From positions 1 to 63,323 of IMG/VR virus record IMGVR_UViG_3300040959_000894: DNA of 63,323 bases; one strand, written 5' to 3'. This DNA comes from a virus. Under the pieces are notes generated by a model. That model saw only the letters and a program-made list of their open reading frames with translations, was not told the origin of the DNA and ran no database searches. Positions 1-63,323 of the stretch are shown here, one piece after another. The translations under genes were made by a program, and so were the position numbers. Numbering within the stretch: the stretch's first letter is position 1; the number at the start of each line of letters is the position of its first letter.

Positions 1-1
1 T

Positions 2-1429
2 TTAATTAAATATTATCCTTGGCAAAAAGGTCAAACTTATATTCAATACGATGACCGTGTTAACCTTGACGGTGAAAAGTTTTACGCCGTTGTTGGTCCA
101 ACAAGTAATGATACAGGTGATTATAGAATTTATAAATGCCTATATAATAACGAACTTGGTGAAGTTGACACCCCACCAAACTATTCAGCAGCTACACCAA
201 ATCAAATTTATGAAACTGCTGACGGTTATGTATGGAAATTTATGTATTCACTAACACAATCAGAGTTTGAAGCATATAACGCGGTCGGTTATATTCCTAT
301 TATGGGTGACTTTGATGTTGACCCAACTGCAAATGCGTCATATGTTGATACGGGATCAAAGGTTGACCAAATCTTTGTTGAAAATATTGTAGGAAATTAC
401 GGCTATCCATATGAAAATGGTGTTATTGCTGAAGATGGTGTTTTATCAGCGGGTGAACTTATTATAACAGGTACAACATTACAGGAAATCGCAGATTATT
501 ATGCGGGCATGGCAATTTACATTACTAACATTAACGGCCAAAGCTTTTTGTATGATATTGGATCTTATTCATATAATGCTTCAACACAAAAAGCAACAGT
601 TTTTGTTGTAGGTGATCCAAAATTTGACGGTGTTGTTGATTCAGCAAGTTTTCAAATATTCCCAAAGATTGAAATCAATGGTGATGGAACAGGTGCAGCA
701 GCAATCCCAACAATTGTAAATAACTCAATTACCAAAATTAACATTATTGAAGCAGGTTCAGGATATAATAGTATATCAGCAAGAGTTGTTGATCCATTAT
801 ATGACTTTGAACCTGAGGATGCTTTATCTATTGATGTTCGTGCGGAACTAAGACCGATCTTGTCACCAACAAATGGGCACGCAACGAACTTCCTTAACGA
901 ACTTCATTCCCGCCACGTATTACTTTACGGATATATCACAGAAACAGATAATACCCAAATCGGCGCAACAAATAGTTATTCATATATCGGTGTGGTTAAA
1001 AACCCTGAGTGGGCAAACACTGATCCGTCATATACTGCGCCGTCAGTATTTGATAACAGGATTTCTATTGTATCTGACCAATGGCCTGCCGCCGTTGTTA
1101 ATGATACACTAACACAAGTTAATAGCAGTCAAGAAACTGTATTTGTCGGTAAAGTCCATGAAGTTGATAATACTGCCAACACGATTTATATTTCAGAGTA
1201 TATGGGCGCATATGAAAACCAGCCAGGAACATCGGTATCATTAGACACATCATTACCTTTGTTCACTTCGTCCGGCCAGACAATTAATATAAATACTCCG
1301 ACAGCCGATAATGTAATAACATCCGATTATGTTCAAAGATCAGGCGAAGTATACTTTATGGAAGATATTATTCCATTAAATAGATCCGCCGCTTCAAGAG
1401 AAGAATATAAACTGGTCTTGCAATTCTAA
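2..1429 (+). CDS. gp8: Baseplate wedge protein gp8 (5' truncated)
   Basis: The reading frame is open from base 2, so the gene enters from outside the window and the ATG at 242 is internal. Two regions match what I recall of T4 gp8. The segment with Y-K-C-L followed by A-D-G-Y-V-W-K-F-M-Y (about residues 43-83 of the visible part) resembles T4's YRCL and GDGYVWEYLF. The C-terminus (RSGEVYFMEDIIPL, ending in LVLQF) resembles T4's RHSGEMIYMENRPPI ending in LFTF. gp8 joins gp6, gp7, gp10 and gp53 in the baseplate wedge. About 475 residues are visible against 334 in the whole T4 protein, so this homologue carries insertions, and by position roughly 60-90 N-terminal residues are missing. An exact TATAAATA lies inside the gene at 1288. 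Confidence 0.85.
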   Translation, partial: LIKYYPWQKGQTYIQYDDRVNLDGEKFYAVVGPTSNDTGDYRIYKCLYNNELGEVDTPPNYSAATPNQIYETADGYVWKFMYSLTQSEFEAYNAVGYIPIMGDFDVDPTANASYVDTGSKVDQIFVENIVGNYGYPYENGVIAEDGVLSAGELIITGTTLQEIADYYAGMAIYITNINGQSFLYDIGSYSYNASTQKATVFVVGDPKFDGVVDSASFQIFPKIEINGDGTGAAAIPTIVNNSITKINIIEAGSGYNSISARVVDPLYDFEPEDALSIDVRAELRPILSPTNGHATNFLNELHSRHVLLYGYITETDNTQIGATNSYSYIGVVKNPEWANTDPSYTAPSVFDNRISIVSDQWPAAVVNDTLTQVNSSQETVFVGKVHEVDNTANTIYISEYMGAYENQPGTSVSLDTSLPLFTSSGQTININTPTADNVITSDYVQRSGEVYFMEDIIPLNRSAASREEYKLVLQF

Positions 1430-1442
1430 GAGAGATAAACAT

Positions 1443-4400
1443 ATGCCAATTAATACAAATTTAAACATTTCTCCATACTTCGATGACTTCGACCAGGAGA
1501 ATCAATTCTATAGAGTTTTGTTTAAACCCGCATATGCGGTTCAAGCAAGAGAGCTAATACAGCTTCAAACAATCTTGCAAAATCAGATTGAACAATTTGG
1601 TGATAACATCTATAAAGAAGGTTCAATCATTAAAGGTTGTAACTTTACACAATTGGATGCATTGGAATTTGTTAAGCTTGGTGAAAAACCTGGTTTTACT
1701 CCAACAAATTTTATTAGCGGAACAGTAGAAGAAACAATCTCAGGTGTTAAAACACTTGTTGATGTTGTATATACGGTAACAGGTGGTACTACAAGCCTGG
1801 AGGCTGAAATTGTTTCGGCACAAATTGGTTATACAACTCGTCCACCTGATCTAAATACTTTCTTTGTTAATTACTTAAACACAACGGAAGATTTGGCTAA
1901 CTCCGATAATACTATCAAGCAATTCAATGCTGGTGAAACACTTTCCATTTACCGTTCAAAAACTGTTGGTGGTGCACCTCACCCAACTGATCCCGGCCCG
2001 ACACTTGTTGATACAATCAGTGTAGCCGGCGCAGGATTTACCCCAGTTGGTAAATCGTTTGGTTTGAAAGCATCACCTGGTATTATTTTCCAAAAAGGTC
2101 ATTTCTTGTTTACAACTCAGCAAACATTAGTTGTTGAAAAATATTCAAGATTTCCTAATAATGTTAGTGTTGGTTTTAAAGTTGATGAACAACTTATTTC
2201 ATTCTTACAAGATCCTACACTATATGACAATGCAAATGGATCAAGAAATGAAAACGCACCTGGTGCTGATAGATTAAAACTTGTACCTGATTTGGTTGCA
2301 CTCACAACTGCTACTGCAGATATTGACTCTGACTTTTTCACACTAATCCGTTATGAAACAGGTAACGCAATTGAGCTTAGAGATGTAACTCAGTTCAATG
2401 TATTGGGTGAAGAAATGGCTCGCCGAACATATGAAGAGTCAGGTAACTATGTTGCTGAAAAATTCATCGTAAAACCCGACCGGCGATATGACGTTGATGC
2501 TGAAGAAAACCTTCTTAAGGCTTTGGTTAGCCCAGGTGTTGCATATATTAAAGGATTTAGAGTTGAAAACGCAGGTGAAAGAGAATTCACAATTCCTCCA
2601 ATCACTTCAACAACAATTCAACAAAACGAACCAGTTGGAATGAATTATGGTAACTATGTTGATGTTACTTCTATTACCGGTGTTCTTGATATTGACTTTA
2701 CCACAAGCAACCTCCAAGACGGAACAGGTGCAACAATCGGTGAATGTTTTGTTCGTAACTTAACACCTGACCGCGCATATATTTTCGGTGTAAGAATTAC
2801 AAATGCCGCAAAAACATTTGCCGACGTTGAAAGAATTTCGAGTGGAACAGGATATATCGGAATTGCCGCAGGTTCAACAATTAAAGGTCAAAAACAAGCA
2901 CCGATGATTTTTGATACAGGCACATTCAGTTTGAAAGAAATAACTGATATGTCAATTCCTCGCCGTGTTAAAGAATCAAGTGTTACACCAACAGGAACAA
3001 CAATTACTATTCCTGCAGGTCCTAGTGATGATTTTAACTGTAACAATGATGACGTTGTAGTTGTTGATAGCACAAATACTCGTATTCTTGTTGGCGGTAC
3101 AACCACAACAGTTAATGACAGCAATCTCGTAATTGCCTTGAATACTACACCAACTGGTGACTGTACTGTTTATTTTAATAAAAGAATTCAATTAGCAGGA
3201 AATCACTCGAAGCTTTCAGTTGAACCGTATATTAAAGTTACTTATTCTACATCAACTTCAAAATACACATTAGGTTTTCCTGACGTATATGAAATTGTTT
3301 CTATTGCCGACTCAACAAACGGTGATGATTACACAAACAGTTTCCGTCTAAAAACAAATCAAAAAGATAGTTATTATGACATATCTTATATGGAATATAT
3401 TCCTGGTCGTCCAAAACCGCCAGCAGGTGACCTTGTAATCAAATTAAAAGTATTCCAACTAAATAACGCATCAGGTGAATATTACTTTACCGTTAATAGT
3501 TATGGTGGAATTGATGATACAACTCCTGACGATGATTTGCCATCCACTTCATATAGATCAAATAAAATTCCAGTATACCGTGCAAATAACGGAAGAGTAT
3601 ATAATTTAAGAGAATGTTTTGACTTTAGACCTTATGTCGATAAGAACCCAAATGCTCTATATACTCAGACTTTGCCAGGCGGTGCACCAACTATCTCTGG
3701 TATAGTGGATGACACCTCTGTAACCTTTACTGGATCCACATTCATTACTCCATCTAATGGCAATTCAATTACCTGTGATATTGAGCACTACATGGCACGT
3801 ATAGACGTTATAGCCGTGGACTCATTTGGGCGATTTGATTACATCTTAGGTACTGAGGAAGAAAGCCCTGTGCCACCTAGAATTGCTCCTGACCAACTAC
3901 AAATTTCAAAAGTTGTTGTACCAGGATTGCCTGCACTAACACCAAAAGAAGCTGCTCGTGAAGGTAAAAAACAATATGCAATCAAGATGTCTTCAAAGAC
4001 AGTTGAAAATTATACTATGCGAGATATTAAGTCAATCGAGAAAAGATTGGAGGCAATGGAATATTATATTCAGTTGAACCAGTTGGAAACCGAAACAACA
4101 AACTTGCTAATTACTGATGAAAATGGATTGACAAGGTTTAAGAATGGTTATATAGTAGATCCATTGAACAACCTAGATCTTGCAAACGTACAAGACAATG
4201 AATTTAACGCGTCTGTTCCTTTTGATAAAAAGCAACTACAACCTGCGGTAAGAACATTCCCATTAGATTTACGTTTAAAATCTACATCAAGTGCATCGGT
4301 ATTCCCAAATACTGATGAACCTGAGGCTGCCACACTTAGCCGTGATAGTCATATTTCAGTTATCAAACAACCATACGCATCAGGATTTAGAAATGCCGTA

Positions 4401-6902
4401 AGTAACTTTTATAAGTATGTTGGGTTAGGTGATTTGTTCCCTGCCTTTGACTCGGTACAAGATACAGTTGCTGACCCAGTTTCAATTGATATTAATCTCG
4501 TAAGTCCGTTTGCAGATTTCCTTGAAAACGTACAGCAATTTATTCCATTAACAGGATCAGTTGATACAGGTAGAATTTTGCGTGAATTTGGCGGTGACAA
4601 CAATTGGTTCCCAACACAAGTTGCAGAAGTTCGTACTTGGGAATTGTCAGCAACAGAATCAGTTGTTCAATCAGACGTTGGTGAATTTGCATCAAATGTT
4701 GAGTTCAATCCGTTTATGCGGTCAAGAGATGTCAATGTTTATATGGCAGGTCTTCGTCCTAATACTCGTCATTATTTCTTCTTTGATGGCGTTGATGTAA
4801 ACGATCACGTATTCCCAGGTACATCAAGTAATAGTGCAAGAGCAGTTAATCGCTATGGTGCAAAAGGTGATCCTGTTGTATCCGACGCAAGTGGTGTTAT
4901 CAGAGCGGTGTTTAGTATTCCTTCTGAAACATTCTATTGCGGTGATAGAAACCTTGAAGTTGTTGACGTTGATACCTATTCGGAAATCGGATCTGGTGCA
5001 ACATCTATCGGAACACTATCGTACCACGCATGGAATATTAATGTCGAGAAAACAACACTGACACAATCAACTCGCGTTCCTGCAACCGTTGGTACCGCTT
5101 CAATGACTGAACGTAACTTGGCAAGACGCCCAAGGCCACAGCCTCAGCCGAGCGATGACGATGATCCAAGACCAACACCTCCAGGTATCCGTGGTGTTGA
5201 TTGGGATCCATTAGCACAAACATTCTTTATTAAAGGTGGTATGGGCCGCGGTTCTGGTACAATTTTCGCATCTAAAATTGATTTGTATTTCAAAAAGAAA
5301 TCAACAACTCAAGGTGTTACCGTAATGCTTCGTGAAGTTGTAAACGGTTATCCTTCTACATCAATTATTCCTTTCTCAAAAATACACCTAAATCCCGAGG
5401 ATGTAAATATTTCCGACGACTCAAGTGTAGCAACAACAATTGATTTTACCGCACCTGTAAGACTTGATGTTGAAAAAGAATATTCAGTTGTTATCATGCC
5501 TGACGGTTGTGATCCAAACTACTTGTTGTTTACATCAAAAGTTGGTGGAACCGATTTAACACCTGGTGCCACAAACGGCCAAGCAATTGTTCAAGACTGG
5601 GGTGATGGTGTTCTATTCACTTCTACAAACAATAAAGCATGGCAATCATATCAAGATGAAGATTTAAAATTCACACTATATCGTCATAACTTTAGTGCGG
5701 CAACAGGTTCTATTACATTAACACAAGATGCAAATGAATTCTTTACCTTAACAACATGGAATGGCGAATTTAAACAAGGTGAAAGAGTTTACCGTGAAAT
5801 GACTATCAGCGGTTCAACAGGAACGCAAATTAATATTCCTGTTGGAAGTAATATCTTGACTGGTACTACATTAACTGATACTTATAATAATGGTGACTTT
5901 ATACTTGTTACAGATACAGGTGGTGGCAACATTGATATTTTTGAAGTTGTAAGTGTAGATTCTGATACTCAAATCACGCTGAATAAACCTTCAACAATCA
6001 TTCGGACAAACCACTTTCATAAACCAGTTGTAACCGGTGTTGTTTCATACTATAACCCATTTGAGCCAAACTTGTTATATTTAAGATCTTCAAATGCTTC
6101 AGGTGTAAGGATCTTTGGAACAGGTGCAACAATCTTAGGATTGGACTCAGGTACAGAAGCAACAATTTCAACTGTTGATAACGTGACTGTCAGTTATATT
6201 CAACCGATGATTTATCGCAGTAATGATACTGAAACCACAACATCAATCTCAGGAAGTTTTGTTGATGCAACAAATACTTTGAACAACTATACGTTGCCAA
6301 TGCGGTTCGGTGCATCAAATCACTTTACAAATAAAGGTAATATCATTTACAGTAAGTCAAATGATACCGCAAATTCTCGTCCGTTTGATATGACTATCAG
6401 CATGACTAATAACAACAATACCACATCGTCACCGTTTATTGACCTTGATGGATCATCGGTTATTGCTTATCAGTATAAGATTACAAATACTGAAGATACT
6501 TCTAAATATGTATCAAAAACAATTGAACTTAAAGAAGATCTTGATGCCGAAGATATGGAAGTGTTTGTAACTGGATATCGACCCGCAGGATCAGACATTA
6601 AACTTTATATTAAACCACAAAACCAATATGATCCTGCATCATTTGAAAATGCTGATTGGATTGAGATGGAATTGTTTGAAGGTGTTGGTTCTTTCTCATC
6701 ATCGGCAAATCTGAATGATTTCCGTGAGTTTAAATACCGAGTACCTGCAACAGCGAAAAACGGTTCAGGTGTTCTTGAATATACAAATACCGCAGGAACA
6801 TTTACAGGTTATAGAAAGTTTGCTATCAAAATTGAATTGAGATCACCAAACCAATATTCTGTTCCATTCGTAAAAGATTATAGAGGGATTGCTTTGACAT
6901 AA
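1443..6902 (+). CDS. Large DUF4815-type baseplate/fibre-anchor protein (1819 aa)
   Basis: The N-terminus (ISPYFDDFD, F-Y-R-V-L-F-K-P-A-Y-A-V-Q-A-R-E, then F-G-D-N-I-Y-K-E-G-S) is the signature of DUF4815 structural proteins of marine T4-like phages. A second conserved block around residues 1250-1370 begins DPLAQTFF and continues into a beta-rich domain with NGYPSTSI and NISDDSSVATT. Between the two, about residues 1225-1247, is a Pro/Arg/Asp low-complexity linker. The C-terminus (F-R-E-F-K-Y-R-V, ending in KDYRGIALT) is another conserved element. It follows gp8 directly and precedes the fibre genes, so a role at the baseplate periphery, perhaps equivalent to gp10 or gp7 or anchoring fibres, is likely but inferred. 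The RBS is weak (AGAGA at 1430-1434). It ends by overlapping the next start by one base. Confidence 0.75.
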   Translation: MPINTNLNISPYFDDFDQENQFYRVLFKPAYAVQARELIQLQTILQNQIEQFGDNIYKEGSIIKGCNFTQLDALEFVKLGEKPGFTPTNFISGTVEETISGVKTLVDVVYTVTGGTTSLEAEIVSAQIGYTTRPPDLNTFFVNYLNTTEDLANSDNTIKQFNAGETLSIYRSKTVGGAPHPTDPGPTLVDTISVAGAGFTPVGKSFGLKASPGIIFQKGHFLFTTQQTLVVEKYSRFPNNVSVGFKVDEQLISFLQDPTLYDNANGSRNENAPGADRLKLVPDLVALTTATADIDSDFFTLIRYETGNAIELRDVTQFNVLGEEMARRTYEESGNYVAEKFIVKPDRRYDVDAEENLLKALVSPGVAYIKGFRVENAGEREFTIPPITSTTIQQNEPVGMNYGNYVDVTSITGVLDIDFTTSNLQDGTGATIGECFVRNLTPDRAYIFGVRITNAAKTFADVERISSGTGYIGIAAGSTIKGQKQAPMIFDTGTFSLKEITDMSIPRRVKESSVTPTGTTITIPAGPSDDFNCNNDDVVVVDSTNTRILVGGTTTTVNDSNLVIALNTTPTGDCTVYFNKRIQLAGNHSKLSVEPYIKVTYSTSTSKYTLGFPDVYEIVSIADSTNGDDYTNSFRLKTNQKDSYYDISYMEYIPGRPKPPAGDLVIKLKVFQLNNASGEYYFTVNSYGGIDDTTPDDDLPSTSYRSNKIPVYRANNGRVYNLRECFDFRPYVDKNPNALYTQTLPGGAPTISGIVDDTSVTFTGSTFITPSNGNSITCDIEHYMARIDVIAVDSFGRFDYILGTEEESPVPPRIAPDQLQISKVVVPGLPALTPKEAAREGKKQYAIKMSSKTVENYTMRDIKSIEKRLEAMEYYIQLNQLETETTNLLITDENGLTRFKNGYIVDPLNNLDLANVQDNEFNASVPFDKKQLQPAVRTFPLDLRLKSTSSASVFPNTDEPEAATLSRDSHISVIKQPYASGFRNAVSNFYKYVGLGDLFPAFDSVQDTVADPVSIDINLVSPFADFLENVQQFIPLTGSVDTGRILREFGGDNNWFPTQVAEVRTWELSATESVVQSDVGEFASNVEFNPFMRSRDVNVYMAGLRPNTRHYFFFDGVDVNDHVFPGTSSNSARAVNRYGAKGDPVVSDASGVIRAVFSIPSETFYCGDRNLEVVDVDTYSEIGSGATSIGTLSYHAWNINVEKTTLTQSTRVPATVGTASMTERNLARRPRPQPQPSDDDDPRPTPPGIRGVDWDPLAQTFFIKGGMGRGSGTIFASKIDLYFKKKSTTQGVTVMLREVVNGYPSTSIIPFSKIHLNPEDVNISDDSSVATTIDFTAPVRLDVEKEYSVVIMPDGCDPNYLLFTSKVGGTDLTPGATNGQAIVQDWGDGVLFTSTNNKAWQSYQDEDLKFTLYRHNFSAATGSITLTQDANEFFTLTTWNGEFKQGERVYREMTISGSTGTQINIPVGSNILTGTTLTDTYNNGDFILVTDTGGGNIDIFEVVSVDSDTQITLNKPSTIIRTNHFHKPVVTGVVSYYNPFEPNLLYLRSSNASGVRIFGTGATILGLDSGTEATISTVDNVTVSYIQPMIYRSNDTETTTSISGSFVDATNTLNNYTLPMRFGASNHFTNKGNIIYSKSNDTANSRPFDMTISMTNNNNTTSSPFIDLDGSSVIAYQYKITNTEDTSKYVSKTIELKEDLDAEDMEVFVTGYRPAGSDIKLYIKPQNQYDPASFENADWIEMELFEGVGSFSSSANLNDFREFKYRVPATAKNGSGVLEYTNTAGTFTGYRKFAIKIELRSPNQYSVPFVKDYRGIALT

Positions 6903-7081
6903 TGTATACTCGCGATAAAAATAGTAATGCCGTTCTAAATAATGACGCCGCTGCTCTTAATAAATATAAACAGGAAAGAGCATTACACCGCAATGTTACT
7001 GCGTTAGCTGAAGAGATCTCTGATATAAAAATTTGTATCACACGTATCTGCGAACGATTAGATTTAATAGAGAAGAATTAA
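6902..7081 (+). CDS. 59-aa coiled-coil-like small protein
   Basis: An ATG at 6902 shares its A with the last base of the upstream TAA, a typical translational-coupling junction, and the frame stays open to a TAA at 7081, one base before the next gene. The product starts MYTRDKNSNAVLNND and has a helical, charged C-terminal half (about residues 18-59) with heptad-like Ile/Leu spacing and three Cys/Arg pairs. Exact fit between two structural genes and absence of a competing frame support it as real. Small proteins with a similar N-terminus occur, as I recall, next to baseplate genes in other marine T4-like phages. A role as a small baseplate clamp or assembly factor would be a guess. Confidence 0.7.
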   Translation: MYTRDKNSNAVLNNDAAALNKYKQERALHRNVTALAEEISDIKICITRICERLDLIEKN

Positions 7082-7082
7082 A

Positions 7083-8012
7083 ATGGCCAAGTCGAATATT
7101 CAAAATATTACAACTGCACAATCATTTCAAAACTGGTTTGATAAAACAAATGAAATGGTTGATCTTTTTAGAACTTCAGCGGTTACCGCGTCCGTTGCCG
7201 GGGATATTACAACCGGGGATGTCAATCTAGTCGGTGATTTGACAGTTACAAATCTTCTTGCTGATACACAAATTAAAACAGACTCAATTGTTTCCTATAC
7301 GGGTGGTGCCACCGTCGTGTTGGGTTCACCGCTTCAGGTTACAAGTTCTGCGTCAGAAATTGCCGCAACATTTCAATATGGCGCAAGTGGTGCATTAACA
7401 CGATATACAAACGGTACATCCTCATGGGATATTGGTATTGAAGATAATACAAATCTTAACTTCATTATTAATACAGGTGTCGGCGCAACTCGTTTTGAAT
7501 TGTCAGCAGCAGGTACATTAAAAGTTCCAAACCTTGAAACAATTGAATCAATTGTAGCAACTGAAGATGTTTCAATTGGCCGTGACCTCACGGTTACAGG
7601 TAATACGACATTCGGTGGAACACTGACAGCGGATGATTTAACTTTATCGGGTGACTTAACTTGTGTTGATGTATATGCCCAGGATGTATTTGCAACAGGC
7701 GAAGTTACAACAGCTTATTCTGCATCAGATAGAAAACTAAAAGAAAATATAAACGTAATTGATAACGCTCTCGATAAAGTATCACAAGTTAACGGATATA
7801 CGTTTAACTATATTGGCAAAGAAGAAATTGCCACGGGTGTTATAGCACAAGAAATTGAAAAAGTACTTCCCGGAGTAGTATACGAAACACACTCTGAAGA
7901 AAATGGAAATTTCAAAGCAGTACGTTATGGAAACATTGTTGGCCTTCTTATTGAAGCAATTAAAGAGCTCAAAGATGAAGTGGATAATTTGAAAAATGGC
8001 TCTACAGACTAG
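7083..8012 (+). CDS. Short tail fibre with C-terminal S74 chaperone
   Basis: A 309-aa fibre protein. The N-terminal ~45 residues (MAKSNIQNITTAQSFQNWFD) are the conserved virion-attachment head seen in marine T4-like fibres. The middle is a beta-rich shaft with repeated GDLTVTGN-like phrases. The last 95 residues are a peptidase S74 intramolecular chaperone (family of endosialidase and T5 L-shaped fibre chaperones). It starts at Ser215 (SDRKLKENI), with Lys220 as the dyad partner, then GVIAQEIEKVLPG and YGNIVGLLIEAIKELK. In this family the domain drives trimerisation and then cuts itself off just before the Ser. It overlaps the following adhesin gene by 17 bases. Confidence 0.85.
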   Translation: MAKSNIQNITTAQSFQNWFDKTNEMVDLFRTSAVTASVAGDITTGDVNLVGDLTVTNLLADTQIKTDSIVSYTGGATVVLGSPLQVTSSASEIAATFQYGASGALTRYTNGTSSWDIGIEDNTNLNFIINTGVGATRFELSAAGTLKVPNLETIESIVATEDVSIGRDLTVTGNTTFGGTLTADDLTLSGDLTCVDVYAQDVFATGEVTTAYSASDRKLKENINVIDNALDKVSQVNGYTFNYIGKEEIATGVIAQEIEKVLPGVVYETHSEENGNFKAVRYGNIVGLLIEAIKELKDEVDNLKNGSTD

Positions 8013-9426
8013 CGGCCCAATATCATTAGACGATATTAAAGTTGAATTTGAAGGAACCACTTGGTCAATTAACGATTATTATAGGGGTGGCGGACTTGTT
8101 CCTGATTTCACCGTTAATAATAATGTGCCAACAAGCGGAGCAATTTCTTTAGGCGATTTTTACGGTGCTATTAACGGTATCGAAGTTACAATCACAATTG
8201 CCGGCGCAGGCGGGGCTGGCGGTGGCGGCCGGTATGAGCCAAATACTGCAGCAATTTCTAACAACGGCGGGGCAGGTGGCGGTTCAAGTTATGGCGGCGA
8301 TCAAGGCATTGTTAGTGTAGCAGTAAACGGCGGCTCTGGCGGTAATAGTGCAGGTTCAACAAACTTTGTCGGAAATGCTGGCGGCGACACAAGCTTTGGT
8401 AATGGTGGAGGAGCAGCAAACCAACAAACAAATGGTCAGAATGCAACCGGATTTGGTGCAGGTGGCGGTGGCGGTGGCGGTGATGCAGACTCAGGTAAAA
8501 ATGATTCTGAAGGTAAAGGTGGTAATGGCGGAGCTGCTGGGCAGGTGTATAATATAACGACCGTAGGCGGCATCGGTGAAACAGTAACATATAGCCTTGG
8601 CGCTGCATCCTCCACAAGAGGGCAAGCAAATACACTTGGCGGTTATGGTAAAAGTGGTGTTATTCAATTTCAATATAATGGTTTAACTCTTATCTATTCA
8701 TTAACAGGAACACACGTTATTGGTTCGGTTACAACCTCGTCTAACTTGATGCAAGAATGTGATGCTCAATACTATAATGCTACTTCTGGTACTTGGCCGG
8801 ATATTTCAGGTAAAGGCAGAGACTTACAGGCGGATGAATTTCCTGGTCCTTATAATAATAACGCATCATTAGGTTGGCACGATTCAAGTAGCACTGCTCC
8901 GAACTTCTTTATGTATCAAAACCTATTTACTGGTCCGGCATCAGATAGCTTTACGATCACCAATACATCAGGTTATACAATTGAATTGGTATGTAGAACT
9001 GAGATTTATACACAAAATGCCGCGTTTAAATTCCACGGTGGTGTCTATCTTTCTAGAGGAATATTCTCTCACCCAACATGGACAAACGGGAATTGGTATT
9101 TTGACCAAGGTGGTTGTTGCGCAGCAAGCCAAAGACTTAATGTTGCAAACAACCAAACCTCATATCAACATATTGTATTGCGTTCTACTCCATCACGTAG
9201 ACATATTATTAGAAACGGTACCATTATCGCAACAAATACAACAGGCGCTGCAAATATTTCATTGAACTCAACTCCAATGAACGTAGGCGGGTCAAGTAAT
9301 GAATATGGTGGAATTAACAGTTCTTGGTATGCGCGCTTAGGATATTGGGCAGTACATAATACAGGATTAACTGATACACAAATTACCGAGCGGTGGAACA
9401 ACATCCGCGGAAGATGGGGATTATAA
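7996..9426 (+). CDS. Glycine-rich adhesin with LamG-like C-terminal domain
   Basis: A 476-aa protein in three parts. Residues 1-70 contain two copies of a GxISLxD motif (SGPISLDDIKVEF, SGAISLGDFYGA), a common N-terminal element of phage tip proteins. Residues ~70-220 are strongly glycine-rich with runs such as GAGGGGGGGDAD, recalling the polyglycine-II sandwich of the S16-type gp38 adhesin. Residues ~248-476 look like a LamG/concanavalin-like jelly roll: W-Y-F-D-Q-G-G, Y-Q-H-I-V-L-R-S, N-G-T-I-I-A, ending L-T-D-T-Q-I-T-E-R-W-N. It lies immediately after the S74 fibre gene, the arrangement expected for a fibre and its receptor-binding tip. Glycan or protein receptor recognition is inferred. 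Confidence 0.7.
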   Translation: MALQTSGPISLDDIKVEFEGTTWSINDYYRGGGLVPDFTVNNNVPTSGAISLGDFYGAINGIEVTITIAGAGGAGGGGRYEPNTAAISNNGGAGGGSSYGGDQGIVSVAVNGGSGGNSAGSTNFVGNAGGDTSFGNGGGAANQQTNGQNATGFGAGGGGGGGDADSGKNDSEGKGGNGGAAGQVYNITTVGGIGETVTYSLGAASSTRGQANTLGGYGKSGVIQFQYNGLTLIYSLTGTHVIGSVTTSSNLMQECDAQYYNATSGTWPDISGKGRDLQADEFPGPYNNNASLGWHDSSSTAPNFFMYQNLFTGPASDSFTITNTSGYTIELVCRTEIYTQNAAFKFHGGVYLSRGIFSHPTWTNGNWYFDQGGCCAASQRLNVANNQTSYQHIVLRSTPSRRHIIRNGTIIATNTTGAANISLNSTPMNVGGSSNEYGGINSSWYARLGYWAVHNTGLTDTQITERWNNIRGRWGL

Positions 9427-9427
9427 T

Positions 9428-10204
9428 ATGATATTAAGACAATTGATTACTGATGTCTGCAAGGACACTACAACCGTTGTAGGTGATAACATTATAGAAG
9501 ACGTGTATCTTATGACTATGCGTAAACGTAATACTGAAGACGATAACGCAACAAAAGAATTTGCACTTATTTTTACAGAAGAAAACAGATCTGAAAGAGC
9601 GTTACAATATCTTCAAGATAATAACGTAAATGTAAATGACGAATTAAGAAACTTTATTACTAGTCTTGGTGTTGCTCATGGTGGTAAACTTGCAATCGGT
9701 TCAGCATCATTTATTGATAGACAAACTATTAACTTTGGTGCTACATTTAGATCAGACGGTGATGTACCTTTTAAAGATAGGTTTCCATACTCTGAATATG
9801 CTAATATCAATGATATCTGTATTCGCGGTGGCTTTAAATTCATATATAATCTAAATACAGAAAAATTTGAAACCTTTAAAATATATTTTCAAGCGCCAGG
9901 AACAGCAGATAGCAATGGAAAGACTTTTAATGTCGAAGATGATGAAAGTCTTACATTAGTTGATACACAAATTTGCACTCACACAAACGTGGATGAGGAT
10001 ACTGATCTTGATAGCATCAGTGAATTTTATTCAAGGTTCACAACAGAATTAAATTATGCGCACGAATTGAACGAAATTAGAAACGGAAGAGAACATTACC
10101 TAAACTTTAAATTGACTGAGCGTGATAACAGAGAACAAGGTGGAATAGGTTTCTTGCTATTTAGCAGACCACTGCCAAACCAATCTTTATTTCCTGATTT
10201 ATAA
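9428..10204 (+). CDS. Hypothetical protein in the fibre operon (258 aa)
   Basis: I do not recognise this protein. It is acidic and soluble, with no signal peptide or membrane segment. It has a mixed alpha/beta look: an N-terminal segment MILRQLITDVCKDTTTVV, a helical stretch around residues 55-80 (R-S-E-R-A-L-Q-Y-L-Q-D), then beta-rich sequence to the end. The ATG lies one base after the upstream stop, with a GGGGA-type ribosome-binding sequence inside the end of the adhesin gene, so the two are translationally linked. Position suggests an accessory to the adhesin or a fibre-assembly factor, without sequence proof. It is the last gene before the late promoter of the giant protein. Confidence 0.55.
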   Translation: MILRQLITDVCKDTTTVVGDNIIEDVYLMTMRKRNTEDDNATKEFALIFTEENRSERALQYLQDNNVNVNDELRNFITSLGVAHGGKLAIGSASFIDRQTINFGATFRSDGDVPFKDRFPYSEYANINDICIRGGFKFIYNLNTEKFETFKIYFQAPGTADSNGKTFNVEDDESLTLVDTQICTHTNVDEDTDLDSISEFYSRFTTELNYAHELNEIRNGREHYLNFKLTERDNREQGGIGFLLFSRPLPNQSLFPDL

Positions 10205-10218
10205 TAATATCCTTTTAC

Positions 10219-10226
10219 AATAAATA
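10219..10226 (+). promoter_or_regulatory. Near-consensus late promoter word AATAAATA
   Basis: One mismatch to TATAAATA, 24 bases upstream of the exact copy at 10243 in the same 71-base gap. It may be a second weak start or chance in AT-rich DNA. Confidence 0.25.
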
Positions 10227-10242
10227 GTCGGTAAGATACCTT

Positions 10243-10250
10243 TATAAATA
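10243..10250 (+). promoter_or_regulatory. T4-type late promoter TATAAATA
   Basis: Exact match to the T4 late -10 consensus, recognised in T4 by gp55 with gp33/gp45. It sits in the intergenic gap 25 bases before the start of the 3666-aa gene. Confidence 0.75.
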
Positions 10251-10275
10251 AAATAAAAAGAAGCAGGATAGCCGT

Positions 10276-13200
10276 ATGTCAAAGATTACAGAACTAGGTC
10301 CTATAACCGGTGCAAATACACGCACCGAAGACCTCTTTGTTATAGTTAACCTTATCCAAGGTGATGACGGTACAAAGAACCTAACTAGAGCTGAATTAGT
10401 TCAAGCTATACAATATGAAATCTTTGATAGAATTACAATCACTGGAGGTACAATCTCCGGTGTAACAATGTCCGACTCAGTTATTAATACTACACAAATT
10501 AATGACTCGACAATAAACCGCGGAACAATGCAACAGACCGTGATATCTAATGTCACCATTCTGACTGCAACCGCAAACAATATCTCGATGGATGCCTCAA
10601 CTATCCTGAACTCTGATTTCAGTGATGGCACAGGTAACAACGATGTATTTACTTATTCAACAATTGACAATTCAAAATTCAATGACGGCCAAGGTAACAA
10701 TATGGTCTTTACGAATTCTCGTATTGACAATTCCGAATATAATAATGTTACTATTGACCAAGGTACTGCAAATGGCCTGATCCTTACAAACATTAGTATC
10801 GACGAACTTATTCTTGAAGATGCTACGATTTCTAACTCATCAATCGTTACAACTGATTTTTCTGAAGGTACTATCTCTAACAGTTCTATCTTCAATGTTG
10901 ATCTTGATGATGTTGATATTACAAACTCAAGATTTTCAAACGGCCAAATTTGGGATACAGCAATTGCTAACTCAACAATCCTAAACACTGATTTCAGTGA
11001 TGGCACTGGTAATAATAACGTATTTACTAGTACTATTCTACAAGGTCGGATTATAGATTCAACTGCCAACAATGTTACGATGACTTCATCCTCCATAACA
11101 GGCGGGTTCATTAATTCAGTAGATATTACTGACTCTGATTTCAGTGACGGAACAGGATCCAATAATGTATTTACCGATACAACAATTCAAGATGGTACTC
11201 TTGATAATAACGTAATTACTAATTCATCGTTCCAAGGTATTATGGATAATGTGACAGCGTCAAATATGACCATCACAAGTTCCGAAACAAAAGGAATGGC
11301 AATCTCTGATAAATCATCATTTATTGATGGTTCTATTCAGGACTCAGAAGTTTCAAACACAACAATTGATAGCTCAACACTTGTTGACTTTGACATGGAA
11401 CTACACAAAGTGTGGCAACCAAACATGGATGAAGATAACTACTTCGCCATTAAAAATGTTAAAACAAATGAAACACAACAGATCAGCTATCGCCAATTCT
11501 TTGAGGAAATTTCTAAGTCAACAGAAAAAGCACTTAAGGTACACGTTGCCGTTGATGGTGATGATAGAAACCCAGGTACAATTCTTAAACCTGTTCAAAC
11601 ACTAAAACGCGGTGCGGAACTTGCAGTTGAAAAAGCAGGTGGTGTTTATAACAGAAACGCATTAAACGAAGCAGTTCATATTTCAGTAGGTCCAGGTACT
11701 TATTATGTAGATGACCCAATTGAATTGCCTGACGATTGTTCTATGACTTCAACAGCTGGTCAGTACGCAACAGTTATTCAAAAGAAACCAGGATTTGAAA
11801 GAACTAACGGTGTTCTTGTTGGATCAGGTTGTTATGTTCAAGGTTTTGCATATATGAACTTTGAAGTTGATAACTTTGATTATCCTGAAGGCGGATTTGC
11901 GGTTGCATATCGCCCAGGTGCAAAACTAAGACGTTCACCATATATTCGAGATAGTTCTCAGTTGTCAAACTTTAACCGTTTGGATGTCGAACCACCTCTT
12001 AACCCATTCAACTCAAAAGGTACAATTGCCGACCTTGGTCAAGAATTCTTTATGGAACCAGGTCACTCAATTGAATCATTATTTGCCGAAGGTGATTATA
12101 TTAGTTTCTCATCAGGTGCATCAGGTTACGTATCCTGGACAACAAGTGTTACGTCTGACTCAGCAATTTATGTAAGAAACCTTGTTGGTAATGTTGAACC
12201 AGGTGATATGCTGTATTCTGAAAGTGGTGGTACAGGTCAAGTTGCATCAGTTGGTATTGATGACTTCCCGAACAGACTTGTTGGTCGCGGTGGTGGGTGT
12301 ATGCTCGCGGACCGTCGTGTACTCGATCCTGACTCATTGTTTACATATGTTCTTTGTTTTGGTTTCACACCTCGTACTCAAAACGGTATGGGTTATGTGG
12401 CACGAGACGGTGCAGGTGTTAACGGTATTGGTTCATTGTCAATCTTCGTTCGTACAGCATTCTATGCACTAAACGGCGGTCAAATGACCTTGAACAACTC
12501 AGGTACTCAGTTTGGTGACATTTCAATGAGAGCTAAAGGCTCAACTGAAGTGTTTACACCATCATCAACCGATGAAGCAATTCTGTTCTCTAACACTGTA
12601 TTTGCCGATACCCTTATGGATAACAAGCAAGACATTATTGAAGATATGGTTGGTTATTTGACAACACCAGTATCACAAGGTGGTTTGGGTTATCAAGGTT
12701 ATGATGCTGAAAAATGTAAACGAGACACAGGAATTATCATTGATAGTGTTGGGTATGACGTTGCACTCAATACAAACTATTGGGGTCGACTAAACGGTAT
12801 TGCTTATTCAAGCCCAATTTCATATGTTGTTAAAAACGAGCAGTTGACTGAAACTCTCGGTGCCAACGAACATTTGAAATCAGAAATTAACAGATTGTTT
12901 AGCAATTCAGAAGCAGCAGTTAATACTCGTGCCAACGTTTCTCTTGATGAGACATTAAATATTCTTGAGAATGGCGAGTCATATGCATCTGACCTATTCT
13001 TTACAGATACAGGTAATGTTGCAAGAACAGCTGCTCGTGAAATCATCCAAGACAACCGTGAACTTATTATTGATGGAATGGTTGAATGGATTGATAACAA
13101 TGACGAATTCTTCTCATACGATAGTGCTAAATGTCGCCGTGATATTCAAGAATATATTCTACCTGCTGTTAAGTGGGACTCAATGCTTGATACAAACTAC

Positions 13201-16200
13201 AACTCAGTAGTTGCAGGACAGGCATATTATTCTAAACAAGGTCAAACAGTTGTTGAAAATCAACGTGAAGAAACTGTTGGATCATTTGAAAGATTACGCA
13301 AAATTACCGATGATCTTGTCGAAGCAAACTCTGCAATCATGGCAGAAAGATCATACGATAGAATGAGCACAATTATTGATATTCTTGATAACACAAGAAC
13401 TCAAAAATTCAACCCAACAAAAGCAACATACGAACCTGATACAGGAAGAATGGTTATCACAATCGGTGCCCATACTTTGCAAAAAGGTCAGTTCGTAACA
13501 ATTGCTGATGAAGCATTTACATTCACTTGTGATAGTGATGGCAACAAGTTAGAAATCTCTCACCCACGTAAGAGTGATACATTTAACTACCGCCGTGCTA
13601 TACCAATTGATGAAGTTTCGGCAAAGACTATTACAATCAATGCAGGCACAACAGGTGCTAACTTTGCTCATACATTCGTATCGGCAAAACCATCATCTGT
13701 ATCCGTATTAGGTGAAGCATTAACATTCTCTGATGATGTTGGTATCCCTGCTGATAAACGTAATGCTCGTAAGCAATTGCAAGCAAACAAAGAATTCATC
13801 CAGGATTACATGGAAGGATGGGCAGAAAATCAATGGTATTTCTATGACAGCAAAAAGTGTGAAAGAGATACTAAAGAATATATCATGCCTGCCGTTCAAA
13901 GAGATTTGTTGTTAGGTACAAACTTTAACGCATATCAAACAGGTATTGCTTACCGTTCCAAATCAGGTGAAGTAAGTGTTACAAAACAACTTGAGCAAAC
14001 TGTTGCTTCAATCAACCATATGAAATCTGAAACTGCAAACACAGTAACAGGTAATACACTTGCAGTTGATAGAGTTAACACATCGTTTGACCAAATGGTT
14101 GCATTGTTGAATAACAACGGTAAAAAATATACACCAACCAACGCAGCATATAATCCTGTAACCGGTGTAGTTGAAATTACAATCGGTGCTCACGATTTTG
14201 CCGTAGGTGATAAGATCCGTATTGAAAAGAACAGCATGGTATTTACCTGTGCTCTTGATGGAAACACTTCACAGCATGCGTATCCATCAACAACATTTGA
14301 AACATGGACACCATCAACCGCAACATACGTTCCATCAACTGGTGAGTTCACGGTTACAATTTCTGCTAACCAATTAAAAGCAGGTGATACCGTAACATTT
14401 AAACCAGGTGCTATCACATTCACTTGTGAGCTTGATGATAACGTAACTGAGCATGCCGCACCTGAGTCACATCACCCATTCTTTAATAAGCCTGTAACAA
14501 TTGATGAAGTTAACGGTTTTGTTTTGAAAATGAATGTTGGTGCAGTTACAGATGGCGGTGGAGTACATACATTCGTATCAGCATTGGCTGATGGTTTGAC
14601 AACAGAACGTCAGCATCCTGCATACGAAAACCCTGTTGAAATCAGTGCAAGAACTGCAACAACTATTACAGTTAATGTTGGTAAATCACAAGATACTTCT
14701 GCTCATACATTTGTATCAGCAACAACAAATGCTATTCGTGAAGATGGCATGTGGACAGGAAAATATACACCACAAGATGTAACATACGATCCTGTAAACG
14801 GTGAAATGGTTGTAACAATTGGTCAGCATGATTTGCCTGTAGGACAATGGATTTCAATTGCTCCCGAGTCAATCGTATTCAGTTGTGATGTTGGCGGTGT
14901 TGTAGGAACAGATCCTGCACCATTACCAGGTCACCCAGCATATAATCAACCTGTAAGAATTACAGAAACAACTTCAACAACATTTACTGTTAATGTTGGT
15001 AATGCTAACGGGCATGCTAATACGCACACATTCGTATCGGCAACAAAAGATTGTATTGATGGGCACGCATTGTACTTTACTGACCCAGCAAAATTTGTTA
15101 AAGCTTACACACCAACCGACGCAACATATAATCCTAACACAGGTGACATGGTTGTAACAATCCCGGGACACGATATTGAAGTAGGCGATAATGTTCAAAC
15201 AAAACCGTTGAGTTTCGCATTTAGTTGTGGATTTAATGGCGGTGGAACAGACTATCACCCACGTATCGGTGAGCCGATGTACGAACACCCACAAGAAGTA
15301 ACCGCCGCGGATGCAAATACAATTACATTCAATGCAGGCTCAGCGGGTGGTTATACAGGTACTCATACATTCGTATCTGCTGAAGAAGGTTCAATTATTA
15401 AAGTAAGCTCATCTGAAAAAGGTAAGTATGCCGCAAGACAATTGCAGAAAAACAAAACCTTTATTCAAGAAGAAATTACTGCATGGTTGAATGATAATTA
15501 CTTCATCTATGATAAAGAAAAATGTATGCGTGACACAGGATATATCCTTAACGCTGTAATGCGTGACGTTTTGACAGGTTCAAACAATAACGCAGTTTAC
15601 ACAGGTATGGGTTATCGCATCGGTACTGTAGGTGCTAACAATGTTGTTAATAACCAATTAACAGAAACTGTTGGTGCTATCACATGGCTCAAAGGTAAAA
15701 TTAACACTGACGTATTAACTGATGCAACAGCAATTGCTCGCTCTGACGCAGCATTTGATGAAATCATTGATATTATGTCAAACGGTAATGCCGCAGCTGA
15801 TGCAATCGACTTTGGTATTCAATCAATATCAGAAGATGCATTTGCAGCACGCCATATCCTACAACTTAATAAATCATTCATCCAAAAAGAAGCAATTGCA
15901 TGGATCACAGCAAACCATCCTGGATTTGTTTATGATGCTGCTGCTTGTGAGCGTGACCTTGGTATCTTTGTTGATACTGTTTCTTGGGATGTTCAACACG
16001 GTTCAACTGCATCAACTGTAAATAATTCAAGACTGTATTTTGAAAATGCATTACCTGTTTTGGCAGATGATGAAATTGTACCAACATCAGAAGTATATGA
16101 CCACATTGCTAAAATCGCAGGTCAAATTGTTCGTGGTGAAGAAGTTGATAATCTTCAAAGTGTTGTTGCACAAGTTAAAACTGATGAAGATACTTACACG

Positions 16201-19200
16201 CCAACGACTGCAACTTATGATCCTGTTACTGGTATCATGGTAGCAACAATTGGTACTCATAATTTTGTTATCGGTGATAGAATTACAATTGATCCTGAAT
16301 CAATCACATTCAGTTGTGGATTTGGCGGTGGTGGAACAGACTCACATCCAAATGCCGCGGATCCTAACTTACGTAAACAATTTATCATTACTGCTGCTGA
16401 TGCAACTACAATTACTGTAAATGCCGGGTCTGCAAATGGCTACACGGGTGCTCACACATTCGTATCTGCTGATGCTGATTGTATCCGCCGAGCAAATGTT
16501 GCCGAGGCATATACCGCAACTGATGTTGCATATGCTCATATGACAGGTGTAATGGAAGTTACTCTTGGTGATAGACATAGATTTAGTGTTGGTGATTATG
16601 TTATCTTTGATGAGAACGCAATCACACTATCTTGCCCAACATCACCAACTGATCCTACGCCAATTAATATCTCACATCCACGCCCAACTGATCCAATCTT
16701 TAACAAACCAGTTAGAATTGATGCTGTAACTTCAACAACTATTACAATGCAGGTCGGTGACGCTAAGGTTGATAAGGTACATACTTTCGTATCAGCAACA
16801 GCAAACGGTATTAGAAGATCACTTGCACCGACGGTATCAAGTTCAGTAGTTAATTTGTTTGACGGTGTAGGCCAAACAATCAGAAATAACGATGGCACTG
16901 TTCCTACAGTTATTGAGCCAAAACCAACATCGGCATACGGCACAACAATCATATCAGAAGCAAGATTAATTGGTGGATCAAAACCAAAATATCAAACAGA
17001 AATCATTGATTTGATTGCTGTGACATACGCAGGTCTTGCATACAACGAAGCTAAATGTTACCGTGATATTGGTTACATTGTTGACGCAATCACCGAAGAT
17101 TTGGAATACGGCGGAGATGCCGCGACAGTACATTCTGCAAATTATTACTTCCTTGGCGCAGTTAATACATTACCACCTGAGCAAAGAGGACCGACAAGAT
17201 TAGCATATCAACACCTTGCTGATGTTATTGATGAAGTTTCTCGTGCTATCACTGTAACAGCGACAACAGGTAATGTAAGAGTACAAGATACGACATCTAT
17301 CCCAGCGGCGGATGTTGCAACTGGTTCTCGTGCCCACGATCTTGTTGAAATTATCGCACAAACAGTTGATGATTTCTCACCTATCAAAATACCTGCGGTT
17401 ACATCAAAACCATTGATGGAACCATCAAGAACATACGCAAGACAATCACTTGCCATGAACCGTGAGTTTATTCAAAATGAAATCGTTAACTATATTGATG
17501 ACGAATTCTATACATTTGATGAAAACAAATGTGCTCGTGATGCAGGATTTATCCTTGACGCAGTTAGAAGAGATGTTCAAACAGGTTCAAACTATAATGG
17601 TAAGTACGTAGGCAAATCGTACCGCATTGGTACTGTAGGAGCTGATAAGGTTATTGAAGACCAACTTGCCGAAACAATTGAAGGAATTCAATATATACAA
17701 AAAGACATTGAGTCAAGATTGACCGGTGTGGCATTAACAAGAGCTCAGAATTCCTTCAGTAATATTATTACCGCAATGGTAAACGATTACACACCTGACG
17801 GTACAAACTATGATTACGGTACAGGAAACCGTGGGTCAAATAATATAAACGCAAGACAAGCATTACAATTGAACCGCGCATTCTTGCAGGCTGAAGCAAC
17901 AGCATGGGTTGCAGCTAATTACCCATCATTGTCATACGATACTGCTAAATGTGAAAGAGATACTGGCATCATGGCTGATGCGGCATCATATGACATTCAG
18001 CACGTAACTAACACCGCTATGCTTGATGTTGCTAAATTGTACTTTGAAAACGGACTATCAACATTGTCCGCAGATCAACGTGCACCTACTGCCGCATTAT
18101 ATACACACCTCGGTGATGTTTCTCGTGACTTAATCCTTAAGATTGATGTTACACCATCAGCAGGTAACACTGTAATCCAAAATAAAGTATTCGGTCCTGT
18201 TGCTGCGGCAATCGGAAATGATATGCAAGATCTTTGGGAAATTATTGCAACTGTAATTGCTGCCGACTCATTGGTTGATATGCCAGATGATATTGAAGTA
18301 TTCGCAGGAGCAGTTGGTGCTGCATCTTACGATTATGAAACTGAAGCAGCATTGATTGGTTCAAGAAAAGACGCATTACAATCAACAATTACTGATTATC
18401 TAAAAACAACATTCAACTACCTCGAGTATGACCGTGACCGTTGTTTCCGTGATACAGGTTATATCATTGATGCGATTTGCCACGATATTCAATATGGTGG
18501 TAATTCAGCAATGGTAAATGCCGCAGGATTGTATTTCAAAAATGCAGTTAACCTATTACCAACAGATCAACGTGATGCAACAAGAATGGCATTTACTCGA
18601 CTCGGTGAAATTGTTGAGCACGTAACCAGAAATGAATTGGTACCTGTTGAATTTGGTGCAAAATATACACCAACAACTGCAGTATACGATAATGTAACTG
18701 GTGAAATTGTAATCACAATTGGTCAGCATGAGTTAACAACTAATGACCATGTTATGCTAACTGAAGATGGTATGACATTTACTTGTGACATGGATGGAAA
18801 CACAACAAACCACGCAGCGCCACAACCGCACCATCCTGCATACCTCCGTGCAATTCCTGTACTTGCAACATCATCAACAACTATTACTGTTAATGTTGGT
18901 CCTGCTGCAGGCGGTGCTCATACATTCGTATCAGCATTACCAAATGCGGTTTCACAAGTAACAGGAAACCTTATCAAACAAGATACATCTCATCTTGCAG
19001 CAAGAAGAACAATTGCAACTGAAGCTAAAAACTTGGCATGGATTGTTGCAAATATTGCAGATGATAATGATGAAAAAGGTATTCCATTAGAGGTTCCACC
19101 ATTTACAAATTGGATCCAATCTGATCTTATCACAGCAAAAGAAGCAATTGAAGATTCAATTCCTGCTCTTGCAACATCGGTTATTAATTATATCACAAAC

Positions 19201-21276
19201 AATTGGAATGGTATCAGTTATCCGAAACAGAAATGTCGCCGTGACATTGGTATCCTTGTAGATGCTATATCGCATGACGTTAACTACACAACCAACTTTG
19301 CATCGGTACAATCTGCACAGTTCTACTTTAGAAACGCAACAAGCGTACTGCCATATGACCAACGTCAGCAAACCGCAGATCTATATACTGTAATGGCAGA
19401 TTTGGTATCAGCAGTTGTTCAGGAGCAAACACCAAAAAATTACGGTTACACTCCAACAAATGTAGTTTATGATCCACTTACTGGTATGATGACAGCAACA
19501 ATCGGTTCTCATAACATTGAAGCAGGTGACTTTGTAACATTTGATAACTTGGGCATTACATTCTCTTGCCCAACATCAGATGTTGATCCTACACCGATTG
19601 AGATTTCTCACCCACGTGTTGGCGGTGATGAATGGGCAGATGGTAAACCATGCAGAGTTGAATTTGTTGACGGTACCACAATTACAATGAATGCCGGACC
19701 GGCAGGTGTTGATAAAGCTCATACATTTGTATCAGCAACAGAAGGTGCAATCAGAAAAGCAATTGTTACAAGACAAGCACAAGATATATCAGGTGCACCA
19801 GCAACTGCGGTTGAAGGTGAATATGTTGCCGATATGATCCGTATTATTGAAGATGCAATCCGCCGTGATAGCATTGATGGTATTCCTGAAATTATTGAAC
19901 CTGATACTTCATGGATTGATAACAGCCTTGTTTGGGCGGGTAAAGAAATTGATGATAATTTGGATATCCTCGCAGACGATGTAACAAATTGGATAAATAC
20001 TACTTATAATGTATTGGATTATAACAAAGTTAAGTGTCGCCGAGATGCAGGATATCTTGTTGACGCATTTGCATATGACCTGAACTACGGCGGAACATCT
20101 GCTTCTAAATGGAATGCGGCATTCTACTTCTGGAACAACGTATATCGTATCCCAGAAGATCAACGTGTGCCAACTGCAAAAGCATACCGTAAATTAGGTG
20201 AGATTGCTCGTGACGCACTTCTTGAGACACTACCAGGTGTTTCTATTAAAGGTGAGTCAACAACAGCAGTTGAAGCACAACACGTTTATGACCTTGCCGA
20301 TATCTATTATCGCTCGTTCCTGAACAAAGATGAAAAAGACTTTGGACCAACAATCCTACCTGACTTTGACTGGGAAGATAATAAAGTGTTTAAATTTGCT
20401 CGAGAAATCCTTATTGCCAACAGAAAGAAATTGTCTGTTGAGACTGTAAGATTTGTTGGACAGAATTATAAATTCTTTGATATTAACTTGACTCGCCGTG
20501 ACGCAACTAACTTGTTGCAATCATTGGCAAATGACTTTAAATTCCAAAATATCGTTACAGGTCAAGATGGAAGTCAAACATCCACGAGAACATATGCAGC
20601 AGCATTCTTCGATTACAATGGTAAGCACGTGTTCCCAGTATTCAATCCAACAACACCAGGATTAAGTTTCCAAGGTACACTGAACGGATTGGGCGCATTG
20701 GGTAATGTCACTGGACAAAAACCAAATCACGCATATATAGTATCAACGGATTATGCCGGAAATAGGTATGACGGTACTATTTACTATTGGGACGGAACAG
20801 CATGGCAAACAGATGGAGCTAATAACGTGGATCTACTTGTATCATTCTATCAGGCATGGGAAAGAATGAAAACATTTATTAAAACGAATTACACACCAGA
20901 TATAGACCACGATGCAATGATTGATGGTTTGTTTGACGATGTTCTTCGTGCGTCTGTCCTAAGACCGAGTGTATTGACCTTTGGTTCACTTGTTGAATCA
21001 ATTGCTCACCAGTTTAACGGTGCTTCGGCAGGTGTTAACAGAAATGCGCTCCCAATTAACTTTAGAAACCTCGGCTTGCCGATCTCTGCTATTGCATCTG
21101 TACTTTCAGAAGATGGCGGTAGGGTTCGTTGGTCAGGTGCAGACGAACTTAACAACCAATACTTTGCAAGAGGATTGAGAATTAACGGTAGAACAGGTCG
21201 AATTGAAGGCCGTCCGTTTACATCATCGGTTCGTAAACTTGCAAGACGAGCATCTAACAGCCGCGCTGTAGTATAA
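10276..21276 (+). CDS. Giant modular tail-fibre-type structural protein (3666 aa)
   Basis: An uninterrupted 11-kb frame. Residues 1-50 are an attachment head (ITELGPITGANTRTEDLF). Residues ~50-375 are pentapeptide-like repeats (NSTIxN, SDFSDGTGNN). From ~427 a pectate-lyase-like beta-helix start follows (VHVAVDGDDRNPGT). The body alternates two modules. A ~80-aa beta module (YTPTxAxYxPxTG, TIGxH, HTFVSA) occurs nine times between 13408 and 19770. A helical module carrying C-x-R-D (DxxKCxRDxG) occurs eleven times with Cys and once, at ~20476, without. The C-terminus has the conserved ENGGR-like SEDGGRVRW and TGRIEGRPF motifs of marine phage fibre proteins. It has its own late promoter. Most likely a long fibre or very extended tail appendage; exact location in the virion is unknown. 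Confidence 0.75.
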   Translation: MSKITELGPITGANTRTEDLFVIVNLIQGDDGTKNLTRAELVQAIQYEIFDRITITGGTISGVTMSDSVINTTQINDSTINRGTMQQTVISNVTILTATANNISMDASTILNSDFSDGTGNNDVFTYSTIDNSKFNDGQGNNMVFTNSRIDNSEYNNVTIDQGTANGLILTNISIDELILEDATISNSSIVTTDFSEGTISNSSIFNVDLDDVDITNSRFSNGQIWDTAIANSTILNTDFSDGTGNNNVFTSTILQGRIIDSTANNVTMTSSSITGGFINSVDITDSDFSDGTGSNNVFTDTTIQDGTLDNNVITNSSFQGIMDNVTASNMTITSSETKGMAISDKSSFIDGSIQDSEVSNTTIDSSTLVDFDMELHKVWQPNMDEDNYFAIKNVKTNETQQISYRQFFEEISKSTEKALKVHVAVDGDDRNPGTILKPVQTLKRGAELAVEKAGGVYNRNALNEAVHISVGPGTYYVDDPIELPDDCSMTSTAGQYATVIQKKPGFERTNGVLVGSGCYVQGFAYMNFEVDNFDYPEGGFAVAYRPGAKLRRSPYIRDSSQLSNFNRLDVEPPLNPFNSKGTIADLGQEFFMEPGHSIESLFAEGDYISFSSGASGYVSWTTSVTSDSAIYVRNLVGNVEPGDMLYSESGGTGQVASVGIDDFPNRLVGRGGGCMLADRRVLDPDSLFTYVLCFGFTPRTQNGMGYVARDGAGVNGIGSLSIFVRTAFYALNGGQMTLNNSGTQFGDISMRAKGSTEVFTPSSTDEAILFSNTVFADTLMDNKQDIIEDMVGYLTTPVSQGGLGYQGYDAEKCKRDTGIIIDSVGYDVALNTNYWGRLNGIAYSSPISYVVKNEQLTETLGANEHLKSEINRLFSNSEAAVNTRANVSLDETLNILENGESYASDLFFTDTGNVARTAAREIIQDNRELIIDGMVEWIDNNDEFFSYDSAKCRRDIQEYILPAVKWDSMLDTNYNSVVAGQAYYSKQGQTVVENQREETVGSFERLRKITDDLVEANSAIMAERSYDRMSTIIDILDNTRTQKFNPTKATYEPDTGRMVITIGAHTLQKGQFVTIADEAFTFTCDSDGNKLEISHPRKSDTFNYRRAIPIDEVSAKTITINAGTTGANFAHTFVSAKPSSVSVLGEALTFSDDVGIPADKRNARKQLQANKEFIQDYMEGWAENQWYFYDSKKCERDTKEYIMPAVQRDLLLGTNFNAYQTGIAYRSKSGEVSVTKQLEQTVASINHMKSETANTVTGNTLAVDRVNTSFDQMVALLNNNGKKYTPTNAAYNPVTGVVEITIGAHDFAVGDKIRIEKNSMVFTCALDGNTSQHAYPSTTFETWTPSTATYVPSTGEFTVTISANQLKAGDTVTFKPGAITFTCELDDNVTEHAAPESHHPFFNKPVTIDEVNGFVLKMNVGAVTDGGGVHTFVSALADGLTTERQHPAYENPVEISARTATTITVNVGKSQDTSAHTFVSATTNAIREDGMWTGKYTPQDVTYDPVNGEMVVTIGQHDLPVGQWISIAPESIVFSCDVGGVVGTDPAPLPGHPAYNQPVRITETTSTTFTVNVGNANGHANTHTFVSATKDCIDGHALYFTDPAKFVKAYTPTDATYNPNTGDMVVTIPGHDIEVGDNVQTKPLSFAFSCGFNGGGTDYHPRIGEPMYEHPQEVTAADANTITFNAGSAGGYTGTHTFVSAEEGSIIKVSSSEKGKYAARQLQKNKTFIQEEITAWLNDNYFIYDKEKCMRDTGYILNAVMRDVLTGSNNNAVYTGMGYRIGTVGANNVVNNQLTETVGAITWLKGKINTDVLTDATAIARSDAAFDEIIDIMSNGNAAADAIDFGIQSISEDAFAARHILQLNKSFIQKEAIAWITANHPGFVYDAAACERDLGIFVDTVSWDVQHGSTASTVNNSRLYFENALPVLADDEIVPTSEVYDHIAKIAGQIVRGEEVDNLQSVVAQVKTDEDTYTPTTATYDPVTGIMVATIGTHNFVIGDRITIDPESITFSCGFGGGGTDSHPNAADPNLRKQFIITAADATTITVNAGSANGYTGAHTFVSADADCIRRANVAEAYTATDVAYAHMTGVMEVTLGDRHRFSVGDYVIFDENAITLSCPTSPTDPTPINISHPRPTDPIFNKPVRIDAVTSTTITMQVGDAKVDKVHTFVSATANGIRRSLAPTVSSSVVNLFDGVGQTIRNNDGTVPTVIEPKPTSAYGTTIISEARLIGGSKPKYQTEIIDLIAVTYAGLAYNEAKCYRDIGYIVDAITEDLEYGGDAATVHSANYYFLGAVNTLPPEQRGPTRLAYQHLADVIDEVSRAITVTATTGNVRVQDTTSIPAADVATGSRAHDLVEIIAQTVDDFSPIKIPAVTSKPLMEPSRTYARQSLAMNREFIQNEIVNYIDDEFYTFDENKCARDAGFILDAVRRDVQTGSNYNGKYVGKSYRIGTVGADKVIEDQLAETIEGIQYIQKDIESRLTGVALTRAQNSFSNIITAMVNDYTPDGTNYDYGTGNRGSNNINARQALQLNRAFLQAEATAWVAANYPSLSYDTAKCERDTGIMADAASYDIQHVTNTAMLDVAKLYFENGLSTLSADQRAPTAALYTHLGDVSRDLILKIDVTPSAGNTVIQNKVFGPVAAAIGNDMQDLWEIIATVIAADSLVDMPDDIEVFAGAVGAASYDYETEAALIGSRKDALQSTITDYLKTTFNYLEYDRDRCFRDTGYIIDAICHDIQYGGNSAMVNAAGLYFKNAVNLLPTDQRDATRMAFTRLGEIVEHVTRNELVPVEFGAKYTPTTAVYDNVTGEIVITIGQHELTTNDHVMLTEDGMTFTCDMDGNTTNHAAPQPHHPAYLRAIPVLATSSTTITVNVGPAAGGAHTFVSALPNAVSQVTGNLIKQDTSHLAARRTIATEAKNLAWIVANIADDNDEKGIPLEVPPFTNWIQSDLITAKEAIEDSIPALATSVINYITNNWNGISYPKQKCRRDIGILVDAISHDVNYTTNFASVQSAQFYFRNATSVLPYDQRQQTADLYTVMADLVSAVVQEQTPKNYGYTPTNVVYDPLTGMMTATIGSHNIEAGDFVTFDNLGITFSCPTSDVDPTPIEISHPRVGGDEWADGKPCRVEFVDGTTITMNAGPAGVDKAHTFVSATEGAIRKAIVTRQAQDISGAPATAVEGEYVADMIRIIEDAIRRDSIDGIPEIIEPDTSWIDNSLVWAGKEIDDNLDILADDVTNWINTTYNVLDYNKVKCRRDAGYLVDAFAYDLNYGGTSASKWNAAFYFWNNVYRIPEDQRVPTAKAYRKLGEIARDALLETLPGVSIKGESTTAVEAQHVYDLADIYYRSFLNKDEKDFGPTILPDFDWEDNKVFKFAREILIANRKKLSVETVRFVGQNYKFFDINLTRRDATNLLQSLANDFKFQNIVTGQDGSQTSTRTYAAAFFDYNGKHVFPVFNPTTPGLSFQGTLNGLGALGNVTGQKPNHAYIVSTDYAGNRYDGTIYYWDGTAWQTDGANNVDLLVSFYQAWERMKTFIKTNYTPDIDHDAMIDGLFDDVLRASVLRPSVLTFGSLVESIAHQFNGASAGVNRNALPINFRNLGLPISAIASVLSEDGGRVRWSGADELNNQYFARGLRINGRTGRIEGRPFTSSVRKLARRASNSRAVV
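10420..11395 (+). repeat. Pentapeptide-like repeat region in the giant protein
   Basis: The encoded residues ~50-375 repeat short N-S/T-x-I/F units (NSTILN, NSKFND, NSRFSNG) and a longer element, DFSDGTGNN(N/D)VFT, present four times with small changes. This periodicity suggests a right-handed quadrilateral or triangular beta-helix as a fibre shaft. Confidence 0.6.
13408..19770 (+). repeat. Nine-copy ~80-aa beta module array
   Basis: Copies begin near the phrases FNPTKATYEP, YTPTNAAYNP, WTPSTATYVP, YTPQDVTYDP, YTPTDATYNP, YTPTTATYDP, YTATDVAYAH, YTPTTAVYDN and YTPTNVVYDP. Each contains F-x-C in a central strand and closes with HTFVSA. They alternate singly or in clusters with the C-x-R-D helical modules. 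Confidence 0.75.
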
Positions 21277-21288
21277 AGGAAATAAAAA

Positions 21289-21744
21289 ATGTCATTTGAA
21301 TCATACGTCGACTCAAACACTGGTATCACAATTGTTGTGACTACTCAGGCGCCTGACGCTTTGCCCGTCGGCAAAAATTTAGAACTATCCACGAACTGGC
21401 AAGAAGTTATCACGGTACCTCAATTTAAAGTACCTGAACTTGTATTTGGTGGTTCAACAACAATTGAGCCAGGTGTTGGCGAAGTTATCTCACCGTTGAT
21501 TGTTGCAAACAAGACAACAAATACCGCGACGGTTGATGTAAAAATTTATCGTTACTCTGAAAACTTAGAATTTTACCTAGTACGGGAAATGCCTGTACCT
21601 GGATATGATACAATACCAATCCCACTTAACGGACAATTCTTTGCCTCGGGTGATACGTTAGAAGTTAAATCAAGTGCTAATACAACATTAGATGCAACCC
21701 TATCATTCACATTAGGCCAAGCGGAGGAATACGATGTCGACTAG
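21289..21744 (+). CDS. Small beta-rich structural protein (151 aa)
   Basis: A 151-aa beta-rich protein, no Cys, no signal peptide. It starts MSFESYVDSNTG and contains I-V-A-N-K-T-T-N-T-A-T-V-D-V-K-I-Y-R, the look of an immunoglobulin-like or jelly-roll sandwich in which the V-A-N...VDVKI strand resembles small virion proteins of other T4-like phages. A good RBS (AAGGA at 21275-21279) precedes the ATG. Its end overlaps the collagen-like gene by 11 bases, so the two are probably translated together. It may cap or attach the neighbouring fibres; that is inference from position. Confidence 0.6.
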   Translation: MSFESYVDSNTGITIVVTTQAPDALPVGKNLELSTNWQEVITVPQFKVPELVFGGSTTIEPGVGEVISPLIVANKTTNTATVDVKIYRYSENLEFYLVREMPVPGYDTIPIPLNGQFFASGDTLEVKSSANTTLDATLSFTLGQAEEYDVD

Positions 21745-24700
21745 GTTCAAGTCAATGCGAGCTAGGACCGTTACCCTCGGTCATGGTATTCCACAAGCAT
21801 TTCCGATAGGGTTAGATCCAGCACCGTTTGAAGGATCTATTGTATATGCCGACAACGGCACAATGAAGTATTCAAATGGTACTGTATGGCAAGATATGGG
21901 TACAGGACCACAAGGTACTCAAGGATTTACTGGTATTCAAGGTGACCAAGGTTTACAAGGTGATTACGGTCCGGGGTTTACAATCTTAGGATCGGTTGCT
22001 GATGTAGATGCAGGCGGCGATCCACAAGCAACACTTACTGCAGCATTCCCAACACCAAATATCGGCGAAGGTGTAATTGATGAAGCAGATGATGAACTTT
22101 GGATTTGGGATGGAACGAATTGGGTTAACATTGGATCATTCCGTGGTGTTCAAGGTTTCCAAGGTGTTCAAGGTGACCAAGGTTTACAAGGCGACCAAGG
22201 ACAAGAAGGTATTCAAGGCTCACGCGGTTATCGTGGTTTCCAAGGTACACAAGGTTATCAAGGCACACAAGGCGTCCAAGGATTGCAAGGTGTTCAAGGA
22301 CCACAAGGATTGCAAGGTGACCAAGGCGTTCAAGGTCCGCAAGGGTTACAAGGAGTTCAGGGTCCACAAGGCGTTCAAGGTCCGCAGTCGATCCAAGGTA
22401 CAACAGGTATCCAAGGTGACTTAGGTTTTCAAGGTACACAAGGTTGGAATGGTACCGACTCAGGAATGGTCATTGACTATACACTCGGTACAGAAGTAAC
22501 AGATCAAAATCCAACAGGTGGGTCATTTAATACAAACAACACAGTTATTGCAAGTGCTACCAAACTATGGTTTAATAGAGACGATACTTATAATGTAGAT
22601 TTGGTTGACTATTTCCGTGCAATTGATTTATCAACATCGGCAAATAAAGCATATATCAAAATAACTAAACGTGACGAACCAGCATATTATCTTATATTCT
22701 CAGTACAAGAAATTACTGAAAAAGGTACAGATCCATCTAATTATTTTGAATTGGATGTTACATATATCGGCGGTCCTGCTACTCGAGCAAATTGGCAAAC
22801 TGCCGATTTTCCAACTCCAGGTACAACAACATCATATCCATTGGTTGTTGCCCTTGACCAATCAGGTGACCAAGGTGTTCAAGGTTTCCAAGGTACTCAG
22901 GGTTTCCAAGGATTTACTGGTATTCAAGGTTTCCAAGGTTTCCAAGGTCCGCAAGGATTACAGGGTACACAAGGTTACCAAGGTGTTCAAGGCTTCCAAG
23001 GTTTCCAAGGTGAAATCGGTTATAGTGGTGGTCTGACATTTGAGTGGGATTTTAATCCGTCAACAACTGAAGGTTTCCCGGGATTAAACGGTTGGTTACT
23101 TAATAACGCTGATGTTACTCAAGCTGATAAGTTGTATATTGATGACCTCACACATACAGGTCGCCGAGTAGATGGATTGTTTGATTTCCTTCAAACACTT
23201 ACAAGTTCTCCAAAAGGCTCAATCTTTATTAGAACACCAAAGAATGTAGGAAACGGTAATTACGAATTCCTGATCTATAACTTCACAAATTGGACTTGGG
23301 ATGCAGGTCCAACTGACTGGGGACACTTTGATATTACCTATGTTGACCGAAGTACTTTGGGCGGAACTGATCTTTCACCAGGTACAAGTTGGAATACAGG
23401 TGCGGTAGCATCATTCGGTGATACTGCAATTATTGATTTTATCCCATATGGTGATAAAGGTAATCAGGGTACTCAGGGTTTCCAAGGTACAACAGGTATT
23501 CAAGGCGATGAAGGTTTCCAAGGTACACAAGGTTATCAAGGTACACAAGGTGTCCAAGGAGTCCAAGGAACACAAGGTTGGCAAGGTACTCAGGGTTTCC
23601 AAGGATTTACTGGTATTCAAGGTGATGAAGGCTCACAAGGTACTCAAGGCTTCCAAGGAGCACAAGGTACTCAGGGTTTCCAGGGAGATCAAGGAACACA
23701 AGGTTTCCAAGGTTACCAAGGTGTTCAAGGTATGGAAGGCGGCAGAGAATTTGTTGTAACAAACACAGGTTCTACTTCATATGAAGTTGACGGTGTAACA
23801 CAGCCTAACCTACATCTGTTGAGAGGATTTACTTATACATTTGATTTGAATGTATCAGGTCACCCATTTAAAATTAGAACAAGTGCAGGTGGTTCAGATT
23901 ACACTAACGGCATAACAATTGTCGGTAATGATGAAACTGGTAGATTGATATTCAGGGTGCCGTTTAATGCTCCCGCTACTTTAGTTTATCAATGTTCTAT
24001 TCACTCAGGAATGGTTGGGAATATCTTTACATCTGAAGTTGGTCCGCAAGGTACTCAAGGATTGCAAGGTATTCAAGGCACGCAGGGTATTCAAGGATTA
24101 CAAGGAGTTCAAGGTCCACAAGGTACTCAAGGCTGGCAAGGTACACAAGGTTACCAAGGTGTTCAAGGTGATTTAGGTTTCCAAGGTACACAAGGTCCAC
24201 AATCTATCCAAGGTACAACAGGTATTCAAGGTGACTTAGGTCCTGCCGGTGAATTTGGTGGTATGACTCTTGATTATACATTTAGTACCGCAACGGATAC
24301 TTCAGATCCAGGTGTTGGTTTACTTAAATTCAATGCGGCAAACATTGCTTCTGCAACTGAAATGCGTATTGACGACCGAGATGACTCGTTTACCGATGTT
24401 CAAGCATTCTTAAGAACAACAGATGAACCAACAAGTGCTGTAAAAGGTTTCTTTAGGGTTATTGATGGTACAACAACAAGTAACTATGTTGCATTTAGAA
24501 TCAATGATGTTATTGAAAGATCAGGCTTTTTTGAATATGACTGTACTTTCTTAACAGGTTCCGTTACATCATTTGGAAATAATTCTGATGTTAGAATTAC
24601 GTTTGCAAGAACAGGTGATAAAGGTGACACCGGTTTACAAGGTATTCAAGGCCCACAAGGAACTCAAGGTGTACAAGGTGATGAAGGCGGCGTAGGTCTA

Positions 24701-26473
24701 CAAGGTATGCAAGGTCCTCAAGGCCTACAAGGTGATGCTGGTGAAGAAGGCGCTCAAGGTGCTGCAGGTGATGGCAACCAAGGTATTCAAGGCCCACAAG
24801 GTCCGCAAGGTACTACAGGCCAAGATGGTGCTACAGGTGGTGACGGTTTCCAAGGTACACAAGGTTTGCAGGGTACACAAGGTTTCCAAGGTGATCTTGG
24901 TTTCCAAGGTTTCCAAGGTGCAGGCGGTGTTGGTTCAGCAGGTTCGCAAGGTACACAAGGCACCCAAGGTGTTCAAGGTGACCAAGGTGTTCAAGGTGAG
25001 GTAGGTCCCGCAGGATTTGGTGCTCAAGGTATTCAAGGTACACAAGGATTTACTGGTGCTCAAGGTGAAACAGGAACAGGTATTCAGGGTACGCAAGGTC
25101 CACAAGGTATCGGTGCTCAAGGTTCATTAGGTAATGATGGAGCGCAAGGTATCCAAGGTACGCAGGGTATTCAAGGATTTGGTATTCAAGGTACACAAGG
25201 CTTCCAAGGTGTAGATGGACAAGGTGCTGATGGTACACAAGGTGCTCAAGGTTTCCAAGGTCTTCAAGGTACCTCGGGTGAAGAAGGTCAAGGCGGTCTT
25301 CAAGGTACTCAAGGTATTATCGGTGACGATGGTATTCAAGGTCCTGGCGGTGAAGGCAACCAAGGTATTCAAGGTATCCAAGGTGGACCGGGTGTTCAAG
25401 GTGAGGGCGGCGGAGGTGGTTCTCAAGGTATCCAAGGTGTTCAAGGCGTTCAGTCCGTACAAGGTCCACAAGGTCTTAGCGGTGGTGGCGGTACTCAGGG
25501 CCCCCAAGGTTTACAAGGTCCTCCTGGTGATGACGGTCTTCAAGGTTTCACCGGTGCAGGTACCCAAGGTATTCAAGGTATCCAAGGTATCCAAGGTGGA
25601 CCCGGTCCACAAGGTAGTCAAGGTGTTGGGCAAGATGGCCTACAAGGTAACCAAGGCCCGCAAGGTCCACAAGGTTTCATTGGTGCAGATGGTATTCAGG
25701 GTATGCAAGGTATTCAAGGTGATGCCGATGCCCAAGCAATTGAAACAAACGATCTATATGGAACAGCATTACAAGGTTCACCACTATTCCTTACTATGAC
25801 ACAAGCAGGTGGTGGAGCACAACCATTATATGCAACCCTATCACCTAACCCAGGTGGTGAATCAAACTTCTTCTATACAGGTACTGATGACGAATTAACT
25901 GTTGAGAATTTGAATGTTGACGGTAACTTGGTTGTAACAGGTACACTTAACGGTGGATCAGGTGACTTCCTCGAAGCTTCGGTGTCCGATGTAAAAACAG
26001 GCGGTGAATTAAGGTTCCAAAATGACCTTCAAATTGCATTTGGTAGCTCAATTGGCGGTGCACTTTTATATGCATCTGCGGATGCCGAGGTTCAATTAAA
26101 CATGGATGTCGGTATTGATTATACTATAAGAGATAACGGTACATTGAGATTTACGTTTGATATGGGAACTGGTAACTTCACATCAACAGGTGATATTAAC
26201 GCACAATCTGATGTAAGAACAAAAACTAATATTGAAACTATTACCGATGCGCTTAATAAAGTGTTAAGTATGCGCGGTGTTACATATGAGAGAAAAGCTG
26301 AATTAGGTAACGTAAAACTAGGTGTTATTGCTCAAGAGGTTGAAGAAATATTGCCAGAAGTTATTAACACAACTGATGATGGAATGAAAGCCGTTGCTTA
26401 CGGTAACATTGTCGGATTACTTATCGAAGCAATTAAAGATCTCAAAGAGGAAGTTGATAATTTAAATCAATAA
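21734..26473 (+). CDS. Collagen-like tail fibre with cupredoxin-like insert and S74 C-terminus
   Basis: A 1579-aa protein. After a ~55-residue head come blocks of collagen triplets, mostly G-x-Q (GTQGFQG, GVQGDQG), at about residues 57-80, 135-245, 375-430, 570-670, 768-840 and 960-1330. Between blocks are three related ~125-aa beta domains (near 245-375, 430-570, 840-960). One ~95-aa domain at 670-765 has a cupredoxin-like pattern, with His710, Cys754, His757 and Met760 as candidate type-1 copper ligands. The last 88 residues are an S74 chaperone with Ser1492 and Lys1497 (SDVRTKTNI) and IVGLLIEAIKDLKEEV. The start follows a GGAGG RBS inside the upstream gene. It likely forms a trimeric triple-helix fibre. 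The frame stays open despite heavy repeats. Confidence 0.85.
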   Translation: MSTRFKSMRARTVTLGHGIPQAFPIGLDPAPFEGSIVYADNGTMKYSNGTVWQDMGTGPQGTQGFTGIQGDQGLQGDYGPGFTILGSVADVDAGGDPQATLTAAFPTPNIGEGVIDEADDELWIWDGTNWVNIGSFRGVQGFQGVQGDQGLQGDQGQEGIQGSRGYRGFQGTQGYQGTQGVQGLQGVQGPQGLQGDQGVQGPQGLQGVQGPQGVQGPQSIQGTTGIQGDLGFQGTQGWNGTDSGMVIDYTLGTEVTDQNPTGGSFNTNNTVIASATKLWFNRDDTYNVDLVDYFRAIDLSTSANKAYIKITKRDEPAYYLIFSVQEITEKGTDPSNYFELDVTYIGGPATRANWQTADFPTPGTTTSYPLVVALDQSGDQGVQGFQGTQGFQGFTGIQGFQGFQGPQGLQGTQGYQGVQGFQGFQGEIGYSGGLTFEWDFNPSTTEGFPGLNGWLLNNADVTQADKLYIDDLTHTGRRVDGLFDFLQTLTSSPKGSIFIRTPKNVGNGNYEFLIYNFTNWTWDAGPTDWGHFDITYVDRSTLGGTDLSPGTSWNTGAVASFGDTAIIDFIPYGDKGNQGTQGFQGTTGIQGDEGFQGTQGYQGTQGVQGVQGTQGWQGTQGFQGFTGIQGDEGSQGTQGFQGAQGTQGFQGDQGTQGFQGYQGVQGMEGGREFVVTNTGSTSYEVDGVTQPNLHLLRGFTYTFDLNVSGHPFKIRTSAGGSDYTNGITIVGNDETGRLIFRVPFNAPATLVYQCSIHSGMVGNIFTSEVGPQGTQGLQGIQGTQGIQGLQGVQGPQGTQGWQGTQGYQGVQGDLGFQGTQGPQSIQGTTGIQGDLGPAGEFGGMTLDYTFSTATDTSDPGVGLLKFNAANIASATEMRIDDRDDSFTDVQAFLRTTDEPTSAVKGFFRVIDGTTTSNYVAFRINDVIERSGFFEYDCTFLTGSVTSFGNNSDVRITFARTGDKGDTGLQGIQGPQGTQGVQGDEGGVGLQGMQGPQGLQGDAGEEGAQGAAGDGNQGIQGPQGPQGTTGQDGATGGDGFQGTQGLQGTQGFQGDLGFQGFQGAGGVGSAGSQGTQGTQGVQGDQGVQGEVGPAGFGAQGIQGTQGFTGAQGETGTGIQGTQGPQGIGAQGSLGNDGAQGIQGTQGIQGFGIQGTQGFQGVDGQGADGTQGAQGFQGLQGTSGEEGQGGLQGTQGIIGDDGIQGPGGEGNQGIQGIQGGPGVQGEGGGGGSQGIQGVQGVQSVQGPQGLSGGGGTQGPQGLQGPPGDDGLQGFTGAGTQGIQGIQGIQGGPGPQGSQGVGQDGLQGNQGPQGPQGFIGADGIQGMQGIQGDADAQAIETNDLYGTALQGSPLFLTMTQAGGGAQPLYATLSPNPGGESNFFYTGTDDELTVENLNVDGNLVVTGTLNGGSGDFLEASVSDVKTGGELRFQNDLQIAFGSSIGGALLYASADAEVQLNMDVGIDYTIRDNGTLRFTFDMGTGNFTSTGDINAQSDVRTKTNIETITDALNKVLSMRGVTYERKAELGNVKLGVIAQEVEEILPEVINTTDDGMKAVAYGNIVGLLIEAIKDLKEEVDNLNQ
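22137..22445 (+). repeat. Collagen-like G-x-Q triplet block
   Basis: A 9-base-period coding repeat built on caaggt/acaaggt units, encoding G-x-Q triplets. Synonymous changes between units show that the repeat is kept at protein level. Confidence 0.85.
23452..23742 (+). repeat. Collagen-like G-x-Q triplet block before the cupredoxin-like domain
   Basis: Triplets GTQGFQG, GTTGIQG and GVQGTQG run uninterrupted up to the start of the cupredoxin-like domain; the triplet register resumes after it near 24040. Confidence 0.85.
24613..25722 (+). repeat. Longest collagen-like block (~370 residues)
   Basis: The longest run of Gly-x-y triplets. It mixes GTQGxQG with more classical triplets including GPPGDDG and several Gly-rich interruptions (GEGGGGGSQG), giving possible flexible points before the C-terminal region. 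Confidence 0.85.
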
Positions 26474-26499
26474 TGATATTCCCATAGCACAAGTTAAAG

Positions 26500-26524
26500 A
26501 GGGGGCTTTGTGCTCCCTTTTTTT
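26500..26524 (+). terminator. Intrinsic terminator after the collagen-like gene
   Basis: A 7-bp stem AGGGGGC/GCTCCCT (one G-T wobble) with a 5-base loop TTTGT is followed by seven T. It separates the collagen-like gene from the next late promoter. Confidence 0.8.
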
Positions 26525-26542
26525 AAATATGGATGAGAATAT

Positions 26543-26550
26543 TATAAATA
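26543..26550 (+). promoter_or_regulatory. T4-type late promoter TATAAATA
   Basis: Exact late consensus 30 bases before the 26581 start and just after the terminator, so this gap is a clear transcription-unit boundary. Confidence 0.8.
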
Positions 26551-26580
26551 AAGTAAATAGCATAAAAAGAGAATTGAGAT

Positions 26581-26907
26581 ATGGCATCAAGAGCAAACAT
26601 ATACATTGACCAAGGTTCAGACTTTCGTATTAGTTTTGATCTTTATGATGATGAAAACGCTGAGCTTGGCATAGCGACTTATAATTTTTATTCAAGTATG
26701 AAGAAAATGTACTCGACTTTAACAGTCGCGGATTTTGATATTGAAAAAGCTAATAACGATATTACACTTGTCTTAACAGATGATGTTACCCGCACTTTGA
26801 AGCCTGGTAAATACCAATACGATGTATTAATGAAAAAGACTACCGGGGAGATGTCTAAAATTGTTGAAGGACTGGCATTTGTCGTCTCAACAATCACGGA
26901 GGTTTAA
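26581..26907 (+). CDS. Small beta-sandwich virion protein (108 aa)
   Basis: A 108-aa protein starting MASRANIYIDQGSDF, with L-K-P-G-K-Y-Q-Y-D-V-L and a C-terminal V-E-G-L-A-F-V-V-S strand. The pattern (an N-terminal strand ending IDQG, a middle of alternating strands, then PGxYxYDV) matches small Ig-like beta-sandwich proteins commonly encoded beside tail fibre or baseplate genes in phages. It leads a transcription unit and is followed after 3 bases by the 1455-aa fibre gene, so it is probably a collar or attachment partner of that fibre. Similar in style to the 110-aa protein at 48317. Confidence 0.6.
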   Translation: MASRANIYIDQGSDFRISFDLYDDENAELGIATYNFYSSMKKMYSTLTVADFDIEKANNDITLVLTDDVTRTLKPGKYQYDVLMKKTTGEMSKIVEGLAFVVSTITEV

Positions 26908-26910
26908 CAC

Positions 26911-29900
26911 GTGGCCATTAAAGTAAAAGTCGGTGGTTCGCGTTCAATACGTTCGGTACCGAAGCAAGACACATTAAGACCAATTATTGCCCAAGGTGAA
27001 AAGAAACCGGTTATTGTACCTGATTCTGTTGTACTTGGCGTTGATACGATTGGTCCATATACAAGAGAGATTTTTGCAGGCGACGGCATTACGGTTCAAA
27101 CACTTGGCGGTGATGGCGGCGAGTCCGCTAATGTAACTATTACCCACGTTAATACATCAGACCAAGCAAACACCACAAACTCTCCATTAGGTTTTGTTAA
27201 AAATATTTCACTTGACCAATTTGGGCATTTAACTGATTTAACAAACACAGAATTAAATCCTACAAACTTTACAGCAGCTAATAATATAATCAGTTCAAAC
27301 GATATTACGTTTGGTAATACTGCAATTACATTAGGTGGAACAACTGACCAATTCTTAGGGCTAAACCTTATACAGGTTGGCGACCTAACAATTACAGGTT
27401 CTGGGATTTCAGGAACAGGTAATATTACCTTAACGCCACCTGTTGATAACGTCATTGATATGACAAACCATAGAATTGTTAATGTCCGTGATCCTATTGA
27501 TCCGTATGACGTTGTTACAAATAACTATCTTGGTGATACACTCGAAGCACTTGAATTAAGTCTTTTGATTATCTCAGATCCCGTTAAACCAACTGACGCA
27601 ACAAATAAAAGATACGTTGATAATGTTGCCCAAGGTATTTCGGTTCGCCCATCATCACTTGCAGCAACAACCGAAGATCTTAGTATTACATTCCCAGGTG
27701 CTGTATTTGAAGCTGGTAACTCGTCGATAGATACCACAATCACATTACCTGAAGCCTTTACAATTGAAATTGATGGTGTTTCAAATTGGACTGTAGGATC
27801 ACAACTTCTTGTTAAAGATCAGGCAAACCCTGTTGAAAACGGTTCTTATGACCTTGTACAGGTTGGTGATCCAACTGCTAATTTGGAATGGATTTTTGCA
27901 AGATCAGATTTCAATAATGAAAGTGTTGAAATACCAGGTACTTTTGAGTTTGTAACCGATGGTATTGTAAACAAGAATAAAGGTTTTGTTGCAACTGTTG
28001 CTGATGCCGAAACTTTTGAGATTGACGTTCATTCAATTAATTGGGTTCAATTCCAAGGTGTTGGCACATTCACTGCTGGTGAAGGTTTAACATTAACAGG
28101 AACTGAGTTTAGTGTAAACGAACAGCAAATTCTTGATACCATTACTACACCTGATAATGTTCTAACAATTGTTGGGAATGGTGGTTTGGTATTACCTGTT
28201 GGAACACAGGCAGAAAGAACACAGCCTGCTGCAGGTATGGTACGTTTCAACACCGATCAGACAAGGTTTGAAGGTTATAATGGTATAGCTTGGGCAGGTC
28301 TAGGCGGTACAATTGACACCGACCAAGATACATTTGTTCAGGCGGAAACAACACCAAATGCCGACAACGATGAATTAAAATTCTTTGTTGGTGGAACACA
28401 GCAACTTATTATTAATACGAATGGTAGTATTGAAGCAAATAGCTCTATTACCATTAACGATAATATTCAATTAGGTCATAGTGAAGTTGCAGAGTTTAAT
28501 CTGACTGGTGCAATTCAATTCCCGAAAGGTACAACACTCGAAAGACCTTCACCTCAAACTGGGATGATCCGTTATAATACAGATGACCAAAGGTTTGAAG
28601 GATTTGATAATACAGGTTCATGGAGTTCAATTGCAGGTTCAGTTATTGACCTTGACCGAGATACAAAAATTGTTGCCGAATCATCAAGCGGTGCCGATAA
28701 TGACCAAATACAATTCTTTACAGCAGGTACCGAAAGATTACAACTATCTGAAGTTGGTTTGTTTAAATTTGGTGATGGATTAAATAAGTTTACAATTGAT
28801 TACTTAACAGGTGATACGCAAATCAGCGGTGACCTTGGTGTAACGGGTAATGTAACTATTGGTGGTAATATTCAAATCGGTGATGCCGATACAGACGCAA
28901 TTACAGTTAGTGCTGATTTTGAAAGTAACCTGATCCCTGATGTAACTGATACTTATACATTGGGATCTGCAACTAAAGATTGGTTAGCGGCATATGTTGC
29001 TGAAATAAGAAATGCTGCTGACTTTATTAAACTTACCGCCGATGTTGTAAAAGTTAATTCTACAGGTGGTTTCATAATTCCAGTTGGGAATGTGTCGGAA
29101 AGACCTACAGCCGAACAAGGTATGATCCGTTATAACACACAGGATGCTAGATTTGAAGCATACAATGGCACAGCATGGACAGGCCTTGGTGGTGTTATTG
29201 ATGTTGACCAAAATACCTTTATACGTGCCGAGTCTTCACCAGGTGCTGATAATAACCAATTAGATTTCTTTGCAAATAATCAGATTGCCATGCAAATTGA
29301 TTCTGATGGATCATTTAAATTTGGTAGTGGATTATCAAAAGTTATAATTGATTATAACACAGGATTATTTTCTGTCAATGGAAAAATGGTGGTTGATGAT
29401 GTTATTTTAGATGAAAATAGTATTATATCCGCAAACGGTGATCTTGTACTTGGCGCAAATACAGCTTCAGATCAAATTGATGTAAGCGGCCATGTTATTA
29501 CAAACGTTGGTACACCTGTAGCAAATACTGATGCTGTGCCATTAGGTTATCTTGCCAGTGCATTTACTTCACAGTTAACAGTTATTGATGAAGCAAACAC
29601 GTTTAATTCAGTTAACCTCATTCAAAACCCAACACTTACACTTGGTAATGGTCTTATTGCCTTTGATGAAGATGCTGGTAATAATGCAATTAGTATTGGT
29701 ATTCAGGATACAGGTGTTACACCAGGTTCATATGGTAACGATGGTTTTACCGCTCGTGTTGTTCTTAACGAACAAGGTCAGGTTACATTTGCTACAGAAA
29801 TTCCTGTTGAGCTTCAAGCGAACGCTATTCCTGACTTTACAGAAACGGTACACGATCTTATCGGTGAAATGTTTAGAAACAATACCGAAGACGGAGTTTC

Positions 29901-31278
29901 TATTACATACGATGACCCAACCGATAAATTAAATGTTGAAGTTACCGCTAATTATGTCGGTTCTGTTACAGCAGGATTCGGTATCACAACAACAGGCACA
30001 CCTGCACCAGGATATGCTCAAAATGTTGCACTTAATGTTGGTACAATTGATGCAAGATATATCAACGTAACTGGTGATACAATGACCGGTAACCTTGATG
30101 CACCTCGGTTCCGTGATAGTTCTGATGTTAGGTTCTATGGTGATTTTGCATCTGAATCTCGTTTGAACACAATCCGCGTTGGTTATTTACAAAACGCTGC
30201 TCAAATTAAAATGGAAGGTTCTACAGGAACCGCAACACTTTATTCTGATGGTACAAAAATCGGTCAGCTTAATAACGCATTTAACTATGTGTTCTATGGC
30301 CGTAAAGATACATCAGATTTCTATGTGGAAAGCGGTGATGTAATTGCCGAAAGATTTGTTGATACTGAATCCACATCATATTTCTTACACCCAGGTGGCA
30401 CAGATTCAAATTTAAAACAAGTTAATATTGAAACTCAATTAGATGTTGCCAATCTTACATTTAATAATAACTCAATTGACTCATCAACAAATACAATTGA
30501 TTTTAGTAACAACAGATTACTAAACCTACTTGATCCTACAAATGACCAGGATGCAGCTACAAAGGTTTATGTTGATAGTGTTGCTCAAGGTTTAAGAGTT
30601 ATTCCGTCGGCGCTTGCTGCAACAACTGCTGATTTAGGTGCAACATATAATAACACTGATGGGACACTCACAAACAACGGTACACTTGCTGCATTTGAAT
30701 TGGATGGTGTAACAGAGTGGTCAGTTGGTGATAGAGTACTTGTTAAAGATCAGACTGATGAAATTGAAAACGGTTCATACGAAGTAACAACTGTCGGCGA
30801 TGGTACAACAGCATGGGTACTTACTCGTGGTGAATACTTTAATGAAACATCAGAAATTCCTGGTGCATTTCAATTCGTAACTGATGGTACTCAAAATAAA
30901 AATACAGGTTATGTAGCAACAGTTGCCGATGCTGAAGGATTTGTTCTAGGTATTGGTGATGTGATCTGGTATCAGTTCTCTGGTGCTGGCACATATTCAG
31001 GTGGTGAAGGTTTAACATTAACAGGAACAGATTTCTCAGTTAATGTTGATGACACCGGAATTGAGATTGTTGCTGATACGTTACAATTAAAAGATGGCGG
31101 TGTTACTAATGCTAAAATGGCAAACCCGACATTTACTGTTTCTGATGAAACCGATGCTAATACAGCAATCACTTTAGGTGAAACATTACAGTTCAATGGT
31201 GTTGATGGTGTAGATACAACTGTCACTTCGGGAACTGTTTCAATTGCTGTTAATGAGATTGACGGTGGATCATTTTAA
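26911..31278 (+). CDS. Tail fibre protein with duplicated modules (1455 aa)
   Basis: The start is GTG with a strong GGAGGT RBS 7 bases upstream. The N-terminus MAIKVKVGGSRSIRSV is a basic head. Two long copies of one module appear at residues ~239-404 and ~1224-1379 (VAQGxxVxPSxLAATT, VLVKDQ/LLVKDQ, ENGSY, FVTDG, GEGLTLTGTxFSVN), the form found in many phage fibres. Three copies of another module are at ~429, ~537 and ~723 (GMIRYNTxxxRFE, followed by AESSxGADN). The section in between includes a RDSSDVRFYGDFASESRLN unit related to the repeats of the 3119-aa protein. No enzymatic motif or S74 domain is present, so any trimerisation aid must come from elsewhere. It probably forms a fibre shaft. 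Confidence 0.8.
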   Translation: MAIKVKVGGSRSIRSVPKQDTLRPIIAQGEKKPVIVPDSVVLGVDTIGPYTREIFAGDGITVQTLGGDGGESANVTITHVNTSDQANTTNSPLGFVKNISLDQFGHLTDLTNTELNPTNFTAANNIISSNDITFGNTAITLGGTTDQFLGLNLIQVGDLTITGSGISGTGNITLTPPVDNVIDMTNHRIVNVRDPIDPYDVVTNNYLGDTLEALELSLLIISDPVKPTDATNKRYVDNVAQGISVRPSSLAATTEDLSITFPGAVFEAGNSSIDTTITLPEAFTIEIDGVSNWTVGSQLLVKDQANPVENGSYDLVQVGDPTANLEWIFARSDFNNESVEIPGTFEFVTDGIVNKNKGFVATVADAETFEIDVHSINWVQFQGVGTFTAGEGLTLTGTEFSVNEQQILDTITTPDNVLTIVGNGGLVLPVGTQAERTQPAAGMVRFNTDQTRFEGYNGIAWAGLGGTIDTDQDTFVQAETTPNADNDELKFFVGGTQQLIINTNGSIEANSSITINDNIQLGHSEVAEFNLTGAIQFPKGTTLERPSPQTGMIRYNTDDQRFEGFDNTGSWSSIAGSVIDLDRDTKIVAESSSGADNDQIQFFTAGTERLQLSEVGLFKFGDGLNKFTIDYLTGDTQISGDLGVTGNVTIGGNIQIGDADTDAITVSADFESNLIPDVTDTYTLGSATKDWLAAYVAEIRNAADFIKLTADVVKVNSTGGFIIPVGNVSERPTAEQGMIRYNTQDARFEAYNGTAWTGLGGVIDVDQNTFIRAESSPGADNNQLDFFANNQIAMQIDSDGSFKFGSGLSKVIIDYNTGLFSVNGKMVVDDVILDENSIISANGDLVLGANTASDQIDVSGHVITNVGTPVANTDAVPLGYLASAFTSQLTVIDEANTFNSVNLIQNPTLTLGNGLIAFDEDAGNNAISIGIQDTGVTPGSYGNDGFTARVVLNEQGQVTFATEIPVELQANAIPDFTETVHDLIGEMFRNNTEDGVSITYDDPTDKLNVEVTANYVGSVTAGFGITTTGTPAPGYAQNVALNVGTIDARYINVTGDTMTGNLDAPRFRDSSDVRFYGDFASESRLNTIRVGYLQNAAQIKMEGSTGTATLYSDGTKIGQLNNAFNYVFYGRKDTSDFYVESGDVIAERFVDTESTSYFLHPGGTDSNLKQVNIETQLDVANLTFNNNSIDSSTNTIDFSNNRLLNLLDPTNDQDAATKVYVDSVAQGLRVIPSALAATTADLGATYNNTDGTLTNNGTLAAFELDGVTEWSVGDRVLVKDQTDEIENGSYEVTTVGDGTTAWVLTRGEYFNETSEIPGAFQFVTDGTQNKNTGYVATVADAEGFVLGIGDVIWYQFSGAGTYSGGEGLTLTGTDFSVNVDDTGIEIVADTLQLKDGGVTNAKMANPTFTVSDETDANTAITLGETLQFNGVDGVDTTVTSGTVSIAVNEIDGGSF

Positions 31279-31306
31279 TTAGACAAACCATATAGATTAT
31301 CATTTA

Positions 31307-31318
31307 AGGTATATACCT
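31307..31318. other. 12-bp perfect palindrome in the gap before the 807-aa gene
   Basis: AGGTATATACCT is a perfect palindrome 22 bases before the ATG at 31341. This gap has no exact TATAAATA. It could be a binding site, a weak RNA hairpin or chance; nothing decides this. Confidence 0.25.
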
Positions 31319-31340
31319 ATTATAACAAAGAGGCATAGAT

Positions 31341-33764
31341 ATGTCAACAACAATTAAGCTCCGCAGGAGTAGTATTCCCGGTCGAGTACCGAATACAGCA
31401 CAATTAGAATTCGGCGAAATCGCTATTAACACCGCGGACGGTAAAGTTTACTTTAAGTCGGGTAATTCAAGTGTTAGCTTTATAGAAGAACTATCACCAC
31501 ACGCCGCAGATTTACTTACACTTATTAAAACCGTTGACGGTGCAACATCAGGTTTAGATGCTGATCTCCTTGATGGTCAAGAAGGTACGTATTATCTTGA
31601 TTATAATAATTTTACAAACGTACCACCTGCCACCTTTGATTTAACATTATCAGGTAAAGTAACAGGTACTGCCTTTTCAAATACAGGTGTTATGGAACTC
31701 ATCACCGAGTTGGCAAATACCGGTGTTACCCCTGCACAATATGGTTCATCCTCACAAATACCAGTTATTACAATTGATGAAGACGGAAGAATTACAGCGG
31801 CATCTGAAACTTCTGTTGGTGGTGTTGATGACTTAACATGGACCGTTGCAAACAACACTCTAAGGATTGCTACATCCGATGGAACCAACTATGACGCGGT
31901 TATAAATGAGTTTACAGGCATTACAGTTAACGGCGACATTGCTGTTACAGGTCTTGTAGACGGCCGTGACATAGCTGCAGACGGTGCAAGATTAGATACA
32001 TTAGAAACTGATATTACTGTTAACTTAACTGGTGATATTGAAGGTACTGCCACATCTAATACATCAATCCTTGACATTGTAACCGAATTAGCAAACACCG
32101 GTGTAACTGCAGGATCTTACGGTTCATCTTCATTGGTGCCTGTAATTACCGTTGACGAAGATGGTCGTATTACTGCCGCTACAACTGCTGCTGTTGCTGG
32201 TGTTTCGGCAACATCTTGGACAAGCGCTAACTCAACATTTAATATTGCTACATCCGACGGTTCTGTTTATTCAACAGAAATTAGTGAGTTTGATGAAATC
32301 ACAATGGTAGGTAACGGTACTGTTGATGGCCGGGATGTTTCAGCAGACGGTGCAGAGCTTGATGGATTAACAGTTACACTCACAGGTGATATTGAAGGTA
32401 CAGGTACAAACAATTCTGGTACTATTTCTTTTGTAACTGAATTAGCAAATACTGGTGTAACTGCTGGGCAATATGGTACTGCATCCGCTATTCCTGTTAT
32501 AACCGTTGATGAAGATGGTCGTATTACTGCTGCTTCAACAACCGCCGTTGCTGGTGTTGATGACTTTAGTTGGGTTTCCGCTAATAGCACATTGGTGTTA
32601 GAAACTGGTGATGGCAGTAGTTATTATGTTACCGTTGACGAGTTTGATGAAATCACAGTTAATGGAAATATAATTATTACAGGTACTGTTGATGGCCGTG
32701 ACGTTTCGGTTGACGGTGCTAAACTTGATTTAATTGAGGACGGTGCAACTGCCGACCAAACCGCTGCTGATATTCGTGCTCTTGGATTTTATGATACGTC
32801 AAACGATGGAACAGGATCAAACCTTGATGCCGATAAACTTGATGGTCTACACGCATCTGATATTTTAGCACAAGCTGCTAACTCTGCGGCAGGTCAAATT
32901 GGTAATGGTGAAGTTCAAGTAAATGGTGGTAACGCAATCGACGGATCAGGCACATTTAATTTAAATGATTCTACCGATATTATTATAACTTTAGACCACT
33001 CCGATACATCTAGCGTGGTTGATGTTTCATTAGCAGATGGTAACGTACTTACGGGTGTTACATTTGACACATATGGTCACGTTCAAACAACAACATCTAC
33101 TGATTTAGACGGCCGTTATTATACAGAAACAGAAGTAGATAATTTATTAGACGATAAGGTTGATAATACAGTACAAGTAATTGCAGGTACTGCACTGACG
33201 GGTGGTGGTGCCTTAACCGCCAATGTTACAATTGACCACGGCGATACTTCTTCTGTTGCCGATGAGACATTTGGTACACTTGAATTCTTAACAGGTATTA
33301 CGTTTGATACTCATGGTCACGTACAGACAGCAACAAAAGAAACAAGAAGTTTTATTACAGAAGCACAAGGTGATCTAAGATACGTTAATGTAACTGGCGA
33401 TACGATGTCAGGATCCTTGACTGTTAATGCTGATATTATTCAAGATGAGTCAAGATCTGTTTCTACCGAAGTTACAACAGCAACCATTTTCCCGCAGGAT
33501 ATCTATACATTTGACGCATCTACTTATGGCAGTGCTGAAATTGTTATTACCGCGAAAGATGGTGCTGAAAGACATACAACAAAAATACTGGTAACACATA
33601 ACGGATCAACTGCACACGCAACAGAGTTTGCTACTATCACAACAAGTTCAGAACTTGCGGAATATGATGTAAGTTTAACCGGCGGTGATGTTAAAATTGT
33701 TGGAACACCAGCAAGCAGTAATAGTACAACATACAAAATAGTGGCAACACTGATTGACGTATAA
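31341..33764 (+). CDS. Tail fibre protein (807 aa)
   Basis: The N-terminus (TIKLRRSSIPGRVPNTAQLEFGEIAINTADGKVYFK, here given in parts) is the widespread phage fibre head also found in T4-like long fibres: I-K-L-R-R-S-S, then E-I-A-I-N-T-A-D-G-K. It is followed by a LDADLLDG element. The body has three ~100-aa repeats (GDIEGTxTxN, ELANTGVTAGxYG, VITVDEDGRITAA, VDGRDVSADGA). A further region carries DLDGRYYTE, typical of fibre shaft repeats. The C-terminal ~100 residues form a beta domain ending KIVATLIDV that resembles C-termini of other marine phage fibres. The RBS is AGAGG before the ATG. The stop codon overlaps the next late promoter. Confidence 0.8.
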   Translation: MSTTIKLRRSSIPGRVPNTAQLEFGEIAINTADGKVYFKSGNSSVSFIEELSPHAADLLTLIKTVDGATSGLDADLLDGQEGTYYLDYNNFTNVPPATFDLTLSGKVTGTAFSNTGVMELITELANTGVTPAQYGSSSQIPVITIDEDGRITAASETSVGGVDDLTWTVANNTLRIATSDGTNYDAVINEFTGITVNGDIAVTGLVDGRDIAADGARLDTLETDITVNLTGDIEGTATSNTSILDIVTELANTGVTAGSYGSSSLVPVITVDEDGRITAATTAAVAGVSATSWTSANSTFNIATSDGSVYSTEISEFDEITMVGNGTVDGRDVSADGAELDGLTVTLTGDIEGTGTNNSGTISFVTELANTGVTAGQYGTASAIPVITVDEDGRITAASTTAVAGVDDFSWVSANSTLVLETGDGSSYYVTVDEFDEITVNGNIIITGTVDGRDVSVDGAKLDLIEDGATADQTAADIRALGFYDTSNDGTGSNLDADKLDGLHASDILAQAANSAAGQIGNGEVQVNGGNAIDGSGTFNLNDSTDIIITLDHSDTSSVVDVSLADGNVLTGVTFDTYGHVQTTTSTDLDGRYYTETEVDNLLDDKVDNTVQVIAGTALTGGGALTANVTIDHGDTSSVADETFGTLEFLTGITFDTHGHVQTATKETRSFITEAQGDLRYVNVTGDTMSGSLTVNADIIQDESRSVSTEVTTATIFPQDIYTFDASTYGSAEIVITAKDGAERHTTKILVTHNGSTAHATEFATITTSSELAEYDVSLTGGDVKIVGTPASSNSTTYKIVATLIDV

Positions 33765-33767
33765 ATA
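33760..33767 (+). promoter_or_regulatory. T4-type late promoter TATAAATA overlapping a stop codon
   Basis: Exact consensus overlapping the TAA of the 807-aa gene, 33 bases before the GTG start at 33801. Confidence 0.75.
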
Positions 33768-33800
33768 GATAAAAATAACGCCAACTGGGGAGAGTGAACC

Positions 33801-36800
33801 GTGGCCGATAAGAAATTTATAGTAAAGCATGGTCTGCAGACCCAAAATAATGTTGTTGTAGGTACCACTACCGATGATGGTACAAATAAACTTCAGGTAA
33901 CAGGACCAAGTAAACTTTCAGGACAATTAACGGTTCAGCAATCGACTGGTTCTACACCATCTATTGATATTTTCAATGATGCAGGACTTCTCAATAATCC
34001 TATTGTTGCAAGGTTCCGTGGTGAAGCACAAGACTCAATGGAAATTCAATATATTTCCGCAGGTGACTATAAACTTACAAACACAGGTCAAGATAACTCT
34101 ATCATATTTTATGATGGAACGCCTGGTATTCAAATTCTTTATAATGATGTTGTTGACCTAGAGTTTGATAGCGGTGGTATTGATTTCAAACGTGAACCAA
34201 CATACCTGGGCAACGTATTTTGGAACGCAGGAAATGACGGTACAGGATCAGGCCTTGATGCCGACTTACTTGATGCTTTAGATTCAACACAATTCGTACG
34301 TTCAGATACCGATGATACATTGGACGGCAGTTATGTTATTACTGGTAACTTGACAGTTCAAGGCGCAACAACCACTGTCGAATCAGAAACTGTTTTAATT
34401 GCTGATAACCTTCTCACTCTCAACAGCAATTTCACATCAGGTACACCAACAGAAAACGCTGGTTGGGAAGTTCTTCGCGGTGATTTAAATTCATCATCTT
34501 TGCAATGGGATGAAACAAACGATTGGTTTAAACTAATTTCAGCAGGTACAGACTTAGGTCGTATTATTACAACAGCCGATGAAGGCTCGGGTAACTCGTT
34601 TGATGCTGATACAGTTGACGGATTAGAAGCAGAACAATTCCTACGTTCTGATGCTGATGATACCGCAACAGGTAATATCACTATTGAAGGTAATTTGACT
34701 ATTGGTGATAATGTCGGCGGTGCAAGAATTAACCTTGACGGCTCAGGTACAAACGGTGTACTTTATTCAAACAACGGTGTAATTGGTTTCTTAAAACCTG
34801 ACCAAAACTACGGTGCTCAATTAAATACAAGTTTTGATTGGGTTGTTGATAATAACATAGTTGCAAAACAATTCGTAGATGCTGATGATAATACTTATCT
34901 TGTTGATCCTGCAAGTGGATCAGTACTTGCCTCAATATCTATTGATGATTACGTTAGCCACAATGGTGATTTAAATTCATATTTTGGTTTTGATGCCGAT
35001 GATAGTTGGGTACTATATCTCAACGGTGTAAAGCAAATTGATGTAAGCACAACAGGAACAGAAATAACCGGTACCATCACAAGCACAGGCGATGCAATTG
35101 CTCCAAGGTTTGTAGATGCCGATGATAATAGTTATCTTGTTGATCCTGCTGGTGACTCAGTTTTACATTCAGTTGGTTTAGACGATGACTTATTCCATAA
35201 TGGTGATACTGACACAAAGATTTCATTTAATACAGATCAAATTGATTTAGCAACAGGTGGCACATCAAGATTAGAAATTTCTAATACTGCAGTTACAGCA
35301 TCGGTTGATGTAAAGGCTCCTCGATATTTAGATAGTGATGATAATACGTACCTTGGTGACTTTGCCGGTACATCAGTAATGAATACGATTGGAATTGATA
35401 GTGATCTTTTCCATAACGGCGATACTGATACTAAACTTTCGTTTGACACCGACACAATTGATTTGGATACAGGTGGAGCAACAAGATTAGAAATTACTAA
35501 TAGTGCGGTTACATCATCAGTTGATTTGATTGCACCAAGATTACTCGACTCAGATAACAATGCATATCTTGTTAATCCTTCTGGAACATCAGTTATAAAT
35601 GATATTGGTATTGATGATGACTTATTCCACAATGGTGATACCGATACTAAACTTTCATTCGGTACGGATCAGATTGATTTATCAACAGGTGGTGCTGTCA
35701 GAGTTCAAATTACAGATGCTGCAACCACATTTACAAACAACGTAATCATTAATGATTATATAAAACACAACGGTGATCCTGATACTTATTTTGGATATGA
35801 CTCCGATGATAATTTTGAATTAGTTGTAGGCGGAACAAAAACACTTGACTCGAGTTCAACTGCATTACAGACAGGTGTCAACTTTGGTATTAATGTAGCA
35901 CCAACTTCACCGTTAAGTGTTAAACAAGCTTCAACAATGGGACCAAACCCATTTGCCGCAACAAACCGATATGCTGATTTCAGTGATGGTAATACAACTG
36001 ATTTCTCTATCCGCGGTGATCAGTTTAGAAATATTTACAATGTTATGGAAGGTGATGCAGGTTTCTACATCATTGACTCAGGTGCAAACTTTACGTTAAG
36101 TGCTGATACAAGTACAGGCGATGTTATTGTTGGTGACCAATCCGCACAATATACTGTTGGTGATATGACACCACTTGTTGGTTCTAATACAAATAATAAA
36201 CTACACGTTAACGGATCAGTTCAATTAAATAGCAACGATGATGCTTATGTTGTAGGTAACGGTACTGCCTCGTTCTTTAAAAATAATGAGCTTGGGTTTG
36301 GTCAAGGTGGCGGTTTCTATATGACCGATGCCAATGACGTTAAAGTACGCAACGGTAAAAACATATCCACCGCGGGTAATATGTATGCTGAAATTTATTA
36401 CGATTATACTGACACTGCGTATAAAGGTGAGTTTGCTGGCACATCAGTAATGAACCAGATTCAGCTTGATGATTATATTATCCATAAAGGTGATACAAAT
36501 AACTATTTTGGTTTTGATGCCGCAGATCAGCAAGTATTCTACACAGGTGGAACACGCCGTGCTGTTATTAATAATACATATGCTCAAATTGACCACGAAA
36601 TCCGTGCGCCAATCTTTAAAGATAGCGCCGATACAGATTATAGCTGGAACCCAAATACTAACTCTGCTCATAGATTCTCAACACCAACTGGCCGTGTTGA
36701 TATTGGTCCAATGGATGCAACGTATTCGCATTTTGATACTGACCGTGCTAGGTTCTTTTTTAATAAGCCTACTTACCACGATGGCGGTGCATATGCCTTT

Positions 36801-39800
36801 GACGCAACTTCTTATGCCTATTTCCCAATATACTATGACTATAATGATAATGACTATTATGGTGATTTTGCTGGCAAGTCTGTTATGCATCAGATTGAAT
36901 TTGATACCGAAACACCAAATGCTCCAACGGCATCCGATGCCACAACAGGTGCAAGATTAATTCTTTATCCTATTGGATCAGGCAGAGATTACTCAATCGG
37001 TATCGAGAGTGACCATATGTGGTTCAACTCTGATGTTGGTTATAAATTCTATACCGACGGTGTAAACCACACGATTATTAATGCGGACAGGATTTCTCAC
37101 ACCGCAGAAATGCGTGCACCAGTATTTGTTGACTCAAACAATGTTTCTTACTTTGGTGACTTTGCATCAACTTCACGTATGAATGTTGTTCACCTAAATC
37201 AAATTCAAATGGACCAAACATCATATATTATTGACTCACCATCAGGTCAGTACGGTACTATCATGGTACAAGGTGGTAAAGGCGGTTACGCAGGTTATGC
37301 CATTGAAAATGACTGGGTATTTATGTCAGACAGCTTGTCCAATATGGGTCTTTATAACGATACTGATAATGAGTGGGTATTATATGCTAATAGAAACAGT
37401 TGGACTCGTTTGTATGGAAATGGTGTTCACCAAATTTCAGCAGAAGTCGGTTATGCTTTAGCACCGGTTCAAATGCGTTCACCAATTTATTATGATAGTG
37501 ACGATACTGCCTATCGCGGTGACTTTAATGCAAAATCTCGTATGAACCAGTTGGCACTCGGCAATGGCGGTGACTATATTGGTGGATCATATCCATTAGG
37601 AATTTGGCATAATAACAGATATCTTGCAGGTTTCCGTAACAGCAGTCTCTCGTTTACAAACAATGGTAATTACCCATGGATTGTCCACGATAATTATAAT
37701 TCAGGATCAGGTGATAGAGATGCCTTTATTATTCACTTCAACGGCATTGGCGATAAAGCACGTATCAATGAAGACGGCGATATGCTCATTGATGGCGAAA
37801 TGGCTGCCTCAAACTATAATCTAAACGCAGGAAATGAAAACATATCATTGAACCCAGTTTATGGGCCAGGCTTTGCCGAAACCATGGTATTTGACGGAAC
37901 TGAGTATTGGGAAAAGCGTGCAATCAAAGCATTACAAGGTGCTGAAAATGAACCTACCACTGTAACAAGTGAATACGTTAAAAATGGTAACGGCCCATTC
38001 TCTGCAACTTACGCACTAAGAACATCGGGATACCGTGATTTCTATTCTGATTATATTCCTGTTGAACCTGGCGAAGAAATTTACGGTGAGATTTCAGTAA
38101 GAACAATATCTGGTTCAGGCGGTGTTGTTTATTATGGTGTTGAAAGATACGATAAAGATAAAAAGCCAATTTCTGCTAATGCAGGCACCACGTACTTTGT
38201 TGCAAGTAACTCAAACCAAACATCTACTTCGTGGCAAACATACCGTGGATATACAACAATTCCAACAAGCCATACAGTTTATAATGGTTCTGACGGCGCA
38301 GGTTGTAAATACATTCGTATCCGTCTATTAATGAATCATAGCACAGGTGGTGCTCTTCGCGAGTACGGTCCACCAATTCTAAAACGCTCAAATATTCAAA
38401 ACCGTATCCGCACACCTGATAGCATTTATGCTGCAAGTATGATTGACTCTGATAATAATTCTTATTACGTTGATCCATCAAGCACATCTAAAATGAATAT
38501 AGTTGATGCTAGTAACTTTAGAGATAGAGATAATACTGCTTACTTTATGAACCCTGCTTCGGGCGGTAAGGTTGCAGGTTCTTGGGATTGGACAAACGGT
38601 TCAATTGAAAATCTAAACAATCTTTCATTCAATGACCCAGGTCCTCAAGAAGGTATTCGTTGGAAAGGCGGTAATGATTGGAAGATTTATGAATCTCCAA
38701 ATGATTTGTCAACCAACACCGGTGGTAATCTCCACTTCACAACAGGATCAGGTGCAGGAACATCACGTTTCCGTATTGAGTCTGATGGTGACACATTCAC
38801 TGGCCGTTATTCCCATGCTCAAAGATTTGTTGATTCAAACGATGGCAACTATTTTGTTGATCCTAATAGCCAATCAGTTTTACATAATGTAGAAATAAGA
38901 AATTACGGTTTAAGATTAAATCGTGCTTATACTCATAACAGTATATGGTTTAATGGCGGTACTGATACTAACCACGTTCTTTGGAACCATTATTATGGCG
39001 GACCTGGCGCTCGCGGCGCAGCTAATACTGGCTTTGATGGAATGTATTGGAATGTTTATCGTGGACTTCATCTCCGCGGTGGTTCAAGTGGTGCTCATAA
39101 TATAATTGTTGCACAGAACGATGGATCAAATGGTAACACCAATAAGGTTAAAATATATGCGCATAACGTAGTACAATTAGAAACAAGATCAGGTTATGCT
39201 ATCGCTCCTTCCCAAATGCGTTCACCAATTTTCTATGACTCAGACAACACAGTATACTATGGTGACTTTGCATCAACTTCACGTATGAATGTTATTCGTG
39301 TTAATCAAATTCAGCTTGATGGTTCGGAATACATAATTGACTCACCGTCAGGTGATTACGGTTCAATTAGAGTTGAAGGTGATAAAACAAGTACTTGGGC
39401 TGGTTATGCAATTCGTGATGACTGGGTCCTTATGTCAAATGGCTCAGGAGAAGTAGGTATCTATAACGATACACGCAACGAATGGATGACAAGATGGTTT
39501 GACAACGGCCGTACTGAATTGTATTATAATGGGCAGTGGGAAGAACAATCAGCAAGCGGTTATATGCGAGCTCGCGGTTCTTATCGAGCACCAATTTTCT
39601 ATGACCAAGATAATACAGGCTACTACGCAAACATGGCGAGTACCTCAGTATTTAATAACTTAACGCTGAATGGTTCACTAAGTACTGCAAGTACGGCGAC
39701 ATTCAATGGTATTATGTATATTGATAATGTGTTGGATTATGACGCAACTGCTGTTACAAGCTTAACAAATGCTCCTATTTCAACAAGAAACCGTGATACA

Positions 39801-42800
39801 AATGTAGGAACAACAAACACGTTCTTGCCACTTATACATACTACTGCTTTATATAGCTCAGGTTATAGAACTCATATGAACGTGGGTCTTTATAAAAGAG
39901 CAAGTGGTTGGGGTGATAATGATACCGGGATGTATGTTGCATTAGGTGGTAATGACTCTTATCCAACAAAACATTGGAAACTAACATACGGTCACCGTCT
40001 TTATAACTCAGACGGATATGTATCACAAAACGGTTCGTTCCGTGCACCGATATTCTATGATCTAGATAATACAGGTTATTATGGCAACTTTGCATCAACT
40101 TCACGTATGAACCAAATTAATGTTAATACCACATACCATGTTAGTGGTGGTATTGCTCATTTCCAAACATCAGCAGGAAACACTCGTGGGTATATTCAAT
40201 CTACTGATACTAATGATGCTCACTTAATTATTGCAACATCAGGTGGTGAGGATATCTCATTCCGTGATGGCGGTGTAGGTGGCCAATGGAATGTTATTAT
40301 GCGTGGCGATGGTCAGACGTTGTTCAATTCAAGAATTGATACACCGATTATGTATGACCGAAATAACACGTCTTATTACTCAAATCCGGCAAGTACTTCT
40401 CGTTTCAATGAAGTTCGTGCGAACTACTTTACAAATGATGGCGCTGTTTCTTCAAACGATCTCTTTGGGTTGTACTGGGATTCAGGAAGATCTACCGCGT
40501 ACGCAATTTACAGAGAAGCTGGTGGTTGGTCAAACCCATACCCAGATATGCGCATTGCTTTCCACACAGGTATTAAGTTTGGCGCATATTGGGGGTATCA
40601 AGGTATGCGTTTTTATAATGATTATAACATGGCTACTCAGGTTATGTCAATTAACAACGGTTCTGATCCTTTAGGTGCAAATAACGTCTATGTTAATAAT
40701 AACTTGCAAGCTGGCTCATCTTTAAGAGCACCAATCTTTTATGATAGTAACAACACAGGTTACTATGTAAATCCAAATGCAACATCTGAAATGGTTACAG
40801 TTCGTGCTGATAGGCTCGATATGCGTGACCGCGGTGACTTTGTCACGTTCTACGGTAATGATTCTGATTATCATAGTATTTCCTCACGTGATAACGGTGG
40901 TGGTATTTCTGATGATTTGAGATTTAACTCATATCACAACTTTTATTTTAATGCCGACTCAAATAACAATAACGGAAACGAATCTGGTATATATCTTGGA
41001 CAACATGGTGCCGGTACAGGTAATATTACAAACACTTGGGTATTCCAAGCAAGAAATGATGGTGTAACACAAGCATCAGGATCACTCCGAGCACCAATCT
41101 TTTATGACACAAATAATACTGGTTATTACCTTGATCCATCATCATCCTCTAACTTAAACACAAGTGTTCGTGCTAACGAATTCTATGCACGTAACTGGTT
41201 CCGTAACGATAACTCTGGTGAAGGTCTATATAACCAAGCAACAGGGCAACATTGGTATTCTGATGACGATGACTATTGGAACATTGGTGGTGGCTCTAGC
41301 GCAAACGGTATTAGGTTTAGAGATGAGTATGGTGGCACCGTTCGTGGCTATGTGTATGCCGACAATGGTAACAATATTGGTTTCCTTAATAACGGCGGCA
41401 GTTGGAGATTTAGAATTGTTAGCGCCGACTACGGACTGTTTGAAGGTTCATCGGCACGCGGCCAATTATGGTATGACTCAAATGATACCTTTGGTATGTT
41501 TAACGGCGGTTCAACAAACTCTACTCGTTTCCGTGGTGTGAACAACCAAACAATGTCTTACCTATCAATGCCTGGGCATACTCGTGATAGTGGTGAATAC
41601 TATCGTGCTCGTATTCGTATTACAAGTAACAGCGACTATTGGACAGGCGCCATGGGTTGGGGGACTCAGGATATGACCGGTGTTGTTGCTGACTGGGGTT
41701 CAGGATTTATTGACTCGTGGTCAAACCCTGCTAACCAGCCTTCAGGTACATCACACTGGGTCGGTGTTCAGGCATATCACTATTCAAACGGAACTAACCG
41801 CTATGGTTGGCAAATGGTTGGTGGACCAATTACAAACCTTCGGTTCCGCTCAACTTGGGGTAATTCGTTTAGATCTTGGAGAACAATTCCTGTACTTGAT
41901 GAAAACAGTACAAACGGCGGATCAATGTATGCAGGCCGTTATTACGACTCAAACAACACTTCTTATTACACAGACCCCGCATCAACTTCACGTATGGCTG
42001 ATTTGCTAATTAACTTCCTTCAGTTCAATGATGGTTGGGATATTTACGATGATGATTCTGATACATTAACAATTCGCTCTAATAACGACGACCACGGTGA
42101 AATTTATTACCGTGATAGTAATGGCACAGCCTGTGGTAGACACTATTGGGATGATGATGGATCAATTTTCTCAATGTACCACGATAATGGTGAAGCAATT
42201 CTCTATGCTGATGAAGATTATATTACCTACATTTATTATAACGGTACTTGGGAAGGTCGTACAAGATCTGGCTATTTTGAAGCACGCGGGTCATTCCGTG
42301 CGCCAATTTTCTATGACCAAAACAATACAGGCTATTACACAGACCCAGCATCAACTTCACGTATGAATGGCATTAACGCCAACATTTATTCTTTGAATGA
42401 TGGTTGGGATTGGTACGATGATGATGCAGATACTTGCTCAATCCGTTCAAACAACAACGACCATGGTGAAATTTATTACCGCGACTCGGACGGTACTGCG
42501 TGTGGACGGCATTATTGGGATGATGACGGTTCTATTTTCTCGATGTACCATGACAATGGTGAAGCAATTATCTATGCTGATCAAGATTATATTACATATA
42601 TTTACTACAATGGTACCTGGGAAGGCAGAACTCGTTCGTCATACTTTGAAGCTCGTGGTTCATTCCGTGCTCCAATTTTCTATGACCAAAATGACACCAC
42701 ATATTACACTAATCCCGCCGGCACGTCATTAATGAATGGGATCAATTCTTATGGTGCTATTCAGTGTGATGAGAATATTACAGCATATGTTGATTTCTCG

Positions 42801-43160
42801 GATATCCGCTATAAAGAAGATGTTGAAGTTATTGATAATGCTGTTGAAAAGGTAATGTCACTTGATGGTATCACTTATAAATATATCGACCGTGATGGCC
42901 GACATACCGGCGTTATCGCTCAACAAGTTGAAAAAGTTTTACCAGGTATTGTTTATGAGATTGACACACTCGATCCAAATGATGCTGGCGGTGGTAAACG
43001 TAAAGCAGTTAACTATGGTAACATGGTTGGACTACTTATTGAGTCAACAAAAGAGCAGCAGGAAACAATAAATAAACAACAAAAGCAAATAGATGAGCAG
43101 AAAAAAGCCATTGACAAATTGACAGAAATGGTTACAATGCTCATGAGCAATAAAGAATAA
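33801..43160 (+). CDS. Giant tail fibre with ~21 FYD-type repeats and S74 C-terminus (3119 aa)
   Basis: The start is GTG with a GGGGAGAG RBS upstream. The N-terminus MADKKFIVKHGLQTQNN is the conserved head of marine T4-like fibres. The body has about 21 copies of a ~20-aa motif best written (A)PIFYDxNNTxYYxxPASTSRM, spaced by variable beta domains. Early copies are of type VDADDNTYLVDP, late ones FYDQNNTGYYTDP. Near the end two 123-aa units are nearly identical in protein. The C-terminal 120 residues are an S74 chaperone: SDIRYKEDV with Ser3000 and Lys3005, GVIAQQVEKVLPG, YGNMVGLLIE, then a long coiled coil of Gln/Lys heptads. Self-cleavage before Ser3000 is expected from the family. Most likely the principal long tail fibre. 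Confidence 0.85.
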   Translation: MADKKFIVKHGLQTQNNVVVGTTTDDGTNKLQVTGPSKLSGQLTVQQSTGSTPSIDIFNDAGLLNNPIVARFRGEAQDSMEIQYISAGDYKLTNTGQDNSIIFYDGTPGIQILYNDVVDLEFDSGGIDFKREPTYLGNVFWNAGNDGTGSGLDADLLDALDSTQFVRSDTDDTLDGSYVITGNLTVQGATTTVESETVLIADNLLTLNSNFTSGTPTENAGWEVLRGDLNSSSLQWDETNDWFKLISAGTDLGRIITTADEGSGNSFDADTVDGLEAEQFLRSDADDTATGNITIEGNLTIGDNVGGARINLDGSGTNGVLYSNNGVIGFLKPDQNYGAQLNTSFDWVVDNNIVAKQFVDADDNTYLVDPASGSVLASISIDDYVSHNGDLNSYFGFDADDSWVLYLNGVKQIDVSTTGTEITGTITSTGDAIAPRFVDADDNSYLVDPAGDSVLHSVGLDDDLFHNGDTDTKISFNTDQIDLATGGTSRLEISNTAVTASVDVKAPRYLDSDDNTYLGDFAGTSVMNTIGIDSDLFHNGDTDTKLSFDTDTIDLDTGGATRLEITNSAVTSSVDLIAPRLLDSDNNAYLVNPSGTSVINDIGIDDDLFHNGDTDTKLSFGTDQIDLSTGGAVRVQITDAATTFTNNVIINDYIKHNGDPDTYFGYDSDDNFELVVGGTKTLDSSSTALQTGVNFGINVAPTSPLSVKQASTMGPNPFAATNRYADFSDGNTTDFSIRGDQFRNIYNVMEGDAGFYIIDSGANFTLSADTSTGDVIVGDQSAQYTVGDMTPLVGSNTNNKLHVNGSVQLNSNDDAYVVGNGTASFFKNNELGFGQGGGFYMTDANDVKVRNGKNISTAGNMYAEIYYDYTDTAYKGEFAGTSVMNQIQLDDYIIHKGDTNNYFGFDAADQQVFYTGGTRRAVINNTYAQIDHEIRAPIFKDSADTDYSWNPNTNSAHRFSTPTGRVDIGPMDATYSHFDTDRARFFFNKPTYHDGGAYAFDATSYAYFPIYYDYNDNDYYGDFAGKSVMHQIEFDTETPNAPTASDATTGARLILYPIGSGRDYSIGIESDHMWFNSDVGYKFYTDGVNHTIINADRISHTAEMRAPVFVDSNNVSYFGDFASTSRMNVVHLNQIQMDQTSYIIDSPSGQYGTIMVQGGKGGYAGYAIENDWVFMSDSLSNMGLYNDTDNEWVLYANRNSWTRLYGNGVHQISAEVGYALAPVQMRSPIYYDSDDTAYRGDFNAKSRMNQLALGNGGDYIGGSYPLGIWHNNRYLAGFRNSSLSFTNNGNYPWIVHDNYNSGSGDRDAFIIHFNGIGDKARINEDGDMLIDGEMAASNYNLNAGNENISLNPVYGPGFAETMVFDGTEYWEKRAIKALQGAENEPTTVTSEYVKNGNGPFSATYALRTSGYRDFYSDYIPVEPGEEIYGEISVRTISGSGGVVYYGVERYDKDKKPISANAGTTYFVASNSNQTSTSWQTYRGYTTIPTSHTVYNGSDGAGCKYIRIRLLMNHSTGGALREYGPPILKRSNIQNRIRTPDSIYAASMIDSDNNSYYVDPSSTSKMNIVDASNFRDRDNTAYFMNPASGGKVAGSWDWTNGSIENLNNLSFNDPGPQEGIRWKGGNDWKIYESPNDLSTNTGGNLHFTTGSGAGTSRFRIESDGDTFTGRYSHAQRFVDSNDGNYFVDPNSQSVLHNVEIRNYGLRLNRAYTHNSIWFNGGTDTNHVLWNHYYGGPGARGAANTGFDGMYWNVYRGLHLRGGSSGAHNIIVAQNDGSNGNTNKVKIYAHNVVQLETRSGYAIAPSQMRSPIFYDSDNTVYYGDFASTSRMNVIRVNQIQLDGSEYIIDSPSGDYGSIRVEGDKTSTWAGYAIRDDWVLMSNGSGEVGIYNDTRNEWMTRWFDNGRTELYYNGQWEEQSASGYMRARGSYRAPIFYDQDNTGYYANMASTSVFNNLTLNGSLSTASTATFNGIMYIDNVLDYDATAVTSLTNAPISTRNRDTNVGTTNTFLPLIHTTALYSSGYRTHMNVGLYKRASGWGDNDTGMYVALGGNDSYPTKHWKLTYGHRLYNSDGYVSQNGSFRAPIFYDLDNTGYYGNFASTSRMNQINVNTTYHVSGGIAHFQTSAGNTRGYIQSTDTNDAHLIIATSGGEDISFRDGGVGGQWNVIMRGDGQTLFNSRIDTPIMYDRNNTSYYSNPASTSRFNEVRANYFTNDGAVSSNDLFGLYWDSGRSTAYAIYREAGGWSNPYPDMRIAFHTGIKFGAYWGYQGMRFYNDYNMATQVMSINNGSDPLGANNVYVNNNLQAGSSLRAPIFYDSNNTGYYVNPNATSEMVTVRADRLDMRDRGDFVTFYGNDSDYHSISSRDNGGGISDDLRFNSYHNFYFNADSNNNNGNESGIYLGQHGAGTGNITNTWVFQARNDGVTQASGSLRAPIFYDTNNTGYYLDPSSSSNLNTSVRANEFYARNWFRNDNSGEGLYNQATGQHWYSDDDDYWNIGGGSSANGIRFRDEYGGTVRGYVYADNGNNIGFLNNGGSWRFRIVSADYGLFEGSSARGQLWYDSNDTFGMFNGGSTNSTRFRGVNNQTMSYLSMPGHTRDSGEYYRARIRITSNSDYWTGAMGWGTQDMTGVVADWGSGFIDSWSNPANQPSGTSHWVGVQAYHYSNGTNRYGWQMVGGPITNLRFRSTWGNSFRSWRTIPVLDENSTNGGSMYAGRYYDSNNTSYYTDPASTSRMADLLINFLQFNDGWDIYDDDSDTLTIRSNNDDHGEIYYRDSNGTACGRHYWDDDGSIFSMYHDNGEAILYADEDYITYIYYNGTWEGRTRSGYFEARGSFRAPIFYDQNNTGYYTDPASTSRMNGINANIYSLNDGWDWYDDDADTCSIRSNNNDHGEIYYRDSDGTACGRHYWDDDGSIFSMYHDNGEAIIYADQDYITYIYYNGTWEGRTRSSYFEARGSFRAPIFYDQNDTTYYTNPAGTSLMNGINSYGAIQCDENITAYVDFSDIRYKEDVEVIDNAVEKVMSLDGITYKYIDRDGRHTGVIAQQVEKVLPGIVYEIDTLDPNDAGGGKRKAVNYGNMVGLLIESTKEQQETINKQQKQIDEQKKAIDKLTEMVTMLMSNKE
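42024..42761 (+). repeat. Tandem duplication of a 369-base (123-aa) unit
   Basis: Two adjacent copies with a 369-base period (unit boundary near 42392) encode almost the same protein (NDGWDxYDDD, GEIYYRDS, YWDDDGSIFSMYHDNGEA). Most nucleotide differences are at third codon positions, so the duplication is not recent and is under protein-level selection. Confidence 0.8.
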
Positions 43161-43163
43161 ATA
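43156..43163 (+). promoter_or_regulatory. Near-consensus late promoter AATAAATA
   Basis: One mismatch to TATAAATA, overlapping the stop codon of the fibre gene, 29 bases before the 43193 start. Position matches the exact promoters. Confidence 0.45.
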
Positions 43164-43192
43164 TAACTACAATCACAGACGGAGATTTAAAA

Positions 43193-43585
43193 ATGGCATT
43201 TACATATGAATGGTCGGTCGAAAGCCTTAAGGTAAAAGATGAGGTTAATATTGACGGCGAAACTAATACAAACGCTGTTGTTCAAACTTTTTGGAGAGTT
43301 AAAGGAACAGACGCAAATGGTGACGCAGGAGAGTTTGCAGGAGCAACACCTTTTACCGCGGCTAATGTACCAGCAGGAACATTTACAGCATTTGAAGATT
43401 TAACTGAAGCAGCTGTTATCGGTTGGATCAAAGCAGTTGTTAATGGTTCACCATCTTATAAAGCACACATTGATGAGCAAATTCAATTGCAAATTGATAG
43501 AGAAAATGAAGAAGAAGTTGCACCAAATGACTTGCCTTGGGCATCAGGCGAATCAGTAACGCCAGACCCTGAAGCCTTAGGATAA
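43193..43585 (+). CDS. Small conserved virion-associated protein, paralogue 1 (130 aa)
   Basis: A 130-aa protein starting MAFTYEWSVESLKVKDE. The layout is Y-E-W near the start, F-W-R-V-K-G-T-D, F-E-D-L-T-E-x-x-V-I-G-W-I-K-A and a C-terminal helix H-I-D-E-Q-I-Q-L-Q-I-D, followed by an acidic/proline tail. It shares this whole plan with the next gene, so the two are tandem duplicates. Proteins with this YEW...DLTEExVxxW pattern are common, as I recall, in cyanophage and other marine T4-like genomes beside fibre genes, without a known function (possibly DUF7936). Its position right after the largest fibre suggests a fibre accessory. Confidence 0.6.
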   Translation: MAFTYEWSVESLKVKDEVNIDGETNTNAVVQTFWRVKGTDANGDAGEFAGATPFTAANVPAGTFTAFEDLTEAAVIGWIKAVVNGSPSYKAHIDEQIQLQIDRENEEEVAPNDLPWASGESVTPDPEALG

Positions 43586-43597
43586 GGAAAGAACTAA

Positions 43598-43930
43598 ATG
43601 GTATATGAATGGAAAGTCGTAAAACTTGGAACAAAAAATCAGGTTAATAGTAACGGCGACACTCTTGAAAATGCCGTTATTGAAGTTAAGTGGAAAAAGA
43701 TCGGTACAGATTTAAGTGGTAATGAAGCAACATATTTGGGACGTACCACTTTGTCTGCCGTTGATACATCCGCTGACAGTTTTGTATCACTCGATTCCTT
43801 AACTGAAGAAACGGTTATCAATTGGGTGAAGGCAACGATAGACGAACCTCATGAGCAAATTATCAATCAAAAAATTCAACAAAAGATTGACAAATTGACT
43901 ATGACACAAAGAAACCCTGTTTGGGTTTAA
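43598..43930 (+). CDS. Small conserved virion-associated protein, paralogue 2 (110 aa)
   Basis: A shorter relative of the preceding protein: MVYEWKVVKLGTKNQVN aligns with the start of paralogue 1, V-K-W-K-K-I-G-T-D with F-W-R-V-K-G-T-D, and L-T-E-E-T-V-I-N-W-V-K-A with its LTE...GWIKA segment. It also ends in a charged helix (IINQKIQQKIDKL). It lacks the acidic proline-containing tail of paralogue 1. A GGAAAG RBS sits 12 bases downstream of the previous stop. No function can be assigned. Confidence 0.6.
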   Translation: MVYEWKVVKLGTKNQVNSNGDTLENAVIEVKWKKIGTDLSGNEATYLGRTTLSAVDTSADSFVSLDSLTEETVINWVKATIDEPHEQIINQKIQQKIDKLTMTQRNPVWV

Positions 43931-43959
43931 TTAAATAATGTTTATATTATGGAGGCATA

Positions 43960-45000
43960 ATGCACGATTTGCATATAGGTGGGCTGGCTACATACGCTCT
44001 TAAACGTGGCGGTGAAATACATCCTATTATTATTCCAAGAGAAGTATTAGGCGGCGAAGATACCGGCCTAATGAATCCTAGCATCTTTTTAGATGGTGAT
44101 AGGATGTTTGTTAATGTTCGCCATATCAATTATATCCTATATCACAGTGAAGGTAAAAAGTTTCCACATCAGTGGGGACCATTAGTTTATATACATCCTG
44201 AAGATGATGTTAAACTAGGAACACATAACATTCTATGCGAATACGATAAAGATTTCAAACTGCTGTCGGCAGGTCGAGTAAATATGGTTTTAGATACTAA
44301 ACCAACATGGAACTTTGTCGGCCTTGAGGATGCACGTTTATTTAAATGGGATGATAAAATGTACCTTTGCGGTGTTCGCCGTGATTGCTATGATGATAAA
44401 GGTACAGGACGTATGGAAATGTGCCACGTTGAACACGATGGTACTGAATGGAAAGAAATTAGTCGTCACCCAATTCCTGCACCAAATGGTGATAAATCAT
44501 ATTGTGAAAAGAATTGGATGCCTATTTTAGATATGCCTTGGCATTTTGTTAAATGGTCAAACCCAACTCAGGTTGTTAAATTTAACATTGAAGAAGGTAC
44601 TTGTGAGGATGCCGTTCAGTTAAGTGAAGACCAACGTGCTAATTTACAAAAAGATTTGCGCGGCGGTTCTCAGGTTATTCGTATTGATGATAATAAGCAA
44701 ATGGCATTTTGCCATGAAACAAATTTGCTCAAAGACTCTTTCTTTAGAAAAGATGGTAATTATGCACACCGTGTAGTTGTTTGGGATAATGATTGGAACA
44801 TTATACATACATCAAAAGAATTTCATTTTATGGGTACTTATTATGACCATGCAAAAAGTCAGGAATTTAATATTGAGTTTGTAACCGGTGTTACATTTAC
44901 CGAAACAGATATCTTAATCTCATTCGGTTTAAGTGATAACGCATCGTATATTTTGAAAATGCCAAAAGGCGTATTCTTTGATTTTTTAACTAAGGTATAA
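43960..45000 (+). CDS. Beta-propeller glycosidase/phosphorylase-like protein
   Basis: A 346-aa protein with features of five-bladed beta-propeller carbohydrate enzymes of the GH130/GH43 type: M-N-P-S-I-F near residue 45, G-L-E-D-A-R-L-F at ~121-128 followed by a D-D-K-M-Y strand, E-K-N-W-M-P at ~183, and an H-E-T near residue 250. Related domains act as phosphorylases or hydrolases on mannosides, and others sit beside glycosyltransferases in surface-polysaccharide loci. A strong GGAGG RBS lies 7 bases before the ATG. It is first of three enzyme-like genes (next start 2 bases after its stop). Catalysis is not proven by the sequence; a carbohydrate-binding role is also possible. Confidence 0.6.
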   Translation: MHDLHIGGLATYALKRGGEIHPIIIPREVLGGEDTGLMNPSIFLDGDRMFVNVRHINYILYHSEGKKFPHQWGPLVYIHPEDDVKLGTHNILCEYDKDFKLLSAGRVNMVLDTKPTWNFVGLEDARLFKWDDKMYLCGVRRDCYDDKGTGRMEMCHVEHDGTEWKEISRHPIPAPNGDKSYCEKNWMPILDMPWHFVKWSNPTQVVKFNIEEGTCEDAVQLSEDQRANLQKDLRGGSQVIRIDDNKQMAFCHETNLLKDSFFRKDGNYAHRVVVWDNDWNIIHTSKEFHFMGTYYDHAKSQEFNIEFVTGVTFTETDILISFGLSDNASYILKMPKGVFFDFLTKV

Positions 45001-45002
45001 CT

Positions 45003-46223
45003 ATGATTAATAATTTACTAAATGAAGTCGTTCTTGACTATGATAATCCTTGGAAATCATTTGCACTTGCAGAAGAATATTTTAAACTTGGCCAATTAGC
45101 TGCCGCCTTTACATTCTATTTAAGAGCCGCGGATTATTCACCCGGTGTTACAGAAGAAGAACGTATCATACAATATAAAAGTTTGATACGTGGTGCTGCG
45201 GTTTATAATGAAGCAGGTAGGAGATCTCAAACCGTTTGGGGATTACTTAAAAACGCAATTCAGGTTATGCCTGAAAGACCTGAAGCATATTACTTTCTTG
45301 CACAATTATCAATAACTCAAGACAATTATAGAGATGCACTTGTATGGAGTAGTATTGGCAAAAATACAACTGCGGAAGGTGATCTTAATATAGGGTTTCC
45401 AGGTATGTCGGCATTTGCGGCACAATACGCAATTGCTCGTTGGAAATCTGATGGTGTTGATAGTTCAAAACTATTATTATTCAAAGCAAAGCATAGAGAA
45501 AGTTTGGACAAAGAATCGTTTCAGGATGTTTGCGAATGGATTAATAAAATAGGATATCCACATCGTATACCATACACCGATGAAGATAAAGACCTGTACA
45601 AGTTTCCGTTTCCTGGATTTGAAAATATTAAACAAAACTATGCCCGACATATGCAAGACTTATTTGTATTATCAGTAACAGATGGTAAAAAAGGTGGATC
45701 GTTTATTGAAATAGGTTCTGGGCATCCAACTGAATGTAATAATACCGCATTGCTTGAAAAAGAATTTGGGTGGAAAGGTATTAGTATTGACAACGACGAA
45801 AGAATGTGTTATATACATTCAAGAGAAAGAACAAGTCAGATTATCCTTAGTGATGCCTCCCAAATTAATTTTGACTTGTTGTTTAATCAATCTTGTATGG
45901 AACAATACGTTGATTTTTTACGCATTAATTCTGAACAAACATCTCTTGATGTATTAACAAAAATACCATTTAACAAATATGAATTTGGGATTATCCAATT
46001 CCAACATAATTATTGTTGGTGGCAAAACGATTTTAAAGATAACTCACGGGATATACTTCATAAGATAGGATATAAACTGATGGTACAAGACCTTAGTGTT
46101 GATCCTATTAACGCTCATGAAGATTGGTGGGTACATCCGTCAATTTATAATAATAAAAGAAATATGATTTCTGATAAATCAAAAGTTAGTTTTGCGTGGG
46201 ATTATTTTATGAAAGGTAATTGA
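45003..46223 (+). CDS. TPR-like plus SAM-dependent methyltransferase protein
   Basis: A 406-aa two-part protein. Residues ~10-190 look like a helical TPR array (A-L-A-E-E-Y-F-K-L-G-Q-L-A-A-A-F, then P-E-R-P-E-A-Y-Y-F-L-A-Q-L). Residues ~225-400 look like a FkbM-type methyltransferase: motif I F-I-E-I-G-S-G at ~234-240, an acidic S-I-D-N-D at the end of strand 2 (~262), D-F-L-R-I-N-S-E as a later strand, and a C-terminal W-W-V-H-P. FkbM enzymes O-methylate sugars or similar small hydroxyl groups. It sits 2 bases after the beta-propeller gene and 1 base before the nucleotidyltransferase-cupin gene, so the three are one translation unit. A glycan substrate is inferred from this company. Confidence 0.65.
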   Translation: MINNLLNEVVLDYDNPWKSFALAEEYFKLGQLAAAFTFYLRAADYSPGVTEEERIIQYKSLIRGAAVYNEAGRRSQTVWGLLKNAIQVMPERPEAYYFLAQLSITQDNYRDALVWSSIGKNTTAEGDLNIGFPGMSAFAAQYAIARWKSDGVDSSKLLLFKAKHRESLDKESFQDVCEWINKIGYPHRIPYTDEDKDLYKFPFPGFENIKQNYARHMQDLFVLSVTDGKKGGSFIEIGSGHPTECNNTALLEKEFGWKGISIDNDERMCYIHSRERTSQIILSDASQINFDLLFNQSCMEQYVDFLRINSEQTSLDVLTKIPFNKYEFGIIQFQHNYCWWQNDFKDNSRDILHKIGYKLMVQDLSVDPINAHEDWWVHPSIYNNKRNMISDKSKVSFAWDYFMKGN

Positions 46224-46224
46224 T

Positions 46225-47001
46225 ATGAAAGTAGTTGTAGTAACTGGTGGATTTGATCCACTCCATTCAGGCCATATTGAATATTTTAAAGCCGCCAAAG
46301 AACTCGGTGATATTCTTATGGTTGGTTTAAATTCTGATGAATGGTTAACTCGTAAAAAAGGTAGACCGTTTATGCCTATGTCTGAACGCTCTGCTATTGT
46401 TAAAGAAATTAAATGTGTCGGCGGTGTATTTGAATTTGACGATAGCGAAAATCATGCCTGTGAAGCTATTAGACATATCAAAGATACATTTCCTAGAAAC
46501 TCTAAAATCATATTTGCTAATGGTGGGGATCGTCAAAAAGGTACAACACCTGAAGTAGAATATGCACGTCAACTCAGAGACGAATGCGATATTGGTTTTG
46601 TGTTTGGTGTTGGCGGCAATGATAAAAAGAACAGTTCATCATGGTTGCTTGAAAACTGGGATAAACCTGAAACACAAAGACTATGGGGTAAATATAGAAA
46701 TCTTGATAATAACGGTCATTGGAAAGTTAAGGAATTGTCTATTGATGTTAATGCGGCATTATCAGACCAACGACACTTTGTTCGTTCGGAACACTGGCAT
46801 ATCGTTGATGGCAAACTTGAAATGAATCTTGAGTTTCCAAATGGATACAAAACATCTAAGGTTTACTCAACCGGTGACAGTATTGACATTCCTGTAAAGA
46901 CATGGCATTTGGCTAAAAACGTCGGTAAAACACCTGTAAAGGTGATTGAAGTATGGATGGGCGATACATTATCAGAAGATGATATTGAAAGGCGTAACTA
47001 A
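46225..47001 (+). CDS. Nucleotidyltransferase-cupin fusion protein
   Basis: Residues 1-~145 form a cytidylyltransferase-like domain: G-G-F-D-P-L-H-S-G-H with HxGH at residues 14-17, N-S-D-E-W-L-T-R-K-K-G-R-P, and K-N-S-S-S-W-L-L at ~134-141 in the place of the ISTS/STT motif of RfaE-, TagD- and Pcy-type enzymes. Residues ~150-258 form a cupin of mannose-6-phosphate isomerase type II: R-S-E-H-W-H-I-V-D-G with an HxH metal pair, I-P-V-K-T-W-H, V-I-E-V-W-M-G and L-S-E-D-D-I-E-R at the end. The first domain should activate a sugar or alditol phosphate with a nucleotide, the second may isomerise or bind a sugar. It ends the enzyme cassette, just before a late promoter. Confidence 0.75.
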   Translation: MKVVVVTGGFDPLHSGHIEYFKAAKELGDILMVGLNSDEWLTRKKGRPFMPMSERSAIVKEIKCVGGVFEFDDSENHACEAIRHIKDTFPRNSKIIFANGGDRQKGTTPEVEYARQLRDECDIGFVFGVGGNDKKNSSSWLLENWDKPETQRLWGKYRNLDNNGHWKVKELSIDVNAALSDQRHFVRSEHWHIVDGKLEMNLEFPNGYKTSKVYSTGDSIDIPVKTWHLAKNVGKTPVKVIEVWMGDTLSEDDIERRN

Positions 47002-47002
47002 T

Positions 47003-47010
47003 TATAAATA
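47003..47010 (+). promoter_or_regulatory. T4-type late promoter TATAAATA
   Basis: Exact late consensus 40 bases before the 47051 start, in the gap after the enzyme cassette. Confidence 0.8.
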
Positions 47011-47050
47011 GTTGGAACACAGTACAATTCTTATTTAAAAGGAGAAAGAA

Positions 47051-47458
47051 ATGGCGTTTCAATTATCCGACGACGTTAGAAATGCGACACTTGCCGCAAT
47101 AGAAACAACAACAGGCGTTAGTCCAATACTCACAATTTCAACAGGATCACCACCTACTAATTGTGCTTCAGCAAACACAGGTACCGTTCTTGCAACCATG
47201 ACATTACCTTCTGACTTTTTAGGTACACCTTCGAGTGGTGTTGTAAACCTATTAGGTTCATGGCAAGATTTATCTGCTGACTCAACCGGTGTTGCAGGTT
47301 ATTTCCGAATACACAATTCTGGTGGCACATCATGCCATATGCAAGGATCAATCACAGTAACCTCAGGCGGCGGTGATATGGAACTCGATAACACAAGTAT
47401 TGCTGTTGGACAGCAAATTTCTATTACTTCATTCACAATCACTGCGGGCGGTGCATAA
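47051..47458 (+). CDS. Small virion protein of a widespread phage family (135 aa)
   Basis: A 135-aa protein with a pattern I recognise from many tailed phages of unrelated groups: V-R-N-A-T-L-A-A-I-E-T-T-T-G, S-P-x-L-x-I-S-T-G-S-P-P-T-N-C-A, T-V-L-A-T-M-T-L-P, then G-Y-F-R-I-H-N-S-G-G-T-S-C-H-M-Q-G. The family is usually annotated hypothetical and found among virion genes. Here it starts a unit driven by an exact late promoter and has an AAAGGAGAAAG RBS, which argues for high late expression and a role as a decoration or fibre-associated protein. The two Cys could pair; that is speculative. Confidence 0.6.
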   Translation: MAFQLSDDVRNATLAAIETTTGVSPILTISTGSPPTNCASANTGTVLATMTLPSDFLGTPSSGVVNLLGSWQDLSADSTGVAGYFRIHNSGGTSCHMQGSITVTSGGGDMELDNTSIAVGQQISITSFTITAGGA

Positions 47459-47476
47459 GCCTGGAGGTGACGTTCC

Positions 47477-48274
47477 ATGGCAACAGGGACCTCAAGTAAT
47501 ACACTAGATTTTTCCGTTGTTTCATACGGTGTAAGAGTACCAGCATCTGGTAATCTAGCATTTACTTTACCTTTTACCTTTTCATCAACAGCATTTAATC
47601 CAATTGTTGGTAGTGCTGATGTCGGTATCTCATTTGGGGTATCAACATCATCTTCCGTAGCAACAGGCGCCTTTGATGGTGATGTGCTCGTACCATTTAT
47701 TTTAGATGCAACAGGAATAGCACCAATCAAAGGTGCATTGGACCAGACAGTTACATTTACAACAGATACTGAAGTTGATGTACCAAACCGTGGTACTGTA
47801 AACGCTACACTTGATTTCATAACGGATTTCCAAACAGGTGTATTAGTATCGGCCCGGGGTAAACCTAAAACATCATTTACTACAACAGGCACAGGTGAAG
47901 TACCCGTCAAAGGTATTTTTGATAAGGTATTTGAAATTGGCCTTTCATCAAGAATGGCGCAAGTATCAGAATTTGAAGGTGATACTGTTGTACCATTTTT
48001 ACTCTCATCAGTTGCAATCAATGATTCAACAAGAGAATATAGCAGGACAGGATTAAATGGTCTTGCATTCCGCAATGGAAATGATGGACAGAATGAGTTA
48101 AACATATTAAATAGTTTGAATGGATTGCGAACAACAAAAAGCGGTGAAAACGGTGTAAGAATTGATGATAATAACTATACTGATTTAAGAACAGGAGTTA
48201 AAATTATCAGCCGTGATTATAGAAACGAAACACTCGTAAGACCATCACAAGGTCGTTTAGTAAAAAGCTACTAA
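47477..48274 (+). CDS. Hypothetical structural protein (265 aa)
   Basis: A 265-aa protein I do not recognise. The first ~190 residues are beta-rich and weakly repetitive: three related ~55-residue units containing L-x-F-T-L-P-F-T-F, V-P-F-I-L-D-A-T-G-I-A-P-I-K-G and V-P-V-K-G-I-F-D-K. The last ~70 residues are charged and less regular, with S-R-D-Y-R-N-E and a basic end (R-L-V-K-S-Y). An excellent GGAGGTGA RBS lies upstream. The late-gene context and the beta repeats suggest a virion protein. A long open frame on the opposite strand across this gene (47299-48105) is treated as a shadow. Confidence 0.55.
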   Translation: MATGTSSNTLDFSVVSYGVRVPASGNLAFTLPFTFSSTAFNPIVGSADVGISFGVSTSSSVATGAFDGDVLVPFILDATGIAPIKGALDQTVTFTTDTEVDVPNRGTVNATLDFITDFQTGVLVSARGKPKTSFTTTGTGEVPVKGIFDKVFEIGLSSRMAQVSEFEGDTVVPFLLSSVAINDSTREYSRTGLNGLAFRNGNDGQNELNILNSLNGLRTTKSGENGVRIDDNNYTDLRTGVKIISRDYRNETLVRPSQGRLVKSY

Positions 48275-48282
48275 AGACATTG

Positions 48283-48290
48283 AATAAATA
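48283..48290 (+). promoter_or_regulatory. Near-consensus late promoter AATAAATA
   Basis: One mismatch to the late consensus, 26 bases before the 48317 start, in the right place to drive the neck-terminase operon. Confidence 0.45.
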
Positions 48291-48316
48291 AAAACAAAAG
48301 ACTTGGAGAAAGTACA

Positions 48317-48649
48317 ATGGCGGCTAGTTTTTACATTAAACAAAACGATACAGCTCCTTCTATTGAGGCCGTTTTAACCGACGCAACTGGAAGAGCACGA
48401 TCCATGACAAATGCATCTGCTATAAAATTTCATATGACTTCCGAAGGTGGAACATCTATTGTCACAGACGGAATCGGTGCAGTTGTTAATGCATCAAAAG
48501 GAATAGTTAAATATGATTGGCAACCAGGCGATACTGCAAACACAGGTATTCACTCGGCAGAATTCCAAATTGATTATACAAACGGAACATCAGAAACATT
48601 TCCAAACACTGGCTACATTAAGATCATTGTAAGATCAGAGCTGGCATAA
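48317..48649 (+). CDS. BppU-type Ig-like small virion protein (110 aa)
   Basis: A 110-aa protein, MAASFYIKQNDTAPSIEAVL, then A-I-K-F-H-M, Y-D-W-Q-P-G-D-T, S-A-E-F-Q-I-D-Y and an N-T-G-Y-I-K-I-I-V end. This matches the N-terminal domain of baseplate upper proteins of the BppU/DUF2479 type, a small immunoglobulin-like attachment fold. As a stand-alone domain it probably links a fibre or decoration to the virion. It leads the operon that continues with gp13, 10 bases later. The exact partner is unknown. Confidence 0.65.
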   Translation: MAASFYIKQNDTAPSIEAVLTDATGRARSMTNASAIKFHMTSEGGTSIVTDGIGAVVNASKGIVKYDWQPGDTANTGIHSAEFQIDYTNGTSETFPNTGYIKIIVRSELA

Positions 48650-48659
48650 GGGGACAACC

Positions 48660-49403
48660 ATGGCACAGCCAACAACAAGAGATGAATTTAAAGAACATAT
48701 TTTAAGAAAGATTGGCGCGCCAGTTATTCAGATTAACGTGTCGGACGAACAAGTAGATGACCGCGTTGATGAAGCAATTTCATTTTGGAGAGATTACCAT
48801 TACAACGGCAGTCAACTTATATATCTAAAACATCAAATTACACAAGCTGATAAAGATAACGGTTATATTCAATTGCCGCAAAAATTACTCGGTATTTCAA
48901 AAGTATTTGATTTTGATACAAGTATTGCCACTGGGTCTGGTATGTTTAATGTCCAATATCAATTCGTTTTAAATAATATCACCGAACTAACAAGTTACTC
49001 TGTACAGAATTATTTTATGACTATGCAGCATATTGAATTTATGCAAGAGATCCTTGTCGGTAAACCTCTCATCCGCTATAACAAACACGTTAATAAACTT
49101 TATATTGATAATGATCCATCGAGATGGGTTGTAGGTACATATATTATCGTTGAAGCATATGACATTGTAGATGAAGATTTTTATGAAGATGTTTGGTCGG
49201 ACCGTTGGCTGCAAAATTATGCTGCAGTTTTAGTAAGAGAACAATGGGGTTTAAACCTCACCAAGTTTAATAATATGCAGCTTGTTGGCGGTGTGTCTTT
49301 TAACGGTGAGCAAATTTTAGCGGAGGCGAGAGAAGATAAGTTAAGAATGGAAGAGGATGCTATACAAAGTCTTCAACCACTTACTTATAACTTCATTGGG
49401 TAA
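48660..49403 (+). CDS. gp13: Head completion/neck protein gp13
   Basis: A 247-aa protein whose N-terminus has the pattern typical of gp13 in marine T4-like phages: F-K-E-H-I-L-R-K-I-G-A-P-V-I-Q-I-N-V, D-E-Q-V-D-D-R-V-D-E-A-I, then Y-L-K-H-Q and NGYIQLP. gp13 forms the neck ring under the portal with gp14 and stabilises packaged heads before tail joining. T4 gp13 is longer (309 aa). Collinearity with gp14-gp15-gp16-gp17 directly downstream makes the identification firm. The start has a GGGGAC RBS 5 bases upstream and the gene ends two bases before gp14. Confidence 0.85.
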   Translation: MAQPTTRDEFKEHILRKIGAPVIQINVSDEQVDDRVDEAISFWRDYHYNGSQLIYLKHQITQADKDNGYIQLPQKLLGISKVFDFDTSIATGSGMFNVQYQFVLNNITELTSYSVQNYFMTMQHIEFMQEILVGKPLIRYNKHVNKLYIDNDPSRWVVGTYIIVEAYDIVDEDFYEDVWSDRWLQNYAAVLVREQWGLNLTKFNNMQLVGGVSFNGEQILAEAREDKLRMEEDAIQSLQPLTYNFIG

Positions 49404-49405
49404 CC

Positions 49406-50077
49406 ATGGCAACAAATCTTTATTTTCAAAATTACGATAACACATATGAGCAAAATCTCGTAGATGACCTAGTTATTGAATCAATTCAAATCTATGGTCT
49501 TGACACTATCTATATCTCAAGGGCATTTCAAGCAAAAGATGAAATACTCAACGAAGATGATTTGTCAATCTTTAACGAAACCTATCAGATGGAAATGTAT
49601 GTTAAAAACGTAGATGGATTTGAAGGTGAAGGTGACTTCCTGTCAAGATTTGGTTTACAGATCAGAGACTCAATTACATTCACAGTAGCATTCCGAACAT
49701 TTGAAAGATTTGCAACTCGTGAAAACCCAGTAAAGACAAGGCCGCTTGAAGGTGACTGTATTTACTTCCCATTGAATGAAAAGATATTCAAAATTATGCA
49801 CGTCGAGCACGAAAGTGTATTTTATCAAACCGGTGCGTTACAGGTATATGACCTTAGATGCGAATTGATGGAATACAGCGGTGAAAGATTTGAGACAGGT
49901 GTTGAAAACATTGATACGTTCTTTGATGGTATTGATCCTACTACACCAACAACACTTACGGCATTGGCAAACACCGATCCAATCGCACAGAATACATTCT
50001 TTGAAACTGAAGGTGACGATATCCTTGACTTCTCAGAGATTGATCCGTTTAGTGAAAACATAAGCATAGGCGATTAA
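49406..50077 (+). CDS. gp14: Neck protein gp14
   Basis: A 223-aa protein with the gp14 pattern: E-Q-N-L-V-D-D-L-V-I-E-S-I-Q-I-Y-G-L-D at ~15-33, Y-I-S-R, D-E-I-L-N-E-D, then G-E-G-D-F-L-S-R-F-G-L-Q-I-R-D and R-P-L-E-G-D-C-I-Y-F-P. gp14 is the second neck component between head and tail. T4 gp14 is 256 aa. The last ~50 residues are acidic and Thr-rich. The gene follows gp13 by two bases and precedes gp15 by one, consistent with a coordinated unit. Confidence 0.85.
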   Translation: MATNLYFQNYDNTYEQNLVDDLVIESIQIYGLDTIYISRAFQAKDEILNEDDLSIFNETYQMEMYVKNVDGFEGEGDFLSRFGLQIRDSITFTVAFRTFERFATRENPVKTRPLEGDCIYFPLNEKIFKIMHVEHESVFYQTGALQVYDLRCELMEYSGERFETGVENIDTFFDGIDPTTPTTLTALANTDPIAQNTFFETEGDDILDFSEIDPFSENISIGD

Positions 50078-50078
50078 C

Positions 50079-50894
50079 ATGGCAATAGCAAATCATTTTT
50101 ACAACGGTCTTACAAGAAAATATGTAGCAATATTTGGTACCTTGTTTAATCAGTTAACAATTGAAAGAAGCGACAACGCAGGTGTAACGAAGCAATCTAT
50201 GATTGTTCCTATTTCATATGCACCAATGCAAAAAATATTATCAAGAGTTGAACAAGATCCTGGTTTAAACCGCAAGTCAGCAATCACATTACCACGAATG
50301 TCATTTGAAATGACAAGTATGTCTTATGACGGTGAGCGCAAAATTGGTACAACCCAACGAGTTATGAAATCAAAAGCAGTAGGTGATACTAACGACTCAA
50401 AAAGTTATGTTTATAGCGGTGCACCTTATAACCTTGACTTTTCATTATATATTATGACAAAGTATCAAGAAGACGCAACAAAAATATTAGAACAAATTCT
50501 ACCATTCTTTCAACCTGATTGGACTGTAAGTGCTAGGCTAATTCCTGATTTGCCACCTATTGATGTTCCTGTTGTTTTACAGAGTGTTATAACAGAAGAT
50601 TTATATGAAGGTGAATATACCGAACGGCGTGCTATTCTATATACATTGAGTTTTACACTTAAAGGTTGGTATTACGGCCCTGAAAGAACTAAGAAAGTTA
50701 TTAAATTTATTGATGCAAAGTTTGCCCCGGACTCTGATATAACAAGTCCTTTATTGGAAAAAGTAACACTTCAGCCAGGTATGACCGCTGCTAATGTTGC
50801 AACAACGGATATTACCCAAACGGTTCCATATACCGAAATTGACTTTGAAGATGATTGGGGAATCATAACAATTATAGATGAGGAAGATACATAA
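50079..50894 (+). CDS. gp15: Tail sheath stabiliser/tail completion gp15
   Basis: A 271-aa protein, nearly the T4 gp15 length (272). It shows the conserved blocks H-F-Y-N-G-L-T-R-K-Y-V-A-I-F-G-T-L-F-N, V-P-I-S-Y-A-P, P-R-M-S-F-E-M and F-F-Q-P-D-W-T-V-S-A-R. gp15 forms the hexameric ring that caps the tail tube and sheath and joins the tail to the neck. The last base of its TAA is the A of the gp16 ATG (one-base overlap), so translation is probably coupled. Order and length support the call strongly. Confidence 0.88.
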   Translation: MAIANHFYNGLTRKYVAIFGTLFNQLTIERSDNAGVTKQSMIVPISYAPMQKILSRVEQDPGLNRKSAITLPRMSFEMTSMSYDGERKIGTTQRVMKSKAVGDTNDSKSYVYSGAPYNLDFSLYIMTKYQEDATKILEQILPFFQPDWTVSARLIPDLPPIDVPVVLQSVITEDLYEGEYTERRAILYTLSFTLKGWYYGPERTKKVIKFIDAKFAPDSDITSPLLEKVTLQPGMTAANVATTDITQTVPYTEIDFEDDWGIITIIDEEDT

Positions 50895-51334
50895 TGAATG
50901 ATGACCATATTTCAAAGGCATTAGGTATTCGACCTTTGAGTGAAATACAAGATGAAGTTAATGAAATTGTCCCAGCACCAATTGAAGAACCATCGGTTCC
51001 TGCTATTGCATCTGATGATGAGAATGTTTCTGATATGGAATTGGCAAGAAAGAATGTCAAGAACATAATTGAAATGGGTGATGATGCTGTTAAAGAAATG
51101 GTTGAAATTGCAAAGCAATCTGAGTCACCACGGGCATTTGAGGTTGTTTCAACATTAATGAAAACCTTGCTTGATGCCAATAAAGATTATGTTGATATTT
51201 CCACTAAAAAGAAATACGCACAAGAAGAAAAGAATGGCGGTAAACCTGACCAGCAAAACGTAACTAATAATAATTTAATTTTGTCCACCGCTGATTTATT
51301 GAAAATGCTTAAGGGTGACAAAGATGATGGATAA
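50894..51334 (+). CDS. gp16: Small terminase subunit gp16
   Basis: A 146-aa protein between gp15 and gp17. It contains an L-G-I-R-P-L segment near the N-terminus, a central helical pair (M-E-L-A-R-K-N-V-K-N-I-I and A-V-K-E-M-V-E-I-A) and a coiled-coil-like stretch with E-V-V-S-T-L-M-K-T-L-L-D. T4 gp16 (164 aa) is an oligomeric helical ring that regulates gp17. The C-terminus (N-N-L-I-L-S-T-A-D-L-L-K-M-L-K) resembles the ends of other T4-like small terminases. It overlaps gp17 by 11 bases when gp17 starts at 51324. Confidence 0.8.
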   Translation: MNDDHISKALGIRPLSEIQDEVNEIVPAPIEEPSVPAIASDDENVSDMELARKNVKNIIEMGDDAVKEMVEIAKQSESPRAFEVVSTLMKTLLDANKDYVDISTKKKYAQEEKNGGKPDQQNVTNNNLILSTADLLKMLKGDKDDG

Positions 51335-52919
51335 AGGGTACTTAGGTAACTCACATCTTAAACGTGTTGGTGAAGGTATTGAATGGAATGCCGAACTTAT
51401 TCAGGAATATACCAAATGTGCGGATGATCCAATTTATTTCGCAAAGGAATATATTAAAATTGTCCATGTTGACCGTGGTCTTGTACCGTTTAATATGTAT
51501 AGCTATCAAGAAGAAATTGTTGAAAAGATTGCAAATAATCGCCGTGTCGCGGTATTAACAGCACGTCAGTCAGGTAAAACAACAACTGCGGTTGCTATCA
51601 TTTTACACTACATTTTGTTTAATGAATTTAAAACAGTTGCTATTTTGGCAAACAAAGGTGATGCTTCAAGGGAAGTTATGGCTCGAGTCAAGTTAGCATA
51701 TGAAGCATTACCTAAATGGCTTCAGCAAGGAATTGAAGAATGGAACAAAGGAAATATTGCACTTGAAAATGGTTGCCAAGTTTTGGCAGGTACTACGTCT
51801 TCGAGCGCAATTCGTGGTAAGTCTGTTAATTTTCTATACCTTGATGAGGTTGCATTTATTGAAGGATACGACGAATTTTTCGCATCTGTTTATCCTACTA
51901 TTTCGTCTGGCGAGTCAACAAAACTTCTGATGACTTCTACGCCTAATGGGTTAAACCATTTTTGGAAAACTTGTAAAGGTGCAAAAGAAGGTACAAACGG
52001 CTATGAGTATACTGAAGTTATGTGGGATGATGTTCCAGGACGTGATGAGAAATGGAAACAGGAAACGCTCGAGGCACTTGATTATGATGAAGAAAAGTTC
52101 AACCAAGAATACTGTTGCCAGTTTCTAGGTAGTTCAGGTACACTTATTAATGGTGCAAAACTTAAAACCTTAGCATATGACCAACCTTTACATCAGGCTG
52201 AAGGTATTTCTCAATATGCAAAACCAATTGCTGAACACTCATATGTAATGACAGTTGACGTATCTCGAGGTAAAGGATTAGATTACTCAACATTTACAGT
52301 ACTTGATGCTACAACTATGCCGTATGAGCAGGTTTGCGTGTATAGAGATAACTTTGTTACACCTGTAGATTTTGCATCTATTATATATAGAATAGGTAAT
52401 CTTTATAATGAAGCAAGTGTTTTAATAGAAATTAATGACATTGGAGAACAAGTGAGTGATGTTCTTTTAATGGATCTGGGTTATGAAAACTTATTATACA
52501 CCGAAAACGCAGGCGCCAAAGGTAAACGTGTCTCGTCAGGATTTGGTGGTAAAAGATTAGACAATGGAATAAGAACAACAAAACTCGTAAAGGGTACTGG
52601 TTGCCAAATGCTAAAAATGCTAGTAGAGCAAGATCAAGTATTACTACGGGATTATGACACAATACAAGAACTGTCTCGGTTTTCACGGAAAGGAAATTCA
52701 TATGAGGCAGAGCCAGGTGCACACGATGACCTGGTAATGAACTTGGTAATATTTGCTTGGTTTACTAGCCAAGACTATTTTAGAGAATTATCTGATATAC
52801 ACACGTTAGCAAAGCTTAGAGAAAAAACCGAAGAACAAATAGATGAGGAAATGCTTCCATTTGGGTTTATTGATACGGGCGGGGATTGGGCTGACGATGA
52901 TAATGGGTTGGTGCTGTAA
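51324..52919 (+). CDS. gp17: Large terminase subunit gp17
   Basis: ATPase and nuclease that drives headful DNA packaging. With the ATG at 51324 the protein is 531 aa (T4: 610). Walker A T-A-R-Q-S-G-K-T-T is at ~79-87, Walker B N-F-L-Y-L-D-E-V at ~169-176, and a coupling S-T-P-N-G at ~200. The C-terminal RNase-H-fold nuclease has acidic residues in V-M-T-V-D-V-S-R-G (~313-321), L-I-E-I-N-D (~375) and H-D-D-L-V-M-N (~475). A GTG at 51315 also opens the frame, but the AAGGGTGA element fits the ATGs at 51324/51327 better. The stop is followed by an exact late promoter for gp18. Confidence 0.92.
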   Translation: MMDKGYLGNSHLKRVGEGIEWNAELIQEYTKCADDPIYFAKEYIKIVHVDRGLVPFNMYSYQEEIVEKIANNRRVAVLTARQSGKTTTAVAIILHYILFNEFKTVAILANKGDASREVMARVKLAYEALPKWLQQGIEEWNKGNIALENGCQVLAGTTSSSAIRGKSVNFLYLDEVAFIEGYDEFFASVYPTISSGESTKLLMTSTPNGLNHFWKTCKGAKEGTNGYEYTEVMWDDVPGRDEKWKQETLEALDYDEEKFNQEYCCQFLGSSGTLINGAKLKTLAYDQPLHQAEGISQYAKPIAEHSYVMTVDVSRGKGLDYSTFTVLDATTMPYEQVCVYRDNFVTPVDFASIIYRIGNLYNEASVLIEINDIGEQVSDVLLMDLGYENLLYTENAGAKGKRVSSGFGGKRLDNGIRTTKLVKGTGCQMLKMLVEQDQVLLRDYDTIQELSRFSRKGNSYEAEPGAHDDLVMNLVIFAWFTSQDYFRELSDIHTLAKLREKTEEQIDEEMLPFGFIDTGGDWADDDNGLVL

Positions 52920-52930
52920 ATCGGAACATT

Positions 52931-52938
52931 TATAAATA
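52931..52938 (+). promoter_or_regulatory. T4-type late promoter TATAAATA
   Basis: Exact late consensus in the gap between gp17 and gp18, 50 bases before the gp18 start; a separate promoter for the abundant sheath and tube proteins is logical. Confidence 0.82.
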
Positions 52939-52988
52939 GAAACAGTGATAAAACAAAAACAAGTTTCTAATACATAAAGGAGAAAAAT

Positions 52989-54848
52989 ATGGCTTTTTCC
53001 GTAAGTCCTTCGGTCATCGTTCGAGAAATCGACGCATCGGCGGTTGTCCCGGCCATCAGTACACCACCTGCTGCGATAGCTGGCATTTTTAATTGGGGTC
53101 CAATTAACGAGCCGATCTTAATCTCAGCAGAAACGCAATTGGCAGACCGTTTTGGTAAACCAGGTGATGAAAACTACGAAACATGGTTTACTGCTGCTGA
53201 CTTCCTCGCATATTCAAATGCGTTGTGGGTAGTACGTGCCGACGACAGTTCAAACACCGCTGCAAACACAAATTTCACAGCAAAATATCCGGGTGTTCTA
53301 GGCGACTCATTGAGTGTTGCTTATTGTTCCTCGGCAGGATTTGGTAATGTTGAAATTGTTGCAGGCGATATTCCAACAAATAAAATTTCAAACCCAGCAG
53401 TTAAGCAAACTATTGAGTTTGGTGCCAAAACAGTTGTTTTTGAAGTTGTACCTGCTGACAGAGTTACAACTGTAACTGCAGGTGATATACTTACCGTAGG
53501 TAACGATAGCGTAGGTTATCAAAACCTTAGTGTTGCTTCTGTTGCAGAATCAGAAATTATCGAAGCAAATACAACAACAGGTTATGCGTATACCATGGCG
53601 TTTGATAATGCATACACATTGGCTGCAACCGCGCTACCTACCATCTCAATGGAAACTAAGTGGGCATATAATAGCTTGTTCAATGGTGCACCCGACGCGA
53701 ATCATATTCACGTTGCAGTTATTGATAATTCGGGAAATATTTCAGGAAAAGCAAATACTATCCTGGAAACATTTGAAAACTTATCAACTACAGTAGGCGC
53801 AACAAGAGCAGACGGTACATTAAAATATTACGATACTGTAATTGAAAACAATTCATCTTGGATTAATGTTGCAAGCACCGCAACTATCGGAACCGCTAAT
53901 ACAAACATTACTGTTTACGAAACAATGGCCGGTGGATCAAATGCAACTGAAGAAGCAAATACAACACTTGCAGCAATTGGCGGCGCATATGACCAATTCG
54001 TAAATACAAACGAAATTGATATTTCAAGTATCCTTGTTGGTAAGAGTGATGATGCTGGTACACACGCAAGCTACATTATGTCAAATATTGTTGACGTACG
54101 TAAAGATTGCGTAATGTATGTTTCACCATCAAAAGAAGCCGCAGTTAATGAAAATAAGCCAAATGCCAAAATGACTAAAATTATTCAACACAGAAATAAA
54201 ATTAGTCCATTGAACTCATATATGTTTATGGATAGCGGATATAAGTATCGCTATGATAAATATAACGACCAATATCGCTGGGTACCACTAAACGGTGACA
54301 TGGCAGGTCTTGCATCAAGAGTTGAAGTATGGGAATCACCAGCAGGATTTAGAAAAGGTTTGATTAAGAATGTTGTTAAGCTTGCATTTAATCCAAGTAA
54401 AGCACAACGAGATCAGTTATATACTCAAGGAATTAACCCAGTAATGTCTCAAATCGGACAAGGAGTATTATTGTTCGGTGATAAAACATCTCAGACATTC
54501 GCATCGGCATTTGACCGTCTCAATGTTCGTAGGCTGTTTATTGCAGTTGAGAAAGCAATTGCTACCGCAGCGGAAGGGTTCCTATTCGAGCTAAACGACG
54601 AGTTTACTCAAACACAATTTAAAAATATTGTTGATCCGTTCCTACGCGACATTCAAGGAAGACGTGGTATTATTGACTATAGAGTAATTTCTGACTCTAC
54701 TGTGAACACTCCTGAAATTGTAGATCAAAACAAATTCCGTGCAAGCATCTTTATCAAGCCTGCTCGTTCTATTAATGTTATTGAATTGACATTTATCGCA
54801 ACAAGAACAGGTATTGAGTTTGACGAAATTGTTGGTCAGCTAACTTAA
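52989..54848 (+). CDS. gp18: Tail sheath protein gp18
   Basis: A 619-aa protein (T4: 659). It starts V-S-P-S-V-I-V-R-E-I-D and A-A-I-A-G-I-F-N-W-G-P, the conserved sheath N-terminus, and contains Y-P-G-x-L-G-D-S-L. The C-terminal domain includes F-N-P-S-K-A-Q-R-D-Q-L-Y, G-I-N-P-V, L-F-G-D-K-T, and D-R-L-N-V-R-R-L-F, all hallmarks of contractile sheath proteins, ending I-E-L-T-F-I-A-T-R-T-G-I. It forms the contractile outer sheath around gp19. It has its own late promoter and an AAAGGAGAAA RBS. Confidence 0.95.
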   Translation: MAFSVSPSVIVREIDASAVVPAISTPPAAIAGIFNWGPINEPILISAETQLADRFGKPGDENYETWFTAADFLAYSNALWVVRADDSSNTAANTNFTAKYPGVLGDSLSVAYCSSAGFGNVEIVAGDIPTNKISNPAVKQTIEFGAKTVVFEVVPADRVTTVTAGDILTVGNDSVGYQNLSVASVAESEIIEANTTTGYAYTMAFDNAYTLAATALPTISMETKWAYNSLFNGAPDANHIHVAVIDNSGNISGKANTILETFENLSTTVGATRADGTLKYYDTVIENNSSWINVASTATIGTANTNITVYETMAGGSNATEEANTTLAAIGGAYDQFVNTNEIDISSILVGKSDDAGTHASYIMSNIVDVRKDCVMYVSPSKEAAVNENKPNAKMTKIIQHRNKISPLNSYMFMDSGYKYRYDKYNDQYRWVPLNGDMAGLASRVEVWESPAGFRKGLIKNVVKLAFNPSKAQRDQLYTQGINPVMSQIGQGVLLFGDKTSQTFASAFDRLNVRRLFIAVEKAIATAAEGFLFELNDEFTQTQFKNIVDPFLRDIQGRRGIIDYRVISDSTVNTPEIVDQNKFRASIFIKPARSINVIELTFIATRTGIEFDEIVGQLT

Positions 54849-54854
54849 TAAATA
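54847..54854 (+). promoter_or_regulatory. Near-consensus late promoter AATAAATA
   Basis: One mismatch to the late consensus, overlapping the gp18 stop codon, 23 bases before the gp19 start. Confidence 0.4.
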
Positions 54855-54877
54855 GATTAATAAAAGGAGAATAGAAA

Positions 54878-55411
54878 ATGGCATTTAATATCAATCAGTT
54901 CAAATCGGAGCTAGTTGGTGGTGGTGCTCGTCCTACGCTATTCGAAGTTCAAATCACTAACCCGGTCGCTCCGGGTGCTGACTTTAAAGTGCCATTCATG
55001 GTCCGTTCTGCGGGAATTCCAGAATCGACAGTAGGTCAGTATGTTGTACCATACTTTGGAAGAGAAGTAAAGTACGCAGGTGATAGAGTATTCGCAGATT
55101 GGTCGGTCACAATTATCAACGATGAAGATTTTGCTATCCGTAATGCTATGGAAGCTTGGTCAAATTCAATCAACTCACACGACTCGAATGTCCGTGGGTT
55201 GCCACAGGATTACAAGTCAAATGGGTTGATTACTCAATTCAGTAAAAATGGTTCAGTTCTCAGAACATATGTTTTTGAAGGAATGTTCCCAACTGCAATT
55301 GAAGGAATTCAAATGGATTGGCAACAGCAGGATACCATCGAAGAATTCGGTGTTACCTTCCAATATGATTTATGGAGAGTTGAAGGCAATACCGGTATCC
55401 CAACCACTTAA
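54878..55411 (+). CDS. gp19: Tail tube protein gp19
   Basis: A 177-aa protein (T4: 163) with conserved tube motifs: F-N-I-N-Q-F-K-S-E-L at the start, G-A-R-P-T-L-F-E-V-Q, P-E-S-T-V-G-Q-Y-V-V-P-Y-F-G-R-E-V-K-Y-A-G-D-R near residues 49-72, W-x-V-T-I-I-N-D-E-D and R-N-A-M-E-A-W. gp19 hexamers stack to form the inner tube through which DNA passes. An AAAGGAGAAT RBS precedes the ATG. It lies between gp18 and gp20, as in T4. Confidence 0.93.
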   Translation: MAFNINQFKSELVGGGARPTLFEVQITNPVAPGADFKVPFMVRSAGIPESTVGQYVVPYFGREVKYAGDRVFADWSVTIINDEDFAIRNAMEAWSNSINSHDSNVRGLPQDYKSNGLITQFSKNGSVLRTYVFEGMFPTAIEGIQMDWQQQDTIEEFGVTFQYDLWRVEGNTGIPTT

Positions 55412-55434
55412 TATAATATGACAAGGTGAAATAA

Positions 55435-56952
55435 ATGAGAATTTTTGGTTTTGAAATCAAGCGTGAGGTAGAGGAGGCGGACAATGTTCCAGTCTCCTTT
55501 GCTGAACCGCAAAATGATGACGGTGCTATTACCGTCGGCAATGCTATGGGTGGCTTTTATGGTACATTCCTCGATATGGAAGGGAATGCCAAAACAGAAT
55601 CCGAGCTTGTTACAAAATATAGAGTTATGGCAATGCAACCTGAAATTACTCAGGGCATTGATGAAGTTGTTAATGAAGCAATTAGTATCTCATCAGATGA
55701 TAAAACTGTCGAGATCGTATTAGATGATACCGATCTTCCCGACAAAGTTAAGAATAAAGTTACTGAAGAATTTGAAAATGTCCTGACGTTATTGGATTTT
55801 CAAAATACCGCATATGAAATATTTTCCAAGTTCTATATAGACGGAAGATTAAATTATCATATGATGATTGATAATGAAGACCTTAAGCAAGGTATTGTTG
55901 AGGTAAGATATGTTGATCCACGGAAACTTAAACTTATTCGTGAGGTTGATAAACGTCAAAAGGATACACATAGCGGTATCCCAGTTAAAAAAGTAAAAGC
56001 AGAATATTATATGTATTCTGAAAATGGATTTGGTGCCGATAGATCATCATCAGCAACTCAAGGTACACAAGGCTACAAAATTGCTAAGGACTCGGTTGCT
56101 CGAGTTACTTCAGGTCTTATGAATGAAACTAATTCCCTTGTTTTGTCATATCTACATCCCGCAATTAAACCACTCAATCAGTTGAGAATGTTGGAAGATG
56201 CAACCGTTATCTATACATTAACGAGAGCACCTGAACGCCGTATTTTCTATATTGATGTTGGTAACTTGCCGAAATCAAAGGCTGAACAATATCTGCGTGA
56301 TATGATGGTTCGCCATAAGAATAAGTTACAATATAATTCAAGTACTGGTGAAATTAGTGATGCCCGCAAAATGATGACAATGACTGAAGACTTTTGGTTC
56401 CCTCGTAGAGGCGGTGAAAGGTCAACAGAAGTTGATACACTTGCAGGAGGTTCATCTCAGGCACTAAGTACTGATGAAAATATGCAATACTTTAAGAACA
56501 AGTTGTTTAAATCATTACGTGTACCGTTAACACGTCTTGAGCCTGAAACGATGAATACTTTTGGTAGAAGTACAGAGATTACTCGTGACGAATTGAAGTT
56601 TACTAAAATGATTCGCCGTGTTAGATCACGGTTTGCTGGATTGTTTACTATTATACTCGAAAGACAATTGATCCTTAAAGGCATTATGACACCTGAAGAA
56701 TTTGCACAGATCAAAAACGTTATTCGTTACGATTTTATTAATGATAATTACTTTGAAGAATTAAAAGAAGCAGAAATTATCCGTGAACGTATGCAAACAC
56801 TACGTGATGTTGAAGACCACGTTGGTGTTTATTATTCAAGAGAATGGGTTATCCGTAACGTCCTTCAGATGTCAGATGATGAAATGAAAGATATGAAGGA
56901 ACAGATTGAAGCTGAAAAAGCTGAATACCCTGATGAGTCTGCAGAAGAATAA
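55435..56952 (+). CDS. gp20: Portal protein gp20
   Basis: A 505-aa protein (T4: 524). Characteristic blocks are Q-P-E-I-T-Q-G-I-D-E-V-V-N-E-A-I, E-V-R-Y-V-D-P-R-K-L-K, R-A-P-E-R-R-I-F-Y-I-D-V-G-N-L-P, F-W-F-P-R-R, T-L-A-G-G and V-P-L-T-R-L-E-P-E. The dodecameric portal initiates prohead assembly, passes DNA during packaging and anchors gp17 and later the neck. The last ~60 residues are charged and helical. An AAGGTG RBS sits 6 bases before the ATG. Confidence 0.95.
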   Translation: MRIFGFEIKREVEEADNVPVSFAEPQNDDGAITVGNAMGGFYGTFLDMEGNAKTESELVTKYRVMAMQPEITQGIDEVVNEAISISSDDKTVEIVLDDTDLPDKVKNKVTEEFENVLTLLDFQNTAYEIFSKFYIDGRLNYHMMIDNEDLKQGIVEVRYVDPRKLKLIREVDKRQKDTHSGIPVKKVKAEYYMYSENGFGADRSSSATQGTQGYKIAKDSVARVTSGLMNETNSLVLSYLHPAIKPLNQLRMLEDATVIYTLTRAPERRIFYIDVGNLPKSKAEQYLRDMMVRHKNKLQYNSSTGEISDARKMMTMTEDFWFPRRGGERSTEVDTLAGGSSQALSTDENMQYFKNKLFKSLRVPLTRLEPETMNTFGRSTEITRDELKFTKMIRRVRSRFAGLFTIILERQLILKGIMTPEEFAQIKNVIRYDFINDNYFEELKEAEIIRERMQTLRDVEDHVGVYYSREWVIRNVLQMSDDEMKDMKEQIEAEKAEYPDESAEE

Positions 56953-56955
56953 AAT

Positions 56956-56963
56956 GATAAATA
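56956..56963 (+). promoter_or_regulatory. Near-consensus late promoter GATAAATA
   Basis: One mismatch to the late consensus, 27 bases before the 56991 start of the core protein. Confidence 0.35.
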
Positions 56964-56990
56964 GAATTAAATCAATTTAGGAGAGGCGTT

Positions 56991-58721
56991 ATGAAGTCTT
57001 TTAAACAAAAACTAGCTGAAGTATCGAAGCATAACCGCTCCGATGAAAATAATCGCTTTAAAGATATGCACGATGCTGAAACAGTTAAACACCCGGTTGC
57101 ACCCGACGCAGTTTTTACTGGTGAAATCAAAGGTAAAACTATGAAAAAGCGCCCCGCCGATGATGGCACCGATGCAAAATATGACTCAGCATATATCAAG
57201 AAAACTGGTTCAGATGCAGGTGGCGGTCGTAAGTTAGGCGAAGAAGCTGAGCAAATCGACGAGATCTCAAAAGGTTTGGCACAGCGTTATTACACTAAAT
57301 CTTATGATGCTCAGCGAAAAGCCATGAATACCATGACCGATACTGAAAAAGCGAGAAAGCCTGAAAAGAAAAAAGCATATGATGACGCTAGAAAAACATT
57401 CCGCAAACGTGGAAAAGGCTCAGACATGGCTGCTAAGCGTTTAGCTTATAAAGGTAAAAACGAAGAAGTAGAGTTAGATGAATCTCGTGCAGAAGCTATG
57501 TTATATCATAAGAAAATGTCAAGCTATCATGATAATATGCATAAAGAATTAAAAGCTGACGGGATGGATAATGAAGCGCGCCGACACGCAAAAGCCAGAA
57601 ATCTCCATTTTCAAGCTGAAAAACAACATAAAGATTTTCATAAAGATAGCAAAACAGCTACTAAAAGAGCAAACGATCATACAGATGCGGCAAATCAGTC
57701 AAGTAAAGGCTATGAGAGAAACGGTAAAAAATACGATCACATGAGTTCTAAAAGAGTTCATGAAAGCGTAGAGCAAATTGATGAGATCTCACGTTCAATG
57801 AAACCAATGAGTAAATCCTTTGGCAAGACCGTCGATCCTAAGAAGTTTGATGCATATAAGAAACATATGAAAAAGCATTCCTTGGATGAGCCTACGGTCC
57901 GTATGGCACACGATAATCCAGATCACGGTGAATCAAAACGTATGATGAAAAATCCAAAATATGCAAAAGCATTGGATCTATATAAAAATTCTATGAAAGA
58001 AGATGTTGATCTTGCTGAAAACCCAATGGAAGAAAAGCCAATGATGATGAATGCTTTGCGTTCAATGTCACACGCAATGCAAGGTATTGCGGCATATGTG
58101 TCAAAAACATCAGATCCTGAAGAATGGTTTCAAAACAAATTGGCAGGTGTGGCAAAAGAAATGCAAACACTTTACAGTTATGCAACAGCCGAAGTAATGT
58201 CAATGGGTGAAGAACTTGAGGAAACAACTATGTCTGCTACAAAAAAACCAGTAACTATGACTGGTCCTGATGGCAAAACTCGCACAGTTATGAGAACAAC
58301 AAGAGTAAAACGAACAGATGACCATGGCATGGATAAAATGTCGGAAGTCAAAAAAGTTAAAGCAAATGAATTAATCAAAAAAGCTCTTGGCGCTGGTATT
58401 AAAGAAAACCAAAGTGCTGCACTTGCAAAAGAATTGGATAAGGCAACAGCGCCATCCAAAGCTGGTAAAAAAGCAGTCACATTGAAAAAAGCACCTTGGG
58501 AGAAAAATGAAGCAGCTACGATTGACGAATCAGTAAAATCTGGTAATTTTAAATTTGACAACGGTAAATCAACTAGGATTTCACCTCAAGATGCAAAATT
58601 GCTTAATTCAATGTTTAAAGGTTTGAATACAAAAAACCGTAAACAAATGGAATCCGTTATGAAAAAAGATCAAGCAGGTTTTGACGAAATTGTAGGATTT
58701 GCAAGAGAAGCACTTCAATAA
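56991..58721 (+). CDS. Basic prohead core-type protein between portal and protease (576 aa)
   Basis: A 576-aa, Lys/His/Met-rich protein in the place where T4 has the small core genes 67 and 68. It is built of basic, helical segments separated by acidic spots that contain (I/L)-x-E: E-Q-I-D-E-I-S near residues 87-93 and 261-267, E-L-D-E-S near 161, D-L-A-E-N near 340, E-E-L-E-E near 408 and T-I-D-E-S near 510. These match the T4 gp21 cleavage consensus. It looks like an internal core protein that the protease cuts into several basic pieces, which could remain in the head with the DNA; this is inferred from position, composition and motifs. No enzyme motif was seen. RBS TAGGAGAGG. Confidence 0.65.
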   Translation: MKSFKQKLAEVSKHNRSDENNRFKDMHDAETVKHPVAPDAVFTGEIKGKTMKKRPADDGTDAKYDSAYIKKTGSDAGGGRKLGEEAEQIDEISKGLAQRYYTKSYDAQRKAMNTMTDTEKARKPEKKKAYDDARKTFRKRGKGSDMAAKRLAYKGKNEEVELDESRAEAMLYHKKMSSYHDNMHKELKADGMDNEARRHAKARNLHFQAEKQHKDFHKDSKTATKRANDHTDAANQSSKGYERNGKKYDHMSSKRVHESVEQIDEISRSMKPMSKSFGKTVDPKKFDAYKKHMKKHSLDEPTVRMAHDNPDHGESKRMMKNPKYAKALDLYKNSMKEDVDLAENPMEEKPMMMNALRSMSHAMQGIAAYVSKTSDPEEWFQNKLAGVAKEMQTLYSYATAEVMSMGEELEETTMSATKKPVTMTGPDGKTRTVMRTTRVKRTDDHGMDKMSEVKKVKANELIKKALGAGIKENQSAALAKELDKATAPSKAGKKAVTLKKAPWEKNEAATIDESVKSGNFKFDNGKSTRISPQDAKLLNSMFKGLNTKNRKQMESVMKKDQAGFDEIVGFAREALQ

Positions 58722-58742
58722 AGGATTAAAAGGTAATAATAT

Positions 58743-58750
58743 TATAAATA
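58743..58750 (+). promoter_or_regulatory. T4-type late promoter TATAAATA
   Basis: Exact late consensus 25 bases before the gp21 start. Confidence 0.82.
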
Positions 58751-58775
58751 TATTACAAATAAAGGACCTAATGAT

Positions 58776-59477
58776 ATGAAACTTATTACAGAAATTTTTA
58801 ACGAAAGTGCCTCAACGAGCACAGAATTAAATGAAGAAACTGGCAAAAAGTCCTACTTCATTGAAGGTATCTTTATGCAAGGTGACATTAACAATCGCAA
58901 CGGTAGATGTTACCCATCCGAAATCCTTGAGAAAGAAATGGTTCGATACAATAAAGATTTTATTGAAACCAAACGAGCTCTTGGGGAACTTGGCCACCCT
59001 GATGGACCAACCGTAAACGGCGACCGTGTATCTCATTTGATTACTGAAATGCGGAGAGATGGTTCAAACTTTATGGGTAAAGCAAAATTGCTTGGTACTC
59101 CAATGGGTGAAATTGTTAAGACATTCATTGACGAAGGAGTTCAGGTCGGTGTATCAACACGTGGACTTGGTTCAGTTAAACCAACAAAAGATGGTATCAT
59201 GGAAGTTCAATCAGATTTCCATTTAGCTACTGTTGATGTTGTAACCGATCCGTCTGGCCCTAATTGTTTCGTAAATGGTATTATGGAAAATGTTGAATAC
59301 TTTTATGACATTGCTTCATCTTCTTGGTTGCCTGCGCAGGTTCAAGAACAGGTTGCTGAAGTAATTGAAGAAATTCAACAAGAAGTTGAAACACAATATA
59401 AAACAGTTGTCAAGCGGATTGATGAAGCACAAGCAGCTGCTATGTTGAATAAATTTATCGAATCACTCAGAAAATGA
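58776..59477 (+). CDS. gp21: Prohead core protease gp21
   Basis: A 233-aa serine protease (T4: 212) of the herpesvirus-assemblin-like fold. The likely catalytic His74 lies in L-G-H-P-D-G-P and Ser127 in V-G-V-S-T-R-G-L-G-S, both strongly conserved. Other family features are F-x-x-G-D-I-N-N-R-N-G-R-x-Y-P near residues 34-47 and D-V-V-T-D-P-S-G-P. In the prohead it matures by self-cleavage, then cuts gp22, gp23 and other core proteins after (I/L)-x-E. Its own N-terminus contains L-N-E near residue 18-20, a possible self-processing site. It overlaps no neighbour and has its own late promoter. Confidence 0.93.
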   Translation: MKLITEIFNESASTSTELNEETGKKSYFIEGIFMQGDINNRNGRCYPSEILEKEMVRYNKDFIETKRALGELGHPDGPTVNGDRVSHLITEMRRDGSNFMGKAKLLGTPMGEIVKTFIDEGVQVGVSTRGLGSVKPTKDGIMEVQSDFHLATVDVVTDPSGPNCFVNGIMENVEYFYDIASSSWLPAQVQEQVAEVIEEIQQEVETQYKTVVKRIDEAQAAAMLNKFIESLRK

Positions 59478-59481
59478 AAAT

Positions 59482-59489
59482 TATAAATA
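59482..59489 (+). promoter_or_regulatory. T4-type late promoter TATAAATA
   Basis: Exact late consensus 36 bases before the gp22 start. Confidence 0.82.
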
Positions 59490-59525
59490 TTAGGTATAAA
59501 GAATATAACAAAAGGAGTAGTAAGC

Positions 59526-60491
59526 ATGTCAGATGAACTACAAGAAAAGTTTGTAGCCGACGATGGTGTTTCTTCAGTTGAAGATCCTGTTACACCAAAA
59601 GGCGGTACGGCAAAAAAACACAAGGCTGATGTAGCAAAGAAGGTTGATCCAACACCTGAAAAAGTTGCAGCAGTAACACCTGGAATGAAAGAAGATGCAG
59701 AAGCTGCTGATGCAGAAGTTGTTGTAGAAGAAGTCGTTGAACTTGACGAATCAATCTCAGCAATGTTTGAAGGCATGGATCTTTCAGAAGAGTTTAAATC
59801 AAAAGTAACTTTGGTGTTTGAAGCAGCAGTAAATGAAAGTGCTGCGATAAAAGCTGCCAAAATGAACGAAGAATATTCAACAAAGCTTGATGAAGAAATG
59901 AAATCTTCAATTGACTCAACTGTCAATGACCTTGTTGAAAACCTAGATTCCTATCTCGACTATGTTGTAGAAGAGTGGATGACAGAAAACGAAGTTGCTA
60001 TCGAAGCCGGCATTAAGGTTGAAATGGCAGAATCGTTGATGGACGGTCTGAAAGGACTTTTTGAAGAGCACAACATTGCAATCAACGAAGATACCGTTGA
60101 TGTTGTTGCTGAGCTTGAAGAAGAAGTTGAAGGATTGAAAACTGATGCAAATGCTCGTATTGACGAGAACATTGCATTGCAAAAAGAGATCACTTCTTTG
60201 CAAGCCGGAAAAGTGTTCGCAGAAGTCACTGAGGATCTTACTCTGACCCAACAGGAAAGAATGAAGGTTCTTGCTGAAAAGCTCGATTTTAATAATATCG
60301 AAGAGTACACCGCAAACCTTAATACTCTTAAGGAATCATTCTTTGCAGAAGCAAAAGCCGTAACGGAAGATGCTAATGTTGAGGAAGACGAAATCATCGT
60401 AGAAGATACTGTTGTAGCTAAACCTGCATCAGATCATTATACAGTTAATGCTCTCGTCGAGGCTCTTAACGCTAAAACACATTTGAAATAA
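59526..60491 (+). CDS. gp22: Prohead core scaffolding protein gp22
   Basis: A 321-aa, very acidic and helical protein (T4: 269) with long Glu/Val-rich segments (V-V-V-E-E-V-V-E-L-D-E), a central E-D-L-L-like helical region (T-V-N-D-L-V-E-N-L-D), K-V-E-M-A-E-S-L-M-D-G-L, E-R-M-K-V-L-A-E-K-L and a C-terminal V-N-A-L-V-E-A-L. These are typical of gp22, the main scaffold inside the prohead, degraded to small peptides by gp21 before packaging. The first ~65 residues are more mixed (Lys/Pro). It lies between gp21 and gp23 as in T4. RBS AAAGGAG. Confidence 0.88.
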   Translation: MSDELQEKFVADDGVSSVEDPVTPKGGTAKKHKADVAKKVDPTPEKVAAVTPGMKEDAEAADAEVVVEEVVELDESISAMFEGMDLSEEFKSKVTLVFEAAVNESAAIKAAKMNEEYSTKLDEEMKSSIDSTVNDLVENLDSYLDYVVEEWMTENEVAIEAGIKVEMAESLMDGLKGLFEEHNIAINEDTVDVVAELEEEVEGLKTDANARIDENIALQKEITSLQAGKVFAEVTEDLTLTQQERMKVLAEKLDFNNIEEYTANLNTLKESFFAEAKAVTEDANVEEDEIIVEDTVVAKPASDHYTVNALVEALNAKTHLK

Positions 60492-60498
60492 TAACTTT

Positions 60499-60506
60499 TA
60501 TAAATA
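60499..60506 (+). promoter_or_regulatory. T4-type late promoter TATAAATA
   Basis: Exact late consensus 37 bases before the major capsid gene. Confidence 0.82.
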
Positions 60507-60543
60507 TATCCAGAAGAAAACCAAAACAAGGAGATAGACAGAT

Positions 60544-61872
60544 ATGACTCAGTCAAACTATCAAGCGCTTGTGGAGAAGTGGGGCCCAATTCTTGAGCAC
60601 GATTCTTTTTCACCAATCGCCGATCAGCACAAGAAAAGCGTAACCGCTACAATTCTTGAAAACACAGAAAAGGCTCTTATGGAGTCAGGCGACACACAAG
60701 TGGGCATGAGCTCCTTGTTGTCAGAAGCCGCACCAACCAATGCTGCAGGTTCCTCACCTGGGGCAGGTTTCAGTTCAGGCGCAACTGCAGCAGGTCCTGT
60801 TGCAGGTTACGATCCTATCCTGATTTCATTGGTACGCCGTGCTATGCCAAACTTGATGGCATATGACATTGCTGGTGTTCAACCTATGACAGGCCCAACA
60901 GGCTTGATCTTCGCAATGCGTTCGCATTACACCAGCCAATCTGGTGACGAAGCATTCTACAACGAAGCAGCAACAGGCTTCTCAGGTGCTGGCGCATCTG
61001 CAGGTGTTGTTGGTAACGCTGCAACTGCTAATACTGGTACAGGTATGACAACAGCAGCAGCTGAAGCATTGGGCGACGGTGTAGGTGCAGGATTTGCTGA
61101 AATGGCATTCTCAATCGAGAAAGTTGCCGTAACTGCAAAATCACGCGCATTGAAAGCAGAATACACAACAGAACTTGCTCAGGATCTTAAAGCCGTACAC
61201 GGTTTGGATGCTGAAACAGAGCTGGCAAACATTCTGCAATCAGAAATCTTGGTCGAAATCAACCGTGAATTGGTTCGTACAATTTACACAACTGCTAAAG
61301 CAGGTGCAACTGCAACAGCAACTCCTGGTACATTCGATCTTGACGTTGATGCAAACGGACGTTGGTCTGTTGAGAAGTTCAAGGGCTTGATGTTCCAAAT
61401 TGAACAAGAAGCAAACGCAATCGCAAAAGGTACACGTCGTGGTAAAGGTAACATGGTTATCTGTTCTTCTGATGTTGCATCAGCATTGCAAATGGCCGGT
61501 GTACTCGACTACACACCAGCACTTAACAGCAACAACTTGGCAGTTGATGATACAGGCAACACATTCGCCGGTGTTCTTAACGGTCGTTACAGAGTGTATA
61601 TTGACCCATATGCAGGCAGCAACTATTTGGTTGTCGGTTATAAAGGTTCAAGTGCATTTGATGCTGGCTTGTTCTATTGCCCATACGTACCGCTACAAAT
61701 GGTTCGTGCCGTTGGTGAAAACAGCTTCCAACCAAAAATCGGGTTTAAGACTCGCTACGGTATGGTTGCTAACCCATATGCTGAAGGTGACCACGACTCA
61801 CAAGGTCTTGGTGCTCTTACAGCAAACACCAACTTGTACTACCGCCGTGTATTGGTATCTAACTTGTTCTAA
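60544..61872 (+). CDS. gp23: Major capsid protein gp23
   Basis: A 442-aa precursor (T4: 521). The N-terminus carries V-E-K-W-G-P-I-L-E-H-D and A-T-I-L-E-N-T-E, the delta/scaffold-binding part of T4-like gp23. A likely gp21 cleavage site follows Glu61 in S-L-L-S-E-A-A-P, close to T4's Glu65. The mature part contains L-V-R-R-A-M-P-N-L-M-A-Y-D-I-A-G-V-Q-P-M, L-I-F-A-M-R-S, T-V-Y-I-D-P-Y-like R-V-Y-I-D-P-Y-A, F-Y-C-P-Y-V-P-L and F-K-T-R-Y-G-M. It forms the hexameric capsid lattice. No separate gp24 is seen; a terminator closes the unit. Excellent RBS CAAGGAGATAG. Confidence 0.95.
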   Translation: MTQSNYQALVEKWGPILEHDSFSPIADQHKKSVTATILENTEKALMESGDTQVGMSSLLSEAAPTNAAGSSPGAGFSSGATAAGPVAGYDPILISLVRRAMPNLMAYDIAGVQPMTGPTGLIFAMRSHYTSQSGDEAFYNEAATGFSGAGASAGVVGNAATANTGTGMTTAAAEALGDGVGAGFAEMAFSIEKVAVTAKSRALKAEYTTELAQDLKAVHGLDAETELANILQSEILVEINRELVRTIYTTAKAGATATATPGTFDLDVDANGRWSVEKFKGLMFQIEQEANAIAKGTRRGKGNMVICSSDVASALQMAGVLDYTPALNSNNLAVDDTGNTFAGVLNGRYRVYIDPYAGSNYLVVGYKGSSAFDAGLFYCPYVPLQMVRAVGENSFQPKIGFKTRYGMVANPYAEGDHDSQGLGALTANTNLYYRRVLVSNLF

Positions 61873-61909
61873 GAACAATAATAATAAGATATCGGTTAAC
61901 GATACTACT

Positions 61910-61936
61910 AAGGAGGGGATTTTCCCCTCCTTTTTT
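61910..61936 (+). terminator. Strong intrinsic terminator after gp23
   Basis: Stem AAGGAGGGG/CCCCTCCTT with loop ATTTT, then a run of six T (the first two also pair in the stem). It ends the rightward late region and faces the leftward operon that ends at 61960. Confidence 0.92.
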
Positions 61937-61959
61937 AATGCCAGATTGTAACTTGTAAA

Positions 61960-62307
61960 TTACATTCCCAATGCTTCCATATACATTTGAGTTACAGCAT
62001 TCTCATTTTCTACATCGTCACGGTTACGTTTACGAATTGCAATGACTTTACGTAGAACCTTAGTATCATAACCTCGTCCTTTTGCCTCAACCATCACTTC
62101 TTTTTGAGCATCTTGAATGTCTTGCTTTTCTGTTTGCAGACGCTCAAACCGCTCAATAAAAGAACGAATTTCATCTGCTGTTACTTGATATGTATCTTGT
62201 GCTGTCATAATATCTCCTGCTGTTGTAAATTTCATATCACCCATTCTATCACGGTTAACCGCGTCATAGTCTGGATATCCTTTTTCAAATACTGGTGCAC
62301 CAATCAT
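61960..62307 (-). CDS. GapR/DUF2312-type nucleoid-associated-like protein
   Basis: A 115-aa frame. The last ~78 residues match the DUF2312/GapR family: V-T-A-D-E-I-R-S-F-I-E-R-F-E-R-L-Q-T-E-K, D-A-Q-K-E-V-M-V-E-A-K-G-R-G-Y-D, then L-R-K-V-I-A-I-R-K-R and M-Y-M-E-A-L-G-M. GapR is a coiled-coil DNA-binding protein of Alphaproteobacteria that encircles overtwisted DNA, so this may let the phage act on host chromosome structure or its own replication; that is inference. Two starts are possible: ATG at 62307, in an ATGA overlap with the upstream gene, or ATG at 62208 (82 aa), which has a very good AGGAG RBS and matches the family length. Both may be used. Confidence 0.8.
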   Translation of the reverse strand: MIGAPVFEKGYPDYDAVNRDRMGDMKFTTAGDIMTAQDTYQVTADEIRSFIERFERLQTEKQDIQDAQKEVMVEAKGRGYDTKVLRKVIAIRKRNRDDVENENAVTQMYMEALGM

Positions 62308-62711
62308 AGTTTTCCATCCTCACGCATTTGCTTACGAATTTTTGTTGCTGATATGTCATGGATATCTTTACCCAAATCGTGTTCGGTAAATGTATATCCA
62401 ACACCACGGCCGTAACTAATATCAACAATGTTAGGTACTTCTAAAATCAAATACTCATAACCATTTTCAAATCCGTGTGGTCTAAGACCTGCTTCAATAT
62501 TATTAATAACGTCAATAATACCGAAAGGATTATCATCTTGTGTTACGGTACGACCTGCACCTGCATCACCGTCAAAGTTAAATACGTCACGGACCATAAT
62601 AACAACTTGACCTGTGATTGAATGAGCACGTTTAAATAGTTCGGTGTGACCATCATGCCAAGGTTGCCATCGACCTAGCATCTGTACTGTTGGTTTCTTG
62701 TAATCAAACAT
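62304..62711 (-). CDS. Short nucleotidyltransferase (HxGH family)
   Basis: A 135-aa protein with the nucleotidyltransferase signature G-R-W-Q-P-W-H-D-G-H at residues 13-22 (HxGH = 19-22) and I-S-A-T-K-I-R-K at ~120-127 in place of ISSTxIR. The W-Q-P form of the first motif resembles NMN adenylyltransferases (NadM-like, RFQPFHxGH) more than the TagD type. It is shorter than those enzymes. Possible roles are NAD salvage or activation of another small phosphate. It overlaps the kinase gene (8 bases) and the GapR-like gene (4 bases, ATGA), and has an AAGGA RBS. The substrate cannot be decided. Confidence 0.7.
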   Translation of the reverse strand: MFDYKKPTVQMLGRWQPWHDGHTELFKRAHSITGQVVIMVRDVFNFDGDAGAGRTVTQDDNPFGIIDVINNIEAGLRPHGFENGYEYLILEVPNIVDISYGRGVGYTFTEHDLGKDIHDISATKIRKQMREDGKL

Positions 62712-63129
62712 TATTAATCCTTATATGTCTTTCAATAGCATCAGCTAAACCTTCATCTGTGTTATCAAACCATTTTTCTACATGGTAATTAACCTCTGAA
62801 GGTTTTTGAAACATTTTATTAGTATCACCAAATCGACCTTCTTGGATAGTATCCATCCATACGGTATAATCGGCATCAAAGATTTCTCTTGTTTCTTCAA
62901 GTGGACAAACGAAATCACAGATAACCATTCGTCTCATTTCTTTTTCGTAATCAGCAATACCTTTCATACGATAAGCTTGGCGTAAACGTGCAGCTTCACT
63001 GAATTCCCAGTCGTTTGCCATTTCACGGATTTTATCGGCATTGAACCAAGCGCAATCCAAACGCTTTTGTAGTCGTTCGGCAAGCCAGGTTTTACCTGAA
63101 CCCGGCAAGCCAAATATTAAAATCTTCAT
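62704..63129 (-). CDS. APS-kinase-like P-loop kinase
   Basis: A 141-aa P-loop protein. Walker A G-L-P-G-S-G-K-T is at residues 7-14, followed by N-A-D-K-I-R-E (~34-40), F-S-E-A-A-R-L-R-Q-A-Y-R near 48-59 and I-C-D-F-V-C-P-L-E near 70. This layout resembles adenylylsulfate kinases (DGDNxR, FSExxRxxNxxR, then the S-P-Y region), which phosphorylate APS to PAPS, the sulfate donor. It is shorter than usual (~180 aa) and lacks the exact DGD, so another small-molecule or nucleic-acid kinase is possible. The upstream membrane-protein gene overlaps it by four bases (ATGA). Confidence 0.65.
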   Translation of the reverse strand: MKILIFGLPGSGKTWLAERLQKRLDCAWFNADKIREMANDWEFSEAARLRQAYRMKGIADYEKEMRRMVICDFVCPLEETREIFDADYTVWMDTIQEGRFGDTNKMFQKPSEVNYHVEKWFDNTDEGLADAIERHIRINNV

Positions 63130-63323
63130 TCTTCATCCTCATCTGTAGTTGTCATATCAATATCAAATAGTTGGATAGTTAAAGATACAAATACAGTTAT
63201 AATATAAACGGCAGAAAACCCCGCGAAAAAACTATAGCCTATAGACCATATTGCGTATGCTGATAATGCTGATGCACAGATTAGCAAATACTTATAAGAT
63301 AAAGGAATATCTTCATTCAAATC
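63126..63323 (-). CDS. Small two-helix membrane protein (5' end unresolved)
   Basis: The frame is open to the window edge, so the gene may begin outside. The only in-window start in this frame is a TTG at 63320, which would give 64 residues. The product has two predicted membrane helices (Y-L-L-I-C-A-S-A-L-S-A-Y-A-I-W and V-Y-I-I-T-V-F-V-S-L-T-I) and an acidic tail (D-M-T-T-T-D-E-D-E-E). Its stop overlaps the kinase start (ATGA). Function unknown; small inner-membrane proteins of this kind are common in T4-like early regions. Confidence 0.5.
   Translation of the reverse strand, partial: DLNEDIPLSYKYLLICASALSAYAIWSIGYSFFAGFSAVYIITVFVSLTIQLFDIDMTTTDEDEE

Follow-up and report, generated by a model that had tools for sequence, protein, structure and literature searches.

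A collagen-like tail fibre in the phage sequence analysed here carries, between two of its collagen blocks, a domain whose predicted structure is almost certainly that of a cupredoxin. In this modelled fold, His710, Cys754, His757 and Met760 appear to constitute a complete mononuclear type-1 ligand set, and the same domain is a recurrent module of phage tail and baseplate proteins. Cupredoxins are well known. Among the matches listed from the open-licence PMC literature, which was covered in extracts, we met neither a description of a cupredoxin in a phage tail nor one of a conserved type-1 copper site in virion fibres or baseplates. The sequence, a phage record, is 63,323 bases long and is hereafter called the window. 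The phage carrying the fibre is T4-like; its major capsid protein (window positions 60544-61872) is nearest to that of Sinorhizobium phage phiN3 (66.7%), and a stretch of the capsid gene shares 74% DNA identity with Pelagibacter phage Mosig. The capsid proteins closest to it, those of the Sinorhizobium phages phiN3, phiM19, phiM7 and phiM12 (66-67%), are not from cyanophages.

A predicted cupredoxin domain in a collagen-like fibre

The fibre of 1579 residues has several globular inserts among its collagen G-x-y blocks and an S74 chaperone in its C-terminal part (Table 1), and thus combines the G-x-y repeats and the C-terminal folding chaperone of collagen-like phage fibres, both detected by Pfam. 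The original prediction placed a cupredoxin-like domain between two collagen blocks of this protein, and residues 672-769 indeed form a separate domain at that place.

Table 1. Features of the fibre gene, with positions in the window
Feature	Position	Strand	Basis
Collagen-like tail fibre gene, 1579 aa	21734..26473	+	ORF; Pfam Collagen 2.4e-81, Peptidase_S74 1.1e-14; PHROG tail fibre families
Sister globular insert 1, not cupredoxin	22460..22864	+	like insert 3, pairwise BLASTP 1.4e-13
Sister globular insert 2, not cupredoxin	23036..23449	+	like insert 3, pairwise BLASTP 4e-5
Collagen block upstream of cupredoxin domain, residues 573-671	23450..23746	+	G-x-y periodicity
Predicted cupredoxin domain, residues 672-769	23747..24040	+	AlphaFold2, Foldseek, VIA-align; phrog_677 C-terminal part, E 3.2e-28
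His710, proposed first metal ligand	23861..23863	+	103/103 non-redundant copies
Cys754, proposed thiolate ligand, only Cys of the domain	23993..23995	+	103/103
His757, proposed second His ligand	24002..24004	+	103/103
Met760, proposed axial ligand	24011..24013	+	103/103
Collagen block downstream of cupredoxin domain, residues 770-823	24041..24202	+	G-x-y periodicity
Sister globular insert 3, control	24266..24613	+	AlphaFold2 pLDDT 97.0
C-terminal S74 intramolecular chaperone, residues 1492-1543	26207..26362	+	Pfam PF13884

For structure prediction by AlphaFold2, the window domain was aligned with 86 relatives from viral and bacterial contigs (alignment A4, 87 rows). The resulting model has nine strands, with a mean pLDDT of 96.9 and a pTM of 0.88. 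Foldseek returned 1627 PDB matches at E ≤ 10, 74 of them at E ≤ 0.001, with rusticyanin (2.4e-5) and AcoP in the lead; among the 50 matches listed, 49 are cupredoxin-fold proteins by title, and the odd one, 3cvd, has no molecule named in its title. In VIA-align 2, a Hyphomicrobium nitrite reductase gave the best match to the model through its residues 25-134 (Z 10.7, rmsd 2.0 over 90 residues), and rusticyanin reached a Z of 10.1. The model thus agrees with the fold first proposed, and a non-cupredoxin outcome was not seen.

Sequence profiles led to the same superfamily. At E ≤ 10 the family profile matched 42 PDB sequences (best E 2.1e-4), every one of which is, going by its name, a copper protein with the cupredoxin fold, and a smaller profile of nine rows matched 22 cupredoxins and one cystatin. 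Cupredoxins were reached only via such profiles and from some relatives' own sequences, not from the window sequence by itself: the single sequence was uninformative against the PDB (best E 0.21, to fluorescent proteins), and the domain matched no Pfam or NCBIfam model at E ≤ 1. The plastocyanin/azurin model PF00127 matched neither the window protein nor its domain, and detected 27 of the 87 aligned copies at E ≤ 1 (best 2.2e-5). Likewise, the amicyanin model TIGR02657, whose cut-off was not reached, gave no match to the window domain at E ≤ 1 and detected 32 of the 87 copies at that threshold (best 1.2e-5). Another model, PF25489 (At5g54830-like domain), matched 47 of the 87 copies at E ≤ 1 (best 6.9e-6).

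The fibre offers a control of its own, since the cupredoxin domain shares it with three related inserts of about 116-138 aa each. The sister insert occurs in 47 copies in related fibres after removal of near-duplicates (three of them from one near-identical contig), and insert 3 was folded from 40 of these plus the window's own copy and handled in the same way as the cupredoxin domain. The predicted beta-sandwich of the latter finds its matches within the cupredoxin superfamily, and the control gave no such matches: its model had no PDB match by Foldseek at E ≤ 0.001 and a best VIA-align Z of 6.0, and its sequence profile matched a single PDB entry, an O-GlcNAcase (E 0.002). As modelled, the sister insert is possibly an undescribed fibre domain, albeit the absence of a match to a known fold does not make its fold new.

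Three entries of BFVD (A0A481Z7Q7, A0A481Z6J5 and A0A481YXP1) also match the cupredoxin model, with E of 3.5e-7 or better. They belong to Pithovirus LCPAC and Marseillevirus LCMAC records, two being named beta-sandwich protein, and the domain may therefore be present in giant viruses as well, judging from the models.

The putative metal site

The residue numbers originally given for the four ligands proved exact, as did the distance of 44 residues from His710 to Cys754. To describe their conservation we use a non-redundant set of 103 copies, window included, made with an 80% identity cut and at least 80 filled columns. In this set the four ligand columns (H, C, H and M) have zero entropy, and no other well-filled column does; all near-full-length rows, redundant ones included, keep the four residues as well (203/203). 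All 103 non-redundant copies have the C-x2-H-x2-M spacing, the first His precedes the Cys by 41-50 residues in 100 copies and by 66-67 in three, and an earlier, smaller profile retained the His in 103 of 104 copies (one W) and each of the other three ligands in 103 of 103, copies with fewer than 60 filled columns having been left out of the spacing counts and of these earlier ones. Because the four residues had been named beforehand and are alone among the well-filled columns in having zero entropy, the pattern goes beyond chance. In the control family (A5), only a Lys column is invariant, and a Pro column comes close.

The bacterial scan and one of the two viral patterns used the ligand letters, so that only the viral loci collected with the ligand-free pattern (the best 80 of 538 relatives; for the other pattern, the best 80 of 526) form a set without search bias. 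Their 45 non-redundant domains have the first His in 45 of 45 and the other three ligands in 44 of 44, one row being gapped. Furthermore, summed profile values indicate that loss of all four ligands would cost about 25 bits, against the 100-150 bits that most near-full-length domains of the viral loci score; ligand losses in ordinary members would thus have shown, and the detection bias is small.

It might be argued that the cupredoxin fold is a relic kept for its shape, the ligands being chance leftovers. A few divergent, partly matched paralogues have in fact lost ligands: L165 (3715-4575) has Ser, Ser and Arg, L166 (759-3740) has Lys for Met and L185 (418-6300) has Gln for Met. These are possible natural metal-free or altered versions, as far as their sequences tell. 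In total, 31 of 234 rows depart from H-C-H-M; each of them is a partial or split match that fills fewer than 80 columns, and eight split pairs among them still display H and C-H-M. Nevertheless, near-full-length members conserve no position as strongly as the ligands, which do not vary among them, and the persistence of the ligands supports the earlier argument against a dead fold. The sequences have largely refuted the relic reading, which we regard as extremely improbable.

The first His deserves separate attention. Profile-profile alignments placed His710 on the canonical His in four of five comparison sets (plastocyanin, rusticyanin-like, pseudoazurin-like and mixed), without gaps in the pseudoazurin-like one; in the amicyanin-like set the first His lay one position off, and the local alignment does not cover it. 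As the five sets overlap and the plastocyanin set, whose sequences are almost identical, gave low probabilities (62.6 local, 14.2 global), this register is support rather than proof. The shifted first His seen with HMMER (amicyanin and plastocyanin) was set aside: pairing Pro with Pro puts the His two positions early. We prefer the His-on-His register, since the role of a ligand best accounts for an invariant His at this position. In 102 of 103 copies the next residue is Pro, which on sequence grounds we take for a hallmark of the phage domain family; the His is followed by Asn in 12 of 12 plastocyanin and 3 of 3 pseudoazurin-like loci, and by other residues in other cupredoxins.

From the fold and the alignment, we infer that the four side chains would meet at a single site of the folded domain, with His…Cys-x2-His-x2-Met conserved as in type-1 copper proteins. 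Amicyanin, pseudoazurin, plastocyanin and rusticyanin share the cupredoxin beta-sandwich and the same order of His, Cys, His and Met with the phage domain. The Cx2Hx2M loop, originally presented as the spacing of amicyanin, is present here and in amicyanin; it is not specific to that protein, as a copper nitrite reductase (9cck) has it too. Unlike these small blue copper proteins, the phage domain is embedded in a virion fibre whose N-terminus shows no export signal by eye, and has Pro after the first His, a variable residue before the second His and no matching Pfam or NCBIfam model in the case of the window.

Metal binding by the predicted site is strongly implied, and we consider it very likely that the site is maintained for this purpose. 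In 86 of the 87 aligned domains the Cys is the only one, which leaves no internal disulphide in those. Two His, one Cys and an invariant Met are the ligands of a copper site, and Met as the fourth ligand favours copper over zinc. Copper is thus probably the metal bound. Alternatively, the site may hold a different soft metal, such as zinc taken up in the cytoplasm, or the Cys may serve on its own without metal. Assembly of phage proteins takes place in the cytoplasm, where cells keep free copper scarce, and the Pro after the first His sets the domain apart from the plastocyanin and pseudoazurin-like loci, both of which suit such an alternative. We nonetheless think it unlikely, as an invariant axial Met and an exact Cx2Hx2M in 103 of 103 copies would be hard to explain.

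Distribution and context of the domain

Three tblastn queries against 50,697 phage records detected the domain in 354 (E ≤ 0.01), 349 and 356 (both E ≤ 0.001) records, some phages being counted twice as GenBank and RefSeq copies. The organism names of 344, 341 and 345 of these records begin with Synechococcus, Prochlorococcus or Cyanophage; among the others are one or two records of Pelagibacter phages and one of an Actinomycetia phage. Syn9, S-SSM5 and P-SSM2 are examples of phages with the domain in tail or baseplate genes. As relatives of the window capsid protein occur in 2,503 phage records, the domain is confined, at this sensitivity, to a part of these phages.

The domain was annotated in 27 of 40 evenly sampled records as part of a baseplate wedge tail fibre connector, and it forms the end of the protein in five of the first eight isolate phages examined (L005-L012). 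Its counterpart in PHROG is phrog_677, the gp9-like baseplate wedge tail fibre connector of cyanophages, whose C-terminal 100 residues are the cupredoxin domain and which matches all 87 aligned copies. The gp9 of S-SSM5, the sole gp9-like protein tested, has T4_gp9_10_N at its N-terminus (E 7.2e-9). By contrast, a Pfam search found no T4_gp9_10_N (PF07880) in the window fibre, where the domain instead sits between collagen blocks. Among 98 non-redundant viral copies, collagen flanks the domain on both sides in 36 and on the N side only in 3, 20 copies form the protein end and 39 lie elsewhere inside the protein. On a tree of 95 copies, with 12 of 92 inner branches well supported, the 29 collagen-inserted copies, including that of the window, require two changes only. 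This architecture thus looks mostly inherited, as far as a poorly resolved tree can tell. Three near-identical contigs aside, the window domain shares 61-63% identity with its nearest relative.

A large protein (L012 3250-6216) encoded beside a gp9-like gene carries a second, divergent copy in which the ligand motifs recur, together with a YHYH domain (PF14240), and similar genes are found in L161, L162 and L139.

The bacterial scan yielded 15 loci from Bacteroidota, Alphaproteobacteria and others, some with lipoprotein-like N-termini by eye. Three Bacteroidota proteins (L172, L175 and L177) have CHRD or four to six DUF7282 domains and end in the same cupredoxin domain; they are cellular proteins with a lipoprotein-like N-terminus by eye, unlike the phage fibre. 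A common picocyanobacterial gene was considered as a host origin and rejected, as 8 of 151 genomes in one family sample match. The strong match among these (2.8e-28) is to the centre genome of the sample, Prochlorococcus AG-418-C09, which had been reached through the domain itself, and the matches in 7 of the 150 other genomes of that family are all weak (4.5e-9 to 6.7e-4). Plastocyanin exceeded the cut-off in 24 of 31 genomes in a sample of the same genus.

Possible roles of a putative copper site in the virion

Receptor binding, fibre stabilisation and redox sensing were raised as possible roles in the original prediction. The overall explanation that we put forward, and rate at slightly better than an even chance, is a copper-loaded, locked and exposed cupredoxin module of structural or adhesive use. 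Each copy of the domain would bind one copper ion. Phage proteins are made in the host cytoplasm and no export signal is apparent by eye, so the copper would probably be taken up outside the cell, after lysis. In the assembled fibre, the metal would lock the loops of the exposed beta-sandwich between the two collagen blocks, and the use would be both mechanical and adhesive, a rigid module presenting a variable face near the metal site to the host surface. Adhesion is suggested by context, namely by copies that are flanked by collagen or end the protein, one of them with a T4 gp9/10 N-terminal domain. Whether the role is adhesive or structural rather than redox we regard as evenly balanced.

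The residues beside the second His bear on this choice. The one preceding it is among the most variable of the domain (entropy 3.04 bits), its other neighbours vary among mostly small residues, and the 103 copies show no conserved patch beside it. Such variability would suit a site of structural use alone or a contact surface that differs between hosts, and for this reason we favour a structural or adhesive module over electron transfer. In the latter case, Cu(II)/Cu(I) cycling would make the domain an electron carrier, or the trigger of a rearrangement of baseplate or fibre on host contact. It is true that the ligand set is that of electron-transfer proteins, that the axial Met is invariant and that copies terminate proteins annotated as baseplate connectors. 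Nevertheless, the variable residues beside the second His disfavour a common redox partner, and in nine annotated neighbourhoods the domain gene has no electron carrier next to it; the nearest label there, CcmH/NrfG in S-SCSM2R, belongs to a protein about 3 kb off on the opposite strand. We therefore hold a redox role to be quite unlikely.

Metal in phage fibres is not without precedent. Iron at HxH sites is reported in phage tail fibres, T4 gp37 and Alteromonas phage R22Y among them, and it has been hypothesised that this iron is recognised by siderophore receptors (PMC11705849, in extract). These are likewise metal sites in a phage fibre, and differ from the phage cupredoxin in their ligands, using histidines and iron (the same source, in extract). 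It is attractive to speculate on a copper analogue of such iron-loaded tails, in which copper-loaded virions would act as a Trojan horse, docking on copper-acquisition or other metal-binding proteins of the host surface. The ligand set fits copper, the domain family is found mainly in Synechococcus and Prochlorococcus phages, and the iron hypothesis provides a published model for fibres and receptors (PMC11705849, in extract). On the other hand, no host receptor emerged from this analysis, and the residues around the site are variable, whereas a receptor in common would tend to keep that face constant. Docking of this kind is thus an unlikely alternative to the locked, exposed module preferred here.

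If the site holds copper, many T4-like cyanophages would be metalloprotein particles, and the domain would be a copper counterpart to the hypothesis of iron in tail fibres. Copper is both needed by and toxic to picocyanobacteria, and phage attachment would then be linked to this trace metal. A broader and rather doubtful proposition is that aquatic phages, above all cyanophages, carry working copper centres in fibres and baseplates, several ions per virion being bound after release and used for attachment or for a redox- or metal-triggered switch, and that virions make up an unrecognised pool of copper ligands in aquatic environments.

A further implication concerns annotation, as a plastocyanin-like match in a phage genome may point to a fibre domain and not to a photosynthesis gene. 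This seems to be so in one record: the 168-aa gene annotated PetE in Synechococcus phage S-SCSM2R (L237 3294-3800) encodes the cupredoxin domain behind an N-terminus that looks fibre-like by eye, and is for that reason probably not plastocyanin.
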